NCBI RefSeq assembly: GCF_003970695.1
Contig: NZ_CP034570.1
Location: 2,790,001-2,854,000, forward strand
DNA from: Maribacter sp. MJ134
GTDB lineage: Bacteria; Bacteroidota; Bacteroidia; Flavobacteriales; Flavobacteriaceae
Length of the DNA stretch: 64,000 nt
Direction of reading: 5' to 3'
The translations under genes and the position numbers were made by a program. Position 1 is the first letter of the stretch. The number at the start of each line of letters is the position of its first letter. A model generated the notes under the pieces. It saw nothing but the letters and a program-made list of their open reading frames with translations, was not told where the DNA came from and did not search any database. Positions 1 through 64,000 of the stretch are shown piece by piece.

Positions 1-3000
1 TTACTTAAACCGATATCCCAATCCCAGTTGAAATACATTAGAGAAAAAGTCATCAATGGTATAGATTTCATAAGCTGCTCTTATCTGTGTAAACTTTTTG
101 ATTTTATAGGTTAGTTGCCCCATATATCTCTCAAAGTTAGGTTGGTCCCGTTCTGCAAAAAGGCTAATATCCGTAGTAAATTGAAAATTTGTCAAAGGCG
201 AACCAATTGTAAAAAGGATGCCTCCACCGCCCACTAATCTATTATTAGCTATCCAGTAAGGAAATCCGTCCCTTCTATTTAAAGTCCCAAATCCGTAAGA
301 TGTTTCCAACAATGGGGAAATTTTGAATTTTTTCAAATTAAGGAGGGCATACTCAAGCCTCAACAGCCCGGTTGTTTCAAACTCGTCATCCGTATAATAG
401 TTGGATTCCAAGGATATGATATTCTTGAAAGATTTACCCAATGCTATTTCCTTGTATCCATTGAACCTAATTCTATAGATGTCTAAAACATGTCCTGGAC
501 CCGTTCTTACGGGAAAAGCATCCAATTGAAACGATGTAAAATTCAGTTTTTGACTAGTGCTATAACCTATTCCAAACTGATAATACAACTTGTTTTGATT
601 ATCTCTTTCTAATCTTCCTCTTAACCAAGCATTTTTATTTTCTTTTGAATTCATATAATAGCCGTATTCTAAACCTAATAAATCTCTTCCTTCATTATTT
701 GGCCTTATGATAGAATCTGGCGGAATTTTGTACATGGTACTCTGTGTAAGCCCAATTTTATGAAAATTACCCTTTTGATTTCTTAGTTTGAAGTAAACGC
801 TATTCATCAGAGCCGTAGGCCTAAAAGCATCATTTATGTTAAACGTTTCAAAACCAATCTCGTTACCCTGGTTTTCTCTTATTTTCGACACTATTTCCTT
901 TCCAACGTTAGCATCGATCAGTTCTATATATTGTTTATAGAAAGAAGCCTGCTGCCTCAAATCCATTTCCTTTACTTCTCGATTGATAGCTTTTATGATG
1001 TTCTTATCTACTTTGTTCATGGGCATTCCGATAACAATTCTAGCTGCGCCCATAATGTCACTACTGTACAGCATGAGGGTCGCCATATGATTTTTTATCT
1101 TATAATCCCTTGGATTTTCACTTAAGTATTCTTTAAAGACCTTCTTCAACTCTTTTAACTGATTGGTTTCAAAATACCATTCCATCTTTTTTTCAATTGG
1201 CACCTCCGCACCGCATTTAGACCATTCCAAGGCCTTAGAAAAATCACCATAATCAGCAAAATTAACCGCTATCCGAGTTGCTTCATTTTCTAGACCTCTA
1301 AAACATGGGGTAATATTCCTCAATTCCTGATAGGCCTTTCTGGCATCGTTGGCCAATAACAGCCTTATATAATAGGGTAAATCTGTCTCTTTTTTCTCCT
1401 CAAAAGAAGTTGAGCTTAATGTCCAAAAATCAATAGTTTCTTGGTTAATACCCTGAGCGCATTGTGCCCAAAGTAGGGCCTTTTCAAAAACCAATCTGTC
1501 TGCATAGGACCAAGCTATTACATTGGCCAATGCTTTATCATCAAAAGAACAAACCTCTATGGTGTTTAAAAAAGATAAAACCTCTTCTGCTTCACTACCT
1601 ATTAAAAAATTAGCGTAGGCCTTGGTTAAATCAATAGAGGGTTCAATTGCTATAAGTTTTTGAAAAGATTTATTAATGCTATGATAGTTTTCCTCTGTAT
1701 TAAAATTTTGTATGTAATCTTTAAGTATCTCCGCGTTATCCGTATCCCAATAAAGTTCTCGCTCCAACCATTTTTGATGTTCACTTGGTTCAGGGTAGAA
1801 AGTTACATCCAGAACAAGACTGTGAACTTGGGCCGTACTAGCAGACTCAAAACGAGAATAATACCTATCCAATACGGTCCATAGTTCTTTTTCCCTTTCT
1901 TGCCAGACCATATACTGGGCATAGTCTTTGATCATGACTCTGTTTACTTTGGAACTTATTTTAAATTGCTCTTGAATTAAATCTGTTGCGGCACTCAAAT
2001 CACCCTCTGCTACATACCGTTTTATCCTTTCGTCAATAGGCATTAGTAATTTCTTGTTTTTTTCAAATACGGCGCGTTCTGTCATTACCTGCCCTATTCT
2101 GTTATTTTCGTCTTCGAACAGGACGGGTAAACTGGGATTCAAGTCAGGAATCACAAGTTCGGCAGTTCTAGTCTTTATAGAATAGAGGAAGCCGTTCATT
2201 AGCTTTTTCTTTTCGTAGGCTATCTCTTCCCTGTTCAACGTATTATCCATCTGTTGAACATTTTCTCTGCCTACATACATCAACCAAAAACGTTCAGGGG
2301 AACCCTTGCTTTCACTCCTACCCTGAACCTCGTAAAGACCATCATAATTAGAATGTGAATAATAGTTATTACGCCATTCTACGGTAACTTCCGATGCCTC
2401 AGTCGCATTTAGAAACCTAGCATTAGGGTGATTCTTTTTGTAATCCTTAATATGTTCCTTAAACCGATCTAACATTCCTTTCTTTGAGCCAGTGCTATAC
2501 CAGTTTAAATTGTACTTATTACGATATTCAAAATGACCACTTGTTTCAGAGTTGGATTTATCCGGTATTTGATAAACATCGTCTGGATGCACAAAATGCG
2601 TCCATATACCCGTACACATGTACATGGATTCAATTTCCCATTCACTTGTCGTATCCAAAACGTAACCACTACTGATTCTTGGAAAGTTAAAAAAGCGATT
2701 ATTATACGGTTCTGGGTCAAATTCACGCAATCCGCCTTCCTTCAACTCCCCTAAATAAGTACTTTGCACATATCTTAGACTTGGCATTCCCTGATATAAT
2801 TTTGCTAAGCCCACACTATCGATATAATTACTGGGTGGTACATATGATCTAGGAAGGTCTTTAAAGTTTAAGATGTTCCATTTTTTATCAGCAGATTTTA
2901 GGGCCGTGACCATATAGTCGGGATTTGTCCAATCACTAGCTAAAAGTGACACGTGATTGTATCCGTGAAAACCTAATTCATGACCACTCTTTAATATGTC

Positions 3001-4011
3001 TCTCCCGATCCAACCACTAGCACTCTGCTCTAGATTGTTCACAGTAACTTTGTTCCTGTCCCATTCTTTAAATGAGAAAGGTGGAATAACGCCGGCATTG
3101 TAGTCAAAGGTAACATAGGCTGTATATTTCATATTCTCCTCTTTGGCAAGTTTCTTCATATCTGGCCACCATACATTATTCACGTAATCTGTCACTGTTA
3201 TGTTCATTTCGGATTTTATCGGCTCTTTATAGATGGCATAAGTAGGAGAAGGAAAATCATCAAGGAAAATAGTTGCCACATTTGCCACCGGATAGGGAAC
3301 ACCTTCCAGCCCCAACAAAGAACAACTAAAAATAAATCCTCTCATACTTTTGTTCAATTGTTCAAAAGAATTATGTAAAAGGACCTGACCCTTCCCTATT
3401 TTATTTTTGATTAGAACTGGATATTCCTTATCGTTAGCCGCAGCAACCAAAACCTCAATTTTATCGGAGAAATTAGAATTCTGAAATCCTGAATGTAAGC
3501 CCTTGTTTAAATAGGTAAACTTCATCTTTTCAGGAAAAATTGGCTTTTTAAAATAAAAGCCTTCTGCCGTCTTATTGGTCTTCCAATTTGAATTTGTCCC
3601 GAAACCGTAGAAAAAAGCGAGACGCTCGTCATTAATAGGTTTAGTAAAAAATATGCTTCCGCCCTTTGCAACAAATGCCAATAATGAATCGATAGCGGCA
3701 TCCTTGAGTCCAAACGTCTGGTTGATGACTAATAGTCGTGCGGTCGGGGCCAAGGTTACATCTTCGTTAAATTGCTTAACGGGAATATAGTTGTAGGGTA
3801 TTTTGGTGTATTCAAAGGCCTTTCCTAAATTTTCTCGCTCCATCATAGCCTCATAATCCCCCGATTCTTGTATGAATTGAACTAACGGTGATTCTGAACT
3901 TTTTGCAGGGATATTAAACCGACTATTGAATCGATACAAATCACTCTGACATCCAATATTCAGACTTAGAATCGAGATTGCAACTAAAATTATTTTAACA
4001 CTTTTTATCAT
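1..4011 (-). CDS. PelA-type deacetylase / TPR / outer-membrane barrel fusion lipoprotein
   Basis: 1336 residues. Seen: a lipoprotein signal (LNIGC, Cys21); a glutamine-amidotransferase-like alpha/beta region (about 60-235); a polysaccharide-deacetylase region (about 240-560) with the metal motifs DD at 251-252, HGYNH (H349, H353) and a late THFVH at 471-475; an alpha-helical, TPR-like part (about 655-1045); and about 280 C-terminal residues rich in alternating aromatic beta strands ending in GLGYRFK, typical of an outer-membrane barrel. Known: in Pseudomonas, PelA carries hydrolase, amidotransferase-like and deacetylase domains, and PelB carries TPRs plus an export barrel. Inferred: this chain combines PelA (without its hydrolase) with PelB, deacetylating and exporting the polymer. 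It overlaps the upstream gene by 4 bp (ATGA), last visible gene of the operon; its stop is at the window edge, so more genes may follow outside. The deacetylase call is firm, the barrel call likely. Confidence 0.8.
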   Translation of the reverse strand: MIKSVKIILVAISILSLNIGCQSDLYRFNSRFNIPAKSSESPLVQFIQESGDYEAMMERENLGKAFEYTKIPYNYIPVKQFNEDVTLAPTARLLVINQTFGLKDAAIDSLLAFVAKGGSIFFTKPINDERLAFFYGFGTNSNWKTNKTAEGFYFKKPIFPEKMKFTYLNKGLHSGFQNSNFSDKIEVLVAAANDKEYPVLIKNKIGKGQVLLHNSFEQLNKSMRGFIFSCSLLGLEGVPYPVANVATIFLDDFPSPTYAIYKEPIKSEMNITVTDYVNNVWWPDMKKLAKEENMKYTAYVTFDYNAGVIPPFSFKEWDRNKVTVNNLEQSASGWIGRDILKSGHELGFHGYNHVSLLASDWTNPDYMVTALKSADKKWNILNFKDLPRSYVPPSNYIDSVGLAKLYQGMPSLRYVQSTYLGELKEGGLREFDPEPYNNRFFNFPRISSGYVLDTTSEWEIESMYMCTGIWTHFVHPDDVYQIPDKSNSETSGHFEYRNKYNLNWYSTGSKKGMLDRFKEHIKDYKKNHPNARFLNATEASEVTVEWRNNYYSHSNYDGLYEVQGRSESKGSPERFWLMYVGRENVQQMDNTLNREEIAYEKKKLMNGFLYSIKTRTAELVIPDLNPSLPVLFEDENNRIGQVMTERAVFEKNKKLLMPIDERIKRYVAEGDLSAATDLIQEQFKISSKVNRVMIKDYAQYMVWQEREKELWTVLDRYYSRFESASTAQVHSLVLDVTFYPEPSEHQKWLERELYWDTDNAEILKDYIQNFNTEENYHSINKSFQKLIAIEPSIDLTKAYANFLIGSEAEEVLSFLNTIEVCSFDDKALANVIAWSYADRLVFEKALLWAQCAQGINQETIDFWTLSSTSFEEKKETDLPYYIRLLLANDARKAYQELRNITPCFRGLENEATRIAVNFADYGDFSKALEWSKCGAEVPIEKKMEWYFETNQLKELKKVFKEYLSENPRDYKIKNHMATLMLYSSDIMGAARIVIGMPMNKVDKNIIKAINREVKEMDLRQQASFYKQYIELIDANVGKEIVSKIRENQGNEIGFETFNINDAFRPTALMNSVYFKLRNQKGNFHKIGLTQSTMYKIPPDSIIRPNNEGRDLLGLEYGYYMNSKENKNAWLRGRLERDNQNKLYYQFGIGYSTSQKLNFTSFQLDAFPVRTGPGHVLDIYRIRFNGYKEIALGKSFKNIISLESNYYTDDEFETTGLLRLEYALLNLKKFKISPLLETSYGFGTLNRRDGFPYWIANNRLVGGGGILFTIGSPLTNFQFTTDISLFAERDQPNFERYMGQLTYKIKKFTQIRAAYEIYTIDDFFSNVFQLGLGYRFK

Positions 4012-5987
4012 AGATTGAATATTAGCTCATCTAATCTTGATGAGTTTTTTTGGTTTACGATTTCGTAAACCGTTAAATATTGATTAGTATAGAAAATGTC
4101 TATTTTTCTACCTCTACTTCTTAGAACCTTGAGTGTTCTTAAAATGTTACTTTTTATTTCTGCCGATGTGGCCAATGAACTTAGGTTCTCTTTGTCCTCG
4201 TTTTCAGAAACAAAAACAAAAACACTGTTGGGTAGAATATACTGGGAGTTCTCTCTTAACAATTTGTCATTCTCCTTTATGTTGTGGTATATGGAATCTC
4301 TTTCTATATAGGTCTTCAGAAAATTTTCATACTGAATAAAATGGTGTTTACTTTTGCTGATCGTAAAACCATAATTGTCGTTCACAACCATATAAGAGTA
4401 GGGTAAATAGTCATTGGACAATTTATTATAAACCAGTAATACATCACTTTTAAGTTTGTCTTTTTGGTTCTCATCAGATTTAAGGAAGCTGTTTGAAGTA
4501 TAAGCCATGTAAACAAGCATCAAGAATAGGAAACTATAGACAGGAGCCCTAAGGAGTTGGTTTTTAGGAATTGTCATTTTCAAATAATGCATTACCACCC
4601 CAAAAAAGATACCGATGGGCATGGCAATCAATGCGGCAATAGTTTGATAATATAGATCAACATCTATCCAATCCCACCTTAACCATTTAAGGGAAACGAC
4701 TATATTAAAAAATATGATGATTATTAGTGCAGGGGTCCATTTTGCTTTTTCTTTAAGATAAATAGGCAAGAGACATAACAGTACGATTACTCCAAAAATA
4801 GCGTAATAGCTCATAAGCTTTTCTATACCCATTTCTATCTGGGGAAAATAGGTGTACGCATCTACTAAAATAAGGTTCTCCTTAAAAAAACTATAAAAGG
4901 AAACATCGTTTACGTAACAGGCTATTCCATGCAAACCTATCACAAGGGTTCCCGCCAAAATATAAACCCAAATGCTTCTCAGTACGAACATTCTTCGTTT
5001 TTTTGTTTGAAACATAAGTGCTGTCAATAAAAAAAGGGGTATTACGATAATGGCGACGAAAAGATTTACGAAAAACAGTGCACTGTACGCCACCATTAAT
5101 TGTGTCATGAACTTTTTTGCTTTAATAGTCAGTAGTCCTGGTAAAAGTGTGTATATCATAATTGGTAAGGCAATCCAAAAAGCCATATTTATAGGATTAT
5201 GCTCTAACAATAAGTTGGTGTTAATTGGCAAGTATTTGAATACAAAACCATAAAATAGTACTGAAAACATGGGTGCTAAGAAATCGGATTTACTAATTTT
5301 AGAGATTATCCAGTACAGCACTATACTGAGACCAAACACTTCTAACAGTCCAAAAGAGTGCACAGCCATTTCTTCACTTATCCCAGTAACTTTTGAATAT
5401 AAATTGATAACAGCGTCTTCACCTAATAATCTAAATCCACTGGTAAACCATTGGTTATAGTTAAATTGTTTGACAAACTCCAAGTTTGTTTGCCATAAAT
5501 CGGATAGAGTATATAAATCACTTTCAAGAAATAAATATCTGGATACAAAACAAACAGCGGCAACTAGAAAAGCAGTGATAAGTTTTAAACTGATATGTTG
5601 TGGAACATATAACCTTTTTAAACTTGTGTAAATATCCCCAAACCTGGGGCGTTCTTCAATGAACTTGAAGAACTTTAATAGGAATTTTACTTTTTTACGT
5701 TTAAATGACTTACCGCTAAAAGCATAATTCTTTAATCCGAAATATTGGGAAACTAGTATAATTACTAGAATAGCCAATACCGAAAAAGTGTCATATAAAT
5801 CCAACTGAACCAGGATAAATACCAAAATCAACAAACTACTGCCATAAAAAGTTATCCTTTTTAAAATATAGTCCAAACCATAATTGCGTAAGGGCTGTCT
5901 TGTTATTATTTGATGAAAGAACAAAACCCCTGCAAACAAAAAGAGAACCCTAAGTGGGCCAACTAAAACATAATCCATGAGTATCAT
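4008..5987 (-). CDS. Polytopic inner-membrane protein of the Pel-type operon
   Basis: 659 residues with about 13 hydrophobic segments over the first 500 residues and a soluble C-terminal tail of about 155 residues. No catalytic motif was recognised. The layout (many membrane spans, then a soluble domain) recalls GT-C-fold membrane glycosyltransferases, but this is only a resemblance. Its start overlaps the stop of the GH114-like gene by 4 bp and its stop overlaps the start of the deacetylase-barrel fusion by 4 bp, so it is translated with them. In Pseudomonas, the inner-membrane PelD and PelE occupy this part of the system; neither is seen here, so this protein may take their place as the membrane scaffold. 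That role is inference from position only. A second ATG lies three codons in (5978). Confidence 0.7.
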   Translation of the reverse strand: MILMDYVLVGPLRVLFLFAGVLFFHQIITRQPLRNYGLDYILKRITFYGSSLLILVFILVQLDLYDTFSVLAILVIILVSQYFGLKNYAFSGKSFKRKKVKFLLKFFKFIEERPRFGDIYTSLKRLYVPQHISLKLITAFLVAAVCFVSRYLFLESDLYTLSDLWQTNLEFVKQFNYNQWFTSGFRLLGEDAVINLYSKVTGISEEMAVHSFGLLEVFGLSIVLYWIISKISKSDFLAPMFSVLFYGFVFKYLPINTNLLLEHNPINMAFWIALPIMIYTLLPGLLTIKAKKFMTQLMVAYSALFFVNLFVAIIVIPLFLLTALMFQTKKRRMFVLRSIWVYILAGTLVIGLHGIACYVNDVSFYSFFKENLILVDAYTYFPQIEMGIEKLMSYYAIFGVIVLLCLLPIYLKEKAKWTPALIIIIFFNIVVSLKWLRWDWIDVDLYYQTIAALIAMPIGIFFGVVMHYLKMTIPKNQLLRAPVYSFLFLMLVYMAYTSNSFLKSDENQKDKLKSDVLLVYNKLSNDYLPYSYMVVNDNYGFTISKSKHHFIQYENFLKTYIERDSIYHNIKENDKLLRENSQYILPNSVFVFVSENEDKENLSSLATSAEIKSNILRTLKVLRSRGRKIDIFYTNQYLTVYEIVNQKNSSRLDELIFNL

Positions 5988-6805
5988 TTATTCAGCATTA
6001 AAAATTGAGATGGATGTTGAAGGTCTATCTGAGCAATGTAGTATGGCAATTTGTACGTAATCAACTCTTTTGTAACCTCTTCCATTATTTTAAAATTGTC
6101 GCTATATTCCAAAATATAAATAGGCTTATCCTTTGACTTTCTTTGGTTTAGAATTTCTTGCAACATGCGATTCTTAGATGTTTCATCTCTCAAAAGATAT
6201 TCTTGTTTTTGAAAATCATAGTTGGTTACCAAAGATTCTAAAACTATGGCATCAGTAAGGCTCGATAGCTGAGCATCAAGAAAAAGACCTGAATTCTGGC
6301 AGAGATAAAATTGTGGATACTTCCTTTTGATGGTCTGTAAAAGCTCTACTAACTCATTCTCCATTCCGTTAAGTGCGCCCCAACTAGAAACATTGTCAAG
6401 GTTATCCAAGAACAGTCCATCAAAGCCGTGATTTTCGAGTTTACCGATTCGACTGAGCAAAACCTTCTTAGCTCTTTCATCAGATATATTAACGAACCTA
6501 CTTCCCCAATTGGTGTTTTCACCAATGCAATATGACTTTAATTTATTAAAAAGTGGACTGTTCTCATTGACCTCCGTAAGACTGATATATGCTATCACTT
6601 TTTCATTATTTTTCTTAAAAATTCTAATATCTTCATCATTAAAATGACCTGCCTCCAGCACTACAAGTTTGTAACCTACAATACTGTTCGGGTCTATTTT
6701 TCCATAACAGACAAACAACGATTTTTCGTTTGAACCTTGTAAATGTGCTCCTTTTGAGAAACACAAGAAGGGCCATATGACTAAGAGTATATTAATAAGA
6801 CGCAT
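5984..6805 (-). CDS. Secreted GH114-like endo-alpha-1,4-polygalactosaminidase
   Basis: 273 residues. An N-terminal signal peptide (about 1-19) is followed by a TIM-barrel of the GH114/TM1410 type: an early strand KLVVLEAGHF, a middle strand VIAYISLTEVN, the acidic motif DGLFLDNLDN (129-138, with D134), and VLES with E190 on a later strand. Family members cut alpha-1,4-linked galactosamine polymers, and the hydrolase domain of Pseudomonas PelA is related. Here the hydrolase is a separate gene, placed just before the PelA-type deacetylase fusion and overlapping both neighbours (14 bp with pelG, 4 bp with the membrane protein). It probably trims or clears polymer in the periplasm. Confidence 0.78.
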   Translation of the reverse strand: MRLINILLVIWPFLCFSKGAHLQGSNEKSLFVCYGKIDPNSIVGYKLVVLEAGHFNDEDIRIFKKNNEKVIAYISLTEVNENSPLFNKLKSYCIGENTNWGSRFVNISDERAKKVLLSRIGKLENHGFDGLFLDNLDNVSSWGALNGMENELVELLQTIKRKYPQFYLCQNSGLFLDAQLSSLTDAIVLESLVTNYDFQKQEYLLRDETSKNRMLQEILNQRKSKDKPIYILEYSDNFKIMEEVTKELITYKLPYYIAQIDLQHPSQFLMLNK

Positions 6806-8396
6806 AATAATGGTAATCCAATTTTTTAAAGTAGGACATCGTGTGCTTACTTGTTAAAATCATAAAAACGAATGCTCCGATCAGCATACCTACGGAACTG
6901 TACTCATAACTTAAAACTCTACTAGAAAAGAATCCGATCGTAAAGTTGATTACGCAGGCAATCGTAATTGCTTTCAAAGCTCCCTGTGGTTTATTAAGAA
7001 GAAATAAGTATAAAGAATTGAGCATACCCCAAGTCATGAACAGGTATCCGAACCCTCCAATGATACAGACCCTTATACTTATGGGGTCAAGTGCTTCGCC
7101 AAAATTTGCTTGGTAACCCCATGATTTCGTCACAAAGAAATAAATGAAAAGAGTAGATAAAAAAGCAGTCCCCAATAAAAGTGTAATATGTCCTTTATAC
7201 ATGGTATGCATGCGCATATTAAACGACTTTATATATATTAATGATGTACTCTTTTGTCTTATATCCAAAAACTTACTGAATGAAGCGATGGAATATTCCA
7301 AAACACCGGATAACAAGAAGAAAATAATGATGGCGAGATCCATGCCTATTTCATAATTTTTTTCATAAAGAAATAAGTAGTTATGTGTGAGTGTAGCGTC
7401 TGCGGACCATGCCAATAGTCTATCCAAAAAGATAAATAGATAAACCAGAATACCATAAAAGAAGTAGTGATAATTCCTATAAATCACGGTAACCGTTCTT
7501 GGTTTTATAGCGTCTGTACCATTTAATCCGATTTTCTTCTTAAAGAATAATAACAAATAAACCCTGCAAAGGACAATCGCCAAGCCAATCCCGATCCAAT
7601 GCGTAATGTAGATATGAATAGAGGTGGTTAAACTCAAGGTAAGTGCCAATACTGTAGAAATAAGTATAACCAATGAGTTGAACCAACGTTGTTTTATAGA
7701 ATGGAAAGGAGCCATAACCAATAATAATAAGCCTATTAGGAAGGCGTATATCATTGTTATGAGGACAAATGAAAATGGATAAAAATTAAAGAACATATTA
7801 ATCACTAGCAGTGCTGCGAAAGAAACCAGCAATCCTTTGATTCCTGAGAACGTCATTTTATCTATGACCACTTTAGCCTTGTAGTATTCTTGATGATGCC
7901 AATAAAAGGATGACTGCCTTCCGAGAACTTGAATGTAACCGCCAGAAATCGTAAGGCCAAGAATTACCCCAAATACAACTGATGTTGATTGTACAATATT
8001 AAATCCCAAATAGGTCCAGAGGGAATACCCAAAAAAAACGATAGTAATAATCTGTATAAATACGGGCATTAAATGAAATAGACCTAAGGGGTAATACTTT
8101 GTAAAGAGCTTTGATTTGATCCATAAATAATCGGAAACGGGAATACTTCTGGACTTTTTTTCCCTTCTCATTTCTGGCTCATTCTTCAAATCCTTAGGGT
8201 TTCTACTTTTTAAATCTAAAAAAATATGTTGCGCGAGCTCATTTATAGAGGGAAATCCATAATCTGATAACACGTCACTATCCCTAATGCCGAAGGATTC
8301 CAGAGTTGCTAATACCACCCTATCGTTTACCGGGTTACCCACCTTAAGGACAACTGCGTTCGTTGTGTCCGCTACTACTTTATTGTAATCTATCAT
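6792..8396 (-). CDS. pelG: PelG-like exopolysaccharide transporter
   Basis: 534 residues, with about 12 membrane segments starting near residue 110. The pattern, the partner PelF next door and segments such as FIFLDRLLAWS and YEIGMDLA fit PelG, the MOP/Wzx-type inner-membrane transporter that works with PelF to move the nascent polymer across the inner membrane. Pseudomonas PelG is about 456 residues; the extra length is an N-terminal cytoplasmic extension of about 100 residues with a DSDVLSDYGFPS stretch and a charged linker, whose role is unknown. It begins 10 bp after pelF and overlaps the GH114-like gene by 14 bp, so translation is coupled. Confidence 0.85.
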   Translation of the reverse strand: MIDYNKVVADTTNAVVLKVGNPVNDRVVLATLESFGIRDSDVLSDYGFPSINELAQHIFLDLKSRNPKDLKNEPEMRREKKSRSIPVSDYLWIKSKLFTKYYPLGLFHLMPVFIQIITIVFFGYSLWTYLGFNIVQSTSVVFGVILGLTISGGYIQVLGRQSSFYWHHQEYYKAKVVIDKMTFSGIKGLLVSFAALLVINMFFNFYPFSFVLITMIYAFLIGLLLLVMAPFHSIKQRWFNSLVILISTVLALTLSLTTSIHIYITHWIGIGLAIVLCRVYLLLFFKKKIGLNGTDAIKPRTVTVIYRNYHYFFYGILVYLFIFLDRLLAWSADATLTHNYLFLYEKNYEIGMDLAIIIFFLLSGVLEYSIASFSKFLDIRQKSTSLIYIKSFNMRMHTMYKGHITLLLGTAFLSTLFIYFFVTKSWGYQANFGEALDPISIRVCIIGGFGYLFMTWGMLNSLYLFLLNKPQGALKAITIACVINFTIGFFSSRVLSYEYSSVGMLIGAFVFMILTSKHTMSYFKKLDYHYYASY

Positions 8397-8406
8397 TTCG
8401 CAAATA

Positions 8407-9948
8407 CTATTGAGGAACGGCTATTTCTACGCTCGTTTCTTTTGTCTCTTTCAGCTTTACATCTTTATTGCCCAAACCCTTATATATATCTTTAAAAGCA
8501 GTCGTAAAACTATTTATAGTGAAGTTTGAAATCACTCTTTTTCTTGCACTATCTCCCATTTCCCTCCTTAAATCAGGATCATTCAGAAGTGTTATTACTT
8601 TATCGGCAATGTCTTGATAGTCTTTTGGCTTACATATAAACCCGCATGTTTCATCCAGAGCTTCTGAAACTCCACCCACGTCCGTTGAAACTACAGGAAT
8701 ACCACAGCTCATAGATTCAATTACCGTATAAGGAAATCCTTCAGAAATTGAGGTTAGAATAGACACATCTCCCTCGGAGTATAGTTTACTTGGATTATGA
8801 TGAAATCCTTTAAGGTGAAAATGCTCCTTTAAATTAAGTGATACAATCAATTCTTCACAGGCAAGCGTATACTCCGGAACGGCATCTTTATTACCATAGA
8901 CTAAAAACTGCACATTTGGTATTGATTTTCTTACTTCATGACAGACACGAATCATGGTAATAATATCTTTCAAATCAAATATTCTAGCAGCGGCTACTAC
9001 CGTAGGTATATTTAGTAAAGGTTCCGGTTTTGGTAGTGGCTTAAATCTAGTATGATCTACCCCATTATATACGACGTTTATTTTAGCGGCATTGGCACCA
9101 TAAAAGGTTTCCCACGATAGGTTGAACTTACTTACCGTTGTAATCTTAGTAGCGTGATAGTAAACTAGTTTTGTAATACACTCAGAAAAATTTATAAGCA
9201 TTTTTTTTAAAAAATACGGATACTCTGCCGAACTTATCGCAATCAATCTTTCTCTAATGAATACACCGTGTTCCGTAACCAATATGGGTGTATTATATTT
9301 ATATTTAAGGGCCAACGCGGGCAACACTGCGATACCGGAAATTGTGATATGAGCAATGTCCACCTTTGGAACTTTGATTGCCATGGGTATCAAAAAACGG
9401 TAAATCCAACGCATAGCGGTGGTGGTGTCTTCAAGTGTTATGTCTTCCAATTCTTCTTTGGGGATGACGGAAATCAGGGCCTCTTTAAAGCTATTCCAGA
9501 CAACGGCACTGCTCATCGTCTTTTTGTAGTCGTATTTTTGAAAAAACTGCCACATCCTATGGAAACATTGTTCTATGACCTCAATGGACTTTTCCGTAGC
9601 GTATATCTCTTCTATAAAAGTCTTGAAACTTTGTGAAAACGAACTAGCGATTGCCGATTCTGTGGTTAACTCTCTTTTCTGGAGTATTTTTGAATACTTT
9701 ATACCGTAGTCCAAACAGTCAAATGGCTCCTCTGAAGACCACATGGGAACCTGTATGACCTTTTTTATTCGATCTCCAAGATGGTATTTGGTTGAGCGCT
9801 CTACGTTTGCATTTATAGAATAAACGGTAAAGTCCACATCTTCTATTCGAGTACAAAGATCGTTGGCCCAGGTTGATACGCCTCCTGTGTTATAGGGGAA
9901 TGTACCCTCACAAATCAGCAGAACCTCAATGTTCTTAGAATGATTCAT
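8407..9948 (-). CDS. pelF: PelF-like cytosolic glycosyltransferase (GT4)
   Basis: 513 residues from the ATG at 9948; an in-frame upstream start at 9987 would add 13 residues but the family begins at the IEVLLICEGTFPYNTGG strand. The two-domain GT-B fold is seen: an N-terminal Rossmann domain with the glycine-rich YNTGGVSTW loop, and a C-terminal nucleotide-sugar domain with the E-x7-E motif EGFPYTVIE followed by MSCGIPVV. Length and the long insert in the first domain match PelF, the polymerase that builds Pel from UDP-activated N-acetylhexosamines. It is followed by pelG after 10 bp. The 147 bp upstream separate it from a GH114-like lipoprotein gene on the same strand and may hold a second promoter. 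Confidence 0.9.
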   Translation of the reverse strand: MNHSKNIEVLLICEGTFPYNTGGVSTWANDLCTRIEDVDFTVYSINANVERSTKYHLGDRIKKVIQVPMWSSEEPFDCLDYGIKYSKILQKRELTTESAIASSFSQSFKTFIEEIYATEKSIEVIEQCFHRMWQFFQKYDYKKTMSSAVVWNSFKEALISVIPKEELEDITLEDTTTAMRWIYRFLIPMAIKVPKVDIAHITISGIAVLPALALKYKYNTPILVTEHGVFIRERLIAISSAEYPYFLKKMLINFSECITKLVYYHATKITTVSKFNLSWETFYGANAAKINVVYNGVDHTRFKPLPKPEPLLNIPTVVAAARIFDLKDIITMIRVCHEVRKSIPNVQFLVYGNKDAVPEYTLACEELIVSLNLKEHFHLKGFHHNPSKLYSEGDVSILTSISEGFPYTVIESMSCGIPVVSTDVGGVSEALDETCGFICKPKDYQDIADKVITLLNDPDLRREMGDSARKRVISNFTINSFTTAFKDIYKGLGNKDVKLKETKETSVEIAVPQ

Positions 9949-10095
9949 TAAATAGTTATAGTTAGTATGTAACCACAAAGAAATCACTCTTAACGGGAAT
10001 GTTAATTTTATTTTGTTAAACGTAAGCGTTTTATCTATGAACTACGATGTAGAATACCATAATCGATAAAATGCACTTTTAATAGAAAGGAGAAT

Positions 10096-11118
10096 CTATT
10101 CATTTTCGAAATATTCAAAGGCGTCTATGATATCCAAGTATACTCCGTCGAAGCCAGTTGCTACAATTCGATCAAGATAGGAGTCTGTATTACCGTAAAT
10201 GATATTTTGCCAATCCTTTTCCCAGTATTTTACCTTAAAATTACCTGGCCAATTTTTGTTTTCCTTATCCAGCCACTCAGGTTGTTCTTGTTTCCAGCTT
10301 GGATTCCAGTAAAATCTGTAATCCTCTGCTTCCCCAATGGACATGTAGGCCAGTACTAATCTTTTAGAGCCATTAGCTTTTATTTTTAGACGTTCAATCA
10401 TGCTTTTGGAGTAGGGCGTGCCGTCATTAAAAAACATATCAATGAAAACAATGTCATAATCAGAATCCGAAATGGCGCTTACAACCGATTGTTTAGTGGG
10501 GTAATTTTCGTAATTCAGGAAGAATAAAAAATTATTGGCATCGTTTAAATTGATAATGTCTTTACCACTTAGTTTGTCTGTGGTCTGATTTAGTTCAGGA
10601 ATTATAGTCAAATCCCGGTCTGGAGCAGCAAATGAAACAAAATCATAAGATGAATTTTTGTGTTTGGAATCTTTAACTTTTTCCAAATCAGAACAATAAT
10701 CCGTTACAAAAATCATGTTATCTTGTTTCTGGGAAATTTCCAGATAAGAAATTAATGTTTTACTAACGGACTGATTTGTTTTAACGTTATCTTTTTTGTA
10801 CCCATAAAATAAACTCTCCTGACCGTTACCATCTATTAGTGCCAAGTAATCCTTACTGATTTTACCGTCCGGTTCTCCGTTCATAGTAACCAGTTCGATG
10901 CCATTCTGTGGAATAATTTTAAAATCAGGATTAACCTCTTTAGCATGTTTTCCAAGCCCGATCACAAAATCTCTCATCTCTTGTCTATAATCGATTCCGT
11001 TATTTGCCTGATTCACGGATTGGTCCGTTTCTTCGCCAAAAACTTCAGAAAGTTCCTGATTGTTATTACATCCTAAAACAAGTAACAACAATAAACAATT
11101 CATTTTTAGTAAACCCAT
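10096..11118 (-). CDS. GH114/TM1410-like lipoprotein
   Basis: 340 residues. Lipoprotein signal with lipobox LVLGC (Cys17); an alternative ATG lies five codons in (11103). The C-terminal two thirds show strong GH114/TM1410 features: DIVFIDMFF, the MSIGEAEDYR loop (259-268), the WNPSW and YWEKDWQ tryptophan-rich segments, and GFDGVYLDIIDAFEYF near the C terminus. It is closer to the TM1410 consensus than the second hydrolase of this operon (5984-6805). Residues about 20-200 form a more divergent, possibly degenerate first half. As the first gene of the Pel-type cluster it is probably a surface or periplasmic polygalactosaminidase acting on the same polymer. Two hydrolases of one family in one locus is unusual. 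Confidence 0.78.
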   Translation of the reverse strand: MGLLKMNCLLLLLVLGCNNNQELSEVFGEETDQSVNQANNGIDYRQEMRDFVIGLGKHAKEVNPDFKIIPQNGIELVTMNGEPDGKISKDYLALIDGNGQESLFYGYKKDNVKTNQSVSKTLISYLEISQKQDNMIFVTDYCSDLEKVKDSKHKNSSYDFVSFAAPDRDLTIIPELNQTTDKLSGKDIINLNDANNFLFFLNYENYPTKQSVVSAISDSDYDIVFIDMFFNDGTPYSKSMIERLKIKANGSKRLVLAYMSIGEAEDYRFYWNPSWKQEQPEWLDKENKNWPGNFKVKYWEKDWQNIIYGNTDSYLDRIVATGFDGVYLDIIDAFEYFENE

Positions 11119-11253
11119 TTGTTCTTCTATATTACGCTAAGGTAAAGTAATTCCTCAAAATCTTCAATATACATTTTTCATTCTGAGTGATGTCTAACAC
11201 TATTACCACGTTCGAATAGCCCCTCGGTCTAATTGTAAATAGATCTCTTGTCC

Positions 11254-11278
11254 TTAAAACTAAACATCCTAGTTTTAA
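11254..11278. promoter_or_regulatory. Inverted repeat upstream of the Pel-type operon
   Basis: Perfect 9-bp arms TTAAAACTA / TAGTTTTAA with a 7-bp spacer. It lies 136 bp upstream of the first pel-cluster gene and 91 bp beyond the stop of the NTF2-like gene. No T run follows on the minus strand, so an operator is more likely than a terminator. The binding protein is unknown. Confidence 0.4.
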
Positions 11279-11368
11279 ACGTAGATTAAAAAAGTATTTT
11301 TAAAGAACTGTGCCTAATATGACTTGCATTTAAAGATAAGGATGGGGTGCTCCTATAAGTATCCCCCC

Positions 11369-11878
11369 CTAAAATTCTAAGGGCTCTTGTTTTTGGAAAT
11401 CTTCCTGGGAGATGTTATTACCATTAATATGTGCAGTATCCCAATCTTGGGTAATTTTCCAATGCCCATCAATCTTTTTAATGACTATATGAAACTGTCC
11501 GTAATTATAGCTAGGTTCTTTTCCCGTATAGGTGGTTCCTATTCTGTAAAAACCAACTTCATATGACGTTGTTTCATTGGTGTGTCTGCTATCAAACCAA
11601 AAATCTAGCGTTATACTGGCTCCATCCTCCCTGTTTTTATCAAAACGTTTTATATTGGCAGACTTAAAACTATTATTGGTATCTATTCCATTTGGTGTAA
11701 CCCGCAATACCTCTTTCGCATAAGTTCTGTTTAAAGCTTCACCATCCAAAGATTCAAAAGCCGTTTGAAAAGGTCTCCAAACGCTGGTATCTATTTCTCT
11801 CTGAATATTCAAGACTTCGATTTGTGCACCCACAGTGGCGGATGAAAGCATAATCGCCATGGCTATAATATATCTCAT
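11369..11878 (-). CDS. Secreted NTF2-like (SnoaL/DUF4440-type) protein
   Basis: 169 residues. Signal peptide (about 1-18, ending VGAQ). The rest has the cone-shaped NTF2-like pattern: a helix with VWRPFQTAFESLDGEALNRTY, then strands ending in FHIVIKKIDGHWKITQDW, the usual last strand of DUF4440-like domains. Such proteins bind small ligands or are enzymes of varied function; the substrate cannot be told. It follows the ZIP transporter by 21 bp on the same strand and so may be the last gene of the repressor-transporter operon. It could be a periplasmic accessory of metal handling, but no metal motif is evident. Confidence 0.7.
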   Translation of the reverse strand: MRYIIAMAIMLSSATVGAQIEVLNIQREIDTSVWRPFQTAFESLDGEALNRTYAKEVLRVTPNGIDTNNSFKSANIKRFDKNREDGASITLDFWFDSRHTNETTSYEVGFYRIGTTYTGKEPSYNYGQFHIVIKKIDGHWKITQDWDTAHINGNNISQEDFQKQEPLEF

Positions 11879-11899
11879 AAAATTTATTTTAAATAAGTA

Positions 11900-12721
11900 T
11901 TATCCTAATCCCACATCTAAGGTCATCATCACTATAAATCCTCCAATAAAGCCTAACACGGCCACATCGGAATGTTTATCTTGCTGTGTTTCGGGAATTA
12001 CTTCTTCCACTACCACGAAAATCATCGCTCCTGCAGCGAACGAAAGTGCATATGGTAATATAGGTTGAAAGGTCAATACTGCCCAGGCACCTATAACCGC
12101 TGCTATTGGTTCTACTATAGCGGAAGCTTGACCGTACATAAAGCTTCTCCTTCTGGTCAATCCTTGTCGGCGCAAAGGCATCGCAACTGCAAAACCTTCT
12201 GGGAAATTCTGAAGACCAATACCCAATGCCAAAGCCACGGCACCACCTATACTTGCTCCGTCAAAGCCGGCCGCTACCCCACCAAAGAGAACCCCTACCG
12301 CCAAACCCTCCGGAATATTATGTAAGGTAATAGCAAGTGTCAATAGGGTGGTTCTGTGCCACGGTGTCTTAACACCCTCTGCTTCACTTTCTTTAAAGTT
12401 CAAATGCAAGTGGGGTAATACTTTGTCCAATCCAAACAAGAATAATGCTCCAAGGGCAAAGCCAACAGCAGCCGGTATTACTTTTATAAACCCTTCACCA
12501 GGGCTCATTTCAATTCCCGGAGCCAAAAGACTCCAGAAACTAGCGGCTACCATGACACCTCCTGTAAAACCCAGCATACCATCCATGACAGCTCTATTGG
12601 GATTTTTGAATAAAAAAACCAGGCTGGCACCAAGAGCGGTCAATCCCCACGTAAAAAGGGTTGCATAGAATGCCGCCAAAATTGGGTTGATAGATTCAAA
12701 ATAGTTAATTACCTGTTCCAT
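11900..12721 (-). CDS. ZIP-family (GufA-like) divalent metal transporter
   Basis: 273 residues with eight hydrophobic segments. The two ZIP metal-site motifs are present: HNIPEG at 134-139 and QNFPEG at 171-176, plus a VVVEEVIPE segment with E239-E240. A histidine/acid-rich loop (HLHLNFKESEAEG) lies before the fourth segment. ZIP proteins import zinc, manganese or iron into the cytoplasm. The gene follows a DtxR-family repressor by only 11 bp, which suggests the repressor controls the transporter in response to the metal carried. Manganese or iron is more likely than zinc because of the DtxR partner; this is inference. Confidence 0.88.
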   Translation of the reverse strand: MEQVINYFESINPILAAFYATLFTWGLTALGASLVFLFKNPNRAVMDGMLGFTGGVMVAASFWSLLAPGIEMSPGEGFIKVIPAAVGFALGALFLFGLDKVLPHLHLNFKESEAEGVKTPWHRTTLLTLAITLHNIPEGLAVGVLFGGVAAGFDGASIGGAVALALGIGLQNFPEGFAVAMPLRRQGLTRRRSFMYGQASAIVEPIAAVIGAWAVLTFQPILPYALSFAAGAMIFVVVEEVIPETQQDKHSDVAVLGFIGGFIVMMTLDVGLG

Positions 12722-12732
12722 AAAATCTTGCG

Positions 12733-13407
12733 CTAATTTTTATTCAACTCTTGTTCCACTATCTCTAAAAATAGATTGGAGGCAATTTGAGCGGAAATAC
12801 GTAGTTTTTGTTCAGAAGTTTCTAATTGTACCGACCCATCGAATTCCTCTTTGTCCAATATTTTCAGGGTATCGCCCAGAGCAATCTTATTTTTATCCAA
12901 AAATTTTAAAAAGGCCGCTGAAGAGTCGTTTACACCAACACAGATGCCCTTACTGCCAATAGGAAGTTCACTTATCAGCTTTTTTACCGATTTGGTAAAC
13001 CTTCCGTCCTTCGAGGGAATAGGATCTCCGTGGGGGTCAACTTTTGGGCTTCCCAAATAGCCTTCCAATTTATCAATGAGCTGTTCACTTTTTATATGTT
13101 CTAGCTGCTCCGCTACCTCATGTACCTCATCCCAGGCAAAATCTAGTTTTTCTACTAAGAAGACTTCCCACAAACGATGTTTCCTAATAATGGACAATGC
13201 TGATAACCGTCCTCGTTCGGTTAAGGATACGCCTTTATATTTTTTATAGAAAATAAGGTCTTTATCAGATAGCTTTTTGATCATATCTGTTACCGAAGAA
13301 GGTTTGGTATCCATTTGCTTGGCTATTGCGTTAGTAGAAATCGCAATTTGCTCGCCTTTACTAAGGTGATAAATTCCTTTGATATAGTCTTCCTCAGAGA
13401 GTGTCAT
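12733..13407 (-). CDS. DtxR/MntR-family metal-dependent repressor
   Basis: 224 residues. N-terminal winged helix (about 1-62: EEDYIKGIYHLS, TNAIAKQMDTKPSSVTDMIKKL), then the dimerisation and metal-binding domain (EVHEVAEQLEHI and the family signature DPHGDPIP), then a C-terminal SH3/FeoA-like domain (about 145-224). The last domain makes it of the longer DtxR/IdeR-like type. With bound metal it would repress the downstream ZIP gene and perhaps the divergent TonB receptor. A TTTAG-N6-CTAAA inverted repeat lies in the 101-bp divergent promoter region. Confidence 0.88.
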   Translation of the reverse strand: MTLSEEDYIKGIYHLSKGEQIAISTNAIAKQMDTKPSSVTDMIKKLSDKDLIFYKKYKGVSLTERGRLSALSIIRKHRLWEVFLVEKLDFAWDEVHEVAEQLEHIKSEQLIDKLEGYLGSPKVDPHGDPIPSKDGRFTKSVKKLISELPIGSKGICVGVNDSSAAFLKFLDKNKIALGDTLKILDKEEFDGSVQLETSEQKLRISAQIASNLFLEIVEQELNKN

Positions 13408-13458
13408 TCACAAATTAAAATATATGCTAAAATACATTTTTATATATAAAAACAAATT

Positions 13459-13474
13459 TTTAGTTTTGTCTAAA
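13459..13474. promoter_or_regulatory. Putative DtxR-family operator
   Basis: Inverted repeat TTTAG-TTTTGT-CTAAA in the divergent region between the DtxR-type repressor (minus) and the TonB receptor (plus). The half-site resembles the TTAG core of known DtxR/MntR boxes. Binding is inferred from position and symmetry. Confidence 0.4.
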
Positions 13475-13508
13475 TTAATATTTTGATTTATTTAAATATT
13501 ATTCAAGG

Positions 13509-15776
13509 GTGTTCAAAAAACTATATCTTTATTTTTCTCTTTTATTTCTGTTCTCTTTTTTTTGTAATGCACAGAGAGGAAGCATTTTAGGGACTATTTC
13601 CTCCGAGGGAGCACCCGTACCATATGCCAACATTTATTTAAAAAATACCCAGACGGGAACTACATCTGACGAGAATGGTACGTATCGATTAAATAATCTT
13701 GAGAGCGGAACACAAAGAATTATCGTTTCGGTACTGGGTTATCATACTTTTAGCACCAATATCGAACTGAACAAAGGACAAACTAGACTTTTAGATATTG
13801 AACTTGTTCCATCTATGGAAGCATTGGATGAAATGGTCGTAACCGGAACTTTAAAAGCGGTACGACGTTCAGAGAGTCCGGTCCCCGTAGAAGTATACAG
13901 CCCTACATTCTTGAAAAAAAATCCTACCGCAAGTATTTTTGAAGCCTTACAGAATGTGAACGGCGTGCGACCACAGATTAATTGTAACGTTTGTAACACA
14001 GGTGATATACATATTAATGGCCTAGAAGGTCCATACACCTTGGTTTTAATCGATGGCATGCCAATTGTCAGCGGCCTGGGCACGGTCTACGGCCTAACAG
14101 GAATACCAAATTCGCTCATAGATCAGATTGAAATTGTTAAGGGTCCCGCCTCCAGTTTATATGGAAGCGAAGCCGTAGGTGGACTCATTAATATCATTAC
14201 CAAGAATTCCTTGGAAGCTCCGGATTTTTTTGCCGATGCTTTCGCCACGGGCTGGGGTGAATACAACTTGGATGTTGGCGCCAAAATAGCGCTAGGACAA
14301 AAGACGGATATGTTACTGGGAGTAAACTATTTCAACTATGATGAAATCATAGATAATAACGGGGATAATTTTACTGACCTCACCCTACAGGACCGTATTT
14401 CTATCTTTCAAAAGTGGAACTTTGAGCGGAGTAAGTCCAGAATTCTCTCCTTAGCCGGTCGCTTCTTCTATGAAGATAGATGGGGAGGTGAGCTCCAATG
14501 GACTCCCGCATTTAGAGGAGGAAATGAAGTTTATGGGGAAAGTATTTATACCCGCCGATGGGAAATCATTGGAAAATATCAACTACCCGTAGACGAAAAA
14601 GTAATGCTTTCTTTCTCGTACAACGACCATAATCAAAACTCGGTTTACGGAGATCTTTCTTATTTGGCAGACCAAAGGATTGGTTTTACACAGCTCACTT
14701 GGGATAAAATGTGGGGTAATCATGATGTATTATTCGGTTCTGCACTGCGCTATAACTACTACGACGACAATACAACGGCTACCATTGAGCCAGATGAAAT
14801 AGTTATTCCTAGTCTGTTCGTACAAGATGAAATAGCCTTCTCCAAGAAGCATTCTCTTTTATTGGGTATGCGCTATGATTACGACAAAAGACACGGTAAC
14901 ATTTTTACCCCCAGAACCGCTTACAGATGGAAAATAACCGATAACGACATTCTCCGGTTTAATGCAGGAACAGGTTTTAGGGTCGTAAATCTTTTTACGG
15001 AAGATCATGCAGCATTGACCGGGGCAAGGGAAGTGGTGGTAACGGAAGAACTAAATCCGGAGCGTTCGTTCAACTTTAACCTAAATTATCTTAAAAAGAT
15101 ATACGGTGATAACGGTACGTTTATAAGTTTGGATGCCTCCGCCTTTTATACCAACTTTAGCAATGCAATACTACCTGATTATGATACCAACCCCGATCAG
15201 ATTATTTATGATAATTTAGATGGAAAATCGGTTTCTCAAGGAGTTAGTGCCAATATTGATATTGTCTTCCCAAATGGATTCAAATTTTTACTTGGGGCTA
15301 CCTTTCAAGATGTTGCCCAGACTGAAAGCGGAGTTAAAGAAAGGCAAATCTTGACAGAGAGTTATACTGCAACTTGGAATATTGGTTACACGTTTAGAAA
15401 CCTTGACCTGAGTATAGATTACACAGGAAATCTTTATGGTCCTATGAGACTACCCGTTTTAGGGGATACCGACCCCCGAAGAGACTTTTCACCCGTTTGG
15501 AGTATCCAAAACATACAGTTCACCTATAAAGGTTTAGCGGACTTTGAATTTTACGGAGGTATTAAAAATCTTTTGGACTGGACCCCAAACAGAGGCAATC
15601 CCTTCATTATAGCCAGAGCAAACGACCCTTTTGATAAGGAAGTGACTTTTGATTCCAACGGCAACCCCCTCGCCACACCTAATAATCCAAATGCCCTTAC
15701 GTTTGATCCCTCCTATGTTTATGGTCCAAACCAAGGTATTCGCGGTTTTTTTGGTATGCGTTACAGAATAAATTGA
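13509..15776 (+). CDS. TonB-dependent outer-membrane receptor, probably for metal or a metal chelate
   Basis: 755 residues from a GTG start, chosen because the signal peptide (about 1-21, ending CNAQ) begins there and no ATG precedes it. Order of domains: carboxypeptidase-regulatory-like domain (about 24-100), TonB box near LDEMVVTG (106-113), plug (about 120-230, ending in the LYGSEAVGGLINIITK signature), then a 22-strand type barrel ending GMRYRIN. The plug carries a CNVC pair at Cys159 and Cys162 just before GDIHINGLEGPY, a possible metal or disulfide site. It is divergent from the DtxR-type repressor gene, so it probably imports manganese, iron or zinc in some form. The substrate is inferred from this context. 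Confidence 0.85.
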   Translation: MFKKLYLYFSLLFLFSFFCNAQRGSILGTISSEGAPVPYANIYLKNTQTGTTSDENGTYRLNNLESGTQRIIVSVLGYHTFSTNIELNKGQTRLLDIELVPSMEALDEMVVTGTLKAVRRSESPVPVEVYSPTFLKKNPTASIFEALQNVNGVRPQINCNVCNTGDIHINGLEGPYTLVLIDGMPIVSGLGTVYGLTGIPNSLIDQIEIVKGPASSLYGSEAVGGLINIITKNSLEAPDFFADAFATGWGEYNLDVGAKIALGQKTDMLLGVNYFNYDEIIDNNGDNFTDLTLQDRISIFQKWNFERSKSRILSLAGRFFYEDRWGGELQWTPAFRGGNEVYGESIYTRRWEIIGKYQLPVDEKVMLSFSYNDHNQNSVYGDLSYLADQRIGFTQLTWDKMWGNHDVLFGSALRYNYYDDNTTATIEPDEIVIPSLFVQDEIAFSKKHSLLLGMRYDYDKRHGNIFTPRTAYRWKITDNDILRFNAGTGFRVVNLFTEDHAALTGAREVVVTEELNPERSFNFNLNYLKKIYGDNGTFISLDASAFYTNFSNAILPDYDTNPDQIIYDNLDGKSVSQGVSANIDIVFPNGFKFLLGATFQDVAQTESGVKERQILTESYTATWNIGYTFRNLDLSIDYTGNLYGPMRLPVLGDTDPRRDFSPVWSIQNIQFTYKGLADFEFYGGIKNLLDWTPNRGNPFIIARANDPFDKEVTFDSNGNPLATPNNPNALTFDPSYVYGPNQGIRGFFGMRYRIN

Positions 15777-15829
15777 ATAACCTATTCTTATTTTAAATAC
15801 AACCGGCTATTAATTGTTATTTTTGATTG

Positions 15830-16978
15830 ATGCCCAAATTACAATACGATTACATCATTATAGGAGCGGGAGCAGCAGGTCTTATGCTTGCGGACGCTAT
15901 GGGGAAAGATGCCTTTTTTGAAACAAAATCCATTCTATTGCTAGATAAAGAAACCAAGGAAACCAATGATCGTACATGGTGTTTTTGGGAAAAAGGAGAA
16001 GGTACATTCGACGCTATTGTCTATAAGAAATGGGACCATATTTTTTTCGCAGGAAAGGGTTTTTCCAAGCGGTATGATATAGCTCCGTACACTTATAAAA
16101 TGGTCCGTGGTATAGATTTCTATTCCGCCTATTTAGCCCGCATAAGAAGCTATCCCAACATTACCTTCAAGACTGAAAGCGTTACCAATATAGAGGAGCA
16201 AAAAGAAGAGGTGCACGTACACACCTCGGCAGAAACCTATTCGACCAAGGAAGTATTAAATAGCATTTTCGACTATGAAATGGCGACCCAGCAGAATAAA
16301 TACCCTGTACTTCAACAGCATTTTATAGGATGGGTGGTAAAGACTAAAAAACCAATTTTTGACGCTAGTCAAGCCACCTATATGGATTTCTCCATAGCAC
16401 AGAAAGGGAATACTAGGTTTATGTACATACTACCCTACAGTGATGACACGGCACTTATTGAATACACTTTGTTCTCTGATAAGCTTCTTCCAAAAGAAGA
16501 ATACGAAAAGGCCATAAAGGAGTACCTACATAACAATCTAGATTGCTCAGTGTACGAAATATTGGAAAAAGAACAAGGGAGCATACCCATGACATGTTAT
16601 GATTTTAAGGAACACCACACTGATAAAATTCGGTTCATCGGTACCGCTGGCGGATGGGCCAAACCTAGTACTGGCTATACCTTTATGAGTACCTCAAAAA
16701 AAATTCCACAACTTATAACCTTCTTAAAAACGGGCAGGCCGTTAAAGGAATTAGATTTTAAGAATCGTTTTTGGTATTACGACCTACTTCTTCTAGACGT
16801 ACTTCATAACAAAAATGAAAACGGACATTTAATATTCCAAAAACTCTTTAAGGAAAGGAATCCTCAATTGATCTTTAAATTCTTAGACGAAGATACTAGC
16901 GTCATGGAAGACATCTACTACATTTTAGGTTGTCCTAAAATACCATTTACGACCGCTTTGATAAAACGCTTATTCTAA
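15830..16978 (+). CDS. crtY: Lycopene cyclase (CrtY-type)
   Basis: 382 residues from the ATG at 15830; a TTG one codon earlier also reads open but is less likely. An N-terminal FAD/NAD motif YIIIGAGAAGLMLA is followed by the lycopene-cyclase marks DRTWCFWEK (near 50), YMDFSIAQ and the GTAGGWAKPSTGYTF segment. The enzyme closes the ends of lycopene to beta-carotene, an early step toward zeaxanthin-type pigments of flavobacteria; it acts at the membrane. The stop overlaps the stop of a convergent polyprenyl diphosphate synthase gene by 4 bp, another gene of the same pathway. Confidence 0.92.
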   Translation: MPKLQYDYIIIGAGAAGLMLADAMGKDAFFETKSILLLDKETKETNDRTWCFWEKGEGTFDAIVYKKWDHIFFAGKGFSKRYDIAPYTYKMVRGIDFYSAYLARIRSYPNITFKTESVTNIEEQKEEVHVHTSAETYSTKEVLNSIFDYEMATQQNKYPVLQQHFIGWVVKTKKPIFDASQATYMDFSIAQKGNTRFMYILPYSDDTALIEYTLFSDKLLPKEEYEKAIKEYLHNNLDCSVYEILEKEQGSIPMTCYDFKEHHTDKIRFIGTAGGWAKPSTGYTFMSTSKKIPQLITFLKTGRPLKELDFKNRFWYYDLLLLDVLHNKNENGHLIFQKLFKERNPQLIFKFLDEDTSVMEDIYYILGCPKIPFTTALIKRLF

Positions 16979-17949
16979 ACAGTTCTTCGCATAAGATTCT
17001 CACCAAAAGCTCTGAGAATATCCTTTTTTTCCTGTGCTAACTCTAAACTCTCTAATACCGCAAAAGCTTTTTTGCTATAGCTTACGATAGCGTCTTGGGT
17101 AGCAGTGGCTGCTCCACTTTCGCTGAAAATTGTTCTAACCGCTTTTACTTTACTGTCCGTTTCTTTGGGTTGTATGGAATAGAGGTCCATAAGTTGTTTT
17201 CGGTTACTTACGGTGCCTGCCTCCATTGCCTTGATAAAGAGATAGGTCTTTTTGTTTTCTATAATATCTCCCCCAACTTGTTTCCCAAAGGTTAAAGGGT
17301 CGCCGTACACATCCAAATAATCATCCTGTAATTGAAAAGCAATCCCTAGATTCAAACCAAAAGCATATAGTTCTTCTTGAGACTTTTCTGAGGCTTCGGC
17401 AACAATAGCTCCCATTTTCATGGCAGCCGCTACTAAAACAGCAGTTTTGTATTCTATCATCTTAAGATACTCTTCAAGGGTAACATCTTCCCTGGTTTCA
17501 AAATCAACATCATACTGTTGGCCTTCACAAACTTCTAAAGCTGTTTTACTGAATAACTTTGCTAAATCTTTGAAAATATGAACTTCATAATTTTCAAATA
17601 ATTGATACGCCATGATTAGCATAGCATCTCCGGATAAAATGCCCGTATTTGTGTCCCATTTTTCATGAACCGTGGGTTTACCACGTCTTTTGGGGGCATC
17701 ATCCATAATATCATCATGTACCAATGAAAAATTATGGAACACTTCAATAGCCAATGCAGCGTCCAAAGCATCGGTATGATCCTTTTCAAAGAGCTGTGCG
17801 GACAATAAAACCAATACCGGTCTAAGGCGTTTACCACCTAATTGTAATATATAGGTGATAGGTGCATATAGGTTTTTTGGCTCCTTTGTCTCCGTTTTGG
17901 ATTCCAAATAAGAGATAAAATCGTTACGATACTTTTCTATGGAGAGCAT
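16975..17949 (-). CDS. Polyprenyl (farnesyl/geranylgeranyl) diphosphate synthase
   Basis: 324 residues, usual length for the family. First aspartate-rich motif DDIMDD (79-84) preceded by LVH and followed by KRRGKPTVH; second motif DDYLD (209-213) in FQLQDDYLDVYGD; GGKRLRP near 38-44 for binding isopentenyl diphosphate. It condenses isopentenyl diphosphate onto allylic diphosphates to give C15-C20 chains. Chain length cannot be set from sequence by eye; the position beside lycopene cyclase favours a geranylgeranyl-type product for carotenoids. Confidence 0.92.
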   Translation of the reverse strand: MLSIEKYRNDFISYLESKTETKEPKNLYAPITYILQLGGKRLRPVLVLLSAQLFEKDHTDALDAALAIEVFHNFSLVHDDIMDDAPKRRGKPTVHEKWDTNTGILSGDAMLIMAYQLFENYEVHIFKDLAKLFSKTALEVCEGQQYDVDFETREDVTLEEYLKMIEYKTAVLVAAAMKMGAIVAEASEKSQEELYAFGLNLGIAFQLQDDYLDVYGDPLTFGKQVGGDIIENKKTYLFIKAMEAGTVSNRKQLMDLYSIQPKETDSKVKAVRTIFSESGAATATQDAIVSYSKKAFAVLESLELAQEKKDILRAFGENLMRRTV

Positions 17950-18091
17950 AGTCGAATTTTTTTCAAAAATACATCCATTGTTACAAATAGTTCATATAAC
18001 CGTCAAATGATATAAAGAAAATAGATAGAAAAAATGCAATAGATTTTTAATTCGTCGTCTTTACTAATAAGGATCGCTTTAAAAACCGTCA

Positions 18092-18622
18092 ATGGTTTCT
18101 GAGAAACAAGATAATAACAACCTGAATGATTTTTTTAGAGACGAATACCAGTCTTTAAAAAGATATGTGCGCTCTAAAATTGAGCACACTACGGAAAGTG
18201 ATGCTGAAGATATCATACAAGACGTGGCTTTAAGAATTTTTTCAAGACCACCCAATGCGATTCCTATTAAAAATGTGGGAGGGTTTGTATACAACGCCGT
18301 TAAAAATAGGATTATTGACATTATGCGAACTAAAAAAGAAAGCATTAACGATGAGAAAGACATTGAGCGACTTTGGACGGATTTCACCGCAATGTTCTAT
18401 GAAGGCCCAACGATGGCATATTCAGAGCGGTTAAGGGAAAAGTTGAAGCAAGCGATAACAGCCTTAAAACCGCCTTACAGAGATATTATACTGGCGGTTG
18501 ATTTTGAAGGGTATACCTACAGAGAAATTTCAGAAGAGACAGGAATTCCTCAAGGAACACTGATGTCTAGAAGACACAGGGCAATAGCATTATTAGTAAA
18601 ACATTTAGAAATGAAACAATAA
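18092..18622 (+). CDS. ECF-type RNA polymerase sigma factor
   Basis: 176 residues. Region 2 (about 14-80) contains the ESDAEDIIQDVALRIF helix and the NAVKNRIIDIMR segment; region 4 (about 125-175) contains a helix-turn-helix in YREISEETGIPQGTLMSRRHRAI. The short linker and lack of region 3 place it with extracytoplasmic-function sigma factors. It directs RNA polymerase to a small set of promoters. The next gene, 11 bp downstream, encodes a small membrane protein that might tune it. Confidence 0.9.
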   Translation: MVSEKQDNNNLNDFFRDEYQSLKRYVRSKIEHTTESDAEDIIQDVALRIFSRPPNAIPIKNVGGFVYNAVKNRIIDIMRTKKESINDEKDIERLWTDFTAMFYEGPTMAYSERLREKLKQAITALKPPYRDIILAVDFEGYTYREISEETGIPQGTLMSRRHRAIALLVKHLEMKQ

Positions 18623-18633
18623 AAAAATAAGAT

Positions 18634-19041
18634 ATGGAGTACAAAGATCATTTAGAAAGGCAAGTAGAGAACAAAGTGAAATATTACGTAGTCAAAATCT
18701 GTAAAGTACTATTCTTTATAGTGCTTGGGTTATTGATTGCCTTTTTGGTAGGGTATGTAGTTATGCGCTTATGGAATTGGCTCATGCCAGAACTTTTTGG
18801 CCTGCCTACAGTTGGCTATTGGCAAGCGGTAGGTATTTTAATCTTAGCCAAAATAATTTTTGGTTTTGGCGGTGGAGAAGGACCTAGGAGCAGTAGTAAA
18901 TCCAAGAAGCGTCCTAGTTCTAAAAAATGTGTATCACTACGAAGAGATTTTTCAGAGTGGCAGCACTATGATGAATTCTGGAAAGCGGAAGGCGAGGAAG
19001 CTTATAATAATTATTTGGAAAGAATTAAAAAAGAGGAATAA
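18634..19041 (+). CDS. Small membrane protein cotranscribed with the ECF sigma factor
   Basis: 135 residues. Two hydrophobic segments (about 23-47 and 60-80), a GGGEG turn, a basic Ser/Lys stretch (SSSKSKKRPSSKK) and a charged C-terminal helix. No known domain was recognised and no typical anti-sigma zinc motif is present. It starts 11 bp after the sigma factor gene, which suggests one transcript and perhaps a regulatory or membrane-sensing link. Function is not known. Confidence 0.72.
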   Translation: MEYKDHLERQVENKVKYYVVKICKVLFFIVLGLLIAFLVGYVVMRLWNWLMPELFGLPTVGYWQAVGILILAKIIFGFGGGEGPRSSSKSKKRPSSKKCVSLRRDFSEWQHYDEFWKAEGEEAYNNYLERIKKEE

Positions 19042-19223
19042 TGAACACAGCGAAAAATAATCTAGATAAAAGAAAGAGCAAATATCCAACCAGACCATTT
19101 TACTGAAGTCTTAATGCTAAATCCGCATATACGGCAAGCCCGCAAGAAAAATCAGATGATAAAACGGTTACCGATAGAAAAGTGTGACCAAACAATTAAG
19201 AATGTGTTAAAAAAGTGTAAAAC

Positions 19224-19257
19224 TCAGGAAACTTTTAATGTTTTTAAAGTTTCCTGA
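19224..19257. promoter_or_regulatory. Putative TetR operator
   Basis: Perfect 12-bp inverted repeat, TCAGGAAACTTT / AAAGTTTCCTGA, with a 10-bp spacer. It ends 18 bp before the ATG of the TetR-type repressor and directly abuts the -7 promoter element, so a bound repressor would block its own promoter and the efflux operon. No T run follows, so it is not a terminator. Confidence 0.65.
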
Positions 19258-19259
19258 TG

Positions 19260-19267
19260 TACATTTG
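19260..19267 (+). promoter_or_regulatory. Bacteroidetes -7 promoter element of the efflux operon
   Basis: TACATTTG matches the TAnnTTTG consensus and lies 8 bp before the start codon, which predicts a very short leader. A clear -33 TTTG box is not seen because the palindrome occupies that position. Confidence 0.5.
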
Positions 19268-19275
19268 CCTTCGCT

Positions 19276-19881
19276 ATGAAAGAAAACATTTTAAATAAGG
19301 CAACTGAACTATTCTTGGAACAAGGTTTCAAAAGTGTGACTATGGATGATCTGGCTGCGGAAATGGGTATTTCAAAAAAAACCATTTATAGTCATTATGA
19401 TAATAAGACAAACTTAGTACAACAATGTACGCTTCATCTCTTTGAGTTTATACGCACCGGTATTGATGCCATAATAGCGTTGAAAAAAAATCCGATTGAA
19501 GAGCTTTACGAAATTAAAAAGTTTGTTATGCTGCATCTTAAGGGTGAGAAATCCTCGCCAGAATATCAGCTTCAAAAGTATTATCCGGAAACACATTTAG
19601 CCTTAAAGAAAAAGCATTTTGAAATGATGCAAGATTGCGTCGTAGACAATGTAAACAGAGGTATTGGTTTGGGAATATACAGGGAAAATCTGAACGTGGA
19701 ATTTGTTTCCAGAATCTATTTCTCTGGAGTAACTAGTATAAAAGATCAAAAATTGTTTCCATTGAATAAATTTCCAATCGCTCAATTAATGGATGATTAT
19801 CTAGAGTATCATTTACGGGGAATAGTAACTCCTAAGGGAAGGAAAACATTAAATAAAATCATCAATTCAAACCAAGAATAA
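19276..19881 (+). CDS. TetR-family transcriptional repressor
   Basis: 201 residues. N-terminal helix-turn-helix (about 3-50: KATELFLEQGF, VTMDDLAAEMGISKKTIYSHYDNK), then an all-helical ligand-binding region. It is the first gene of the TolC-adaptor-RND operon (tolC-like gene starts directly at the next base), so it is expected to repress efflux until a ligand binds. The 12-bp inverted repeat right upstream is the probable binding site. Confidence 0.9.
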   Translation: MKENILNKATELFLEQGFKSVTMDDLAAEMGISKKTIYSHYDNKTNLVQQCTLHLFEFIRTGIDAIIALKKNPIEELYEIKKFVMLHLKGEKSSPEYQLQKYYPETHLALKKKHFEMMQDCVVDNVNRGIGLGIYRENLNVEFVSRIYFSGVTSIKDQKLFPLNKFPIAQLMDDYLEYHLRGIVTPKGRKTLNKIINSNQE

Positions 19882-21222
19882 ATGCAACCAATCAGATTAC
19901 TAATACTGGCATTGTGCATAGGTAGTTGGTCTTTTGCCCAAGAAAAGACCTATAGTTTTACACTTCAAGAAGCGATAAGCTTTGCACTTGAGAATAATTA
20001 TAGTGCCATCAATGCGGATCGCGACGTGTTGGCCGCTAAAAAACAAAAATGGGAGACCATAGCCACCGGACTTCCGCAGATTACAGGTGCTGTTAATTAT
20101 CAGAATCAATTAATTCAGCAGGTGGTGCAACTACCCGGGGAAATTGCAGGTGGTGAGCCCGGCACCTTCGTAGAAGTGGTTTTTGGTCAGCCGCAACAGG
20201 TCAATGCCGCAGCAACATTAAGACAACAACTTTTTGATGGATCCTACATTGTGGGCGTACAGGCAACTAAATCCTTTTTAAGTTATAGCGCCAATAACAA
20301 AGAAAAAACAGAACAGGAAGTAAGAAAGGCCGTAGTGGAGGCCTACGGCAATGTATTGTTATCTCAAGAAAGTGTGCTAATTCTACAAAAGAATAAGGAA
20401 ACATTGGAAAAAACACTTTTTGAGACCACAAAAATCTACGAAAATGGCTTAGGAGATGAAGAAAGCGTTGAGCAGTTACAAATTACGCTATCCTCAATAG
20501 ACAACCAATTGAAAAATGCCATGCGCTTGGAGGAAATTACCCTTCAAATGCTCAATTTGGTGATGGGAATCGAGTTGGATGCACCTACCCAATTAGAGGA
20601 AAACTTAGACAATCTTACACAAACTCAAATAGATTTTAATCTCTTAGAAAGTGAATTGACTATTGAAAATAATGTCGATTATAAATTAATTACCAATCTG
20701 AACGAACAGCGGTATTTTGAATGGAAACTCGCCAAAAGCAGGGCCTTACCAACGCTTAACGCATTTGCCTCTTACGGTGGTCTATCTTTTGGAGAAGATT
20801 TCTCTTTTTTTGATAACGGACAACAATGGTTTGAATTTTCTACGGTTGGCGTAGACCTGAGCATCCCAATTTTCAGTTCAGGAAAAAGAAGTGCCAGCAC
20901 GGCTAGAGCCAAAATAGCCCTGGAAAAAGCCAAGACACAGCTTACGGAGGCGGAGCAACAGATACGTCTTCAGTTACAAAGTGCAAAAAGTAATTACACC
21001 CTGGCCATAGAACAATATCAAACATCAAAGAATAATCTTAATCTTGCGGAGCGCATAGAAAATAAAAATCAGATTAAATACGCAGAAGGTCTTGCAAGTA
21101 GTTTTGAACTTCGCCAGGCACAGACACAACTCTATGATGCGCAACAAGGTTATTTACAAAGTATGGTAGAGGTAATTAACAAAAAAACGGCATTGGAAAT
21201 TATTCTAAACGAAAGTTTATAA
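19882..21222 (+). CDS. TolC-family outer-membrane efflux protein
   Basis: 446 residues. Signal peptide (about 1-19, ending WSFAQ). The usual two repeats of the family are seen: LQEAISFALENNYSAINADRDV near the start, LPQITGAVNYQ, later LAKSRALPTLNAFASYGG, the LSIPIFSSGKRSA strand, and a final helix LRQAQTQLYDAQQGYLQ. Trimers form the outer-membrane channel of tripartite pumps. Its start follows the TetR stop with no gap. An unrelated small gene now separates it from the adaptor and pump genes of the same system. Confidence 0.9.
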   Translation: MQPIRLLILALCIGSWSFAQEKTYSFTLQEAISFALENNYSAINADRDVLAAKKQKWETIATGLPQITGAVNYQNQLIQQVVQLPGEIAGGEPGTFVEVVFGQPQQVNAAATLRQQLFDGSYIVGVQATKSFLSYSANNKEKTEQEVRKAVVEAYGNVLLSQESVLILQKNKETLEKTLFETTKIYENGLGDEESVEQLQITLSSIDNQLKNAMRLEEITLQMLNLVMGIELDAPTQLEENLDNLTQTQIDFNLLESELTIENNVDYKLITNLNEQRYFEWKLAKSRALPTLNAFASYGGLSFGEDFSFFDNGQQWFEFSTVGVDLSIPIFSSGKRSASTARAKIALEKAKTQLTEAEQQIRLQLQSAKSNYTLAIEQYQTSKNNLNLAERIENKNQIKYAEGLASSFELRQAQTQLYDAQQGYLQSMVEVINKKTALEIILNESL

Positions 21223-21223
21223 A

Positions 21224-21654
21224 GTTTAATGGTTTAGAAGTTAACTATGAGATTATTCTCTTTTGAAAAATTAAAAGTTTGGCAGAAATCAAGAAATCTG
21301 GCCATTATGATTTACAAAATAACCAAGGTTTTCCCAGATGACGAAAAGTTTGGCTTAATATCTCAAATGCGGCGTTGTGCCATTTCAATTTCCTCAAATA
21401 TTGCAGAGGGAACGGGTAGACATACAGCAAAAGATAAAGCTCGTTTTACAGAAATAGCATATGGTTCGGCACTAGAACTATTGAATCAAACTATAGTATC
21501 AAATGATTTGGAATTTCTAACCAATGAAAACTACGAACTTATTAGAACAGAACTAACGGAGATTACTGCAATGTTGAACGCACTAAGAAAATCACAATTG
21601 GCATGAAAACTCTAGATAAAAACCTAAACTTTTCAACCTTATAAACTATTAAAC
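21224..21654. repeat. Imperfect inverted repeats flanking the four-helix-bundle gene
   Basis: GTTTAATGGTTTA at 21224-21236 and TAAACTATTAAAC at 21642-21654 are inverted copies matching at 12 of 13 bases. They bracket the gene at 21247-21606 almost exactly and lie between the tolC-like and adaptor genes. This suggests a small inserted unit, or an RNA stem around the gene. Confidence 0.45.
21247..21606 (+). CDS. Four-helix-bundle protein (S23/IVS-type)
   Basis: 119 residues, usual length for the family. Typical marks: FEKLKVWQKSRNLAIMIYKITK at the start (first helix), FGLISQMRRCAISISSNIAEGTGR in the middle, and a C-terminal helix LTEITAMLNALRKS. These proteins were first found in intervening sequences of 23S rRNA genes and also occur alone; their function is not settled. 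Here the gene sits inside an efflux operon, between tolC-like and adaptor genes, flanked by inverted repeats, which is not part of the normal pump set. Confidence 0.88.
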   Translation: MRLFSFEKLKVWQKSRNLAIMIYKITKVFPDDEKFGLISQMRRCAISISSNIAEGTGRHTAKDKARFTEIAYGSALELLNQTIVSNDLEFLTNENYELIRTELTEITAMLNALRKSQLA

Positions 21655-21663
21655 GTATTACAA

Positions 21664-22836
21664 ATGAAAAACATTAGTTATTTTTTATTCCTTGCAATTC
21701 TATTAACAGCTTGCGGAGGTTCTAACGAGAAATCCGTAACAGAACTTATCGCTGAAGGGAACCTTGAAACGATTAGGGAAAGGAAAAATGAGATTTCAGA
21801 AGCCTATAAAAACTTGGGCCAAGAGATTAAGCAGTTAGATTCTGCGATTGCCGCGCAGACCGGGGAAGGTAATCTACCCCTTGTTTCTGCCATTACTGCG
21901 AAAACAGAAAAGTTTGACCACTTTTTGGAACTTCAAGGCGATGTTACTACAAAACAGAATGTGCTTATTTACCCAGAAATGCAGGGTACGCTGCAACGTG
22001 TTTATGTAAAAGAAGGACAGCAAGTTTTCAAAGGGCAGCTATTGGCCTCCATTGATGATGGTGGTATGGCCAGTCAACTTTCACAATTAGAGACCCAAGC
22101 AGATTTGGCGAAAACAACCTTTGAAAGGCAAGAGCGTCTTTGGAATCAGAAAATTGGCTCTGAAATACAATATCTGCAGGCAAAAACAACCTACGAAGCA
22201 GCGCAAAGTGCCGTAAAGCAAATTAAAAGTCAGTTAGGAAAATCAACCATTAGAGCCCCTTTCTCCGGCATTATAGATAATGTGATAAAAGATCAAGGAA
22301 CGGTAGTTGCACCAGGCCCAGGTTCGGAAGTATTTAGAATAGTGAACCTTTCTGATATGTATATAGCGATAGATGTCCCTGAAACGTATTTAGGTGATAT
22401 TAAAAAAGGAAATTCCGCCATAGTATATTTTCCTGTCTTAGGCGACACGCTAATTTCTGAAATAAGACAGACCGGAAATTTTATCAACCCAGGTAACAGG
22501 GCATTTAAAGTAGAGGTTGCTGTTCCTAATAGGGATAATACGATAAAACCGAATTTAACGGCAAAAGTAAGCCTCAATGATTACTCTTCAGAAGCCGCGG
22601 TCTTAGTTCCACAAGGGATTATTTCAGAAAATGCAGAAGGACAACAATACCTTTATATTGCGAGCGACAGAACAGAGGACAAGGCGACGGCAAAGAGACG
22701 GATTATCACTACCGGACGTACACAAGGTAACATGGTTGAAGTATTATCTGGAATTACAGCTGGGGATTTGCTCATAAAAGAAGGAGCAAGGAGCGTAAAG
22801 GATGGTCAAAGCGTACAGATTTTAAGTACGGACTAG
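21664..22836 (+). CDS. RND efflux periplasmic adaptor (membrane fusion) lipoprotein
   Basis: 390 residues. Lipobox LLTAC (Cys17). A short coiled-coil (about 40-65) precedes the biotinyl-lipoyl half-motifs (VLIYPEMQGTLQRVYVKEGQ and STIRAPFSGIIDNV), a helical hairpin (about 130-180), a beta-barrel domain and a membrane-proximal domain (LVPQGIISENAEG). It bridges the inner-membrane pump encoded next and the TolC-like channel. It is anchored in the inner membrane by its lipid. Confidence 0.92.
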   Translation: MKNISYFLFLAILLTACGGSNEKSVTELIAEGNLETIRERKNEISEAYKNLGQEIKQLDSAIAAQTGEGNLPLVSAITAKTEKFDHFLELQGDVTTKQNVLIYPEMQGTLQRVYVKEGQQVFKGQLLASIDDGGMASQLSQLETQADLAKTTFERQERLWNQKIGSEIQYLQAKTTYEAAQSAVKQIKSQLGKSTIRAPFSGIIDNVIKDQGTVVAPGPGSEVFRIVNLSDMYIAIDVPETYLGDIKKGNSAIVYFPVLGDTLISEIRQTGNFINPGNRAFKVEVAVPNRDNTIKPNLTAKVSLNDYSSEAAVLVPQGIISENAEGQQYLYIASDRTEDKATAKRRIITTGRTQGNMVEVLSGITAGDLLIKEGARSVKDGQSVQILSTD

Positions 22837-22928
22837 CATCTACATAATTAGCATAAAAACTTAAGTAACAACTAGAAATGTTTTTAGTGTAATTACTCAC
22901 TCATAAAAACAATAACTAAAGACTTAAA

Positions 22929-25900
22929 ATGAGTAAACAAAAGAAAAACGCCGACAAAGAATTTAGCTTATCGTCCTGGGCCATAGATAATCCATCTGTA
23001 ATCTATGTAATGATTGCACTCTTCCTTTTAATAGGCTATTCAGGGTATCAGGCCATGCCCAGAGAAGATTATCCAGAAATTGTGGAGACCAAAATATACG
23101 TGAGTACCCCCTATCCGGGAAATACCGCTGAGGATATTGAACGATTGCTTACCGACCCTCTTGAAGACCGACTAAAAAATGTGAGTAATGTAGTGGAAAC
23201 AACCTCTACCTCTCAAGAAGATTATTCTATTATTACGGTCGAATTCGATGAGGATATCACCGTTGAACAGGCCAAACAAAAGGTAAAGGATGAAGTAGAC
23301 GGGGAAAAAGCCAGTGAAGATTGGCCCACCTTCAACGGTGCTAAGGTAGAGCCAAATATCTTTGACCTTAATCTTGCGGAATCCTTTCCCATCATGAACG
23401 TGAATTTCACGGGGGATTATCCGGTAGAAAAACTAAAAGAATTTGCGGAATACTTGGAGGAAGAAATTGAAAATTTACCGGAAATAAAACAAGTGGATAT
23501 TCGCGGTGCGCAAAAGAAAGAGGTAGAAGTAGCTGTTGATGTGTATAAAATGATGGCGGCCAAAGTAAATTTTCAAGATGTAATCGGTGCCATCAGTAAT
23601 GGCAACATGACCATGTCCGCGGGCAACATTAAAACTTCGGAACAACGGCGTACCATCCGCGTATTGGGCGAGATTGAAAAACCAGAAGAACTGAATAATT
23701 TCGTAGTAAAATCGGAAAATGGCTCCGTCTACCTTAAGGATATTGCCAAAGTGTATTTTCAGGAAAAGGAAAAAACCACTTATGCACGTGAATTTGGGGA
23801 AAGTGTGGTAATGCTGGATATAAAAAAGAGGTCTGGCAAAAATACGATTGCAGCTACTACGCAAATTCGCGAAATAGTCAAAAAAGCTCAGGAGAATTAC
23901 TATCCCGCTGACCTGAATATATCCATTGCCAACGACTCATCGGATAGAACTTTGAATCAGGTGGATGATTTGGTGAACAACATCATCTTTGGTATTATTC
24001 TGGTAGTCAACGTCTTAATGTTTTTCCTCGGTTTTAGGAATGCCTTGTTCGTAGGGTTTGCCATACCCATGTCCATGTTCATATCCTTTGCTGTACTAAA
24101 CTTAGCGGGTTACACCCTAAATACCATGATTCTTTTTGGAATGATCATGGGGCTTGGAATGTTGGTGGATAATGGTATCGTTGTGGTAGAAAACGTATAT
24201 CGTTTAATGAGTGAGGGCATGAGCCGCACACAGGCTGCAAAAAAGGGAATAGGGGAAATTGCGTTCCCGATCATCATATCTACCGTTACAACGGTAGCAG
24301 CCTTTGTTCCATTGGCATTTTGGCCGGGTATATTCGGTCAATTCATGATTTTCTTTCCTATTACATTATCCGTTGTTTTAGGATCATCACTATTCGTAGC
24401 CATCTTCATGAACTCCATGTTGGTTTCACAGTTTATGGACACGGAAGAGAAAGAACTTACTAAGAAACAACTATTGCGCATTAGTGCCATACTAGGCGGT
24501 TTTGGTATTTTCATACTCATCTTCGGTGGTGCCATGAGGGGTCTGGGTACGGTAATGATTTTTACCGCTATCCTCTTTTGGGTATATAAATACGCCATAA
24601 AGAAATGGGCTACGAAATTTCAGAACAGCACCATGGTACGTTTTGAAAATTGGTACGAAAGGCGCATAAAACATGCTTTAAGAGGCAAAAACGTGTACTG
24701 GTATTTCGGAATCACCTTCGCTTTATTGATAGCAACTTTTATGCTCTTCGGCATGTCGGTAGGCTCTGGTAGAACAAAAATCGAGTTCTTCCCGGAGAAC
24801 ACCCCCAACGAAATATACGTCTATATTGAGTATCCTGAAGGGACTTCCATCACCAAAACAAACACACTTACCAAAGCCATAGAGGATCGTGTTTATGAGG
24901 TTGTTAATAGAGAAATGTATATAGACCCGGACGGAGAGAACTACTTGGTAGAATCTGCCGTTTCTCAAGTGGGAGAAGGTGCCGGAAACCCCCAGACCGA
25001 TGGTGGCTCCTCAGCAGAGATGCCGCACCGTGGTAAGGTTACCGTTTCTATGAGAGAGTACAAATACCGAAACGGGCTTGATACGGAGAAGTTGCGTGGT
25101 GAAATTCAGGAAAGCCTAACAGGTATTTATCCCGGCGTTTCTATTTCCGTTGAAAAGAATGCAGATGGCCCACCACCGGGATACCCCGTAAACATTGAGC
25201 TGGAAGGTAAAGACTATAATGAATTAATTGGAACGGCTGAAGATATTAGAAACTTTATCAATACAAAAAACATCGCCTTCATAGAAGAATTGAAGATTGA
25301 TGTAAATAAGAGCAAACCTTCCATGCAGGTAACCGTAGACCGTCAAAAAGCAGGAGAACTAGGTGTAGCCGTTGGTCAGGTAGGGCAACAATTAAGACGT
25401 TCTCTATTTGGAGAAAAAGCGGGTGTTTATAAGTTAGATGGAGACGATTATGATATTAACGTGCGCTTTAACGAGGATATCCGTTTTGATAAGAATGCCC
25501 TTTTCAATCAAAACATAATTTTCAGGGACCCTGCTACCGGTCAAATAAAAGAGGTTCCCGTCTCTGCCGTGGCGTCACAGAAAAACTCCTCTGGCTATAG
25601 TGCTATAAAGCACCGTAACGGGAATAGGGTAGTTACGGTATATTCCGGACTTAAAGCAGGTGGTAACCCGGCCTTGGTCGTGGAGGAAATTAAAAAAGTA
25701 ATGGAAAACTATGAAGGTATTCCGGATACGGTAAAGGTAGATTTTACTGGAGAAATTGAAGAACAGAATAAACAAATGAACTTTTTAGTGGGTGCATTTT
25801 TCTCGGGACTTGGGCTTATAATGCTTATTCTCATTTTTCAATTCGGAGGTATTTCCAAACCACTGATCATCATGATCGCTATATTCTTGAGTTTTATCGG

Positions 25901-26426
25901 AGTATTCGGAGGGCTAATGCTCACCGGGTGGTCCTTTGTAATTCTTATGACCATGATGGGAATTATTTCCCTTGCCGGTATTGTTGTAAACAATGGAGTA
26001 GTACTTCTAGATTATACACAGATATTGATAGATCGTAGAAAGGTTAAACTTGATTTAGAGGATAAAGATTTGTTACCTATGGATGAAGCTACCGAAATCA
26101 TTGTTAAAAGTGGAAAAGCAAGATTAAGACCTGTAATATTAACGGCGATTACAACAGTGCTAGGTTTAATCCCCTTAGCTATAGGACTCAACATAGATTT
26201 CTTTTCGTTGTTCTCTCAGTTTGACCCAAGAATTTATATCGGCGGAGATAACGTTATTTTCTGGGGTCCTTTGGCCTGGACCGTAATTTTTGGTTTAATC
26301 GTAGCCACTTTCCTTACCCTGATTATTGTGCCGGTATTGTTCAATATTGTATACAGAATTAAAACTGCCATAAGAGGGCGTGGAAGTAAGAATGCCGAAA
26401 CAGATCGTTTAGAAGCGGCAGCTTAA
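22929..26426 (+). CDS. RND-family efflux pump permease
   Basis: 1165 residues. Twelve membrane segments in the usual two sets, with large periplasmic loops after the first and seventh; YPGNTAEDIERLLTDPLEDRL near the N terminus, GLGMLVDNGIVVVENV (with the proton-relay acidic residue in the fourth segment) and GIISLAGIVVNNGVVLLDY in the second half. It is longer than AcrB-type pumps because of an additional hydrophobic stretch around 515-545. It expels drugs, bile-like or other amphiphiles driven by protons. The substrate is unknown. A strong terminator follows 17 bp after the stop. Confidence 0.93.
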   Translation: MSKQKKNADKEFSLSSWAIDNPSVIYVMIALFLLIGYSGYQAMPREDYPEIVETKIYVSTPYPGNTAEDIERLLTDPLEDRLKNVSNVVETTSTSQEDYSIITVEFDEDITVEQAKQKVKDEVDGEKASEDWPTFNGAKVEPNIFDLNLAESFPIMNVNFTGDYPVEKLKEFAEYLEEEIENLPEIKQVDIRGAQKKEVEVAVDVYKMMAAKVNFQDVIGAISNGNMTMSAGNIKTSEQRRTIRVLGEIEKPEELNNFVVKSENGSVYLKDIAKVYFQEKEKTTYAREFGESVVMLDIKKRSGKNTIAATTQIREIVKKAQENYYPADLNISIANDSSDRTLNQVDDLVNNIIFGIILVVNVLMFFLGFRNALFVGFAIPMSMFISFAVLNLAGYTLNTMILFGMIMGLGMLVDNGIVVVENVYRLMSEGMSRTQAAKKGIGEIAFPIIISTVTTVAAFVPLAFWPGIFGQFMIFFPITLSVVLGSSLFVAIFMNSMLVSQFMDTEEKELTKKQLLRISAILGGFGIFILIFGGAMRGLGTVMIFTAILFWVYKYAIKKWATKFQNSTMVRFENWYERRIKHALRGKNVYWYFGITFALLIATFMLFGMSVGSGRTKIEFFPENTPNEIYVYIEYPEGTSITKTNTLTKAIEDRVYEVVNREMYIDPDGENYLVESAVSQVGEGAGNPQTDGGSSAEMPHRGKVTVSMREYKYRNGLDTEKLRGEIQESLTGIYPGVSISVEKNADGPPPGYPVNIELEGKDYNELIGTAEDIRNFINTKNIAFIEELKIDVNKSKPSMQVTVDRQKAGELGVAVGQVGQQLRRSLFGEKAGVYKLDGDDYDINVRFNEDIRFDKNALFNQNIIFRDPATGQIKEVPVSAVASQKNSSGYSAIKHRNGNRVVTVYSGLKAGGNPALVVEEIKKVMENYEGIPDTVKVDFTGEIEEQNKQMNFLVGAFFSGLGLIMLILIFQFGGISKPLIIMIAIFLSFIGVFGGLMLTGWSFVILMTMMGIISLAGIVVNNGVVLLDYTQILIDRRKVKLDLEDKDLLPMDEATEIIVKSGKARLRPVILTAITTVLGLIPLAIGLNIDFFSLFSQFDPRIYIGGDNVIFWGPLAWTVIFGLIVATFLTLIIVPVLFNIVYRIKTAIRGRGSKNAETDRLEAAA

Positions 26427-26443
26427 ATAAACATGAACACTAA

Positions 26444-26476
26444 AAAAAGCCTGTACTTTTAAAGTACAGGCTTTTT
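26444..26476. terminator. Bidirectional terminator after the RND operon
   Basis: A perfect 16-bp inverted repeat centred on 26460 (GCCTGTACTTT / AAAGTACAGGC core) flanked by an A run and a T run. It can stop the efflux operon on the plus strand and the convergent MORN-like gene on the minus strand. Confidence 0.92.
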
Positions 26477-26494
26477 CCATTACATGAATTATCG

Positions 26495-26842
26495 TTAGTC
26501 CTTTACAAGAGACCTACTTTGGTTCGCATTGGTTACAGCAGCTATTTTGTTGTTGTCAAAATTAACTTCTCTTAGCGCATCACCTTCCCAGAACAACCAT
26601 TTTCCTGTTTTAGCGCCTTTTACGTAGTTTCCCATTGCAATTTTATCACCTTTTTCGTTGAACATGGTCCATTCACCTTCCAATTTTTCGTTCAGGAAAT
26701 AACCCTGCTGCGCCACTGCACCATTAGCATGAAAATAAGTCGCTTTGACCATATCTCCTTCTTTTTCAAATTTCGGAGCTATGTCTTGGGCAAAGGCTCC
26801 TAATGAAAATGACATCAAAGCTATTATTAGTATTTTTTTCAT
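26495..26842 (-). CDS. Secreted MORN-like repeat protein
   Basis: 115 residues. Signal peptide (about 1-19, ending GAFAQ), then MORN-type repeats of the kind seen in YwqK-like proteins: YFHANGAVAQQGYFLNEKLEGEWTMF, EKGDKIAMGNYVKGAKTGKWLFW. Such repeats form a beta-hairpin rod that may bind partners or lipid. It stands alone on the minus strand, convergent with the RND pump, with its own 256-bp upstream region. Biological role unknown. Confidence 0.75.
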   Translation of the reverse strand: MKKILIIALMSFSLGAFAQDIAPKFEKEGDMVKATYFHANGAVAQQGYFLNEKLEGEWTMFNEKGDKIAMGNYVKGAKTGKWLFWEGDALREVNFDNNKIAAVTNANQSRSLVKD

Positions 26843-27068
26843 GATATAATTCTTTTAAATTGATATTTATCTAACATTAACGTTACAAAGTTAGAATTAT
26901 TTTACAATAAATCAATTATTACATAACTTTTAATTTACCTTAAATTAACATTGCAAGACTAATTTATTGATAATTAGACTATTAAATTAAACACTTTAAC
27001 ATATTTGAATTTGCTGTTTCACCTATAAAACCTCCAATTTATATAGATATTTAATGGATGAGACTTCT

Positions 27069-27076
27069 TAAATTTG
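27069..27076 (+). promoter_or_regulatory. -7 promoter element of aspS
   Basis: TAAATTTG fits TAnnTTTG and lies 22 bp before the aspS start. No clear -33 box was found. Confidence 0.4.
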
Positions 27077-27098
27077 CCCTTTATTTAAAGATACGACC

Positions 27099-28847
27099 AT
27101 GTACAGAAGCCATTCCTGCGGAGAATTGAGAGAATCACATATTGATAGTGCTGTCACACTTTCTGGATGGGTATCTAAGACAAGGGACAAGGGTTTTGTT
27201 GTTTGGGTAGACATTAGAGATCGTTACGGAATTACACAATTGGTATTTGATGCGGACCGGACTTCTCCCGAGTTGTTGGAACAAGCGAGAAATCTTGGTC
27301 GTGAATTTGTTATACAGGTCAAAGGAAAGGTTATTGAGCGGGCCTCTAAGAACGCTAATATCCCTACAGGTTATATTGAAGTTTTAGTTGAAGAACTTAT
27401 TGTCTTGAACGAATCTAAGACCCCTCCTTTTACCATAGAAAACGAAACGGATGGTGGAGAAGATTTGCGTATGAAATATCGTTACTTGGATATTCGTAGA
27501 AATCCAGTAAAAAACAACCTTATCTTCAGAAGTAAGGTTACCATGGAAGTTAGAAAATACCTGTCTAACCAAGATTTTATAGAAGTAGAGACGCCTTACT
27601 TGATTAAATCCACACCAGAAGGTGCCCGTGATTTCGTGGTGCCTAGTCGTATGAACGAAGGACAGTTCTATGCATTACCACAATCGCCACAAACCTTTAA
27701 GCAATTGCTTATGGTAGGTGGTATGGATAAATATTTTCAGATTGTAAAATGTTTCAGGGACGAGGACCTAAGAGCGGACCGCCAGCCAGAATTTACACAA
27801 ATAGATTGTGAAATGGCCTTTGTAGAGCAAGAGGATATATTGGATGTATTTGAAGGTTTAACAAAATATCTGTTACAAGAGATAAATGGTATTACCGTAG
27901 ATAGCTTTCCTAGAATGACCTATGATGAAGCCATGGCCAAGTACGGTAACGATAAACCGGATATTCGTTTTGGCATGGAGTTCGGTGAATTAAACAACGT
28001 TACTCAACACAAAGAATTCAATGTCTTCAACAAGGCCGAATTGGTCGTAGGTATTGCCGTCCCGGGTGCAAATACGTATACACGCAAGGAAATTGACAAA
28101 CTGATAGATTGGGTTAAAAGACCACAAGTGGGCGCTTTGGGTATGGTGTACTGCCGGTGTAATGAGGATGGCAGTTTTAAATCTTCTGTGGATAAATTTT
28201 ATGACCAAGAGGATTTGGCCAAGTGGGCAGAAGCAACGGGAGCCAAACCGGGAGATCTTATTTGCGTGCTATCGGGACAAACAAACAAGGTACGAGCTCA
28301 ATTAAGTGCTTTACGTATGGAGTTGGCCACACGATTGGGCCTAAGAAAAAATACTGAATTTGCGCCATTATGGGTGGTAGACTTTCCTTTATTGGAATTG
28401 GATGAAGAGACCGGTCATTACCACGCCATGCACCATCCGTTTACTTCACCGAAACCGGGCCAGTTAGCATTATTGGAAACAGATCCGGGAGCCGTACGCG
28501 CCAATGCCTATGATTTGGTATTGAACGGCAATGAAATTGGTGGTGGCTCCATTCGTATACATGATAAAGAAACCCAAGCTACCATGTTCCGTCACTTAGG
28601 GTTTACCCCTGAAGAAGCCAAGGAACAATTTGGGTTTTTAATGGACGCCTTCCAGTATGGCGCGCCTCCGCACGGTGGAATTGCTTTTGGCCTGGATAGA
28701 CTAGTAGCTATTTTAGGCGGACAGGAAACCATACGTGATTTTATCGCCTTTCCTAAAAATAACAGTGGCCGTGACGTAATGATTGACGCTCCTGCCGCTA
28801 TTGATGACGAACAATTAAAGGAATTGAACTTGAAATTAGATTTGTAA
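27099..28847 (+). CDS. aspS: Aspartyl-tRNA synthetase
   Basis: 582 residues, full length for the bacterial type. N-terminal OB-fold anticodon-binding domain (about 1-105: [21 protein letters not shown]), class II motif 1 after 140, motif 2 with [18 protein letters not shown], the bacterial GAD insertion (about 280-400), and motif 3 [12 protein letters not shown] near the C terminus. It charges tRNA-Asp in the cytoplasm. It stands as a single gene between a MORN-like gene and a ClC channel gene. Confidence 0.98.
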
Positions 28848-29032
28848 TTTTCTTTAATTATAATTTTCTGGTTCTACGAATTCCATTCGTATCCAATGAT
28901 GAGGTAAAGTCAATACGACTTATTTCCCTTTTTTAAAGGACAAGGAAGTCCATTGAAAACGCTGTAATTATAACGAGATCTGCGCTGTTTAAAAAATCGT
29001 CTAACAAAATAGATTATTTTTAAGAAGAAAAT

Positions 29033-29061
29033 TACTCCGAGGGAAGCTTAGGAGTATTTTT
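29033..29061 (+). terminator. Weak hairpin between aspS and the ClC gene
   Basis: TACTCC / GGAGTA arms with a 12-base loop followed by five T. It is 186 bp after the aspS stop and just before the ClC gene, so it could be a late terminator or part of the ClC leader. Confidence 0.3.
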
Positions 29062-29089
29062 AATCTCGGTTATCGAGTAAAGCACAGTA

Positions 29090-30877
29090 ATGCCCAACCA
29101 GAAAAACAGTCTTTTAAAACGTATATATAAGTGGAGGTACAAACATATTTCCAACAAAACCTTTATTTACATTCTTAGCGTAATCGTTGGACTATTAGCT
29201 GGCCTAGCTTCGGTAACCCTAAAGAACATCACCTATTTTATAGAGGCCTCTTTAGAGAACGGTATTATCCTTACAAGGAATCAACTTTACTTTGTACTTC
29301 CTATACTAGGGTTAACACTGGTTTTTCTATACGTAAAATACGTCCATAAAGAAAAATTGAAACACGCCGTTTCATCCATTTTGTTCTCGCTTTCAAAAAA
29401 CAAAGGTATCATCAGCAAAAAACAGATACTAACCCAACTTGTTGCAGCACCGCTAACGGTCGGTTTTGGTGGTTCGGTAGGTTTATTGGGACCCGCGGTG
29501 GCCTCTGGAGCGGCCATTAGTTCCAATCTTGGACAACTCTTTCATATCAATACCAAAACACGGTCATTACTAATTGCCTGTGCCTCGGCCGGGGCTATAT
29601 CTTCCATCTTTCAAGCTCCGATTGCAGCGATAATCTTTGCCGTGGAGGTCTTTAGTCTAGACCTGACCATGATCTCTATGTTACCCCTGTTACTTGCTTC
29701 CATTTCCGGCGTACTTACCTCCTATTTTTTTTTGGGTAACGAAGTGCTTTTTAAATTCACCATTACACAATCATTTGAGGTAAAAGACACCTTGTTTTAT
29801 ATTCTGCTTGGTGTGGGCACCGCAATAGCTTCCATATACTTTACCAAAATGTACTTTGGCATTATGAAACTATTTAAACCCCTTAGAAGTCCTAAATACC
29901 GTTTATTGGTTGGTGGATTGGCCATAGGTATAATGCTCTACTTTATTCCTCCTCTTTATGGTGAAGGCTTTGGGTTTATTAACCACTTGTTAGACGGGAA
30001 TCACTTACTTGCACTGGGCACTACCCCTTTTGATGCATTTATGGATAATATTTGGGTAGTCATTGCCCTATTGTTCGGTATTACCATCTTCAAGGCGGTG
30101 GCCATGACCACCACTTTAGCCGCAGGCGGTGCAGGAGGTATTTTTATTCCTACCATGGTTATGGGCAGTGCATTGGGGAACGTTGTGGGGAAGGTCATCA
30201 ATAACCTAGGCCTCGGTCTGTCCGTATCGGAGAGTAACTTTACGTTGATAGGCATGGCTGGTCTTATTGCGGGAGTACTCCATGCCCCTTTAACGGCCAT
30301 TTTCTTAATAGCTGAGATTACCGGAGGATATGAACTTTTTGTTCCTTTAATGATTACCGCTTCCATTTCATACATCATTACCAAAAATGCGATAGACTAC
30401 ACTATTTATACAAGGGAACTGGCAGAAAGTGGTGATTTACTGACGCACAACAAAGACCAAGCGGTTTTGACACTTATGCAGCTTGATGATATCATTGAAA
30501 AGAACTTTAAGACCGTACGCCCGGATATGACCTTGGGAGATATGTTGCACGAGTCCGTTGCCAAATCGGCTAGAAACATTTTCCCGGTAGTGGATACCAA
30601 CAATTCCTTGGTAGGCATTATACTATTGGACGACATACGTGAATTTATGTTCGACACCGCATTGTATAAGACAACCCGAGTAGAGACGTTTATGCATAAC
30701 GCTCCAGAACATATATTCTACGGTAAGGATAATATGCAACAGGTAATGCAAAAATTTCAGGATAGTGGGGCGTGGAACCTTCCGGTCATTAAAAATGGAA
30801 AATATATAGGCTTTGTCTCCAAATCCAAACTGCTAACGGCCTATCGCAGAGAGCTTATAAATTTCACCAGTAACTAA
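29090..30877 (+). CDS. ClC-family chloride channel/transporter with CBS domains
   Basis: 595 residues. ClC membrane domain (about 25-440), with GFGGSVGLLGP (126-135) and the later GGAGGIFIPTMVMG (GxFxP motif); then two CBS domains (about 460-590) that usually bind adenine nucleotides and gate the pore. The first motif normally reads GxEGP in chloride-proton exchangers; here Leu133 stands in place of the gating glutamate, so a passive channel or another coupling mode is possible. Located in the inner membrane. Monocistronic or joined to the small gene 23 bp downstream. Confidence 0.9.
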   Translation: MPNQKNSLLKRIYKWRYKHISNKTFIYILSVIVGLLAGLASVTLKNITYFIEASLENGIILTRNQLYFVLPILGLTLVFLYVKYVHKEKLKHAVSSILFSLSKNKGIISKKQILTQLVAAPLTVGFGGSVGLLGPAVASGAAISSNLGQLFHINTKTRSLLIACASAGAISSIFQAPIAAIIFAVEVFSLDLTMISMLPLLLASISGVLTSYFFLGNEVLFKFTITQSFEVKDTLFYILLGVGTAIASIYFTKMYFGIMKLFKPLRSPKYRLLVGGLAIGIMLYFIPPLYGEGFGFINHLLDGNHLLALGTTPFDAFMDNIWVVIALLFGITIFKAVAMTTTLAAGGAGGIFIPTMVMGSALGNVVGKVINNLGLGLSVSESNFTLIGMAGLIAGVLHAPLTAIFLIAEITGGYELFVPLMITASISYIITKNAIDYTIYTRELAESGDLLTHNKDQAVLTLMQLDDIIEKNFKTVRPDMTLGDMLHESVAKSARNIFPVVDTNNSLVGIILLDDIREFMFDTALYKTTRVETFMHNAPEHIFYGKDNMQQVMQKFQDSGAWNLPVIKNGKYIGFVSKSKLLTAYRRELINFTSN

Positions 30878-30888
30878 TTTTCATTCTG

Positions 30889-30896
30889 TAAATTTG
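30889..30896 (+). promoter_or_regulatory. -7 promoter element of the 88-residue membrane protein gene
   Basis: TAAATTTG, exact match to TAnnTTTG, ends 4 bp before the ATG at 30901; would give a leaderless or nearly leaderless transcript. Confidence 0.4.
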
Positions 30897-30900
30897 CACT

Positions 30901-31167
30901 ATGAAATATCTGATATCGCTTATTGTCTGCATTGCTTTTGGCCTTATTATTTATGGCTTTTCCTTAGATGAAACAGAAGAAGCGATTGCCGATAAGTATA
31001 TCGGTTCAGGAACTTTGACCCTATTTCTTGTTGCTATGCCGCTTTTCTTGTATAAAGAAAGTAAAACCAGAAAGTGGAACGACTATATGCTTACGGAAGA
31101 AAACGTAAGGAAAATGCAAGGAAAGGAACCTAAGAATACTGATAATCAGGACACTCCGTCCAATTAA
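30901..31167 (+). CDS. Small two-span membrane protein
   Basis: 88 residues. Two hydrophobic segments (about 2-21 and 37-52) around a short acidic loop (DETEEAIADKY), then a charged cytoplasmic tail (YKESKTRKWNDYML...). No family recognised. The gene is between the ClC gene and a cold-shock gene on the same strand, with its own likely promoter. Coding use and a good start make it a probable real gene; function unknown. Confidence 0.7.
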   Translation: MKYLISLIVCIAFGLIIYGFSLDETEEAIADKYIGSGTLTLFLVAMPLFLYKESKTRKWNDYMLTEENVRKMQGKEPKNTDNQDTPSN

Positions 31168-31238
31168 ATTCTTCAACGCCACGTTTCTTAGACAAAAAAT
31201 GATTAAATTAGAGTACTAACATTTAATCTTTAATTTTC

Positions 31239-31430
31239 ATGACTGGCACAGTTAAATTTTTTAATGAATCCAAAGGATATGGCTTTATTACCAATGACGA
31301 CACCGGAAAGGACATCTTCGTTCATGCAACCGCCCTTAACGGAACGGAGCTGAGAGAAGGAGACAAAGTGGAATACGTTGAAGAAGAAGGAAGAAAAGGA
31401 ATAGTTGCAGGGCAAGTTCAAGTCCTTTAA
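31239..31430 (+). CDS. Cold-shock domain protein (CspA family)
   Basis: 63 residues. RNA-binding motifs RNP1 KGYGFIT (12-18) and RNP2 DIFVHAT (25-31) in a five-strand OB fold; starts TGTVKFFNESKG as is usual. Acts as an RNA chaperone, perhaps induced by cold or growth change. A clear terminator follows at 31461-31484. Codons match its neighbours. Confidence 0.95.
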   Translation: MTGTVKFFNESKGYGFITNDDTGKDIFVHATALNGTELREGDKVEYVEEEGRKGIVAGQVQVL

Positions 31431-31460
31431 CCAAACGTATGACATCTTGTAAGAATTAGA

Positions 31461-31484
31461 ACCATGCCAATGCATGGTTTTTTT
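31461..31484 (+). terminator. Terminator of the cold-shock gene
   Basis: ACCATGC / GCATGGT stem with CAAT loop followed by seven T, 30 bp after the stop of the cold-shock gene. Confidence 0.88.
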
Positions 31485-31530
31485 ATTGGTTCTTTTGAAT
31501 TTTCCCATAATTCCGTACTTATATACGTCA

Positions 31531-31974
31531 CTACTCCCGCCTTTTTTCAAAAAAACGTTTCAATAGGGTCGTTGATTCCATGGCCAAAATACCACCGGTA
31601 ATGACTGTTTTAGGATGTAATTGCGTCCCCATAACCCCACATCCCCTTTGTTCATCTTTTGCACCAAAAACAATTTTGCCTATTTGGCTCCAATAAAGCG
31701 CACCAGCACACATTTGGCAGGGTTCTAAGGTAACATATAGGGTACAAGCGCGGAGGTATTTTCCGCCCAGGAAATTGGCCGCCGCCGTAATGGCCTGCAT
31801 CTCGGCATGTGCAGTAACATCGTTCAACTGCTCTGTTAGATTATGGGCCCTAGCTATAATTCTATCCTTGATAACGATGACAGCTCCAACAGGTATTTCG
31901 TTCTGCTCAAAGGCATATTCCGCCTCCTGAAGGGCCTTTTTCATAAAATAGGAATCATCATAGGGTAATATCAT
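31531..31974 (-). CDS. tadA: tRNA-specific adenosine deaminase
   Basis: 147 residues, the family length. Zinc-site motifs: HAE (H56, E58) and PCQMC (C86, C89), with the alpha/beta cytidine-deaminase fold. It converts the wobble adenosine of tRNA-Arg(ACG) to inosine. Divergent from dxs, 100 bp apart start to start; a hairpin lies between. Confidence 0.95.
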   Translation of the reverse strand: MILPYDDSYFMKKALQEAEYAFEQNEIPVGAVIVIKDRIIARAHNLTEQLNDVTAHAEMQAITAAANFLGGKYLRACTLYVTLEPCQMCAGALYWSQIGKIVFGAKDEQRGCGVMGTQLHPKTVITGGILAMESTTLLKRFFEKRRE

Positions 31975-31990
31975 AAATCAAAAATACAAT

Positions 31991-32015
31991 AAGCCTAGCT
32001 TTAATAACTAGGCTT
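31991..32015. promoter_or_regulatory. Hairpin in the tadA-dxs divergent region
   Basis: AAGCCTAG / CTAGGCTT, perfect 8-bp arms, 9-base loop. It looks like a terminator stem but lies upstream of both genes, so it may be an operator, an attenuator, or a relic. No role can be assigned. Confidence 0.4.
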
Positions 32016-32045
32016 TAAAACAATTGTTTAACCTATTAAAAGAAG

Positions 32046-32053
32046 TATTTTTG
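32046..32053 (+). promoter_or_regulatory. -7 promoter element of dxs
   Basis: TATTTTTG fits TAnnTTTG; a TTG at 32024-32026, 19 bp upstream, can serve as the -33 box. This places transcription start near 32060 and argues for a dxs start codon after that point. Confidence 0.45.
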
Positions 32054-32074
32054 TGGCTTAGCACTTCAATCTTG

Positions 32075-33838
32075 GATACGTTTTTAGACCATATTAACTC
32101 CCCGGCTGATTTAAAAAAGCTTTCCGTGCATCAACTTCCTGCACTAGCGAAAGAACTTCGAACATTCATCATAGACATCGTAGCCACTAAAGAGGGTCAT
32201 CTAGGAGCAAGCTTGGGTGTTGTGGAACTTACCATTGCGTTGCACTATACATTCAACACACCCGAAGATCAACTTATATGGGACGTCGGTCACCAAGCAT
32301 ACGGACACAAAATTTTAACGGGCAGAAAGGAAATTTTTGAAACCAATAGGCAGTTAAACGGAATAAGCGGTTTTCCAAAACGAGAAGAAAGCAGCTATGA
32401 CGCCTTTGGTACCGGACATAGTTCTACATCTATCTCTGCCATACTGGGTATGGCCCTAGCCGCGCAAATTCAAGGAAAAAGGGAACAACAACATATTGCC
32501 GTCATCGGGGATGCCTCTATTGCCAGCGGAATGGCTTTTGAAGGACTTAACCATTTAGGTGTTACAGATGCCAATGTGCTCATTGTCCTAAACGATAATG
32601 CCATTGGTATAGACCCTAGTGTAGGGGCATTGAAAAAATATCTCACCAATGTCAAGAAAGGAGTTGCAAAGGACGAAAATATTTTTGAATGTTTAAACCT
32701 TAATTATTCTGGACCCATAGATGGCCACGACCTCCAAACACTGATAACGGAGTTAAATCGACTAAAATCTGTTCCAGGTCCAAAGCTATTGCATGTCATA
32801 ACCACCAAAGGTAAAGGGCTTCAAAAGGCAGAAGAGAACCAGGTGGTTTATCATGCTCCAGGTAAATTCGACAAAAACACCGGAGAGTTAATTCCAAAGA
32901 CAATGAAACCAGGGCCGCCAAAATACCAGGATGTCTTTGGTCATACGTTGGTAGAGCTGGCTAACGATAATGAAAAAATTGTTGGTATTACCCCTGCAAT
33001 GCCTACGGGAAGTTCCTTGAAATATATGATGGAAAAAATACCCGATCGCGCTTTCGATGTTGGTATTGCCGAACAACATGCCGTAACAATGGCAGCAGGG
33101 ATGGCCACGCAGGGCCTAGTTCCTTTTTGTAATATTTACTCTACCTTCCTACAACGTGCTTATGACCAGCTCATACATGACGTTGCCCTACAAAACCTAC
33201 CTGTCATATTTTGTTTGGATAGAGCAGGAATCGTAGGACAAGATGGCCCCACGCATCATGGTGTTTTTGATGTTGCTTATCTCAGGTGCATTCCTAATCT
33301 TATCATCTGCGCACCAATGAACGAGATACAGTTAAGGAATATAATGTATACTACTCAACTAGGTCTTCAAAAACCGATTGCCATTAGATATCCCAGAGGA
33401 AAAGGTCGTTTGGAGCATTGGAAACGACCCATGGTAAAAATGGAAATTGGCACATCTTTTGAGCTCAAAAAAGGAAATAAGATAGCCTTATTAAGTACCG
33501 GCCCAGTTGGTAATATGATAACCGATATAATCGAAGAATTTGATTCTAAGGACATGATAGGGCATTATAATTTTCCTTTCGTAAAACCATTAGATCAAAA
33601 AAGATTGGCGCACCTATTGGCATCTTACGAACATATTATCACTATTGAAGATGGCAGTAGTATCGGTGGCTTTGGGAGTGCAGTGGTAGAATTTGCGAAC
33701 GAAAATGACATCACTAAAAATATTAAGATATTTGGAGTTCCGGATGAATTTATACCACATGGAACCGTGGAAGAACTTTATAAATTAGCCGGGATAGACA
33801 AAGAAACTATTAAAGAGTATTTAGCGCATATCACATGA
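32075..33838 (+). CDS. dxs: 1-deoxy-D-xylulose-5-phosphate synthase
   Basis: 587 residues from the TTG at 32075. The reading frame opens at a TTG at 32024, but no ATG or GTG exists before the conserved INSPADLKKLS start of the family; the promoter-like TATTTTTG at 32046 and the family length favour TTG 32075, with TTG 32051 as alternative. Motifs: WDVGHQAYGHKILTG, thiamine-diphosphate motif GDASIASG...NDNAIGI, GIAEQHAVTMAAG, and the C-terminal transketolase domain. It makes the first intermediate of the methylerythritol pathway, feeding carotenoids and quinones (crtY and a prenyl synthase are also in this window). The 3' end overlaps the DUF3078 gene by 4 bp. Confidence 0.93.
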   Translation, partial: DTFLDHINSPADLKKLSVHQLPALAKELRTFIIDIVATKEGHLGASLGVVELTIALHYTFNTPEDQLIWDVGHQAYGHKILTGRKEIFETNRQLNGISGFPKREESSYDAFGTGHSSTSISAILGMALAAQIQGKREQQHIAVIGDASIASGMAFEGLNHLGVTDANVLIVLNDNAIGIDPSVGALKKYLTNVKKGVAKDENIFECLNLNYSGPIDGHDLQTLITELNRLKSVPGPKLLHVITTKGKGLQKAEENQVVYHAPGKFDKNTGELIPKTMKPGPPKYQDVFGHTLVELANDNEKIVGITPAMPTGSSLKYMMEKIPDRAFDVGIAEQHAVTMAAGMATQGLVPFCNIYSTFLQRAYDQLIHDVALQNLPVIFCLDRAGIVGQDGPTHHGVFDVAYLRCIPNLIICAPMNEIQLRNIMYTTQLGLQKPIAIRYPRGKGRLEHWKRPMVKMEIGTSFELKKGNKIALLSTGPVGNMITDIIEEFDSKDMIGHYNFPFVKPLDQKRLAHLLASYEHIITIEDGSSIGGFGSAVVEFANENDITKNIKIFGVPDEFIPHGTVEELYKLAGIDKETIKEYLAHIT

Positions 33839-34962
33839 CCAAGAGGATTACGAATAAGACCGTATGGTTTACCATTATATTAGGGTTAGCTGCAAATTTA
33901 TTTTTCGCTCAAAATACAATTCCGGCTACAACGCCTACCGACAGTGTTTCAATAGATACAACTGTTGTGGATACCATAGTTATACGAAAAACACTCACCA
34001 AGATAAAGCATATACCAAGGGGCGTTAACCTTACCAATCCCGTTATCTCATTTAAAAAAACAAAACCACTTAAAGATAGGTACAACCGATTTAGGGTACC
34101 TTCTTTTTGGAAAAAGGAGAATCAACTGGGGATAAATGTGAGCGAGACGGCCTTTGTGAATTGGAATGCAGGTGGGGACAATGCCATAAGCGGTCTAGGA
34201 TTTCTTAAATTTTCCCGTAACTACAAATTTCGATATTTTAAATGGGACAATAATCTAGATCTCAGATATGGTCTTAACGCACAGGAAGGTCGTAAATTAA
34301 GAAAGACAGAAGATGTTATACGGCTAAACTCAAATGTCGGTTATCGCAGGGATACCATCAGTAATTGGTACTACTCCGTGCAGTTAAACTTTAACACCCA
34401 ATTTTCCAACGGTTTTAAGTATCCAGATAGAACTACACCAATATCCCGTTTCATGGCTCCCGGATATTTGTTTTTTGGTGCTGGAACATCGTATATAAGT
34501 CAAGACCAAAAATTTAATCTTTACCTCTCTCCCTTAACACAGAAATCTACGTTTGTTCTAGACCAAAGATTGGCGGACAGGGGTGCATTTGGTGTTGAAA
34601 AAGCCGTTTTGGATGCAGATGGAAATGTGATTACACCCGGGGAAAACCATCTTTTAGAACTGGGGTTTCTGGTTACGCATAATTGGAACCTGAACCTGGG
34701 GAAGAATATTGACTTGAACAGTAGGCTAAACCTGTATACCGATTATCTCGCCAGCTTTGGGAACATAGATTTAGATTGGGAACTTAATATTAAGATGAGG
34801 GTGAACAAGTATATTTTGACCACCATAGGCACACATCTTATTTACGACGATGATATTCTTTTTGATGAAGTAAAGAATGTGGACGGTATCGTTACCGACC
34901 CCGGAGAACCTAGGTTGCAGTTTAAACAAGTGCTAGGGGTAGGTGTAGCTTACGATTTTTAA
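33835..34962 (+). CDS. DUF3078 secreted protein
   Basis: 375 residues. Signal peptide (about 1-25, ending LFFAQ). The DUF3078 mark NWNAGGDNAISG is at about 106-117 after a Thr/Ser-rich linker. The rest reads as amphipathic strands with repeated aromatic residues and ends in GVGVAYDF, like a small outer-membrane barrel. Found across Bacteroidetes; function not established. Translationally coupled to dxs by an ATGA overlap, a pairing that suggests a link to cell-envelope lipid or pigment, but this is inference. Its stop overlaps the end of the frame-corrected dgt gene on the other strand. Confidence 0.85.
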   Translation: MTKRITNKTVWFTIILGLAANLFFAQNTIPATTPTDSVSIDTTVVDTIVIRKTLTKIKHIPRGVNLTNPVISFKKTKPLKDRYNRFRVPSFWKKENQLGINVSETAFVNWNAGGDNAISGLGFLKFSRNYKFRYFKWDNNLDLRYGLNAQEGRKLRKTEDVIRLNSNVGYRRDTISNWYYSVQLNFNTQFSNGFKYPDRTTPISRFMAPGYLFFGAGTSYISQDQKFNLYLSPLTQKSTFVLDQRLADRGAFGVEKAVLDADGNVITPGENHLLELGFLVTHNWNLNLGKNIDLNSRLNLYTDYLASFGNIDLDWELNIKMRVNKYILTTIGTHLIYDDDILFDEVKNVDGIVTDPGEPRLQFKQVLGVGVAYDF

Positions 34963-36301
34963 AGTTGTCTTCCTTGAATTTTATTATGAATATGAACGGC
35001 ACTACTATCGGAAAGACTAGCTACGTAACAGCAGGTATTCAGTAAAATTTCATAAAGTGAAATACAGGTATGCTGATATGGTTCCGGTAAAGTTTGAACG
35101 ATTAGCTTATGATAATTAGAGGCACTATCATTTTTTTCTGAACCAACGCATCTATATAAACATCCAGGATATTTGAGATGATCTTATAGCCCGCAATTTC
35201 TTTTTCAACTACTTCCTGAGCACGATAAACCCGCTCAACACTGATTCCTATAATATCCCTTATTTGCGCATCATATTTGCTCTTATCTAAAAGTGATACA
35301 TCAAAATTACCGCTTAAAATCTGTTCTTCGTTTTCCATGAAAATTGAAACAGCATCTTGTATCAATGTGTTGATCGCCAAGGCTCTTAGATAACTTAACC
35401 GATCCTCTTTATAAGCCAAAGAACGGTACTTTTTGGTGTTGATACTGTCCTTGACCAATTTTATAAGGTATTCCAAAGCAAAATCTTCCGAAATAAGGCC
35501 AAGGTTAATGCCGTCTTCAAAATCTATTATCGTGTAGCAGATATCATCCGCTGCTTCGACTAAAAAAGTCAAGGGATGCCTAGCGTAGGAAACAGACGCT
35601 CCTTTTCTAGTCTGTATTAGTCCTAAGTCATTCGCTATGTCCTCAAAAGTTTGCTTTTCCGTTTGAAAAAACCCGAATTTCTTATCTGAAATATGTTTGG
35701 TCGGTTTCTTAGGTAAAGACTCTTTTGGATATTTCATAAAAGCCCCTAACGTAGCGTAACTTAAACGGAGTCCACCCAAAACTCCTTCTCTATCTTGGGC
35801 CAAAAGCTTAAAACCGTTGGCATTCCCTTCAAAATCAATAATATCCTGGTATTGCTTATCGGTCAACTGCTCCTTATATTTTTTACCGCTACCCGTTCTA
35901 AAATATTCACCGATGGATTTTTCACCACTATGTCCAAACGGAGGATTCCCAATGTCGTGTGCAAGAGCGGCCGCAGCGACAATAGCGCCAAAATCGTTGA
36001 ATTTAAAACCATGAACTTCTTGAAGATAGGGGTGTTTTTCCAATATTTTTTTACCGGCTAATCTTCCCAGGCTTCGTCCTACAACGGATACCTCTAAACT
36101 GTGGGTTAGTCTCGTATGTACAAAATCTGTTTTTGAAAGCGGTATTACTTGCGTTTTATCCTGTAGACTTCTGAAGGCCGAAGAAAAAATAATACGGTCA
36201 TAATCAACTTCAAAACCAAGTCTGGTTTCATCCTGCTCGTTTCTGAGCCTTTTATTGGTATCCCCGTTTCTTCGTAATGAAAGTAATTGCTCCCAATTCA
36301 T
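34959..36301 (-). CDS. dgt: dGTP triphosphohydrolase, interrupted by a one-base frameshift
   Basis: The intact frame from 36301 gives 399 residues and stops at 35102. HD-domain motifs are present: LTHSLEVS and ALAHDIGNPPFGHSGE. After DALVQKK the frame runs into an unrelated tail (MIVPLIIIS). Moving by one base at the run of seven A (35131-35137 on the plus strand as T) restores NDSASNYHKLIVQTLPEPY and CCYVASLSDSSAVHI..., which fits the normal C terminus of the family, and extends the protein to 447 residues, ending at 34959, with its stop codon overlapping the convergent DUF3078 stop. So one A appears to be missing. It may be a sequencing error, a true mutation or slippage. The enzyme cleaves dGTP to deoxyguanosine and triphosphate. 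Confidence 0.85.
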
Positions 36302-36464
36302 GTTTAAAATTTAGTACGCGCAAGATACATTTTTTGCCATCCTTTTAACATCGCAAGCAAGCAAAACGATCATAATCTTAACCATTTGAAAATAAATAAA
36401 TAACAGACAGCTAACCTTAACTTAACCTTGTAAAGCGTTCTTTGTCTAGAAACAAAGTCCTTCA

Positions 36465-36857
36465 ATGAAACAGTTACTTTTTGTATTCTTATTCGCAGTT
36501 TTTTACAATGTATCCGCCCAATCAAATGGTGTCTTGAGCGGTAAGGTATTAGATGCGGAGATATATAATGAACCCTTACTTATGGCTTCATTGTGTTTAA
36601 AAGGCACCTCTTGGAAAGCACAGACTAATTTTAACGGCAATTTTGAAATTGCTGGAGTAACTCCTGGTAAATACACGCTGCAGATTAGCTTTTTAGGTTA
36701 TGAAACGGTGGAAGTACCCGTAGAAATTAAGGATGGTGAACGTTTGGATGTACTACAGTCTTTAAAAGCCAAATCCTTGCCTGCCCTTCCCGACTCTGTA
36801 GTTGCGGCAAAAGAGGACTACGCTACCGATAGTCAAATTTCAGGTTTTAAAAAGTAA
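36465..36857 (+). CDS. Lone carboxypeptidase-regulatory-like (CarbopepD_reg_2) secreted protein
   Basis: 130 residues. Signal peptide (about 1-18, ending VSAQ), then a single beta-sandwich domain (about 20-100): GVLSGKVLDAEIYNEPL, TSWKAQTNFNGNFEIAGVTPGKYTLQISFLGYETVEVPVEI. This is the domain found at the N terminus of TonB receptors, here alone with a short tail. Role unknown, perhaps envelope protein binding. Preceded by 163 bp without genes. Confidence 0.75.
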   Translation: MKQLLFVFLFAVFYNVSAQSNGVLSGKVLDAEIYNEPLLMASLCLKGTSWKAQTNFNGNFEIAGVTPGKYTLQISFLGYETVEVPVEIKDGERLDVLQSLKAKSLPALPDSVVAAKEDYATDSQISGFKK

Positions 36858-37056
36858 GTTACCCAATTCTTTTAGCGAATGGTACTATTATGGACTAGGG
36901 TCTGAAATTACCTTATTTCTAGTACCGTTTATTACAAAAGATTTTAGTATTTTTCGACTTTACACTCCTGTTAAGAAGACAAACTTTTTACTTCATAACC
37001 TTATTTTAACCTTACTGATGAATTATAATATGATTTTTGCTTTTATTTCTTTTTAG

Positions 37057-39300
37057 ATGAGCGAAAACATTTACTTGTTTATGATTATTGCCTTGGCCGT
37101 TCTGGCCATCACCGACCTGGTTGTTGGGGTAAGTAATGATGCCGTAAACTTTTTGAATTCTGCAATTGGCTCAAAGGCCATTTCGTTCAAGACCATCATG
37201 ATCGTTGCAAGTGTAGGTATTGCCTTTGGCGCAATTTCCTCTAGTGGTATGATGGAGGTTGCACGGAAGGGAATTTTTAATCCGAGTGAGTTCGTCTTTG
37301 CTGAAATCATGATTATTTTCATGGCGGTAATGATTACCGATATTCTTTTGTTGGATTTTTTCAACACCCTTGGAATGCCTACTTCAACCACGGTTTCCAT
37401 AGTTTTTGAATTATTGGGTGCCGCTGTCGCTATTTCAATGGTAAAAATATATGCCTCGGACGGTGGTGTTTCAGATTTGGTCCAATATATCAATACAGAA
37501 AAGGCTACTGAGATTATATTAGGTATTCTTTTGTCCGTAGTCGTAGCCTTTACAATAGGTGCTTTGGTCCAGTTTGTTTCTAGAATACTTATTTCTTTTA
37601 AATTCGAGGAAAAACCAAAATGGATAGGTGCTGTTTTTGGTGGGTTTGCCATAACCGCCATTGTTTATTTTATTCTGGTCAAGGGCCTAAAGGGAACCTC
37701 TATTCTGTCACCTGAAATATCCATGTTCATAGGCACCCAACCAGAATTATTCATACTGGGAAATATCCTATTTTGGTCCATATTATCCTTTGTGGTTACC
37801 CAATTTTTAAACTGGAATATTTACACTGTAATCATAGTTTTAGGCACGTTTGCACTTGCGATGGCTTTTGCGGGCAACGACCTTGTTAATTTCATAGGGG
37901 TACCGCTAGCAGCCTTGGCCTCTTATGAAAGCTGGCAAGCCTCCGGTATGTTAGCTTCTGAATTTAATATGAAAGGACTAAATACGGCAAGCCAAGCACC
38001 CACCTACCTTTTGCTGGCATCCGGTCTTATAATGGTCATTACGCTTTGGTTTTCTTCCAAAGCTAAAAACGTGGTAAAAACCAGTGTAGATTTATCCAGG
38101 CAGGACGAAGGGGACGAACGTTTTCAACCGAACTACTTATCGAGGCAAATCGTAAAATATAGCATAATGGCTTCTGAAAACTTATCGGGAATCATTCCAA
38201 AGAACATTCAGAAAAGAATAAATAGCCAGTTTGAAAAGCCTTATGTGTACATTCCAAAAAGTAAAGTAAAGGACCTACCTGCTTTTGACTTGGTCAGGGC
38301 GTCCGTAAACTTAATGGTGGCCAGTGTATTGATATCGTTGGCAACCTCCATGAAATTACCACTTTCTACAACCTACGTAACTTTTATGGTTGCCATGGGT
38401 ACTTCCTTGGCAGACCAGGCATGGGGTCCAGAAAGTGCTGTTTATCGGGTAGCAGGTGTACTTAACGTCATAGGAGGCTGGTTCTTTACTGCCTTCAGTG
38501 CTTTTACGGCAGCGGCCATAATAGCTTATATTATTCATCTTGGCGGTATCGTTGCCATTGGAATTCTTTTGACCTTGGCGTTTTTGCTTATCGGTAAAAA
38601 TTACCTCTCGCATTCTAAGAAAATGAAGGAAACCAAACTTGAGGAAAAGTTACAGAAGGCAGAGAGCAATACTATAATTGGATTGATCGAAGAAAGTGCA
38701 ACCAATGTAGCACTAGCTATGAAGCGCGGCAGTAAAATTTATACCCAAAGTATAGATGGTCTTGCAAAGCATGATATTGACACCCTAAAAAAAGGAAAAA
38801 AAGGAATTTCAAAATTAGATAAGGAAGTAGAGGACCTTAGAGGCAACATTTTTTACTTTATCAAAAACCTAGATGAATCAAGCGTAGGAGCCAGTAACTT
38901 TTATATTACGGCTTTAAGTTACCTTCAAGATATGACCCAATCTTTGGAATATATATCCAAAGCTGGTTTCAAACATGTAAACAACAACCATAAAAAACTA
39001 AGATTCAATCAAATCAAAGACCTCAAGGAAACGGACCAATACGTAGAAAAACTGTTTGTAGAGGTACGCGAAATATTCGAATCAAGAAATTTTGGAAATC
39101 TGACCAGCCTTTTGATGGGAAAAGAGGAACTACTCCTTAAACTAGATCAAAAAATAGCCAAACAGGTAGAGCGCACCCGTTCCGATGAATCTAGTCCAAA
39201 GAATACGGCGCTATATTTTAGCTTGCTACTAGAAACTAAAGACTTGTTGCAAGCAACAATGAACTTGATAGAAACCTATGACAAATATGCAAATAGGTAA
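37057..39300 (+). CDS. PiT-family inorganic phosphate transporter with PhoU-like C-terminal domain
   Basis: 747 residues. The N-terminal part (about 1-535) carries the PiT repeats: VVGVSNDAVNFLNSAIGSKAIS near the start and its counterpart AFAGNDLVNFIGVPLAA, with about 12 membrane segments; a soluble stretch around 345-400 separates the halves. Residues about 550-747 are helical and acidic/basic like PhoU (DUF47) domains. Transports phosphate with H+ or Na+ into the cell; the PhoU part likely regulates uptake. The next gene overlaps by 23 bp. Confidence 0.92.
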   Translation: MSENIYLFMIIALAVLAITDLVVGVSNDAVNFLNSAIGSKAISFKTIMIVASVGIAFGAISSSGMMEVARKGIFNPSEFVFAEIMIIFMAVMITDILLLDFFNTLGMPTSTTVSIVFELLGAAVAISMVKIYASDGGVSDLVQYINTEKATEIILGILLSVVVAFTIGALVQFVSRILISFKFEEKPKWIGAVFGGFAITAIVYFILVKGLKGTSILSPEISMFIGTQPELFILGNILFWSILSFVVTQFLNWNIYTVIIVLGTFALAMAFAGNDLVNFIGVPLAALASYESWQASGMLASEFNMKGLNTASQAPTYLLLASGLIMVITLWFSSKAKNVVKTSVDLSRQDEGDERFQPNYLSRQIVKYSIMASENLSGIIPKNIQKRINSQFEKPYVYIPKSKVKDLPAFDLVRASVNLMVASVLISLATSMKLPLSTTYVTFMVAMGTSLADQAWGPESAVYRVAGVLNVIGGWFFTAFSAFTAAAIIAYIIHLGGIVAIGILLTLAFLLIGKNYLSHSKKMKETKLEEKLQKAESNTIIGLIEESATNVALAMKRGSKIYTQSIDGLAKHDIDTLKKGKKGISKLDKEVEDLRGNIFYFIKNLDESSVGASNFYITALSYLQDMTQSLEYISKAGFKHVNNNHKKLRFNQIKDLKETDQYVEKLFVEVREIFESRNFGNLTSLLMGKEELLLKLDQKIAKQVERTRSDESSPKNTALYFSLLLETKDLLQATMNLIETYDKYANR

Positions 39301-40024
39301 GACACTGAAATTTATACTTTCCTTTATTCTGGTGATATTCTTAAATCATCTGGGAAACTCCCAAGAACTATCGGGACGAGAATTATTGGAAAAAGCAATC
39401 CAGTTCCATGATAAAGAAGCTAATTGGAAAAGTTTTAAAGGTAAATTGGCTATCACCATGAAATCTCCAAATTCTAGCGACCGTCATAGTATCTTGTTCA
39501 TGGACCTTCCTGCGGAATATTTTAAATCTAAGGTTAGAAGGGATAACAACACTATTGAATCTGTTTTGATGAAGGACAGTTGTAATCTAAAACTAAACGG
39601 AAGTCCGGTAATATCTAAAAAATATAGGGATAGCCTTAGAATAACTTGTGATAGGGCTAAAATGATGAAAAATTATTACACCTATCTCTACGGCTTACCG
39701 ATGAAGCTAAAAGACCCAGGAACAATCATTGCTCCAGAAGTAAAAAAGAAATCGTTCAAAGGAAAGGAATATCTTGTTTTGAAGGTAAACTACGATGAAG
39801 AAGTGGGCAAAGATACTTGGTATTTCTATTTTGATCCTTTAACCTATGCTATGGAAGTTTATCAATTTTTCCATGACGAGTCTAAAAATGATGGCGAATA
39901 TATAGTACTAGATGATTTGCTCGAGGTCAATGGTATAAAAATGCCCAAAACTAGAGCATGGTATTACAATAAGGATGATAAATATTTGGGAACGGACATT
40001 CTTACCAAAGGCGGTGCCTTATAG
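39278..40024 (+). CDS. DUF6503-type secreted protein
   Basis: 248 residues (a second ATG at 39287 would remove three residues). Signal peptide up to NSQ (about 29). The rest has the look of a lipoprotein-carrier-like beta fold: WKSFKGKLAITM, a dense strand core, YFDPLTYAMEVYQFF, and a final NGIKMPKTRAWYYN strand; I recognise it as the Bacteroidetes DUF6503 family. Overlaps the phosphate transporter by 23 bp, so the two are coupled. Substrate or partner unknown. Confidence 0.72.
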   Translation: MTNMQIGKTLKFILSFILVIFLNHLGNSQELSGRELLEKAIQFHDKEANWKSFKGKLAITMKSPNSSDRHSILFMDLPAEYFKSKVRRDNNTIESVLMKDSCNLKLNGSPVISKKYRDSLRITCDRAKMMKNYYTYLYGLPMKLKDPGTIIAPEVKKKSFKGKEYLVLKVNYDEEVGKDTWYFYFDPLTYAMEVYQFFHDESKNDGEYIVLDDLLEVNGIKMPKTRAWYYNKDDKYLGTDILTKGGAL

Positions 40025-40037
40025 AATTTGCTGTCCA

Positions 40038-40622
40038 TTACCTGTAAAAATTCATTTCATCCATATATTTCCAAACATTATAGGGTAACATTGGGCTAAT
40101 GTTTTTACCCTTTTTATGTTCATTTCTAATAAAGGTCGATGATATTTCCATTATGGGCGCTTCAACCTTATGAATCTTAGGATGCCCCTCAAATCTATGT
40201 GCTACGGTACCTTCAGAAATTCTTGGATATACATAGAGCTCGTAGTTTTCCAAGATTACTTCATAGTTCTTCCACTTGTGAAACCCTTTTAAATTATCCT
40301 CTCCCATAATAAGGCAAAACTGGTATTCATCTGTATACTTTTCTCCAAGATGTACAAGGGTGTTAATAGTATAGTTAGGTTGAGGCAAATCAAATTCAAT
40401 TTTACTGGGCTTTAACTTTGGGAAATCTTTGGTAGCTTCAAGTACCAACTGATACCTGTGGTGATTTTCCAAAAGCGTTTTCTTGACCTTAAAGGGACTT
40501 TGAGGTGTTACTACGAACCAAATCTCATCCAACTCGGAAAACTCTGCCATGTGGTTGGCTATGACCATATGACCAATATGAATTGGGTTAAAGGTTCCAA
40601 AGTACAACCCTACCTTTTTCAT
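40038..40622 (-). CDS. nadD: Nicotinate-nucleotide adenylyltransferase
   Basis: 194 residues. Nucleotidylyltransferase motif GTFNPIHIGH (9-18) and the C-terminal MEISSTFIRN (ISSTxIR motif). It forms deamido-NAD from nicotinate mononucleotide and ATP. Overlaps gmk by 4 bp. Last gene of the yicC-gmk-nadD set, common in Bacteroidetes. Confidence 0.95.
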   Translation of the reverse strand: MKKVGLYFGTFNPIHIGHMVIANHMAEFSELDEIWFVVTPQSPFKVKKTLLENHHRYQLVLEATKDFPKLKPSKIEFDLPQPNYTINTLVHLGEKYTDEYQFCLIMGEDNLKGFHKWKNYEVILENYELYVYPRISEGTVAHRFEGHPKIHKVEAPIMEISSTFIRNEHKKGKNISPMLPYNVWKYMDEMNFYR

Positions 40623-41209
40623 CTTTCGTCAGTCTCCGTTTGGTTAACGAAATCGGACACTAGTTCTTCTGCCTCTTTTAGAGCTGTATTTAAATCGTAA
40701 TTTTTGATAATCCTGTCAAACTGTGGCGCCGTCGCAAGTTCTACAGAAGCCTTTGCAATTCTCATATTAATTTTATCGTCGGTCTCCGTGCTTCGCTTCT
40801 TCAAACGTATCTTAAGCTCATCCACACTCGGTGGTTTTACAAAAACAGCTAGCGTCTGTTTTGGGAATTTCTTTTTAATACGAAGTCCACCTGCCACGTC
40901 TATATCAAAAATTACATTCTTTCCTTCTGCCCATAAGCGTTCTACTTCGCTCTTTAAAGTGCCATAAAAATTATCCCTGTATACTTCTTCCCACTCTAAG
41001 AAATCATCATTTTTAATATGTTTCTTAAATTCGGATACAGTCATAAAATAATAATGCTGTTTGTTCTTCTCCTTTCCACGTCTAGGCCTTGAAGTGGCTG
41101 ACACAGAAAAAGCCAAGTTAAGGTCTTCACATCCAAGTAAATGTCTAACGATGGTAGTTTTACCACTACCAGAAGGAGCCGAAAATATAATAAGTTTACC
41201 ACCTTTCAT
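40619..41209 (-). CDS. gmk: Guanylate kinase
   Basis: 196 residues. P-loop SAPSGSGKTTI (10-20), the GMP-binding region TSRPRRGKEKNKQHYYF and lid RLKKRSTETDD. Phosphorylates GMP to GDP with ATP. Starts directly before the end of yicC with no gap; overlaps nadD by 4 bp. Confidence 0.97.
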   Translation of the reverse strand: MKGGKLIIFSAPSGSGKTTIVRHLLGCEDLNLAFSVSATSRPRRGKEKNKQHYYFMTVSEFKKHIKNDDFLEWEEVYRDNFYGTLKSEVERLWAEGKNVIFDIDVAGGLRIKKKFPKQTLAVFVKPPSVDELKIRLKKRSTETDDKINMRIAKASVELATAPQFDRIIKNYDLNTALKEAEELVSDFVNQTETDER

Positions 41210-42067
41210 CTAAAGTACATTTAGCATCTGCTCCTTTATTTTTTCTAACTCGTCTTTCATTTGAACAACGAGCTGTTGCATTGGTGCATAATTGGCCTTT
41301 GACCCAATAGTGTTTATCTCCCTTCCTATCTCTTGGGAGATAAAACCAAGTTTTTTACCATTACTATCATTGGATTGTATGGTTTTCGTAAAATAATCCA
41401 AATGATTGGCTAAGCGCACCTTTTCCTCGGTAATATCGTACTTCTCTAGATAATAAATAAGCTCCTGTTCAAATCTATTCGCATCCACATCCTGCTTTAT
41501 CTCCTGTACTGCTTTTTCCAAACGCTCCCTAATGGTACCTTGGCGGTCCGGGTCCATCTCAAGCACGTTTTGCAGTAAATTCTTTAAGGATGAAATACGA
41601 TCTAAGAAATCTCTCTCTAAAACGTTTCCCTCTTCTGATCTAAACTTATTTATTTCTGATAACGCTCCCTTCAGCGCCTTAATTATAGCCTTATATTCCT
41701 CTTCATCTATGTCTTCCTTATCCGTTCGCATAGCATCAGGAAAACGCAGGGCCATCTCTAATAACCTAAGATCATCCCCATCCGCAATGGACTTCAGCTG
41801 CTTCATATATTGCTTTACAGCACTCTCGTTTACCTGAGCGGAGGTTTCATCTCCAGTGATTTCAATGTACAAACTAAAATCAACTTTTCCTCTTTGAAGT
41901 GAGTTGGCGATTAGTTTCCTCAACTCCAACTCTTTTTCCCGATATGCAGATGGCATACGAGCGTTTAAATCTATGCTCTTACTGTTTAGGGATTTAATCT
42001 CTACCGTAATTTTTTTAGTTGGAAGCTGTACAACATGCTTGCCGAATCCAGTCATGGATTGAATCAT
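41210..42067 (-). CDS. YicC-family endoribonuclease
   Basis: 285 residues, family length. Starts MIQSMTGFG as nearly all members; the C-terminal half (DUF1732) contains RFEQELIYYLEKYDITEEKVRLANHLDYF and GKKLGFISQEIGREINTIGSKA. Family members are endoribonucleases linked to RNA turnover and stationary phase. First gene of yicC-gmk-nadD. Lies 53 bp after the last DUF1080 gene on the same strand. Confidence 0.93.
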   Translation of the reverse strand: MIQSMTGFGKHVVQLPTKKITVEIKSLNSKSIDLNARMPSAYREKELELRKLIANSLQRGKVDFSLYIEITGDETSAQVNESAVKQYMKQLKSIADGDDLRLLEMALRFPDAMRTDKEDIDEEEYKAIIKALKGALSEINKFRSEEGNVLERDFLDRISSLKNLLQNVLEMDPDRQGTIRERLEKAVQEIKQDVDANRFEQELIYYLEKYDITEEKVRLANHLDYFTKTIQSNDSNGKKLGFISQEIGREINTIGSKANYAPMQQLVVQMKDELEKIKEQMLNVL

Positions 42068-42120
42068 AGGTTCTAATTATATTTCGCAAAGGTAATTCTT
42101 TTGTAAAAGAAAATTTAAGA

Positions 42121-42927
42121 CTACAATTCTCTTACCCAAATATTACGATAGCTCACACGGCTGTTATCACCATGATCCTGCAACTGAATCGGTGCCTTGC
42201 CATGTGCTTCATAACTGGGCCAACCTATATATCTAACAGGGCCTTCAATTTCAAAATGATTTTGAATAAGCACACCATTATGAAGTACTGTTACGTAGGC
42301 TGGTTGTACTAGTCTTTCATTTTCAAATTCCGGAGCTTCATAAATGATATCATAGGTATTCCATTCGCCTGATGGTACAGATGCCATGGCCAAAGGGATG
42401 GACTGCTTATAAACAGCACCTACTTGACCATTGGTATAGGTAGGGTTGTCATTACTATCCATTATTTGAATTTCATATCTCCGTTGGATAAAAATACCGC
42501 TATTCGCTCTACTTTGTCCTTCGTTAATAACGTCCTTTGGAGACTTCCATTCGATGTGTAATTGTATACTACCAAAATTTCTTTTTGTCATAATATCACC
42601 AGATCTGTCTTTTACCAACAAACTACCATCGTCTTGGACATACCATTGCGCCGCACTACTATCTACAACATGTACCCATTCCTCGAGTCCGCTTCCATCA
42701 AAAAGCACAATAGCATCACTGGGGACATTATTTTTTGTAAGTGTTACTTTGGGGGGTACTGGCTGGTATAGCTCGGTAGCCTCCGGCGTTGTAGGTTCCG
42801 TTCCCTTATATTTTGTAGGTTGTAAACTTTCGTTTGAATTATTTTCTTTCGTAAGGTTGGCACTCTTCTTTTCTTGGCAACCTATCAGAACAAAAAACAC
42901 TATAAAGACATAAATAAATTGTTTCAT
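42121..42927 (-). CDS. DUF1080 (3-keto-disaccharide hydrolase-like) lipoprotein
   Basis: 268 residues. Lipobox VLIGC near 17. A Thr/Pro-rich linker (TEPTTPEATELYQPVPPKV) precedes one DUF1080 beta-sandwich (about 70-268): AIVLFDGSGLEEWVHV, LHIEWKSP, NSGIFIQRRYEIQIMDS, and a C-terminal QLQDHGDNSRVSYRNIWVREL. Family members act on 3-keto-glycosides (hydrolase or lyase step). Third in a row with its two upstream paralogs and most like the middle one. Confidence 0.85.
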   Translation of the reverse strand: MKQFIYVFIVFFVLIGCQEKKSANLTKENNSNESLQPTKYKGTEPTTPEATELYQPVPPKVTLTKNNVPSDAIVLFDGSGLEEWVHVVDSSAAQWYVQDDGSLLVKDRSGDIMTKRNFGSIQLHIEWKSPKDVINEGQSRANSGIFIQRRYEIQIMDSNDNPTYTNGQVGAVYKQSIPLAMASVPSGEWNTYDIIYEAPEFENERLVQPAYVTVLHNGVLIQNHFEIEGPVRYIGWPSYEAHGKAPIQLQDHGDNSRVSYRNIWVREL

Positions 42928-42964
42928 TTTATAGTTTTAACCTGTTTCGTAGTGGATTTTAAAC

Positions 42965-43783
42965 CTAAAGTTCTCTTACCCAAATATTACGATAGCTTAC
43001 ACGACTATCGTCCCCATGGTCTTGAAGCATTAGTGGCCCTTTACCATGCGCTGGATTCTTTGGCCAACCGATATAAGGCGTTGTACCCTTAATTTCTGTA
43101 TGATCTTGAATTACAACACCATTATGGAAAACAGTTAAGGTGCCCGATTTTATCTTGCCACCCTCCTCATTAAATTCCGGCGCATGATAAATAATATCGT
43201 AAACATTCCATTCCCCTGTCGGGGCCGATGCCATGGCCAAAGGTGGACCTTGTTTGTAGATGGCACCAACCTGTCCGTTAACATAGGTATCGTTATCATT
43301 ATTGTCCAAGACCTGCACCTCATAAATACCGTTCAGGAAAACACCACTATTTCCTCTATTCTGGCCGTCTCGCTGAACGGGAAGGGGCGATTTCCACTCA
43401 ATGTGCAATTGTACGTCTCCAAATTCTTGTTTCGTCCTAATATTTCCCGTCTTATCCGCAACCGTCATGCTACCATCTTCGTTTAAATGCCACTTAGCGG
43501 CCGTACTATCTTGGACATGCATCCACCCTTCTAAAGAAGTTCCATCAAAAAGAACAATAGCGTCACTAGGGACGTTTCCATTTAACGCGGACCCAACCAC
43601 GGGTACTTTTGGCTCGTAGTATTCCGTACCTTCTGGAGTTGTGGGCTCTGGCTTTTCATATTCTTCATACACAATAACAGCGTCTCTATTCTCAATATCA
43701 GAGCTAACTTTTTCTTTGGACGGTTCTTGGCAAGAACTCAATAGTAGCGCACATAGTACTCCGAGGGCACGTAGTTTATTCAT
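42965..43783 (-). CDS. DUF1080 lipoprotein, second copy
   Basis: 272 residues. Lipobox LLSSC near 18. Linker EPTTPEGTEYYEPKVPVV, then the DUF1080 domain with AIVLFDGTSLEGWMHV, LHIEWKSP, NSGVFLNGIYEVQVLDNND and ending LQDHGDDSRVSYRNIWVREL. The last 15 residues are nearly identical with the next copy (42121-42927), a sign of tandem duplication. It lies 15 bp after the third paralog, and 37 bp before the next copy. Likely periplasm-facing. Confidence 0.85.
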   Translation of the reverse strand: MNKLRALGVLCALLLSSCQEPSKEKVSSDIENRDAVIVYEEYEKPEPTTPEGTEYYEPKVPVVGSALNGNVPSDAIVLFDGTSLEGWMHVQDSTAAKWHLNEDGSMTVADKTGNIRTKQEFGDVQLHIEWKSPLPVQRDGQNRGNSGVFLNGIYEVQVLDNNDNDTYVNGQVGAIYKQGPPLAMASAPTGEWNVYDIIYHAPEFNEEGGKIKSGTLTVFHNGVVIQDHTEIKGTTPYIGWPKNPAHGKGPLMLQDHGDDSRVSYRNIWVREL

Positions 43784-43798
43784 TCTAGATACTTTAAT

Positions 43799-44548
43799 TT
43801 ACAATTCTTTAATCTTAATATTTCTGTAGGCAACAACATCGCCATGATCTTGTAATCCTATTTTACCGATGGTATATTTTCCAAAGTGTTCCCAACCATT
43901 AAATTTAGACTGGCTTACCATGGCACTCCACTCTGGGTCGTTCACTGGGAAATTTACGATTTCAACATCGTTAAGCACAACGATTCCTGTATTTGTCTTA
44001 TGGTTTACTGTAATTACACAGTGATTCCATTCTCCTATTGGTTTGGTAACATCTTCTGAAGGAGCCACCATGTCATATAGTGCTCCTGCCTGATGTGTCG
44101 TTCCGTTCTTACCGTCAGGGTGCTTGTCGTTGTCCAGCACTTGTATCTCAGGGCCACTTTGATAAGCTTCACTTAGGGATGGGTCTTCATGAACTCCCCA
44201 AAAAATACCGCTATTGCCGGCCTCGGCTATTCGCCATTCCAGAGACAGGACGAAATCTGTATATTCCTGTTTGGTCACAATGTTAAATGCTTCTCCTTTT
44301 TTTCTAACCTGCGGAGGATAAAAAACCATTGCTCCGTCTTCTAGCTTCCAGGGTTCCGTAACTTCGCCCCTACCGTAGTAATGCCAATTATCAAAAGAAC
44401 TTCCGTCAAAAAGTGTGGTCCAATCTGCCTGCGTTTCTTTTTTTTCTTCCAATTCTACTTTTTGTTCTGCTATATCCGTTGGTTTTGTTTTCTCCTTACA
44501 AGAGCCGAACGCAAAAACCAAAGCTGTTACCACTAATAGTTGTTTCAT
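43799..44548 (-). CDS. DUF1080 lipoprotein, most divergent copy
   Basis: 249 residues. Lipobox FGSC near 17. Short linker, then one DUF1080 domain: WTTLFDGSSFDNWHYYGRGE, LSLEWRIAEAGNSGIFWGVHEDPSL, EIQVLDNDKHPDGKNG, ending GKIGLQDHGDVVAYRNIKIKEL. It diverges clearly from the two other copies, so it may act on another substrate or step. It follows a TIM-barrel gene by 87 bp and leads the three-gene tandem. Confidence 0.85.
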   Translation of the reverse strand: MKQLLVVTALVFAFGSCKEKTKPTDIAEQKVELEEKKETQADWTTLFDGSSFDNWHYYGRGEVTEPWKLEDGAMVFYPPQVRKKGEAFNIVTKQEYTDFVLSLEWRIAEAGNSGIFWGVHEDPSLSEAYQSGPEIQVLDNDKHPDGKNGTTHQAGALYDMVAPSEDVTKPIGEWNHCVITVNHKTNTGIVVLNDVEIVNFPVNDPEWSAMVSQSKFNGWEHFGKYTIGKIGLQDHGDVVAYRNIKIKEL

Positions 44549-44635
44549 GATTCTAAGTTTAAGCGTTAAAATAAAGCAGAAAAGCTATTTGACATTCTTT
44601 TTTCTACGAACAACATTTTTAGGCACCAGTAGGCA

Positions 44636-45688
44636 CTAAATTCCAAGGATTTTTTTCAACATTTCCTTGTCCACGGCCGACCCGGCAAAATCATCAAATG
44701 TTTTTTGAGTAGCTTCTATGATGTGGTCCTGAATAAAAATAGCCCCTTCTCTTGCACCCTGCTCGGGACTTTTAATACAACATTCCCACTCCATCACTGC
44801 CCAAACGTCACAACCGTACTGCGTTAGTTTTGAGAATATGGTTTTGAAATCTATCTGTCCGTCACCTAGTGAACGGTACCTTCCTGCGCGATTTCCCCAA
44901 TCATTGTACCCCCCAAAAGCTCCTTTTTTACCCGTAGGATTAAACTCTGAATCTTTTACATGAAATGATTTGATAAACTCATGATAGTGATCTATATATT
45001 CGATATAATCCAGTTGCTGTAATACAAAATGGCTAGGGTCGTAAAGAATATTTACCCTTTTGTGGTTTCCTGTAGCTTCTAAAAACCGTTCAAAAGTATC
45101 TCCATCATGAAGATCTTCTCCCGGGTGTATTTCATAACACAGATCAACACCTTGCTCATCGAAATGGTTCAAAATAGGCATCCAACGCTTGGCAAGCTCT
45201 TCAAAGCCCATTTCTACGAGTCCCGCAGGTCGTTGAGGCCATGGATGCCATGTGTGCCAAAGTAGGGCTCCGGAGAATGTGGCATGCGCCGTAATCCCTA
45301 ATCTACAGCTCGCAGTAGCAGCTTTTTTCACAACATCTACCGCCCATTCCGTTCTGGCTTTAGGATTATTCTTAACGGCATCCGGGGCAAAATTATCGAA
45401 CATTAAGTCATATGCAGGGTGTACGGCAACCAGTTGTCCCTGTAAATGCGTAGAAAGTTCTGTAATTTCCAGACCATAGGAATTTACCTTGCCTTTTAAC
45501 TCGTCACAATAGGTTTGACTTTCTGCCGCTTTATCCAAGTCGATTAAAAAACTTTCCCATGTGGGTATCTGTATACCCTTGTAACCTAGATCGGAAGCCC
45601 ATTTACACATCCCGTCTAGCGAATTAAAAGGTGCTTTATTATCTACAAATTGTGCCAAAAATACTGCTGGCCCCTTTATTGTTTTCAT
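44636..45688 (-). CDS. Sugar-phosphate isomerase/epimerase-like TIM-barrel protein, cytoplasmic
   Basis: 350 residues, no signal peptide. Xylose-isomerase-like (AP-endonuclease 2) fold with metal ligands visible: E in CYEIHPGED, D and H in LYDPSHF, H in FHVKDSEFNP and E in VMEWECC. The family includes sugar epimerases and lyases for 3-keto-glycosides and C-glycosides. It is the first gene of the DUF1080 operon and divergent from a GMC oxidoreductase, with a 24-bp perfect palindrome between. Confidence 0.83.
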   Translation of the reverse strand: MKTIKGPAVFLAQFVDNKAPFNSLDGMCKWASDLGYKGIQIPTWESFLIDLDKAAESQTYCDELKGKVNSYGLEITELSTHLQGQLVAVHPAYDLMFDNFAPDAVKNNPKARTEWAVDVVKKAATASCRLGITAHATFSGALLWHTWHPWPQRPAGLVEMGFEELAKRWMPILNHFDEQGVDLCYEIHPGEDLHDGDTFERFLEATGNHKRVNILYDPSHFVLQQLDYIEYIDHYHEFIKSFHVKDSEFNPTGKKGAFGGYNDWGNRAGRYRSLGDGQIDFKTIFSKLTQYGCDVWAVMEWECCIKSPEQGAREGAIFIQDHIIEATQKTFDDFAGSAVDKEMLKKILGI

Positions 45689-45724
45689 ATTGTTCTGTAC
45701 TATTTGTTAATTAAAATGTGTCTT

Positions 45725-45748
45725 ATCTGAACTTTATAAAGTTCAGAT
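45725..45748. promoter_or_regulatory. 24-bp perfect palindrome between divergent sugar genes
   Basis: Two 12-bp arms (ATCTGAACTTTA and its exact complement) meet at the centre with no spacer. It lies 37 bp before the TIM-barrel gene and 100 bp before the GMC gene, upstream of both, so an operator for a dimeric regulator of both units is likely. No regulator gene is seen nearby. Confidence 0.6.
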
Positions 45749-45848
45749 TTTAATCCTATATTTAGAAAATACTTGTTTGATATTAAGTTTTAAACGAGTT
45801 ACGTTATAAATATAGGAATTACATCAGTATTAGAATAAAATTATCCGG

Positions 45849-47552
45849 ATGAATCAAGATAACACGTATGACGCAATCGTCGTAGGAACAGGAATAAGCG
45901 GTGGTTGGGCTGCCAAGGAATTGTGTGAGAATGGCTTAAAGACCTTAGTCTTGGAGCGAGGTCCAATGGTGGAACATATTAAGGATTACAAAACCATGAA
46001 CGATGACTCATGGGACTATCCACTTAGGGGAGAACTTTCCAAAGAAGATAAAGAGAAATACCATAAACAACGTCGCGTAAATTGGGCTCCACGGGAAGAC
46101 GTAAAACACTTCTTTGTGAACGACTTGGAACATCCTTATGAAGAAATAAAGCGTTTTGATTGGATAAGAGGATATCACGTTGGTGGACGTTCACTGACAT
46201 GGGGCAGACAAAGTTACCGCTGGAGCGATTTAGATTTTAAAGCAAATAAAGAAGAGGGTATTGGTGTAGACTGGCCTGTTCGCTATAGGGACATAGCGCC
46301 ATGGTACGACAAGGTAGAGGAATATATAGGCGTAAGTGGAGAAAACCTTGGTTTGGCACAATTACCAGATGGCAAGTTTCAGCCACCAATGGACCTAAAC
46401 TGTGCCGAGGAAGAATTTAAATCTGCCGTTTCAGATAAATTTGACGATGGCAGGCTGGTTACCATTGGCAGGGTGGCGCACATCACCGATAAGGATGCTA
46501 AAGTAGAGGGAAGAAATCCGTGTCAATATAGAAATAGATGTTGGAGGGGCTGCCCATTTGGGGGTTATTTTAGTAGTAATTCTTCTACGTTACCCGCCGC
46601 GGAACGCACCGGAAACATGACTCTGAGACCAAATTCCATTGTTCATGAGGTGGTCTATGACGACAAGACCAAAAGAGCGACCGGGGTAAAGATTATTGAC
46701 GCAGAAACCAATGAGGCACTAACCTTTAATGCAAAGGTCATATTTTTATGTGCTTCCGCAATGGCCTCCGTTGGCATCATGCTGCAGTCTAAATCAGAGC
46801 GTTTTCCTAACGGTCTAGGAAACGATTCAGATGCACTGGGTAGAGGAATTATGGACCATCACTACAAACTAGGGGCCACCGCTAAAATCGATGGATATCT
46901 GGACAAATACTACAAAGGCAGAAGACCCAATGGCTTTTACATTCCTCGTTTTGTAAATCTAGACGAAAAGACCAAAAGAGAGGGTTATCTAAGAGGCTTT
47001 GGTTACCAAGGAACTGCAAGCAGAGAAGATTGGTCCTCTTCTGTAGCCGAAATGGGTTATGGGTCTGCGCTGAAGGAAGAAATACTCAAACCTGGAAAAT
47101 GGCAAATAGGTGTTACCGGGTTCGGTGAATTCTTACCTTACGACGATAACCGGGTAATGTTAAGCACAACCAAGAAAGATAAATGGGGTTTACCACAGCT
47201 TGCCTTTGATGTGGAATTCAAGGAGAACGAATATAGAATGAGGGAGGATATCAAAAAAGAGATTGTAGCAATGTTCAAAGCTTCGGGATTTAAAGATGTA
47301 CAGCCGTACGACGAACCATCCGGACCAGGGTTGGGTATTCATGAAATGGGAGGTGCGAGAATGGGTCACTCTTCAAAAACTTCAATCGTCAACAAGCACA
47401 ATCAGGTACATCTTGTACCCAATGTGTATATGACTGATGGTGCTTTTATGAGTAGTTCTAGTTGTGTAAATCCATCTTTGACCTATATGGCGTTCACAGC
47501 GAGAGCAGCCAACCATGCGGCCAAGGAATTTAAGGCCGGGAAGTTTTCTTGA
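45849..47552 (+). CDS. GMC-family oxidoreductase, large subunit (first copy)
   Basis: 567 residues. FAD-binding GTGISGGWAAKEL near 13-25, YHVGGRSLTWGRQSYRWSD (second FAD/active region), a Cys-rich CQYRNRCWRGCPFG segment, and C-terminal GIHEMGGARMG with the NPSLTYMAFTARAANHAA helix. These fit glucoside 3-dehydrogenase-like GMC proteins. It lacks its own signal peptide. In such systems, the partner small subunit carries a Tat signal; the only such subunit here is next to the second GMC copy (53891). Divergent from the TIM-barrel gene. Confidence 0.88.
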   Translation: MNQDNTYDAIVVGTGISGGWAAKELCENGLKTLVLERGPMVEHIKDYKTMNDDSWDYPLRGELSKEDKEKYHKQRRVNWAPREDVKHFFVNDLEHPYEEIKRFDWIRGYHVGGRSLTWGRQSYRWSDLDFKANKEEGIGVDWPVRYRDIAPWYDKVEEYIGVSGENLGLAQLPDGKFQPPMDLNCAEEEFKSAVSDKFDDGRLVTIGRVAHITDKDAKVEGRNPCQYRNRCWRGCPFGGYFSSNSSTLPAAERTGNMTLRPNSIVHEVVYDDKTKRATGVKIIDAETNEALTFNAKVIFLCASAMASVGIMLQSKSERFPNGLGNDSDALGRGIMDHHYKLGATAKIDGYLDKYYKGRRPNGFYIPRFVNLDEKTKREGYLRGFGYQGTASREDWSSSVAEMGYGSALKEEILKPGKWQIGVTGFGEFLPYDDNRVMLSTTKKDKWGLPQLAFDVEFKENEYRMREDIKKEIVAMFKASGFKDVQPYDEPSGPGLGIHEMGGARMGHSSKTSIVNKHNQVHLVPNVYMTDGAFMSSSSCVNPSLTYMAFTARAANHAAKEFKAGKFS

Positions 47553-47621
47553 TGCCTTGAACACCACTACAGTTTTGACAAAAAGTAACAATATAAACCA
47601 AATACCATACGTTTAAATTTC

Positions 47622-48080
47622 ATGGAAAACGCTTCTGCTAACAACATGTGGGGAGATTACTTGAAAAATCATCTTGAGGATGTCTTTCAAGAGGCACCAA
47701 AAGCCGATTACTTCTGTGATAATGAAAAGGATGCCAACGAATGCGCCGCCTTGGTAAAAAAGGGCATTAAAAGAGCCACCTCACATTCTTTACTTGGTTT
47801 ACAATATAGGAATGAACCACTTCCTAAAATAGGAGATTTCTTAGTGGTTACAAACTGGGAGGGTAAAGCACAATGCATTGTACAAACGACCGCGGTAAAA
47901 CTTAAACCATTTTTTAGTATCGATAAAAGCTATGCTAAGTTGGAAGGGGAAGGAGACAAAAGTTTAGCATACTGGAAAAAAGTTCACTGGGACTATTTTA
48001 CCCGTGAATTGGAACCTTTTGGACGTGTTCCGAGAGAAAGTATGATTATTGTATGTGAAGAATTCGAAAAAGTATTTTAA
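47622..48080 (+). CDS. ASCH-domain protein
   Basis: 152 residues. ASCH fold (a PUA-like RNA or nucleotide-binding barrel): an early KGIKRATSHSLLGL, then LPKIGDFLVVTNWEGKAQCIVQTTAVKLKPF, DKSLAYWKKVHWDYFTRE, and MIIVCEEFEKVF at the end. ASCH proteins bind RNA or hydrolyse modified cytidines; no role is known in sugar use. It is 69 bp after the first GMC gene and ends inside a strong terminator. Confidence 0.85.
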   Translation: MENASANNMWGDYLKNHLEDVFQEAPKADYFCDNEKDANECAALVKKGIKRATSHSLLGLQYRNEPLPKIGDFLVVTNWEGKAQCIVQTTAVKLKPFFSIDKSYAKLEGEGDKSLAYWKKVHWDYFTRELEPFGRVPRESMIIVCEEFEKVF

Positions 48081-48112
48081 AACAAAAGCCGCAAAAAGCG
48101 GCTTTTGTTTTA
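48078..48112. terminator. Bidirectional terminator between ASCH and Gfo/Idh genes
   Basis: A 15-bp stem (AACAAAAGCCGC core and its complement) with an AAAAA loop, beginning in the ASCH stop codon and ending 19 bp before the stop of the convergent oxidoreductase gene. Confidence 0.92.
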
Positions 48113-48131
48113 TCTGATCAAAAATCCTTGG

Positions 48132-49271
48132 TTACTCTTCCAATTGCACCCAGGTATTTCCGTTCTTATGTGATACTACCGTAGATTCAATAAAATCCAT
48201 ACCACGTACACCATCGGTCATGGTAGGAAATTCTCCGTCATTATATTGATCTCCCCTTATGGCACGTGCAGCTCCCAGATAAATATTGGCCATAGAATCA
48301 AAAATACCCTCTGGATGGCCAGCAGGAAGTTTTGTTCCATCTAAGGAAAGCTCGGAATTATAAGCATGGCCAGGTTTGTATACCTGCATGGGCTCCGTAT
48401 CGCTCATTTTATAAAGGAAATTCGGTTTTTCCTGTTCCCATCTAAAGGCACCCTTTTCACCATAAATTGCAATTGCCAAACCGTTTTCCTCTCCAGTAGC
48501 TACCTGACTGCCTCTAATAACACCTTTTACATGATCTCCCAAACGGATGAGTACGGTACCGTCCACATCCATCTGATTGTCTTCATACAGGTAATTGAAA
48601 TCACACAGCAATGATTTTACTCTTAACCCAGTGGTGAATTCTACCAGATTAAAGGCATGTACGCCAATATCTCCCATACAAGAACTTATCCCGGCTTTTT
48701 TAGGGTCCAGCCTCCAAACAGAAGAACGTTTGTCCTTATCATGGATAATGGTGTTTATCCAACCTTGGTAATATCTGGCATCTACCTTATGTATTCTTCC
48801 AAGGACGCCCGCTTTGATCATTTCTCTCATTTGACGCACCATTGGATAACCCGTGTAGGTGTGTGTCAAAGCGAAAACAGTTCCTGCTTTTTTATGGGCC
48901 TCTTGTAATATCTTAGCTTCTTCCAATGTTGTGGTCATCGGTTTTTCGCATATAACATGAAACCCGTTATCCAACAACTTCTTTGCCATAGGGAAATGCA
49001 GGAAATTTGGCGTAAGGACTGAACAAACCTGAATCCGTTCTTCAACAGGAAGCTTCATCTCCTCTTCTATAAACGTATCGAAATCCTTGTAAATTCTATT
49101 TAGAGGAACGTCTATCTCCTTCGCAAAAGCCAAGTTGGCATCAAAATCCGGATTAAAAACAGCACCGGTAATCTGATAATTATCGTTTATATGGGAAGCT
49201 ACCCTATGCAAAACTCCAATAAGAGAATCTCCTCCCCCTCCTAAAATTCCTAATCTAATCTTCTTTGGCAT
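48132..49271 (-). CDS. Gfo/Idh/MocA-family oxidoreductase
   Basis: 379 residues, no signal peptide. NAD(P)-binding ILGGGGDSLIG (9-19) and the EKP motif (109-111) at the end of the Rossmann domain; then the alpha/beta dimer domain with a DPKKAGISSCMGDIGVHAFNL segment. Such enzymes reduce or oxidise 3-keto sugars among other substrates. Last gene of the operon starting at 52001; lies 45 bp after the transporter gene. Confidence 0.9.
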   Translation of the reverse strand: MPKKIRLGILGGGGDSLIGVLHRVASHINDNYQITGAVFNPDFDANLAFAKEIDVPLNRIYKDFDTFIEEEMKLPVEERIQVCSVLTPNFLHFPMAKKLLDNGFHVICEKPMTTTLEEAKILQEAHKKAGTVFALTHTYTGYPMVRQMREMIKAGVLGRIHKVDARYYQGWINTIIHDKDKRSSVWRLDPKKAGISSCMGDIGVHAFNLVEFTTGLRVKSLLCDFNYLYEDNQMDVDGTVLIRLGDHVKGVIRGSQVATGEENGLAIAIYGEKGAFRWEQEKPNFLYKMSDTEPMQVYKPGHAYNSELSLDGTKLPAGHPEGIFDSMANIYLGAARAIRGDQYNDGEFPTMTDGVRGMDFIESTVVSHKNGNTWVQLEE

Positions 49272-49316
49272 GTCGTAATCGTATTTAATTATTTAAACTT
49301 CAATTTATATAAAATT

Positions 49317-50546
49317 CTAAGATTTATAGTCGATTTTTTCAGATTTGAACAAAAGAGCGAACAAAACCAACACAATCGCTGCAAAGCCCGATGGATATAA
49401 CCAAATAGCATCCCATAAATGGGTTCCATTGCTAAGCGTATGACTATTGGAAATTTCCCCTGCTATCCAAAAACCTATTAACATTCCTACGCCGTATGTA
49501 GCCAATGTTATTAAGCCTTGAGCGGAACTTTTATATTTGACTCCGGCTTTGCTATCCGTATAAATTTGTCCGGAAACAAAAAAGAAATCATAACAAATAC
49601 CGTGCAGTGCTATACCTATCAATAATATGAATCCTAAGGTTCCTGTATTACCGTAAGCAAAAAGCAAATACCGCACCGCCCAGGCCAGCATGGCAACAAG
49701 AATGGTCTTCTTAAACCCGAATCTCGTAAAGAAATATGGTAATAATAGCATAAAGAGAATTTCGGAGATTTGCCCTAAGGTCATTTTTCCCGTCGGATTT
49801 TCCATTCCTATTTCTACCAAGAACGGATTCGCGTTTTGATAATAAAAAGCTAGGGGAATACAGATTAAAACGGAAGAGAGAAAGAATATGAAGAAGTTCT
49901 TATCCTTCAATAATTTTAGCGCATCTAAACCTACCATCTCGGACAAGGTTAATTTTTCCGGGCTTTGGGCTTTTGGAGGTGTTTTAGGTAGCGTAAAACT
50001 AAACACTCCAAGTACCAGGGAAGCAATAGCCGTCATCAAAAAAGTATTTTTGAGCAAACCTGCAGAAATCCCGACATCGGAGTCCCAATGAAAAAAATAG
50101 CTGATTAAAAGCCCAGCAAAAATCCAACCTATCGTACCAAAAACACGCACTAAGGAAAACTCCTTCGCCGGATTCTTCATTTGATTAAAAGAAACGGAAT
50201 TAACCAAGGCCAAGGTTGGCATATATAGTATCATATATCCGAGAACGAAGGGATAAAAGAGGGCAAACGAGGTAGTTCCGTACATCATGTAAAGCAGCCC
50301 AGCACCAATAATATGAAGAACACCGAGTATTCTTTCCGCATTAAAATATTTATCTGCAATTAACCCTATTATAAAAGGAGCGACGATGGCGCCCCATGAC
50401 TGCGTAGAAAATGCCTGGGCTATTTGCCCGTCCGTAGCGTTAATATTACGCCCCAGAAAAGTACCGAGCGTAACGAACCATCCTCCCCAGATAAAAAATT
50501 CCAAAAACATCATAATACAAAGCTGTATTCGGACCCCGGTTTTCAT
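49317..50546 (-). CDS. MFS transporter of the nucleoside:H+ symporter (NupG-like) type
   Basis: 409 residues, 12 membrane segments. The start LCIMMFLEFFIWGGWFVTLG and the following GAIVAPFIIGLIADKYFNAERILG loop match NupG/XapB-like transporters. In Bacteroidetes these sit mostly in sugar loci and probably carry sugars or keto-sugars instead of nucleosides; the cargo here is inferred. Stop is 45 bp before the Gfo/Idh start; start is 3 bp from the DinB-like stop. Confidence 0.87.
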   Translation of the reverse strand: MKTGVRIQLCIMMFLEFFIWGGWFVTLGTFLGRNINATDGQIAQAFSTQSWGAIVAPFIIGLIADKYFNAERILGVLHIIGAGLLYMMYGTTSFALFYPFVLGYMILYMPTLALVNSVSFNQMKNPAKEFSLVRVFGTIGWIFAGLLISYFFHWDSDVGISAGLLKNTFLMTAIASLVLGVFSFTLPKTPPKAQSPEKLTLSEMVGLDALKLLKDKNFFIFFLSSVLICIPLAFYYQNANPFLVEIGMENPTGKMTLGQISEILFMLLLPYFFTRFGFKKTILVAMLAWAVRYLLFAYGNTGTLGFILLIGIALHGICYDFFFVSGQIYTDSKAGVKYKSSAQGLITLATYGVGMLIGFWIAGEISNSHTLSNGTHLWDAIWLYPSGFAAIVLVLFALLFKSEKIDYKS

Positions 50547-50549
50547 ATT

Positions 50550-50993
50550 TTATCTTTTGTAGTAAACGTAGTCTAATACAATGGGTTGTATGTCGTTATT
50601 TCTAAAGTCTGTGGCTATTTGTCCCCTATGGTTTGTTGAGTGGTTTATTATATGAAAAAGCATATCCTGGAGGGTATTGGTAAATAGTCTGCCCTCGGTA
50701 TTTTCGTAATCTATTCTCTTTTCAAAATTATCCGCGTTAGTGGTAATTTCAAAAGAACTCCTTTGGTTTTCATAGTGAATGTCTGCCCAATCCTTAATCG
50801 GATGTTTAACCCAAACATCAAAGTCCGATGGTCTACCTAAGATTCTAGCATTCCAAATATGATGGGCATTTAATATATGACTAAAGAGATCCTGACTTTT
50901 TTCAGGAAGCTTCTCCAGGGTCATAGCGTTGTCTATAATTTTCTTGTTACAATAAAAATTGTAATCAAAAAGCTCGTTGAAAAAAACTTTCAT
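50550..50993 (-). CDS. DinB-like four-helix protein
   Basis: 147 residues. DinB fold with a likely metal site from HILNAHH (H44/H45) and HIINHSTNHRGQ (H118, H122). Family members are metal-dependent enzymes for varied substrates, including thiol transferases. The place between a TIM-barrel gene (16 bp) and the transporter (3 bp) links it to sugar use; its reaction is unknown. Confidence 0.85.
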   Translation of the reverse strand: MKVFFNELFDYNFYCNKKIIDNAMTLEKLPEKSQDLFSHILNAHHIWNARILGRPSDFDVWVKHPIKDWADIHYENQRSSFEITTNADNFEKRIDYENTEGRLFTNTLQDMLFHIINHSTNHRGQIATDFRNNDIQPIVLDYVYYKR

Positions 50994-51009
50994 AGGATGT
51001 TGGGCTCTT

Positions 51010-52001
51010 TTAAACCACTTCTTTAGCGGCCTTAAGTAATAAATCTTTGGTGGCTTTTATCCCGGCTTCCTCATCCAATACACTCCCTTCATATTCCACT
51101 CCTATAAAACCTTTATAGCCATGATCTTTTACCATCTGTAACATTTTTACGTAATCTATTCCAATTTCATTACCATCGGCATCAAAATTATTAGATTTTG
51201 CACTTACTGCCTTGGCATAAGGCATCAATTCTTTTACTCCTTTGTACTTATCGTATTCTAACTCGCACTCCCGGCTATCCGGTTTTCTGGTGATACAGAA
51301 ATTACCAAAATCCGGCAATGTCCCACAGTTATCCATATTCACCATTTTCATGACCTCGGCATGCATTTCTCCGTTTGAAGAAAGACCTCCATGGTTTTCC
51401 ACTAGTATATTAATGTTTTTCCCTTTAGCGTAAGTTGATAATTTGGTGAGTCCGTCTACCGAATTCATTTTCCATTCTTCGGGATCAAGACTTCCGTTAA
51501 GATTCACCCTAATGGAGTGGCAGCCCATTGCAGCTGCGGCATCTACCCAACGCTTATGCTTTTCAACAGTTTCATTTCGTTCAGCTTCATCACTTACGGC
51601 TAAATTTCCTTGACCGTCGATCATAATAAGCACGTTTTTCATTCCATGCTTCTCCGCCTCAGCATTAGATTTGTTCACGAAAGAAGCCATGGCTTCTTCG
51701 GAATACTCTGCATCCGAAAGCTCTGGATTATAAAGCTGACTCACATATTCCAATCCCGTAAAGCCCCAATTTTTCGCCTTTTCAGCAAAGGTGTAAGGAT
51801 CTACCCCATCTTCCCTTATCATACGATGTATGGACCACTGCGCCAGTGAAAGGGTAAAAAATGGTGCTGGCTCGGCCACTTCATCCGTTACTTCGGCTGT
51901 ACTGTCATTCTCTTTCTTTGTTTCCTTACAAGCGTATGTTCCTAGGAACGTAATGCCAACACTTGCTACGGAGGTTTTCCTAATAAAATTTCTTCTTTCA
52001 T
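51010..52001 (-). CDS. Tat-exported TIM-barrel isomerase-like protein, start disrupted by a frameshift
   Basis: The open frame begins at a GTG at 51879 (289 residues, MAEPAPFFTLSLAQW). Upstream the same frame stays open and reads RRNFIRKTSVASVG...FLGTYACKE, a twin-arginine lipoprotein-type signal, but without any start codon. An ATG at 52001 lies one base out of frame: ATG AAA GAA GAA. With one more A after it the reading becomes MKRRNFIRK, a standard Tat start. So one A seems lost at 51996-51998. The TIM barrel shows LIMIDG, ILVENHGG and GFIGVEYEG segments with the expected Glu/His ligands. Leads the operon DinB-MFS-Gfo/Idh. Confidence 0.8.
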
Positions 52002-52172
52002 CGGTTCGGTATATACTTTTAAAGGTTAGCAGTTTAATAATGATACAACTGTTAAAAATAAATCTAAAAATGATGTTCTCTAACGTTTTAGTTAGGAATC
52101 ATCAGGAAGATTGCGGATTAAATGTAGAGAATTAATTTTATATTTAATAAATTTAGAAACTAAACAATTTCT

Positions 52173-53891
52173 ATGAGTAAATTTTATTACAACGAAGAGC
52201 AGGAATCTTACGACGCAATTGTTGTCGGAACTGGTATTAGCGGTGGTTGGGCTGCAAAGGAATTATGTGAAAATGGCCTAAAGACTCTTGTTCTAGAGCG
52301 GGGAAGAATGGTAAAACATCGGGATGACTATGAAACGGCCAATATGGACCCATGGGATTTTCCAAATGCAGGGCAACCTACTCAAGAAGATATTGCTAAA
52401 CAAGAAAAACAACACAGAACAGGATACACCACCCAAGCTGCCAGCAAAATGTGGTTCGTGAATGACTTAGAGCATCCTTATAATGAAGTTAAACGTTTTG
52501 ACTGGATGCGCGGTTACCATGTTGGTGGACGTTCCTTACAATGGGGCCGTCACAGTTACCGTTGGAGCGACATAGACTTTAAAGCAAATTTAAATGATGG
52601 TCACGGCGTGGATTGGCCTGTGCGTTATAAAGATATTGCGCCCTGGTATGATAAGGTAGAGTCCTACATTGGTGTTACCGGCGAGAAACTGGGCCTTCCG
52701 CAACTTCCTGATGGGCAATTTGAACCTATGATGGAGCTAAACTGCGTTGAACAACACGTTAGGGAAAAAGTAGCGGAAAATTTTAATGGTAGAGTTATTA
52801 CTGCCGGTCGTGTAGCGCATATCAATAGTGATAAACAGTTTGATGGCGATGGCCGTTCTAGATGTCAATACAGAAACAGATGTATTCGCGGATGTCCTTT
52901 CGGCGCCTATTTTAGCAGCCTTTCCTCAACATTGCCTGCAGCCGAAGCAACCGGGAACATGACACTGAGGCCAGACTCCATCGTACATGAAGTTATTTAT
53001 GATGCTGATTCTAAAAAAGCGACCGGTGTAAAAGTTATAGATCGTGTAACAAAAGAAGTCTATGAGTACAAAGCTAAGGTAATTTTTCTTTGTGCTTCTG
53101 CCATAGCCTCTACTTCCATTTTAATGCAATCCAAATCCGACCGTTTTCCAAATGGTATGGGGAACGATTCCGACCAACTTGGCCGTAATATTATGGATCA
53201 TCATTTAGGAGTAGGCGCACAAGGAAAATTCGACGGATTCGAAGATAAATACTACAAGGGAAGAAAACCCAACGGAATTTACCTTCCGCGTTTTAGGAAC
53301 CTAGGAGGTGATTCCAACAGAAAGGATTACACAAGAGGTTTTGGTTATCAAGGAGGTGCCGGAAGAGGTAATTGGGAGGAAAGTATTGCAGAGCTTTCCC
53401 ACGGTGCAGCACTCAAAGAGGCTATTCTTAAGCCAGGAGGTTGGACCTTTGGCATGGGTGGTTTCGGCGAAGTATTGCCCTATCAAGATAACCGTTTCAC
53501 CTTGGATTATGACAAATTAGATCAATGGGGCTTACCCACGGCAACCTTTGATGCAGAATTCAAGGAGAACGAATTGAATATGCGAAAAGATATGATGCAG
53601 TCTGCTGTGGATATGCTTACCAAGGCAGGACTAAAAGAAGTAGAACCATTTGATAAAGAGACAGCTCTTGGTCTTGGAATCCATGAAATGGGTACTGCCA
53701 GAATGGGTCGTAATAGAAAAACGTCTGTAGTAGACGGGAACAATGCCTTACATGATGTACCCAATGTTTATGTCACTGACGGTGCATTCATGACCTCCGC
53801 CAGTTGCGTTAATCCATCGTTAACATATATGGCATTTACGGCAAGAGCGGCAAACCATGCAGCAAAAGAACTTAAAAAAGGAAATATATAA
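52173..53891 (+). CDS. GMC-family oxidoreductase, large subunit (second copy)
   Basis: 572 residues, a close paralog of the first GMC protein of the locus. GTGISGGWAAKEL FAD site near 19-31, YHVGGRSLQWGRHSYRWSD, CQYRNRCIRGCPFG, GIHEMGTARMG and the NPSLTYMAFTARAANHAA end. No signal peptide. Its stop overlaps by 1 bp the start of a Tat-signal small subunit gene, so the two form one complex and are probably exported together, as in glucoside 3-dehydrogenases (LacA with LacB). It would oxidise the sugar C3 hydroxyl. Confidence 0.9.
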   Translation: MSKFYYNEEQESYDAIVVGTGISGGWAAKELCENGLKTLVLERGRMVKHRDDYETANMDPWDFPNAGQPTQEDIAKQEKQHRTGYTTQAASKMWFVNDLEHPYNEVKRFDWMRGYHVGGRSLQWGRHSYRWSDIDFKANLNDGHGVDWPVRYKDIAPWYDKVESYIGVTGEKLGLPQLPDGQFEPMMELNCVEQHVREKVAENFNGRVITAGRVAHINSDKQFDGDGRSRCQYRNRCIRGCPFGAYFSSLSSTLPAAEATGNMTLRPDSIVHEVIYDADSKKATGVKVIDRVTKEVYEYKAKVIFLCASAIASTSILMQSKSDRFPNGMGNDSDQLGRNIMDHHLGVGAQGKFDGFEDKYYKGRKPNGIYLPRFRNLGGDSNRKDYTRGFGYQGGAGRGNWEESIAELSHGAALKEAILKPGGWTFGMGGFGEVLPYQDNRFTLDYDKLDQWGLPTATFDAEFKENELNMRKDMMQSAVDMLTKAGLKEVEPFDKETALGLGIHEMGTARMGRNRKTSVVDGNNALHDVPNVYVTDGAFMTSASCVNPSLTYMAFTARAANHAAKELKKGNI

Positions 53892-54538
53892 TGGATAGAA
53901 GAAAAGCACTTAAAAACATGGGGTTAGCAATGGGTTACACCTTAGCCACCCCAACATTAATTAGCCTAATGCAAAGCTGTAAAGGTGAACCCGCGGTGGT
54001 ATGGACGCCAGATTTCTTTACAATGGATGAAGGCTCGGCAGTTACTAAATTAGTAGATATTATATTACCTAAAACAGATACTCCTTCTGCCTCCGAAGTT
54101 AATGTTCATCTTTTCATTGATAAATTTGCAAATGAAGTGATGGAAAAGGAGCAACAAGATTTTGTTAGAATGTCCATGAACAAGTTTATGGATAAAGTCT
54201 TGGCGGATAGTGGAAAGGAACAAATAAAGGATATAACCACAGAGGATTTAGAACCGGTCTTAGCGGCCGCTTTAAAAGTGAGCAACGAAGATAAGATAAC
54301 GAACATGAAGATGATAAACACGTATAATAAAGCTGTCGCCGCAGGTGAAGAAGCCCAGCTGGATGATACGGTCTCTCGTTTTGCCTTTGCCGATAATTTA
54401 AGAGGGCTAACTATCTGGGGCTACAAAACATCAGAATATGTGGGTGAAGAAGTATTGGCTTATCTTCCAGTTCCTGGGGAATATATCGGGTGTGCCGATA
54501 CCCAAGAACTAACCGGAGGAAAGGCTTGGTCTTTATAA
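53891..54538 (+). CDS. Gluconate-2-dehydrogenase subunit 3-like small subunit, Tat-exported
   Basis: 215 residues. Tat-type signal: DRRKALKNMG then a hydrophobic stretch with SLMQSCKG, which may include a lipid-modified Cys. The rest is helical and fits the gluconate_2-dh3 family, LacB-like small subunits that chaperone and export the GMC subunit. Coupled by 1-bp overlap with the second GMC gene and 1 bp before the next TIM-barrel gene. Only one such subunit serves two GMC proteins in this locus. Confidence 0.85.
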   Translation: MDRRKALKNMGLAMGYTLATPTLISLMQSCKGEPAVVWTPDFFTMDEGSAVTKLVDIILPKTDTPSASEVNVHLFIDKFANEVMEKEQQDFVRMSMNKFMDKVLADSGKEQIKDITTEDLEPVLAAALKVSNEDKITNMKMINTYNKAVAAGEEAQLDDTVSRFAFADNLRGLTIWGYKTSEYVGEEVLAYLPVPGEYIGCADTQELTGGKAWSL

Positions 54539-54539
54539 T

Positions 54540-55460
54540 ATGAAACGAAGAGGTTTTATTCAGAATTCAATTTTGACCGGTGGTGCTATGGTGTTAGGTA
54601 GCAATTTTTCATTTGCATCTGGCAAAAGTGATGTTACAGCACCTGCGTTTAACCTTAAGTACGCGCCTCATATAGGCATGTTTGAACATCATGCGGGTAA
54701 GGACCCCATTGACCAACTTAACTTTATTGCTGATCAGGGTTTTACCGCTTTTGAAGATAACAATATGAGAACACGAGAAATCAGTGTTCAAAATGAAATG
54801 GCTAAAACCATGCAAAAACGTAACCTTGAAATGGGCGTTTTTGTAGCGCATAAGATTTATTGGAAGGAACCCAATTTGGCATCCGGAGATAGCGAAAAGA
54901 GAACTGAATTTTTAAATTTCATAAAAGAGTCCGTTGAAGTTGCCAAACGTGCTAATGCTAAATGGATGACCGTAGTTCCTGGGCATGTCGATTTAAAACT
55001 GAACATGGGATATCAAACAGCTAACGTTGTTGAAACCTTAAAGCTAGCATCGGCTATTCTTGAACCTCATGACCTTACGATGGTATTGGAACCTTTAAAT
55101 TTTAGAAATCACCCAGGACTATTTCTCACGGAATCTCCACAAGCCTACGAAATTTGTAAAGCTGTTGATTCTCCTTCTTGCAAGATTCTTTTTGATATAT
55201 ATCATCAACAGATACAGGAAGGTAATTTAATCCCTAATATGGAAGCTTGTTGGGACGAAATAGCCTATATACAAATTGGTGATAATCCAGGCCGTAAGGA
55301 ACCTACTACCGGGGAAATAAATTATAAAAATGTCTTTAAATTTATACATAGCAAGGGATTTAATGGCATATTAGGTATGGAGCACGGTAATTCGCGACCA
55401 AATAAAGAAGGCGAGCAAGCCGTTATAGATGCGTACAGAAAAGTAGATAACTTTCTCTAA
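54540..55460 (+). CDS. Hydroxypyruvate-isomerase-like TIM-barrel protein, Tat-exported
   Basis: 306 residues. Tat signal MKRRGFIQNSILTGG followed by GSNFSFASG (cleavage near 28). Barrel with metal ligands in MVLEPLNFRNH, LFDIYHQQ, YIQIGDNPGR and LGMEHGNSRP, as in hydroxypyruvate isomerase (Hyi)-like proteins. It starts 1 bp after the small-subunit gene stop, so belongs with GMC plus small subunit; probable periplasmic keto-sugar isomerase or lyase. A terminator follows. Confidence 0.87.
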   Translation: MKRRGFIQNSILTGGAMVLGSNFSFASGKSDVTAPAFNLKYAPHIGMFEHHAGKDPIDQLNFIADQGFTAFEDNNMRTREISVQNEMAKTMQKRNLEMGVFVAHKIYWKEPNLASGDSEKRTEFLNFIKESVEVAKRANAKWMTVVPGHVDLKLNMGYQTANVVETLKLASAILEPHDLTMVLEPLNFRNHPGLFLTESPQAYEICKAVDSPSCKILFDIYHQQIQEGNLIPNMEACWDEIAYIQIGDNPGRKEPTTGEINYKNVFKFIHSKGFNGILGMEHGNSRPNKEGEQAVIDAYRKVDNFL

Positions 55461-55481
55461 TATTATACTTCTAGAGGTAGG

Positions 55482-55510
55482 AAAGCCGCAATTGAGTATC
55501 GCGGCTTTCT
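55482..55510 (+). terminator. Terminator of the GMC operon
   Basis: GAAAGCCGC / GCGGCTTTC stem, 11-base loop, 21 bp after the TIM-barrel stop. The tail is not a long T run (CTTGTAT). Confidence 0.75.
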
Positions 55511-55919
55511 TGTATATTCAAATTGATGCATCTTCTTATTAGCTTTTTTGCTTATAACTTTTTCTTTCTGATGTCGCTCATCGAATAAATTCAACCTTTC
55601 GATGAACTACCATGTGCAATGGTAAGTAATAGCACATTTATCCGTTACTTTATGTAAGTCCCAAATTTATAATTATGTTTCCCTACTTATACCTACTTAC
55701 AGTCTATGTACTGCTATTTTGTATTTCTAAAATCAGCTTTCATTTTTACATGAAACGAAAAACTGGTCTTAGCCGAGAAAAATCCTTATCCCATAGTAAA
55801 GGTCTGAAAAAACCATATTTATTAAATTTTAACAATTTTTTTAATGATTTAATAAAATTTCCATAGTCCAATTTGCGTTGTTATTACGTATATAGATTGA
55901 ATCCCCTAAAAAAAGCACT
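55511..55919. other. AT-rich region without a clear gene
   Basis: 409 bp. An open frame of 63 codons at 55675-55866 has a hydrophobic start but a low-complexity Asn/Phe/Lys end and no promoter match; I do not call it. No repeat or RNA gene was recognised. The 3' end carries the promoter of the small gene at 55920. Confidence 0.5.
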
Positions 55920-56006
55920 ATGGATAATTATGTAATTATATTAATGATATATGCCGCGGCCCTTGTATTCACAAGTGTTTTAAAGCCTTATATAAAAAAT
56001 AAGTAG
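55920..56006 (+). CDS. Possible 28-residue single-span membrane peptide
   Basis: MDNYVIILMIYAAALVFTSV then LKPYIKNK. One hydrophobic helix with a short basic tail. It ends 23 bp before a strong terminator that has no other plus-strand gene to serve, which supports transcription here. Small membrane peptides of this kind often bind larger membrane complexes; no function can be named. Confidence 0.45.
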   Translation: MDNYVIILMIYAAALVFTSVLKPYIKNK

Positions 56007-56029
56007 AAATTATATTCTGGAATGAAATC

Positions 56030-56060
56030 AAAAAGACACCGTTAATAACGGTGTCTTTTT
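56030..56060. terminator. Bidirectional terminator before nrdA end
   Basis: 14-bp stem AAAAAGACACCGTT / AACGGTGTCTTTTT with a 3-base loop. On the minus strand it stops nrdA; on the plus strand it ends the small transcript from 55920. Confidence 0.92.
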
Positions 56061-56115
56061 AGTTAAACGATATTCAATATATCGCTAAAAGAGTACTAAA
56101 TTTAAAATATAGGGC

Positions 56116-58617
56116 CTAGGATCCACACATGAGGCAGTCATCGTCTGCTTGCCCTTCTTTTGCTCGTGCAATCATCTCTTTCATCTCCGCTGGTGTCATA
56201 GGTTTAATATCTGTCTCTACTTGTCCCTTAGTTTGCGCCTGTGGCATGTCCGTATTAACTTTTAATTCCGCAGTGGAAGCTGAATCTACTCCCGTGGCGG
56301 CAAGAACCTCTGCCTCTGCTGCAATACTCACAGGAACCTCTTTCTTCTTGGTGTTATCCAAAGTAAATTTGATAGCATCAACTGCAGCCTTGGTTCGCAG
56401 GTAATACATTCCCGTCTTTAGACCGCTTTTCCATGCGTAAAAATGCATTGAGGTCAACTTTGAATAGTTAGCATTTTCCATAAACAGGTTTAGGGACTGG
56501 CTTTGATCAATAAAATAACCTCTATGACGGGACATATCGATTATATCTTTCATACTCAATTCCCATACCGTCTTGTACAATTCCCTAATCTCTTGTGGAA
56601 TGGTCTCAATATGCTGAATAGATCCGTTTGCTCTCATAAGCTCCTGCTTCATATTTTCATTCCAAAGACCCAGACCCACCAAATCCTCCAATAAATGCTT
56701 ATTTACCACGATAAACTCACCTGATAGGACCCTTCTGGTATAAATATTAGAAGTGTAAGGCTCAAAACACTCATTATTACCAAGAATTTGAGAAGTAGAT
56801 GCTGTTGGCATAGGAGCCACCAACAAAGAGTTCCTAACGCCGTTCTTTTGAACCTGCTTTCTTAATTTTGCCCAATCCCAACGTCCTGATAATTCTTCAT
56901 CCTTAATGCCCCAAAGGTTATGTTGAAAGTCTCCTTGCTCAATAGGCGAACCTTTATATGAAGAATATGGACCTTCTTCCTTTGCCAATTCCATAGAAGC
57001 GGTAACCGCCGCAAAATAGAGTGTTTCAAAAATTTCCTGATTCAAGTTCTTGGCCTCATCACTAGTAAATGGCAAGCGTAGCATTATAAAGGCATCTGCA
57101 AGGCCTTGTACACCCAATCCAATAGGTCTATGGCGCATGTTAGAATTCTCGGCCTCTTTTACGGGATAATAATTCCTATCAATTACTTTATTCAAGTTTT
57201 TGGTAACTCTTTTGGTTACCTTGAAAAGTTCCTTATGGTCAAATGCACCATTCTTAACGAACATTGGAAGCGCTATAGAAGCCAAATTACACACAGCAAT
57301 TTCATCTGGAGATGTATACTCCATAATTTCCGTACATAGATTTGATGAACGGATGGTTCCTAAATTCTTTTGATTGCTCTTACGGTTGGCAGCATCTTTG
57401 TACAACATGTAAGGCGTACCTGTTTCTATTTGAGATTCCAATATCTTTTCCCAAAGATCTCTGGCCTTAACGGTCTTTCTACCTTTTCCTTCTGCTTCAT
57501 ACTTAAGATATAACTCCTCGAACTCCTCACTGTGCTTTGTAAATAACCCTGGACACTCGTTAGGACACATTAAGGTCCAATCTTCGTTGCCCTCTACTCT
57601 TTTCATGAATAAATCGGATATCCACATGGCATAGAATAAATCACGTGCACGCATCTCTTCTTTACCATGATTCTTTTTTAAATCAAGAAAATCATAGATA
57701 TCTGCGTGCCATGGCTCCATATAAATTGCAAAACTACCCTTACGCTTACCACCACCCTGATCAACGTATCTCGCCGTGTCATTAAACACTTTCAACATAG
57801 GCACTATTCCATTAGAAGTCCCGTTAGTTCCTCCAATATAGGAACCTCTTGCTCTTACGTTGTGAATAGATAGTCCTATGCCTCCTGCGGATTGCGAAAT
57901 TTTTGCTGTCTGTTTAAGGGTGTCATAAATCCCGTCGATACTGTCTTCTTTCATTGCCAACAAAAAGCAAGAGGACATTTGGGGTTTAGGTGTACCCGAG
58001 TTAAACAAGGTTGGCGTTGCATGTGTAAAATACTTCTTGGACATTAATTCATATGTCTCTATAGCTGCATCTAAATCCTCTAAATGAATTCCAACTGAAA
58101 CGCGCATTAACATGTGTTGTGGACGCTCCGCTATTTGTCCGTTAACTTTTAGCAAATAGGAACGCTCTAATGTTTTAAAACCAAAATAATCGTAACCAAA
58201 ATCTCTGTTGTAAATTATGGTAGAGTCCAATCTTTCGGAATTTTCAGAAATCACCTTAAACACTTCGTCTGATAATAACGGTGCTTTTTTGCCTGTCCTT
58301 GGGTTAATGTATTCGTATAAATCCTTCATTGTTTCAGAGAAGGACTTTTTGGTATTCTTATGTAGGTTAGAGACAGATATGCGTGCAGCTAGTTTTGCAT
58401 AGTCCGGATGCGTGGTTGTCATTGTTGCTGCTATTTCCGCGGCTAAATTATCAAGCTCGGAAGTAGTAACCCCATCATACAGACCTTCAATAACCCTCAT
58501 AGCTACTTTCAATGGGTCTACAAGACCATTGAGCCCGTAACATAATTTTCTAACTCGAGCTGTTATCTTATCAAACATTATCAGCTCTTTTCTTCCGTCT
58601 CTTTTTACTACATACAT
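56116..58617 (-). CDS. nrdA: Ribonucleoside-diphosphate reductase, alpha subunit
   Basis: 833 residues. N-terminal ATP-cone (about 1-90: [19 protein letters not shown]), then the R1 barrel with [32 protein letters not shown] and [27 protein letters not shown]; a linker with Ala/Glu-rich stretch and the C-terminal CLMC pair that passes electrons from thioredoxin. Class I enzyme that makes dNDPs in the cytoplasm. Follows nrdB by 140 bp on the same strand. Confidence 0.97.
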
Positions 58618-58757
58618 TTTGTTACAGTTGTTTTTGTGGGTTATTCATTCCGTCCATGTCATACACTAAGAAGTTATCTTTGGCCAACACATGGAAAATT
58701 CTATTTATAGTATTACATATCTTTTGAAACCTCTACGTTTCCAAAAGTGATCGATTT

Positions 58758-59744
58758 CTAGAAATCTGCGTCGAAACTAATTTTTTGGGCATCCTCATCT
58801 TTTTCATTGTTGAGGACTCCCGCTTTCTGATATTCAGAAACACGCTTTTCAAAGAAATTGGTTTTCCCTTGTAGGGATATCATATCCATGAAATCGAAAG
58901 GGTTCGTTGCGTTATAAACCTTGTCACACTCTAATTCTACTAATAATCTATCCGTAACGAACTCCAAGTATTGTGTCATTAGTTTGGAGTTCATTCCTAT
59001 AAGACTAACGGGTAATGACTCCGTTATAAATTCACGCTCTATATCCAGAGCGTTAGTTAAAATCTGCTTTATTCTATCCTTTGGGACTTTATTCATCAAG
59101 TGCTTATTATGAAGATGAACCGCATAATCACAGTGCATACCTTCATCTCTGGATATTAATTCATTAGAGAAGGTAAGGCCCGGCATAAGCCCTCTTTTCT
59201 TTAACCAAAAGATAGAGCAAAAGGCTCCTGAAAAGAAAATTCCTTCCACAGCGGCAAAGGCAATAAGGCGCTCTGCAAAGCTTGGGGACTCAATCCAGTT
59301 TAAGGCCCAGTCCGCCTTTTTCTTTATGGCAGGAAAGTTCTCTAATGCTTTGAACAAAACATTTTTCTCCTTTTCGTCTTTTACGTAGGTGTCAATCAAA
59401 AGTGAATAGGTCTCTGAATGGATATTCTCCATCATTATTTGAAAACCATAGAAAAACTTAGCTTCTGCGTATTGCACCTCACTTACAAAATTCTCGGCTA
59501 GGTTTTCATTTACGATTCCATCCGAAGCTGCAAAAAACGCAAGGATATGTTTTACAAAATAGCGCTCGTCCCCACTCATTTTGTTCTCCCAATCATTTAG
59601 GTCTTCGGTAAGGTCTATTTCCTCAGCCGTCCAAAAACAGGCCTCACATTTTTTATACCATTCCCACAAATCGTGATGTTTGATAGGGAAAATTACAAAG
59701 CGGTCGTCATTTGGTTCCAGGATAGGCTCTAAGGCTGCGGACAT
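58758..59744 (-). CDS. nrdB: Ribonucleoside-diphosphate reductase, beta subunit
   Basis: 328 residues, family length. Ferritin-like helices with the di-metal ligands spread over [49 protein letters not shown] and [14 protein letters not shown]. It houses the metal-oxo radical cofactor used by the alpha subunit. First gene of the nrdB-nrdA order; 281 bp upstream of its start hold no other gene up to the next stop. Confidence 0.97.
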
Positions 59745-59967
59745 AGTTATTACTTTTTAAAATTAATTGTAAAGAAGATGAAAACTACCTTCTAATAGGG
59801 ACTAACAAAGATGTGGAAATACGAACGATTTACGAAGTCTGTTTTATCATTTGAAGCACAAAGTTTTTAACACAACATGTTGAAATCTAAGCTCACAAGT
59901 GATGTTTGCTACCTTCAGGGACTACTCCAATAAAATATAAAATAAACTCGAAGATTGAACACAAAAA

Positions 59968-60008
59968 AATAAACCAAAAAGTATAATTACTATACCTCTT
60001 GGTTTATT
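59968..60008 (-). terminator. Terminator of the small operon 60026-60925
   Basis: AATAAACCAA / TTGGTTTATT arms (10 bp) enclose a second stem GTATA / TATAC. On the minus strand the outer stem runs into seven T. It lies 17 bp after the stop of the 56-residue gene. Confidence 0.75.
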
Positions 60009-60025
60009 AAAAAGCTAAAAATAAA

Positions 60026-60196
60026 TTAAGCCAAATTGTACGGCTCTTCCTGTGCTTCATATAATGAAAATGCCCACCAAGTGCTAATTAAGGTAGTTCC
60101 CCCGAAACCTATATTAGACTTGCAACTTAACAGACTAGCTGTATCAGTCACTTTTTTGGCGCTCAAAACACTGGTTGAAAATACATCCAAAAACAT
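60026..60196 (-). CDS. 56-residue protein of unknown function
   Basis: Starts ATG at 60196. The chain MFLDVFSTSVLSAKKVTDTA is followed by SLLSCKSNIGFGGTTLIS and ends in TWWAFSLYEAQEEPYNLA. It is not a clear membrane protein; the WW and acidic end are unusual. It begins 20 bp after the 181-residue gene stop and is followed by a terminator, so it is probably the third gene of one transcript. Reads as real coding sequence but no family was recognised. A secreted signal-like peptide is one possibility. Confidence 0.5.
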   Translation of the reverse strand: MFLDVFSTSVLSAKKVTDTASLLSCKSNIGFGGTTLISTWWAFSLYEAQEEPYNLA

Positions 60197-60216
60197 ATTC
60201 TCTGAGCCGTACCTCT

Positions 60217-60762
60217 TTATGGCTTTACATCTTTAATTGTATTAAACTCACCATATATTGTAATGGTTTTTCCTTTATCGTTTGAAAATTGCATATTTAA
60301 ATTAGCTTTGAGCCTGTTATTGGCCATTGCTACTAATTCGATATTTCCGGTTTTTGAGAAAAATGGTTTTTCTCCAAGGGAATCCATATTGACAACTCCA
60401 AAAATACCACTGAAATCACTTAAGAAGCCTTCAATTGGAGCAACGGTATATTTCTTATGAAACCTCCCAGCAGATTGGGAAACACCGGAAATGAAAAGCG
60501 ATATAGTATAGGGCTCCCCATCTTCCTGAATCAAAAGTTCTAATTCTAAAGAACTTTTACCATCTGGCAGATCAAAAGTGTTGGCTTTAATTTCAACGTC
60601 ACTAGAAGTATCTAAAGTTTTGACAAGATTGTTACTGTGAAAAGAAAAACTTTCACCGCTTTGGGACGGTAATTCTATTTCTTGATGTCTATTCGATATT
60701 AGAAGCATAGGTACAAGTCCCAAAAACAATACTTTAAAGATTTTTATTAACGTGTTCGGCAT
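60217..60762 (-). CDS. Secreted or membrane-anchored protein of unknown function
   Basis: 181 residues. N-terminal hydrophobic segment (about 7-22: IFKVLFLGLVPMLLIS), then a soluble beta-rich domain (LELELLIQEDGEPYTISLFISGVSQ, GKTITIYGEFNTI). No family recognised. It starts 10 bp after the 50-residue gene stop and precedes the 56-residue gene by 20 bp. Confidence 0.65.
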   Translation of the reverse strand: MPNTLIKIFKVLFLGLVPMLLISNRHQEIELPSQSGESFSFHSNNLVKTLDTSSDVEIKANTFDLPDGKSSLELELLIQEDGEPYTISLFISGVSQSAGRFHKKYTVAPIEGFLSDFSGIFGVVNMDSLGEKPFFSKTGNIELVAMANNRLKANLNMQFSNDKGKTITIYGEFNTIKDVKP

Positions 60763-60772
60763 TGGTCTTGAT

Positions 60773-60925
60773 TTATTTCCCTTTATGGTTTACAAAAGAC
60801 TTATTTTCTACACTCTCTTTTTGACCTACCGGAATTTCGCTGTCTGTGTTTTTTGAACTGTCAATTAAAACTGCTATACATAACGTAAGTATAAAAAACA
60901 CGAACATTAACATACATCTTTTCAT
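60773..60925 (-). CDS. 50-residue membrane-anchored protein
   Basis: ATG at 60925. MKRCMLMFVFFILTLCIAVL forms one hydrophobic helix, followed by a hydrophilic tail (IDSSKNTDSEIPVGQK...). Stop 10 bp before the next gene of the operon. A 10-bp inverted repeat lies 20 bp before its start. No family recognised. Confidence 0.5.
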   Translation of the reverse strand: MKRCMLMFVFFILTLCIAVLIDSSKNTDSEIPVGQKESVENKSFVNHKGK

Positions 60926-60945
60926 GACTACTTTGACTTCTTTGT

Positions 60946-60972
60946 TTTATTGTTTATACATTAAACAATAAA
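60946..60972. promoter_or_regulatory. Operator-like inverted repeat upstream of the small operon
   Basis: TTTATTGTTT / AAACAATAAA, perfect 10-bp arms with a 7-bp spacer (ATACATT). It lies 20 bp before the 50-residue gene, in the space where its promoter should be. A bound protein would probably block transcription. Confidence 0.5.
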
Positions 60973-61269
60973 TGGTTGGACTATCTTCTGTAAAAGCTAA
61001 ATTAGACCAACACCTAATATTTAAGGGTCATTATGTATAATCTGCATATTTTATTGTGTAAACGGGAGAACTCAAATTTTCTAGTCTTATTAGAAAACAA
61101 TTTATGTAATATTTTTCTTGTTAATAAATAATTATTATATCATTCGGCAAGGTACTTGGCTTTTAGTGCCAATTATACTCTAATAAGTTCCATTGATACA
61201 AAAAAACCCCATTCTCTCTGGTGAAATCTTATTTTTAACTAACTTTCGTTTTTGATTTTTCCCGTATAT
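60973..61269. other. AT-rich divergent region between the small operon and the LytTR gene
   Basis: About 300 bp, no gene or RNA recognised. A TTGGC / GCCAA pair at 61156-61172 is too short to call. A TTG at 61252 is in frame with the response regulator but the ATG at 61270 is preferred. Confidence 0.4.
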
Positions 61270-62004
61270 ATGTTAGAAGCCGTAATTGTAGATGATGAAA
61301 TAAAAGCCTTGAAAAGCCTGACTTGGGAGCTTACCAACTTTAGTGAAGAAATAAACGTATCCGCATCTTTCACTAATCCATTTGAGGCCTTAACCTATTT
61401 GGAAAAGAATACACCCGATTGTCTTTTTCTAGATATTGAGATGCCAACTATGGACGGATTTCAATTTATACAGAAACTTACCAACAAAAATTTTCCGGTA
61501 GTCATTACTACAGCCTATAATCAATATGCTATTAAGGCTTTAAAAAATGAAGCTATTGATTATCTCCTGAAACCAATAGATACGGATGATCTAAAGGAAA
61601 CGATTATCAAAATAAAAAAGTTCAATGCCAAAAATTTCACTACGGAAAAATTAGAGCAAATATTGCTTAATTTTAATTCCAATCTCATAAATAAAAAAAT
61701 TACCTTGAATACGGACGGCAAGCTATTGTTCTTGGAAAGTGATGAAATACTGTATGCAGAATCCGATGGTAATTACAGCACTATTTTTCTTGCCGATGGT
61801 CAAAAAATAGTTTTGACCAAGAAACTAAAAGAAGTTAATACCCTATTACCTCAAGATTCATTTTTCAGAATTCATAATTCCTATATCATCAACCTCAACA
61901 AAATAAAGGAATTCTTGAAAACCGATGGTTACGTGGTCCTGAAATCCAATCATAAAATTCCAGTTTCCAGACAAAAGAAATCGGACTTCCTTGATTTATT
62001 ATAG
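61270..62004 (+). CDS. LytTR-family response regulator
   Basis: 244 residues from ATG 61270; the frame opens earlier at a TTG (61252) but the receiver fold begins with LEAVIVDDE. Receiver domain (1-115) with the phosphorylation Asp at D55 in LFLDIEMPTMDG, the Thr/Ala switch ITTAY, and K101 in LLKPID. DNA-binding LytTR domain (about 150-244): ILYAESDGNYSTIFL, FFRIHNSYIINLNKIKE. Paired with the TPR histidine kinase 8 bp downstream. LytTR proteins bind direct repeats; no such pair was found in the region upstream. Confidence 0.93.
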   Translation: MLEAVIVDDEIKALKSLTWELTNFSEEINVSASFTNPFEALTYLEKNTPDCLFLDIEMPTMDGFQFIQKLTNKNFPVVITTAYNQYAIKALKNEAIDYLLKPIDTDDLKETIIKIKKFNAKNFTTEKLEQILLNFNSNLINKKITLNTDGKLLFLESDEILYAESDGNYSTIFLADGQKIVLTKKLKEVNTLLPQDSFFRIHNSYIINLNKIKEFLKTDGYVVLKSNHKIPVSRQKKSDFLDLL

Positions 62005-62012
62005 TACGATTT

Positions 62013-63989
62013 ATGGGATTTCGTAAGTCAATTAATCAAAACTGCTGTCCTGATAGCAAATCGCTACGTTTCAATTTTTTCAAGTTATTTATAGTACTCT
62101 TTTTCACAAGTTCAAATTACGGACAAGAAATTACCGAAAATTTTAAGAACAGCGTAGATAGTTTGATAAGGGTTACACCTGAAACTTACTCTGAGATGGA
62201 TAAAGTTCTGCGCCCCTTTAGGAAGGATACCCTATTAATGCGCTATTTTAACACCAAAGCAAGGCAAAATAATTATTTGGACGGGCAAGCTTATGCCCTG
62301 AATCAAATTGGGCGTACGTATAGAAGTATTTCGGAATTCTCTAAGGCACTCATATCATTTCAAGAAGCACTAGAGGTTTCCAGAAAATCCGAGAATATCG
62401 AATTTCAGGTCTACAGTCTAAACATGATAAGTGTTGTTTTCAGAAGAACTGATGCCATAAAATCTGCCCTGGACTACAGTCAGGAGGCTTTAGAACTTGC
62501 TGAAACCGTTAAAAACCCATCTGTTGGCTTAAAAAGAAGTATCAACGTCTCTTTGAACAGTATTGGAAATATATATCAGATATTGGAGCAGTACGACTTG
62601 GCCATCGAAAAGTTCAAGCAATCAATGAGATTAGAAAAAGAGCTAGAGAATAAGTTGGGTCTGGCCATAAACCATCAAAATATAGGTGAATGCTATGAAG
62701 CTCAAGGGAAACTTGAGGAAGCTCTGGATAACTTCCAAAAATCACTAGCCTACAATATTGATATAGACTCGGATAAGGGTAAAATTATTTGCAATTATAG
62801 CATAGCCCATGTTTATGTACATTTAGGGAAGATGCAAGAAGCACTAAAGTTGTTGAATAGCGCTCTTGTTGCAGCAAAACCACTAGGCGACCAAAAGATT
62901 ATTTCATCTATCTTCATTAACCTAGGTTGGACCTATATTCAATTAAACAAGTACGATTTAGCCGAAAATAATCTTACCGAAGGCTTAAGAATAGCGCAAC
63001 AATATAATTTACCTGCCGAAATTGCCGAATCTAATAAGTTTCTCTCAGAGCTCTGGATAAAAAAGGACGACTTTAAAAAAGGGATGGCTTTCTATAAGGA
63101 AGCAAAGAAATATGAAGAACAGATTACGAACAACCTTAATTTAAGATACGTAAATGACATGATTCTAAGGTATGAATCTGAAAAGCGCGCTAGTCAACTA
63201 GAAACTTTGGCCAAAGAGAACGAGACGGTACGCCTTAAGTTAAGAAAGAACCGAACCATGTTGCTTATTAGCGGTATTGGCTTGGCTTTGTTGGCTGGCA
63301 TCCTATACATTCTATACAGACAATACCAACTGAACAACGAAAAAAAGCTGCTCACCTTGGAACAGACGATGTTACGAAGCCAAATGAATCCTCATTTCCT
63401 TTTCAATTCGCTAAACTCCATTAAATTATACATCATCAATAATGAAAAAAAGAACGCTGTTCATTATTTGAACAAGTTCTCCAAATTGGTTCGTAAAATA
63501 CTGGAGGCCTCCTCTCAGCGGGAAATTCCTTTGGCAGAGGAGTTAGAGACGGTAGAACTTTATATGAACATTGAAAATATAAGATTCTCTAACGAAATAA
63601 ATTTTAAGATAAAAGTGGACGAAACCTTAGATGTGCACACCATAAGGATACCATCTCTTATATTACAACCCTTTTTAGAAAATGCTTTATGGCACGGACT
63701 CTCCTCAAAAGATGGCGAGAAAAACATAGTATTAGAAGTCATGAAAGCTCAAGAAGGCTTTATAAAAATATCAATTATAGACGATGGTGTGGGTAGGGAC
63801 GCTGCGGAAAAAATAAAACAAGGGAAGGTCCTAAAACGAAAATCTGTTGGTATCGATATTACAAAAGAAAGATTGGCCAATTTTTCTAAAGACTATCAAA
63901 ATTCCTTCCACGTTGAGATAATTGACGTTTACGATGATTCCAATAACCCGTCGGGAACTAAGATAGTACTACATATACCCACTATTTAA
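62013..63989 (+). CDS. TPR histidine kinase of LytS type
   Basis: 658 residues. N-terminal signal or first span (about 20-37), TPR-like helical repeats (about 80-365: AYALNQIGRTYRSISEFSKAL, SLNSIGNIYQILEQYDLAIEKF, NHQNIGECYEAQGKLEEALDNF, IFINLGWTYIQLNKYDLAENN), a coiled coil, one membrane span (about 415-435) and a LytS-type kinase: HisKA-like QMNPHFLFNSLNSIK with H461 and ATPase core ENALWHGLSSK and DDGVGRDAAE. The periplasmic TPR part is the sensor. It phosphorylates the LytTR regulator encoded just upstream. Confidence 0.92.
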   Translation: MGFRKSINQNCCPDSKSLRFNFFKLFIVLFFTSSNYGQEITENFKNSVDSLIRVTPETYSEMDKVLRPFRKDTLLMRYFNTKARQNNYLDGQAYALNQIGRTYRSISEFSKALISFQEALEVSRKSENIEFQVYSLNMISVVFRRTDAIKSALDYSQEALELAETVKNPSVGLKRSINVSLNSIGNIYQILEQYDLAIEKFKQSMRLEKELENKLGLAINHQNIGECYEAQGKLEEALDNFQKSLAYNIDIDSDKGKIICNYSIAHVYVHLGKMQEALKLLNSALVAAKPLGDQKIISSIFINLGWTYIQLNKYDLAENNLTEGLRIAQQYNLPAEIAESNKFLSELWIKKDDFKKGMAFYKEAKKYEEQITNNLNLRYVNDMILRYESEKRASQLETLAKENETVRLKLRKNRTMLLISGIGLALLAGILYILYRQYQLNNEKKLLTLEQTMLRSQMNPHFLFNSLNSIKLYIINNEKKNAVHYLNKFSKLVRKILEASSQREIPLAEELETVELYMNIENIRFSNEINFKIKVDETLDVHTIRIPSLILQPFLENALWHGLSSKDGEKNIVLEVMKAQEGFIKISIIDDGVGRDAAEKIKQGKVLKRKSVGIDITKERLANFSKDYQNSFHVEIIDVYDDSNNPSGTKIVLHIPTI

Positions 63990-64000
63990 GGTGCTCTTGA

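Follow-up and report, generated by a model that had tools for sequence, protein, structure and literature searches.

Known Pel-type systems

The pelABCDEFG system of Pseudomonas aeruginosa is among the closest points of comparison for the locus described here, with PelF, the transporter PelG, a PelA-type hydrolase joined to a deacetylase of family CE21, and a repeat-and-barrel outer-membrane exporter. One study reports that Pseudomonas PelB interacts with PelA and increases its esterase activity (PMC12022489). In the pelDEADAFG operon of Bacillus cereus, according to its published description, the deacetylase stands alone and both PelD and PelE are present (PMC7112168). This deacetylase is of the CE26/DUF2194 type, as is that of the pel locus of Cetobacterium somerae (Fusobacteriota), where it again stands alone, together with a permuted galactosaminidase and with a GAF protein (about four transmembrane helices) and a 292-aa protein (about two) as PelD and PelE, roles assigned by position. 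Among the literature matches listed, there was no description of a Pel-type operon in Bacteroidota.

Here we describe a locus of Maribacter sp. MJ134, located in a window of 64,000 nucleotides (the whole stretch of DNA that was analysed). It shares with P. aeruginosa PelF, a PelG-like transporter, a PelA-type hydrolase, a deacetylase and the repeat-and-barrel exporter, but its deacetylase is joined to the exporter instead of the hydrolase, a GT-C-like protein is added, and PelC and PelE were seen neither in the operon nor in its left flank. We consider it likely that the locus is a synthase-dependent exopolysaccharide operon of the Pel type, seen in this analysis in Bacteroidota, which would extend Pel-type biosynthesis to a large phylum. 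This judgement applies to the explanation as a whole: homologies, fusion, gene order, conservation, the failure to find PelD and GGDEF, and a circular permutation were computed, while polymer identity, coupling, the role of the GT-C-like protein and all activities are what we infer. Counting against it are the sub-threshold PelG score, the negative hhalign comparisons with single Azonexus proteins, the low TM-scores of both structural comparisons, the variable acid in the loop of the GT-C-like protein, a relative (G243) with the core but no fusion in the stretch fetched, and two same-genus genomes that lack the membrane protein, all described below.

Gene order and conservation

The open reading frame listing of the window places six genes at the locus, all on the minus strand. 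The preliminary description had five of them bound by overlaps of 4 to 14 bp; this holds for three junctions (14 bp between pelG and the hydrolase gene, and 4 bp on either side of the membrane-protein gene, with the hydrolase gene and with the fusion gene), whereas pelF and pelG lie 10 bp apart. An associated lipoprotein gene precedes pelF at a distance of 147 bp, counted from the ATG at 9948, which is a likelier start than that of the longest pelF reading frame (8407-9987). The fusion gene, stop codon included, finishes precisely at position 1 of the window. Beyond it, the listed reading frames of at least 90 aa, named by eye over about 9 kb, comprise an S9 peptidase, small proteins and a FeoB-like transporter and include no look-alike of PelB, PelD or PelE; nor was a PelC lipoprotein noticed by eye among the operon genes or in this flank. 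A Bacteroidota-type promoter pattern was not found on the minus strand between 1 and 13500, and sigma-70-like sites and terminators at the locus do not exceed chance level.

Of the 80 best-matching contigs, 70 carry the same five genes in the same order, and in the remaining 10 the operon is interrupted by contig ends. The order is also kept in 32/32 regions chosen for carrying the membrane protein; at least 10 genomes belong to both sets. One additional gene is inserted into this order in the f23 and f12 regions. A 33rd region (L153 of G243) contains only the hydrolase, pelF, pelG and the membrane protein in a different order, and the fusion gene is absent from the stretch fetched. With such recurrence in both sets, the five-gene order is more than chance, and the operon is real and conserved.

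Synthase, transporter and hydrolase

The product of pelF (8407..9948, minus strand), a GT4 glycosyltransferase and predicted polymer synthase, scores 208 bits against PF11997 (cut-off 23.3) and 173 bits against the NCBIfam PelF model NF038011 (cut-off 100), which identifies it as PelF. Both scores exceed curated cut-offs. The earlier proposal of a distinct Pel branch of Bacteroidota is supported. The nearest PelF group in the tree consists of Thermus, Deinococcus and Streptomyces pelF loci (support 100/99); those of Deinococcus and Thermus encode an Agd3-like deacetylase, of which Streptomyces shows a weak hint.

The pelG-like gene (6792..8396, minus strand) encodes a multi-pass transporter that aligns with PF16933 over residues 111-531 at 25.5 bits, under the 29-bit cut-off; the profile is matched by 6 of the 11 aligned PelG-like proteins, the window's own included, with a best E of 1.4e-13. 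An hhalign comparison with one Azonexus PelG, as a single sequence an insensitive target, gave no match. The protein has an N-terminal extension of about 100 aa, the first ~60 residues of which are shared with a Streptomyces PelG-like protein (3.6e-06); Deinococcus (0.02) and Thermus (0.056) give no more than a hint of it.

The hydrolase is a separate reading frame (5984..6805, minus strand), as originally described. Its best PDB matches, PelA 9cgy (2.4e-12) and 5tcb (4.5e-12), place it with the PelA hydrolases of GH166 type, and its residues D134 and E190 are invariant in 105/105 sequences, about 95 of them distinct.

A deacetylase and an exporter on one chain

The last gene (1..4011, minus strand) encodes a 1336-aa fusion in which a deacetylase (residues ~1-560) is followed by a helical-repeat solenoid and a 16-strand outer-membrane barrel. 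The deacetylase scores 232 bits against DUF2194 and matches the solved B. cereus PelADA 9zau, a member of CE26, with E 4.5e-37 as a single sequence and 1.2e-71 as a profile. The DD, HGYNH, R(ITSG) and HFVH motifs line up between the two in the profile alignment, DD and HxxxH being retained in 32/32 aligned fusions including that of the window. Judged by homology, the domain is of the CE26/PelADA type and not of the PelA-type CE21: its profile has four matches at E<=0.1, and the solved PelA 9cgy does not figure there. An hhalign comparison of this profile with one Azonexus PelA sequence, an insensitive single target, was negative. The preliminary description had seen here a Pseudomonas PelA split in two, its deacetylase half moved to the exporter; this reading fails because the deacetylase belongs to another family.

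The fusion itself, a deacetylase joined to a PelB-like exporter, was correctly recognized. Residues 560-1336 were modelled with a pLDDT of 88, and a structure search returned BcsC, the secretin 4y25 and PelBC as the top five PDB matches, with TM-scores that are low by query length (0.29-0.32). The PelB assignment is thus one by fold, with repeat scaffold and outer-membrane barrel both present; hhalign of the repeat-barrel profile against one Azonexus PelB sequence, again an insensitive single target, was negative. BcsC, PgaA-type and PelB exporters share the helical-repeat solenoid and 16-strand barrel, but here a deacetylase is carried on the same chain. A simple lipobox pattern is present in 85 of 105 fusions.

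This arrangement fits the published Pseudomonas PelA-PelB interaction (PMC12022489). The CE26 domain would de-N-acetylate the chain as it enters the pore of its own polypeptide, so that modification and export would be physically coupled. Having both on a single chain argues that Pel-type modification and export may be one step, in contrast to Pseudomonas, where PelA and PelB are separate, interacting proteins.

The GT-C-like membrane protein

Between hydrolase and fusion lies the gene (4008..5987, minus strand) for a polytopic membrane protein of 659 aa whose C-terminal domain is soluble. The preliminary description called it unfamiliar, which agrees with the lack of any Pfam match, but its predicted fold is recognizable. 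The model is moderate (pLDDT 73.5), and all 13 PDB matches at E<=0.001 come from oligosaccharyltransferase complexes or DPY19, with low GT-C TM-scores (0.26-0.39, rmsd 12.5-18 A); on this basis the fold is predicted to be GT-C-like. No match was obtained among plasmids, six Cetobacterium proteins or eight Thermus, Deinococcus and Streptomyces proteins. In the phylum sample of 296 genomes the protein is present in 23/23 PelF-positive ones, and it is absent from two same-genus genomes. GT-C is the fold of glycosyltransferases using lipid-linked sugars, and the catalytic acid of such enzymes lies in their first loop on the periplasmic side.

In the mechanism that we propose, PelF would polymerise an amino sugar in the cytosol, GalNAc by analogy, and PelG would carry the chain across the inner membrane, beside the GT-C-like protein, which may be either a membrane scaffold replacing PelD/PelE or a periplasmic glycosyltransferase; the PelA-type hydrolase would trim the chain in the periplasm. 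We give a little less than an even chance to a non-enzymatic membrane scaffold bringing soluble PelF to PelG in place of PelD and PelE. Across the phylum sample the protein has the same distribution as PelF, whereas PelD was not found there, and its first extracellular loop contains no invariant acid (D157 in 90 of 108 sequences, Asn in 16). However, D442 is invariant (108/108, ~98 distinct), position 444 is acidic in 105/108, and the C-terminal domain is conserved, all of which look enzyme-like. Descent from PelD or PelE was considered and set aside, as hhalign against one Azonexus PelD and one PelE, insensitive as single sequences, gave no sign of a relation.

Rather doubtful, in our view, is a product other than Pel, namely a heteropolysaccharide with a PelF/PelG backbone to which the GT-C-like protein adds periplasmic side sugars from a lipid-linked donor. 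The 13 structural matches, the strict co-occurrence with PelF and a second PelF-like glycosyltransferase in the f23, f12 and f30 relatives would suit such a polymer, but the invariant acid is missing from its usual GT-C place, and both hydrolases and the deacetylase indicate galactosamine polymers. We tentatively raise the possibility that the synthase-dependent polysaccharide machine of Bacteroidota belongs to a new class, with a PelF/PelG core, a periplasmic GT-C glycosyltransferase that completes the polymer, a pore that deacetylates what it exports, no c-di-GMP control, and a dedicated, naturally permuted galactosaminidase shared with the Fusobacteriota pel locus.

PelD and c-di-GMP

The PelD profile (PF16963), with matches in an Azonexus plasmid as its one positive control, found nothing in the whole Maribacter sp. 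MJ134 genome or in the 296 Bacteroidota genomes (0/296). No GGDEF (c-di-GMP-making) domain was found in the Maribacter genome. Among 35 genomes that carry either the operon or its core, GGDEF was found in three and not in the other 32. The earlier statement that the locus has no obvious c-di-GMP receptor therefore stands. In Flavobacteriaceae, c-di-GMP would not control the operon. The locus also offers a probable Pel-type machine from genomes whose search for GGDEF domains was negative. Split loci occur in other polysaccharide systems, but an ordinary Pel operon with canonical pelB, pelD and pelE elsewhere in the genome is highly improbable in view of the genome-wide PelD result, the missing GGDEF domain and a left flank without candidates.

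A circularly permuted galactosaminidase

The upstream gene (10096..11118, minus strand) encodes a 340-aa protein whose residues 199-339 align with residues 16-152 of TM1410 and whose residues 46-144 align with 163-251. Both barrel halves of GH191 (TM1410) are thus shared, but in swapped order, and from this alignment the protein is a circularly permuted GH191/TM1410-type galactosaminidase. The permutation had been overlooked in the preliminary description. The catalytic residues D156 and E225 of TmGH191 correspond to D329 and E101, which are kept in 36/36 sequences (~30 distinct). A truncated pseudogene was rejected because the seemingly missing half sits at the N-terminus and the layout is constant in the same 36 sequences. 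Permuted hydrolases occur in 19 of the 23 PelF genomes of the phylum sample and in 1 of the 273 others. As a second hydrolase, the protein may serve release or turnover of the polymer, and it would represent a (beta/alpha)8 glycosidase that has been circularly permuted in nature while retaining both catalytic residues. The label lipoprotein refers to the window's own gene and was assigned by eye; a simple lipobox pattern is present in 13 of the 36 permuted hydrolases, and inspection of those without a match, again by eye, shows a Cys in several and no more than an ordinary signal peptide in some.

Organisation of the operon

Six genes, all on the minus strand, occupy positions 1-11118 of the window. 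An upstream lipoprotein (10096-11118) is encoded 147 bp ahead of pelF (8407-9987, with a likelier start at 9948), which is followed by the open reading frames of a PelG-like protein (6792-8396), a small PelA-type hydrolase (5984-6805), a 659-aa membrane protein (4008-5987) and a 1336-aa fusion protein (1-4011); from pelF onward the junctions measure +10, -14, -4 and -4 bp. The genes to the left of position 1, to which a preliminary description had pointed, include no recognisable pel gene in a flank of about 9 kb read by eye.

In the profile search PelF scores exceed the curated cut-offs. The window PelG-like protein, at 25.5 bits, lies below the 29-bit cut-off of the PelG family, which is matched by 6 of 11 aligned PelG-like proteins, window included (best E 1.4e-13). 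The closest solved structures to the small hydrolase are the PelA chains 9cgy (2.4e-12) and 5tcb (4.5e-12), with TM1410 ranking behind, and its D134 and E190 are conserved in 105/105 sequences (about 95 distinct). In a PelF tree of 22 rows, 13 of them from Bacteroidota, the Bacteroidota rows group with Thermus, Deinococcus and Streptomyces (support 100/99), and Azonexus, Cereibacter and Cetobacterium fall apart from them; this placement is unsure because several branches are long.

A deacetylase-exporter fusion

The N-terminal 560 residues of the fusion match DUF2194 with 232 bits, and the whole protein has a single PDB match at E<=1, 9zau (4.5e-37). A deacetylase profile aligns to 9zau at E 1.2e-71, superposing the motifs DD, HGYNH, R(ITSG) and HFVH; DD and HxxxH are conserved in 32/32 fusions, window included. 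In the accessible parts of the relevant papers, 9ZAU is Bacillus cereus PelADA, founder of CE26 and CBM114 (PMC13254593), and the deacetylase domain of Pseudomonas PelA is assigned to CE21 (PMC12022489). Judged from these matches and the aligned, conserved motifs, the deacetylase is therefore of the Gram-positive kind, not CE21, and its earlier portrayal as the displaced half of Pseudomonas PelA has to be given up.

The exporter half (residues 560-1336) was modelled from 26 sequences (pLDDT 88, pTM 0.52) and shows a small beta domain, a long helical solenoid and, by manual count, 16 barrel strands. Its top five PDB matches are BcsC (9b8a, 9b8h, 6tzk), 4y25 and PelBC (9h80), with TM-scores of 0.29-0.32 by query length; 4y25, titled 'polysaccharide outer membrane secretin' and presumably PgaA, reaches 0.72 by target length. 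The one PelB compared gave no sequence match, so the identity of the exporter is based on fold and context, which suggest a PelB-like outer-membrane polysaccharide exporter. Together with the DUF2194 match, the model thus bears out the earlier proposal of a deacetylase joined to such an exporter.

The membrane protein of the window has no Pfam match, and one of 19 relatives touches DUF6541 (4.3e-6). Its model (19 sequences, pLDDT 73.5, pTM 0.70) yields 13 PDB matches at E<=0.001, all of them oligosaccharyltransferase complexes or translocons holding these (11, which we take to represent the STT3 subunit) or DPY19 (2); ALG9, AftD and ArnT come next with weaker E-values. All presumably share the GT-C fold. 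Since TM-scores are low (0.26-0.39), we call the protein only GT-C-like in its predicted fold. Every one of 108 sequences (about 98 distinct) has D442, and 105 of them carry an acidic residue at position 444; a loop that we take to be the place where GT-C enzymes keep their acid has Asp in 90/108 and Asn in 16/108.

A circularly permuted hydrolase

Residues 199-339 of the upstream lipoprotein align to TM1410 16-152, and 46-144 to 163-251; by this alignment the second half of the barrel precedes the first, and the protein is therefore read as circularly permuted. Compared with a TM1410-type protein from Cereibacter and with one from Thermus, the family profile shows the halves exchanged in the same way. 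The putative catalytic pair D156/E225 of TmGH191, as named in the accessible text of PMC12054363, corresponds to D329/E101, conserved in 36/36 sequences (about 30 distinct).

When only single continuous matches are counted that start at or before residue 46 and reach roughly to the end, the permuted form occurs in 20/296 phylum genomes: 19 of the 23 with PelF and 1 of the 273 without (G045; Fisher 4e-25, relatedness not corrected). Its absence from the matches in PelF genomes G011, G016, G243 and G274 counts against the link with PelF. In G037, which also lacks PelF, only one half is matched. Among 12 further Flavobacteriaceae operon genomes it is present in 8 and was not found in G608 (about 360 contigs), G478, G644 and G487 (68% complete), which likewise speaks against the link. 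The gene adjoins 25 of the best 80 of 441 DUF2194-encoding stretches, lies away from the operon in genomes of group f23, and is present in two copies in G424, where a partial second PelG-like gene stands upstream of it (L063:15063-16016).

In the fusobacterium Cetobacterium somerae the same form heads the pel locus (a profile match over nearly the full length, 1e-70), as a permuted galactosaminidase gene at L163:5193-6092. The exporter region of the fusion profile has a weak match (E 0.0015) in a 305-aa protein encoded after pelG in this locus (L163:13519-14436).

Near the permuted hydrolase, window positions 11900-13407 encode two proteins that by eye are a metal transporter of the ZIP type and a regulator resembling DtxR/MntR, and similar neighbours (273 aa; 216-226 aa) recur in regions L026, L027 and L061-L065. 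A metal link is conceivable because a relative of the deacetylase, B. cereus PelADA, binds zinc (PMC13254593, accessible part).

Distribution and gene order

PelF was detected in 23/296 phylum genomes, 22 of which have the membrane protein by a first search; in the last, G243, a profile detects it (4.9e-52). The membrane protein itself was found in 23/296 phylum genomes (in G137 as a fragment with stops) and in 18/397 family genomes (three as short fragments with stops). The operon is patchy, since the membrane protein is missing from two genomes of the same genus.

The five genes from pelF to the fusion stand in order in 32/32 regions fetched for the membrane protein, a set that leaves out the region of G100; in L072 the fusion runs past the end of the stretch, and in L044 the pelG and hydrolase frames look broken. 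The same order holds in 70 of the best 80 of 441 DUF2194-encoding stretches in genome_contigs, including two fusions and one pelF cut at contig ends and L122, whose fusion gene lies in two reading frames (813 and 452 aa); the other 10 reach a contig end before the set is complete. At least 10 genomes, identified by the lengths of their contigs, are common to both sets. Flavobacteriaceae-like copies also appear in metagenome bins labelled Bifidobacterium breve (L119) and Sphingobacterium thalpophilum (L113), contigs that are likely mislabelled or misbinned.

In G243 (L153) the hydrolase gene comes first, followed by another glycosyltransferase gene, pelF, pelG and the membrane-protein gene, and no fusion was found within the 19 kb fetched. 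Phosphatase-like and HD genes come next after this core (L153:13962-17538), the former SpoIIE-like by eye.

Proposed mechanism and literature

PelF would polymerise the chain and PelG translocate it, and the CE26 domain would deacetylate it at the mouth of the pore formed by its own polypeptide; the PelA-type hydrolase would trim the polymer, which the permuted lipoprotein would turn over. We infer these steps, all of which reach beyond homology, gene order, non-detection and fold.

Among the matches listed from part of the open literature, titles and abstracts describe neither a Bacteroidota Pel operon, nor a DUF2194-exporter fusion, nor a permuted GH114/GH191. The accessible portions of PMC7112194, PMC7112168, PMC12022489, PMC13254593, PMC12054363, PMC8305213, PMC9012183, PMC9848294 and PMC10485009 likewise contain no description of such an operon, fusion or permutation, and the string 'permut' is absent from the main text of PMC12054363, on GH191. 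In these portions, Bundalovic-Torma et al. report, for other clades, fission of pelB and rearrangement of pelA (PMC7112194), and the Fusobacterium nucleatum genes listed as downregulated in coculture include DUF2194, pelF and pelG genes (PMC9848294).

Control of the operon

The preliminary description had seen no PelD, and none was detected in 296 phylum genomes in a profile search that matched 0/14 built-in controls; the profile does match its sole positive control, an Azonexus plasmid, in a separate search. GGDEF domains occur in 2/21 and 1/14 genomes that carry either the operon or its core, and in 0/15 such Flavobacteriaceae (one genome 68% complete). The best reading is that c-di-GMP is not the control in this family.

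In 18/18 regions of groups f23 and f12 an HD-domain gene (three by Pfam, the rest by similarity; for example L030:6387-7943) lies between pelG and the hydrolase, and a response-regulator gene (Pfam for one) lies upstream. No HD gene was found in the best 80 of 441 DUF2194 contigs, including that of Roseivirga (L152), from another family. Across 19 HD proteins HD is conserved, HH reads HQ in three, none has the lysine following HDxG, and only the G243 protein retains the whole GYP triad. The HD gene, its motif partly altered, is retained in f23 genomes with no detected GGDEF domain.
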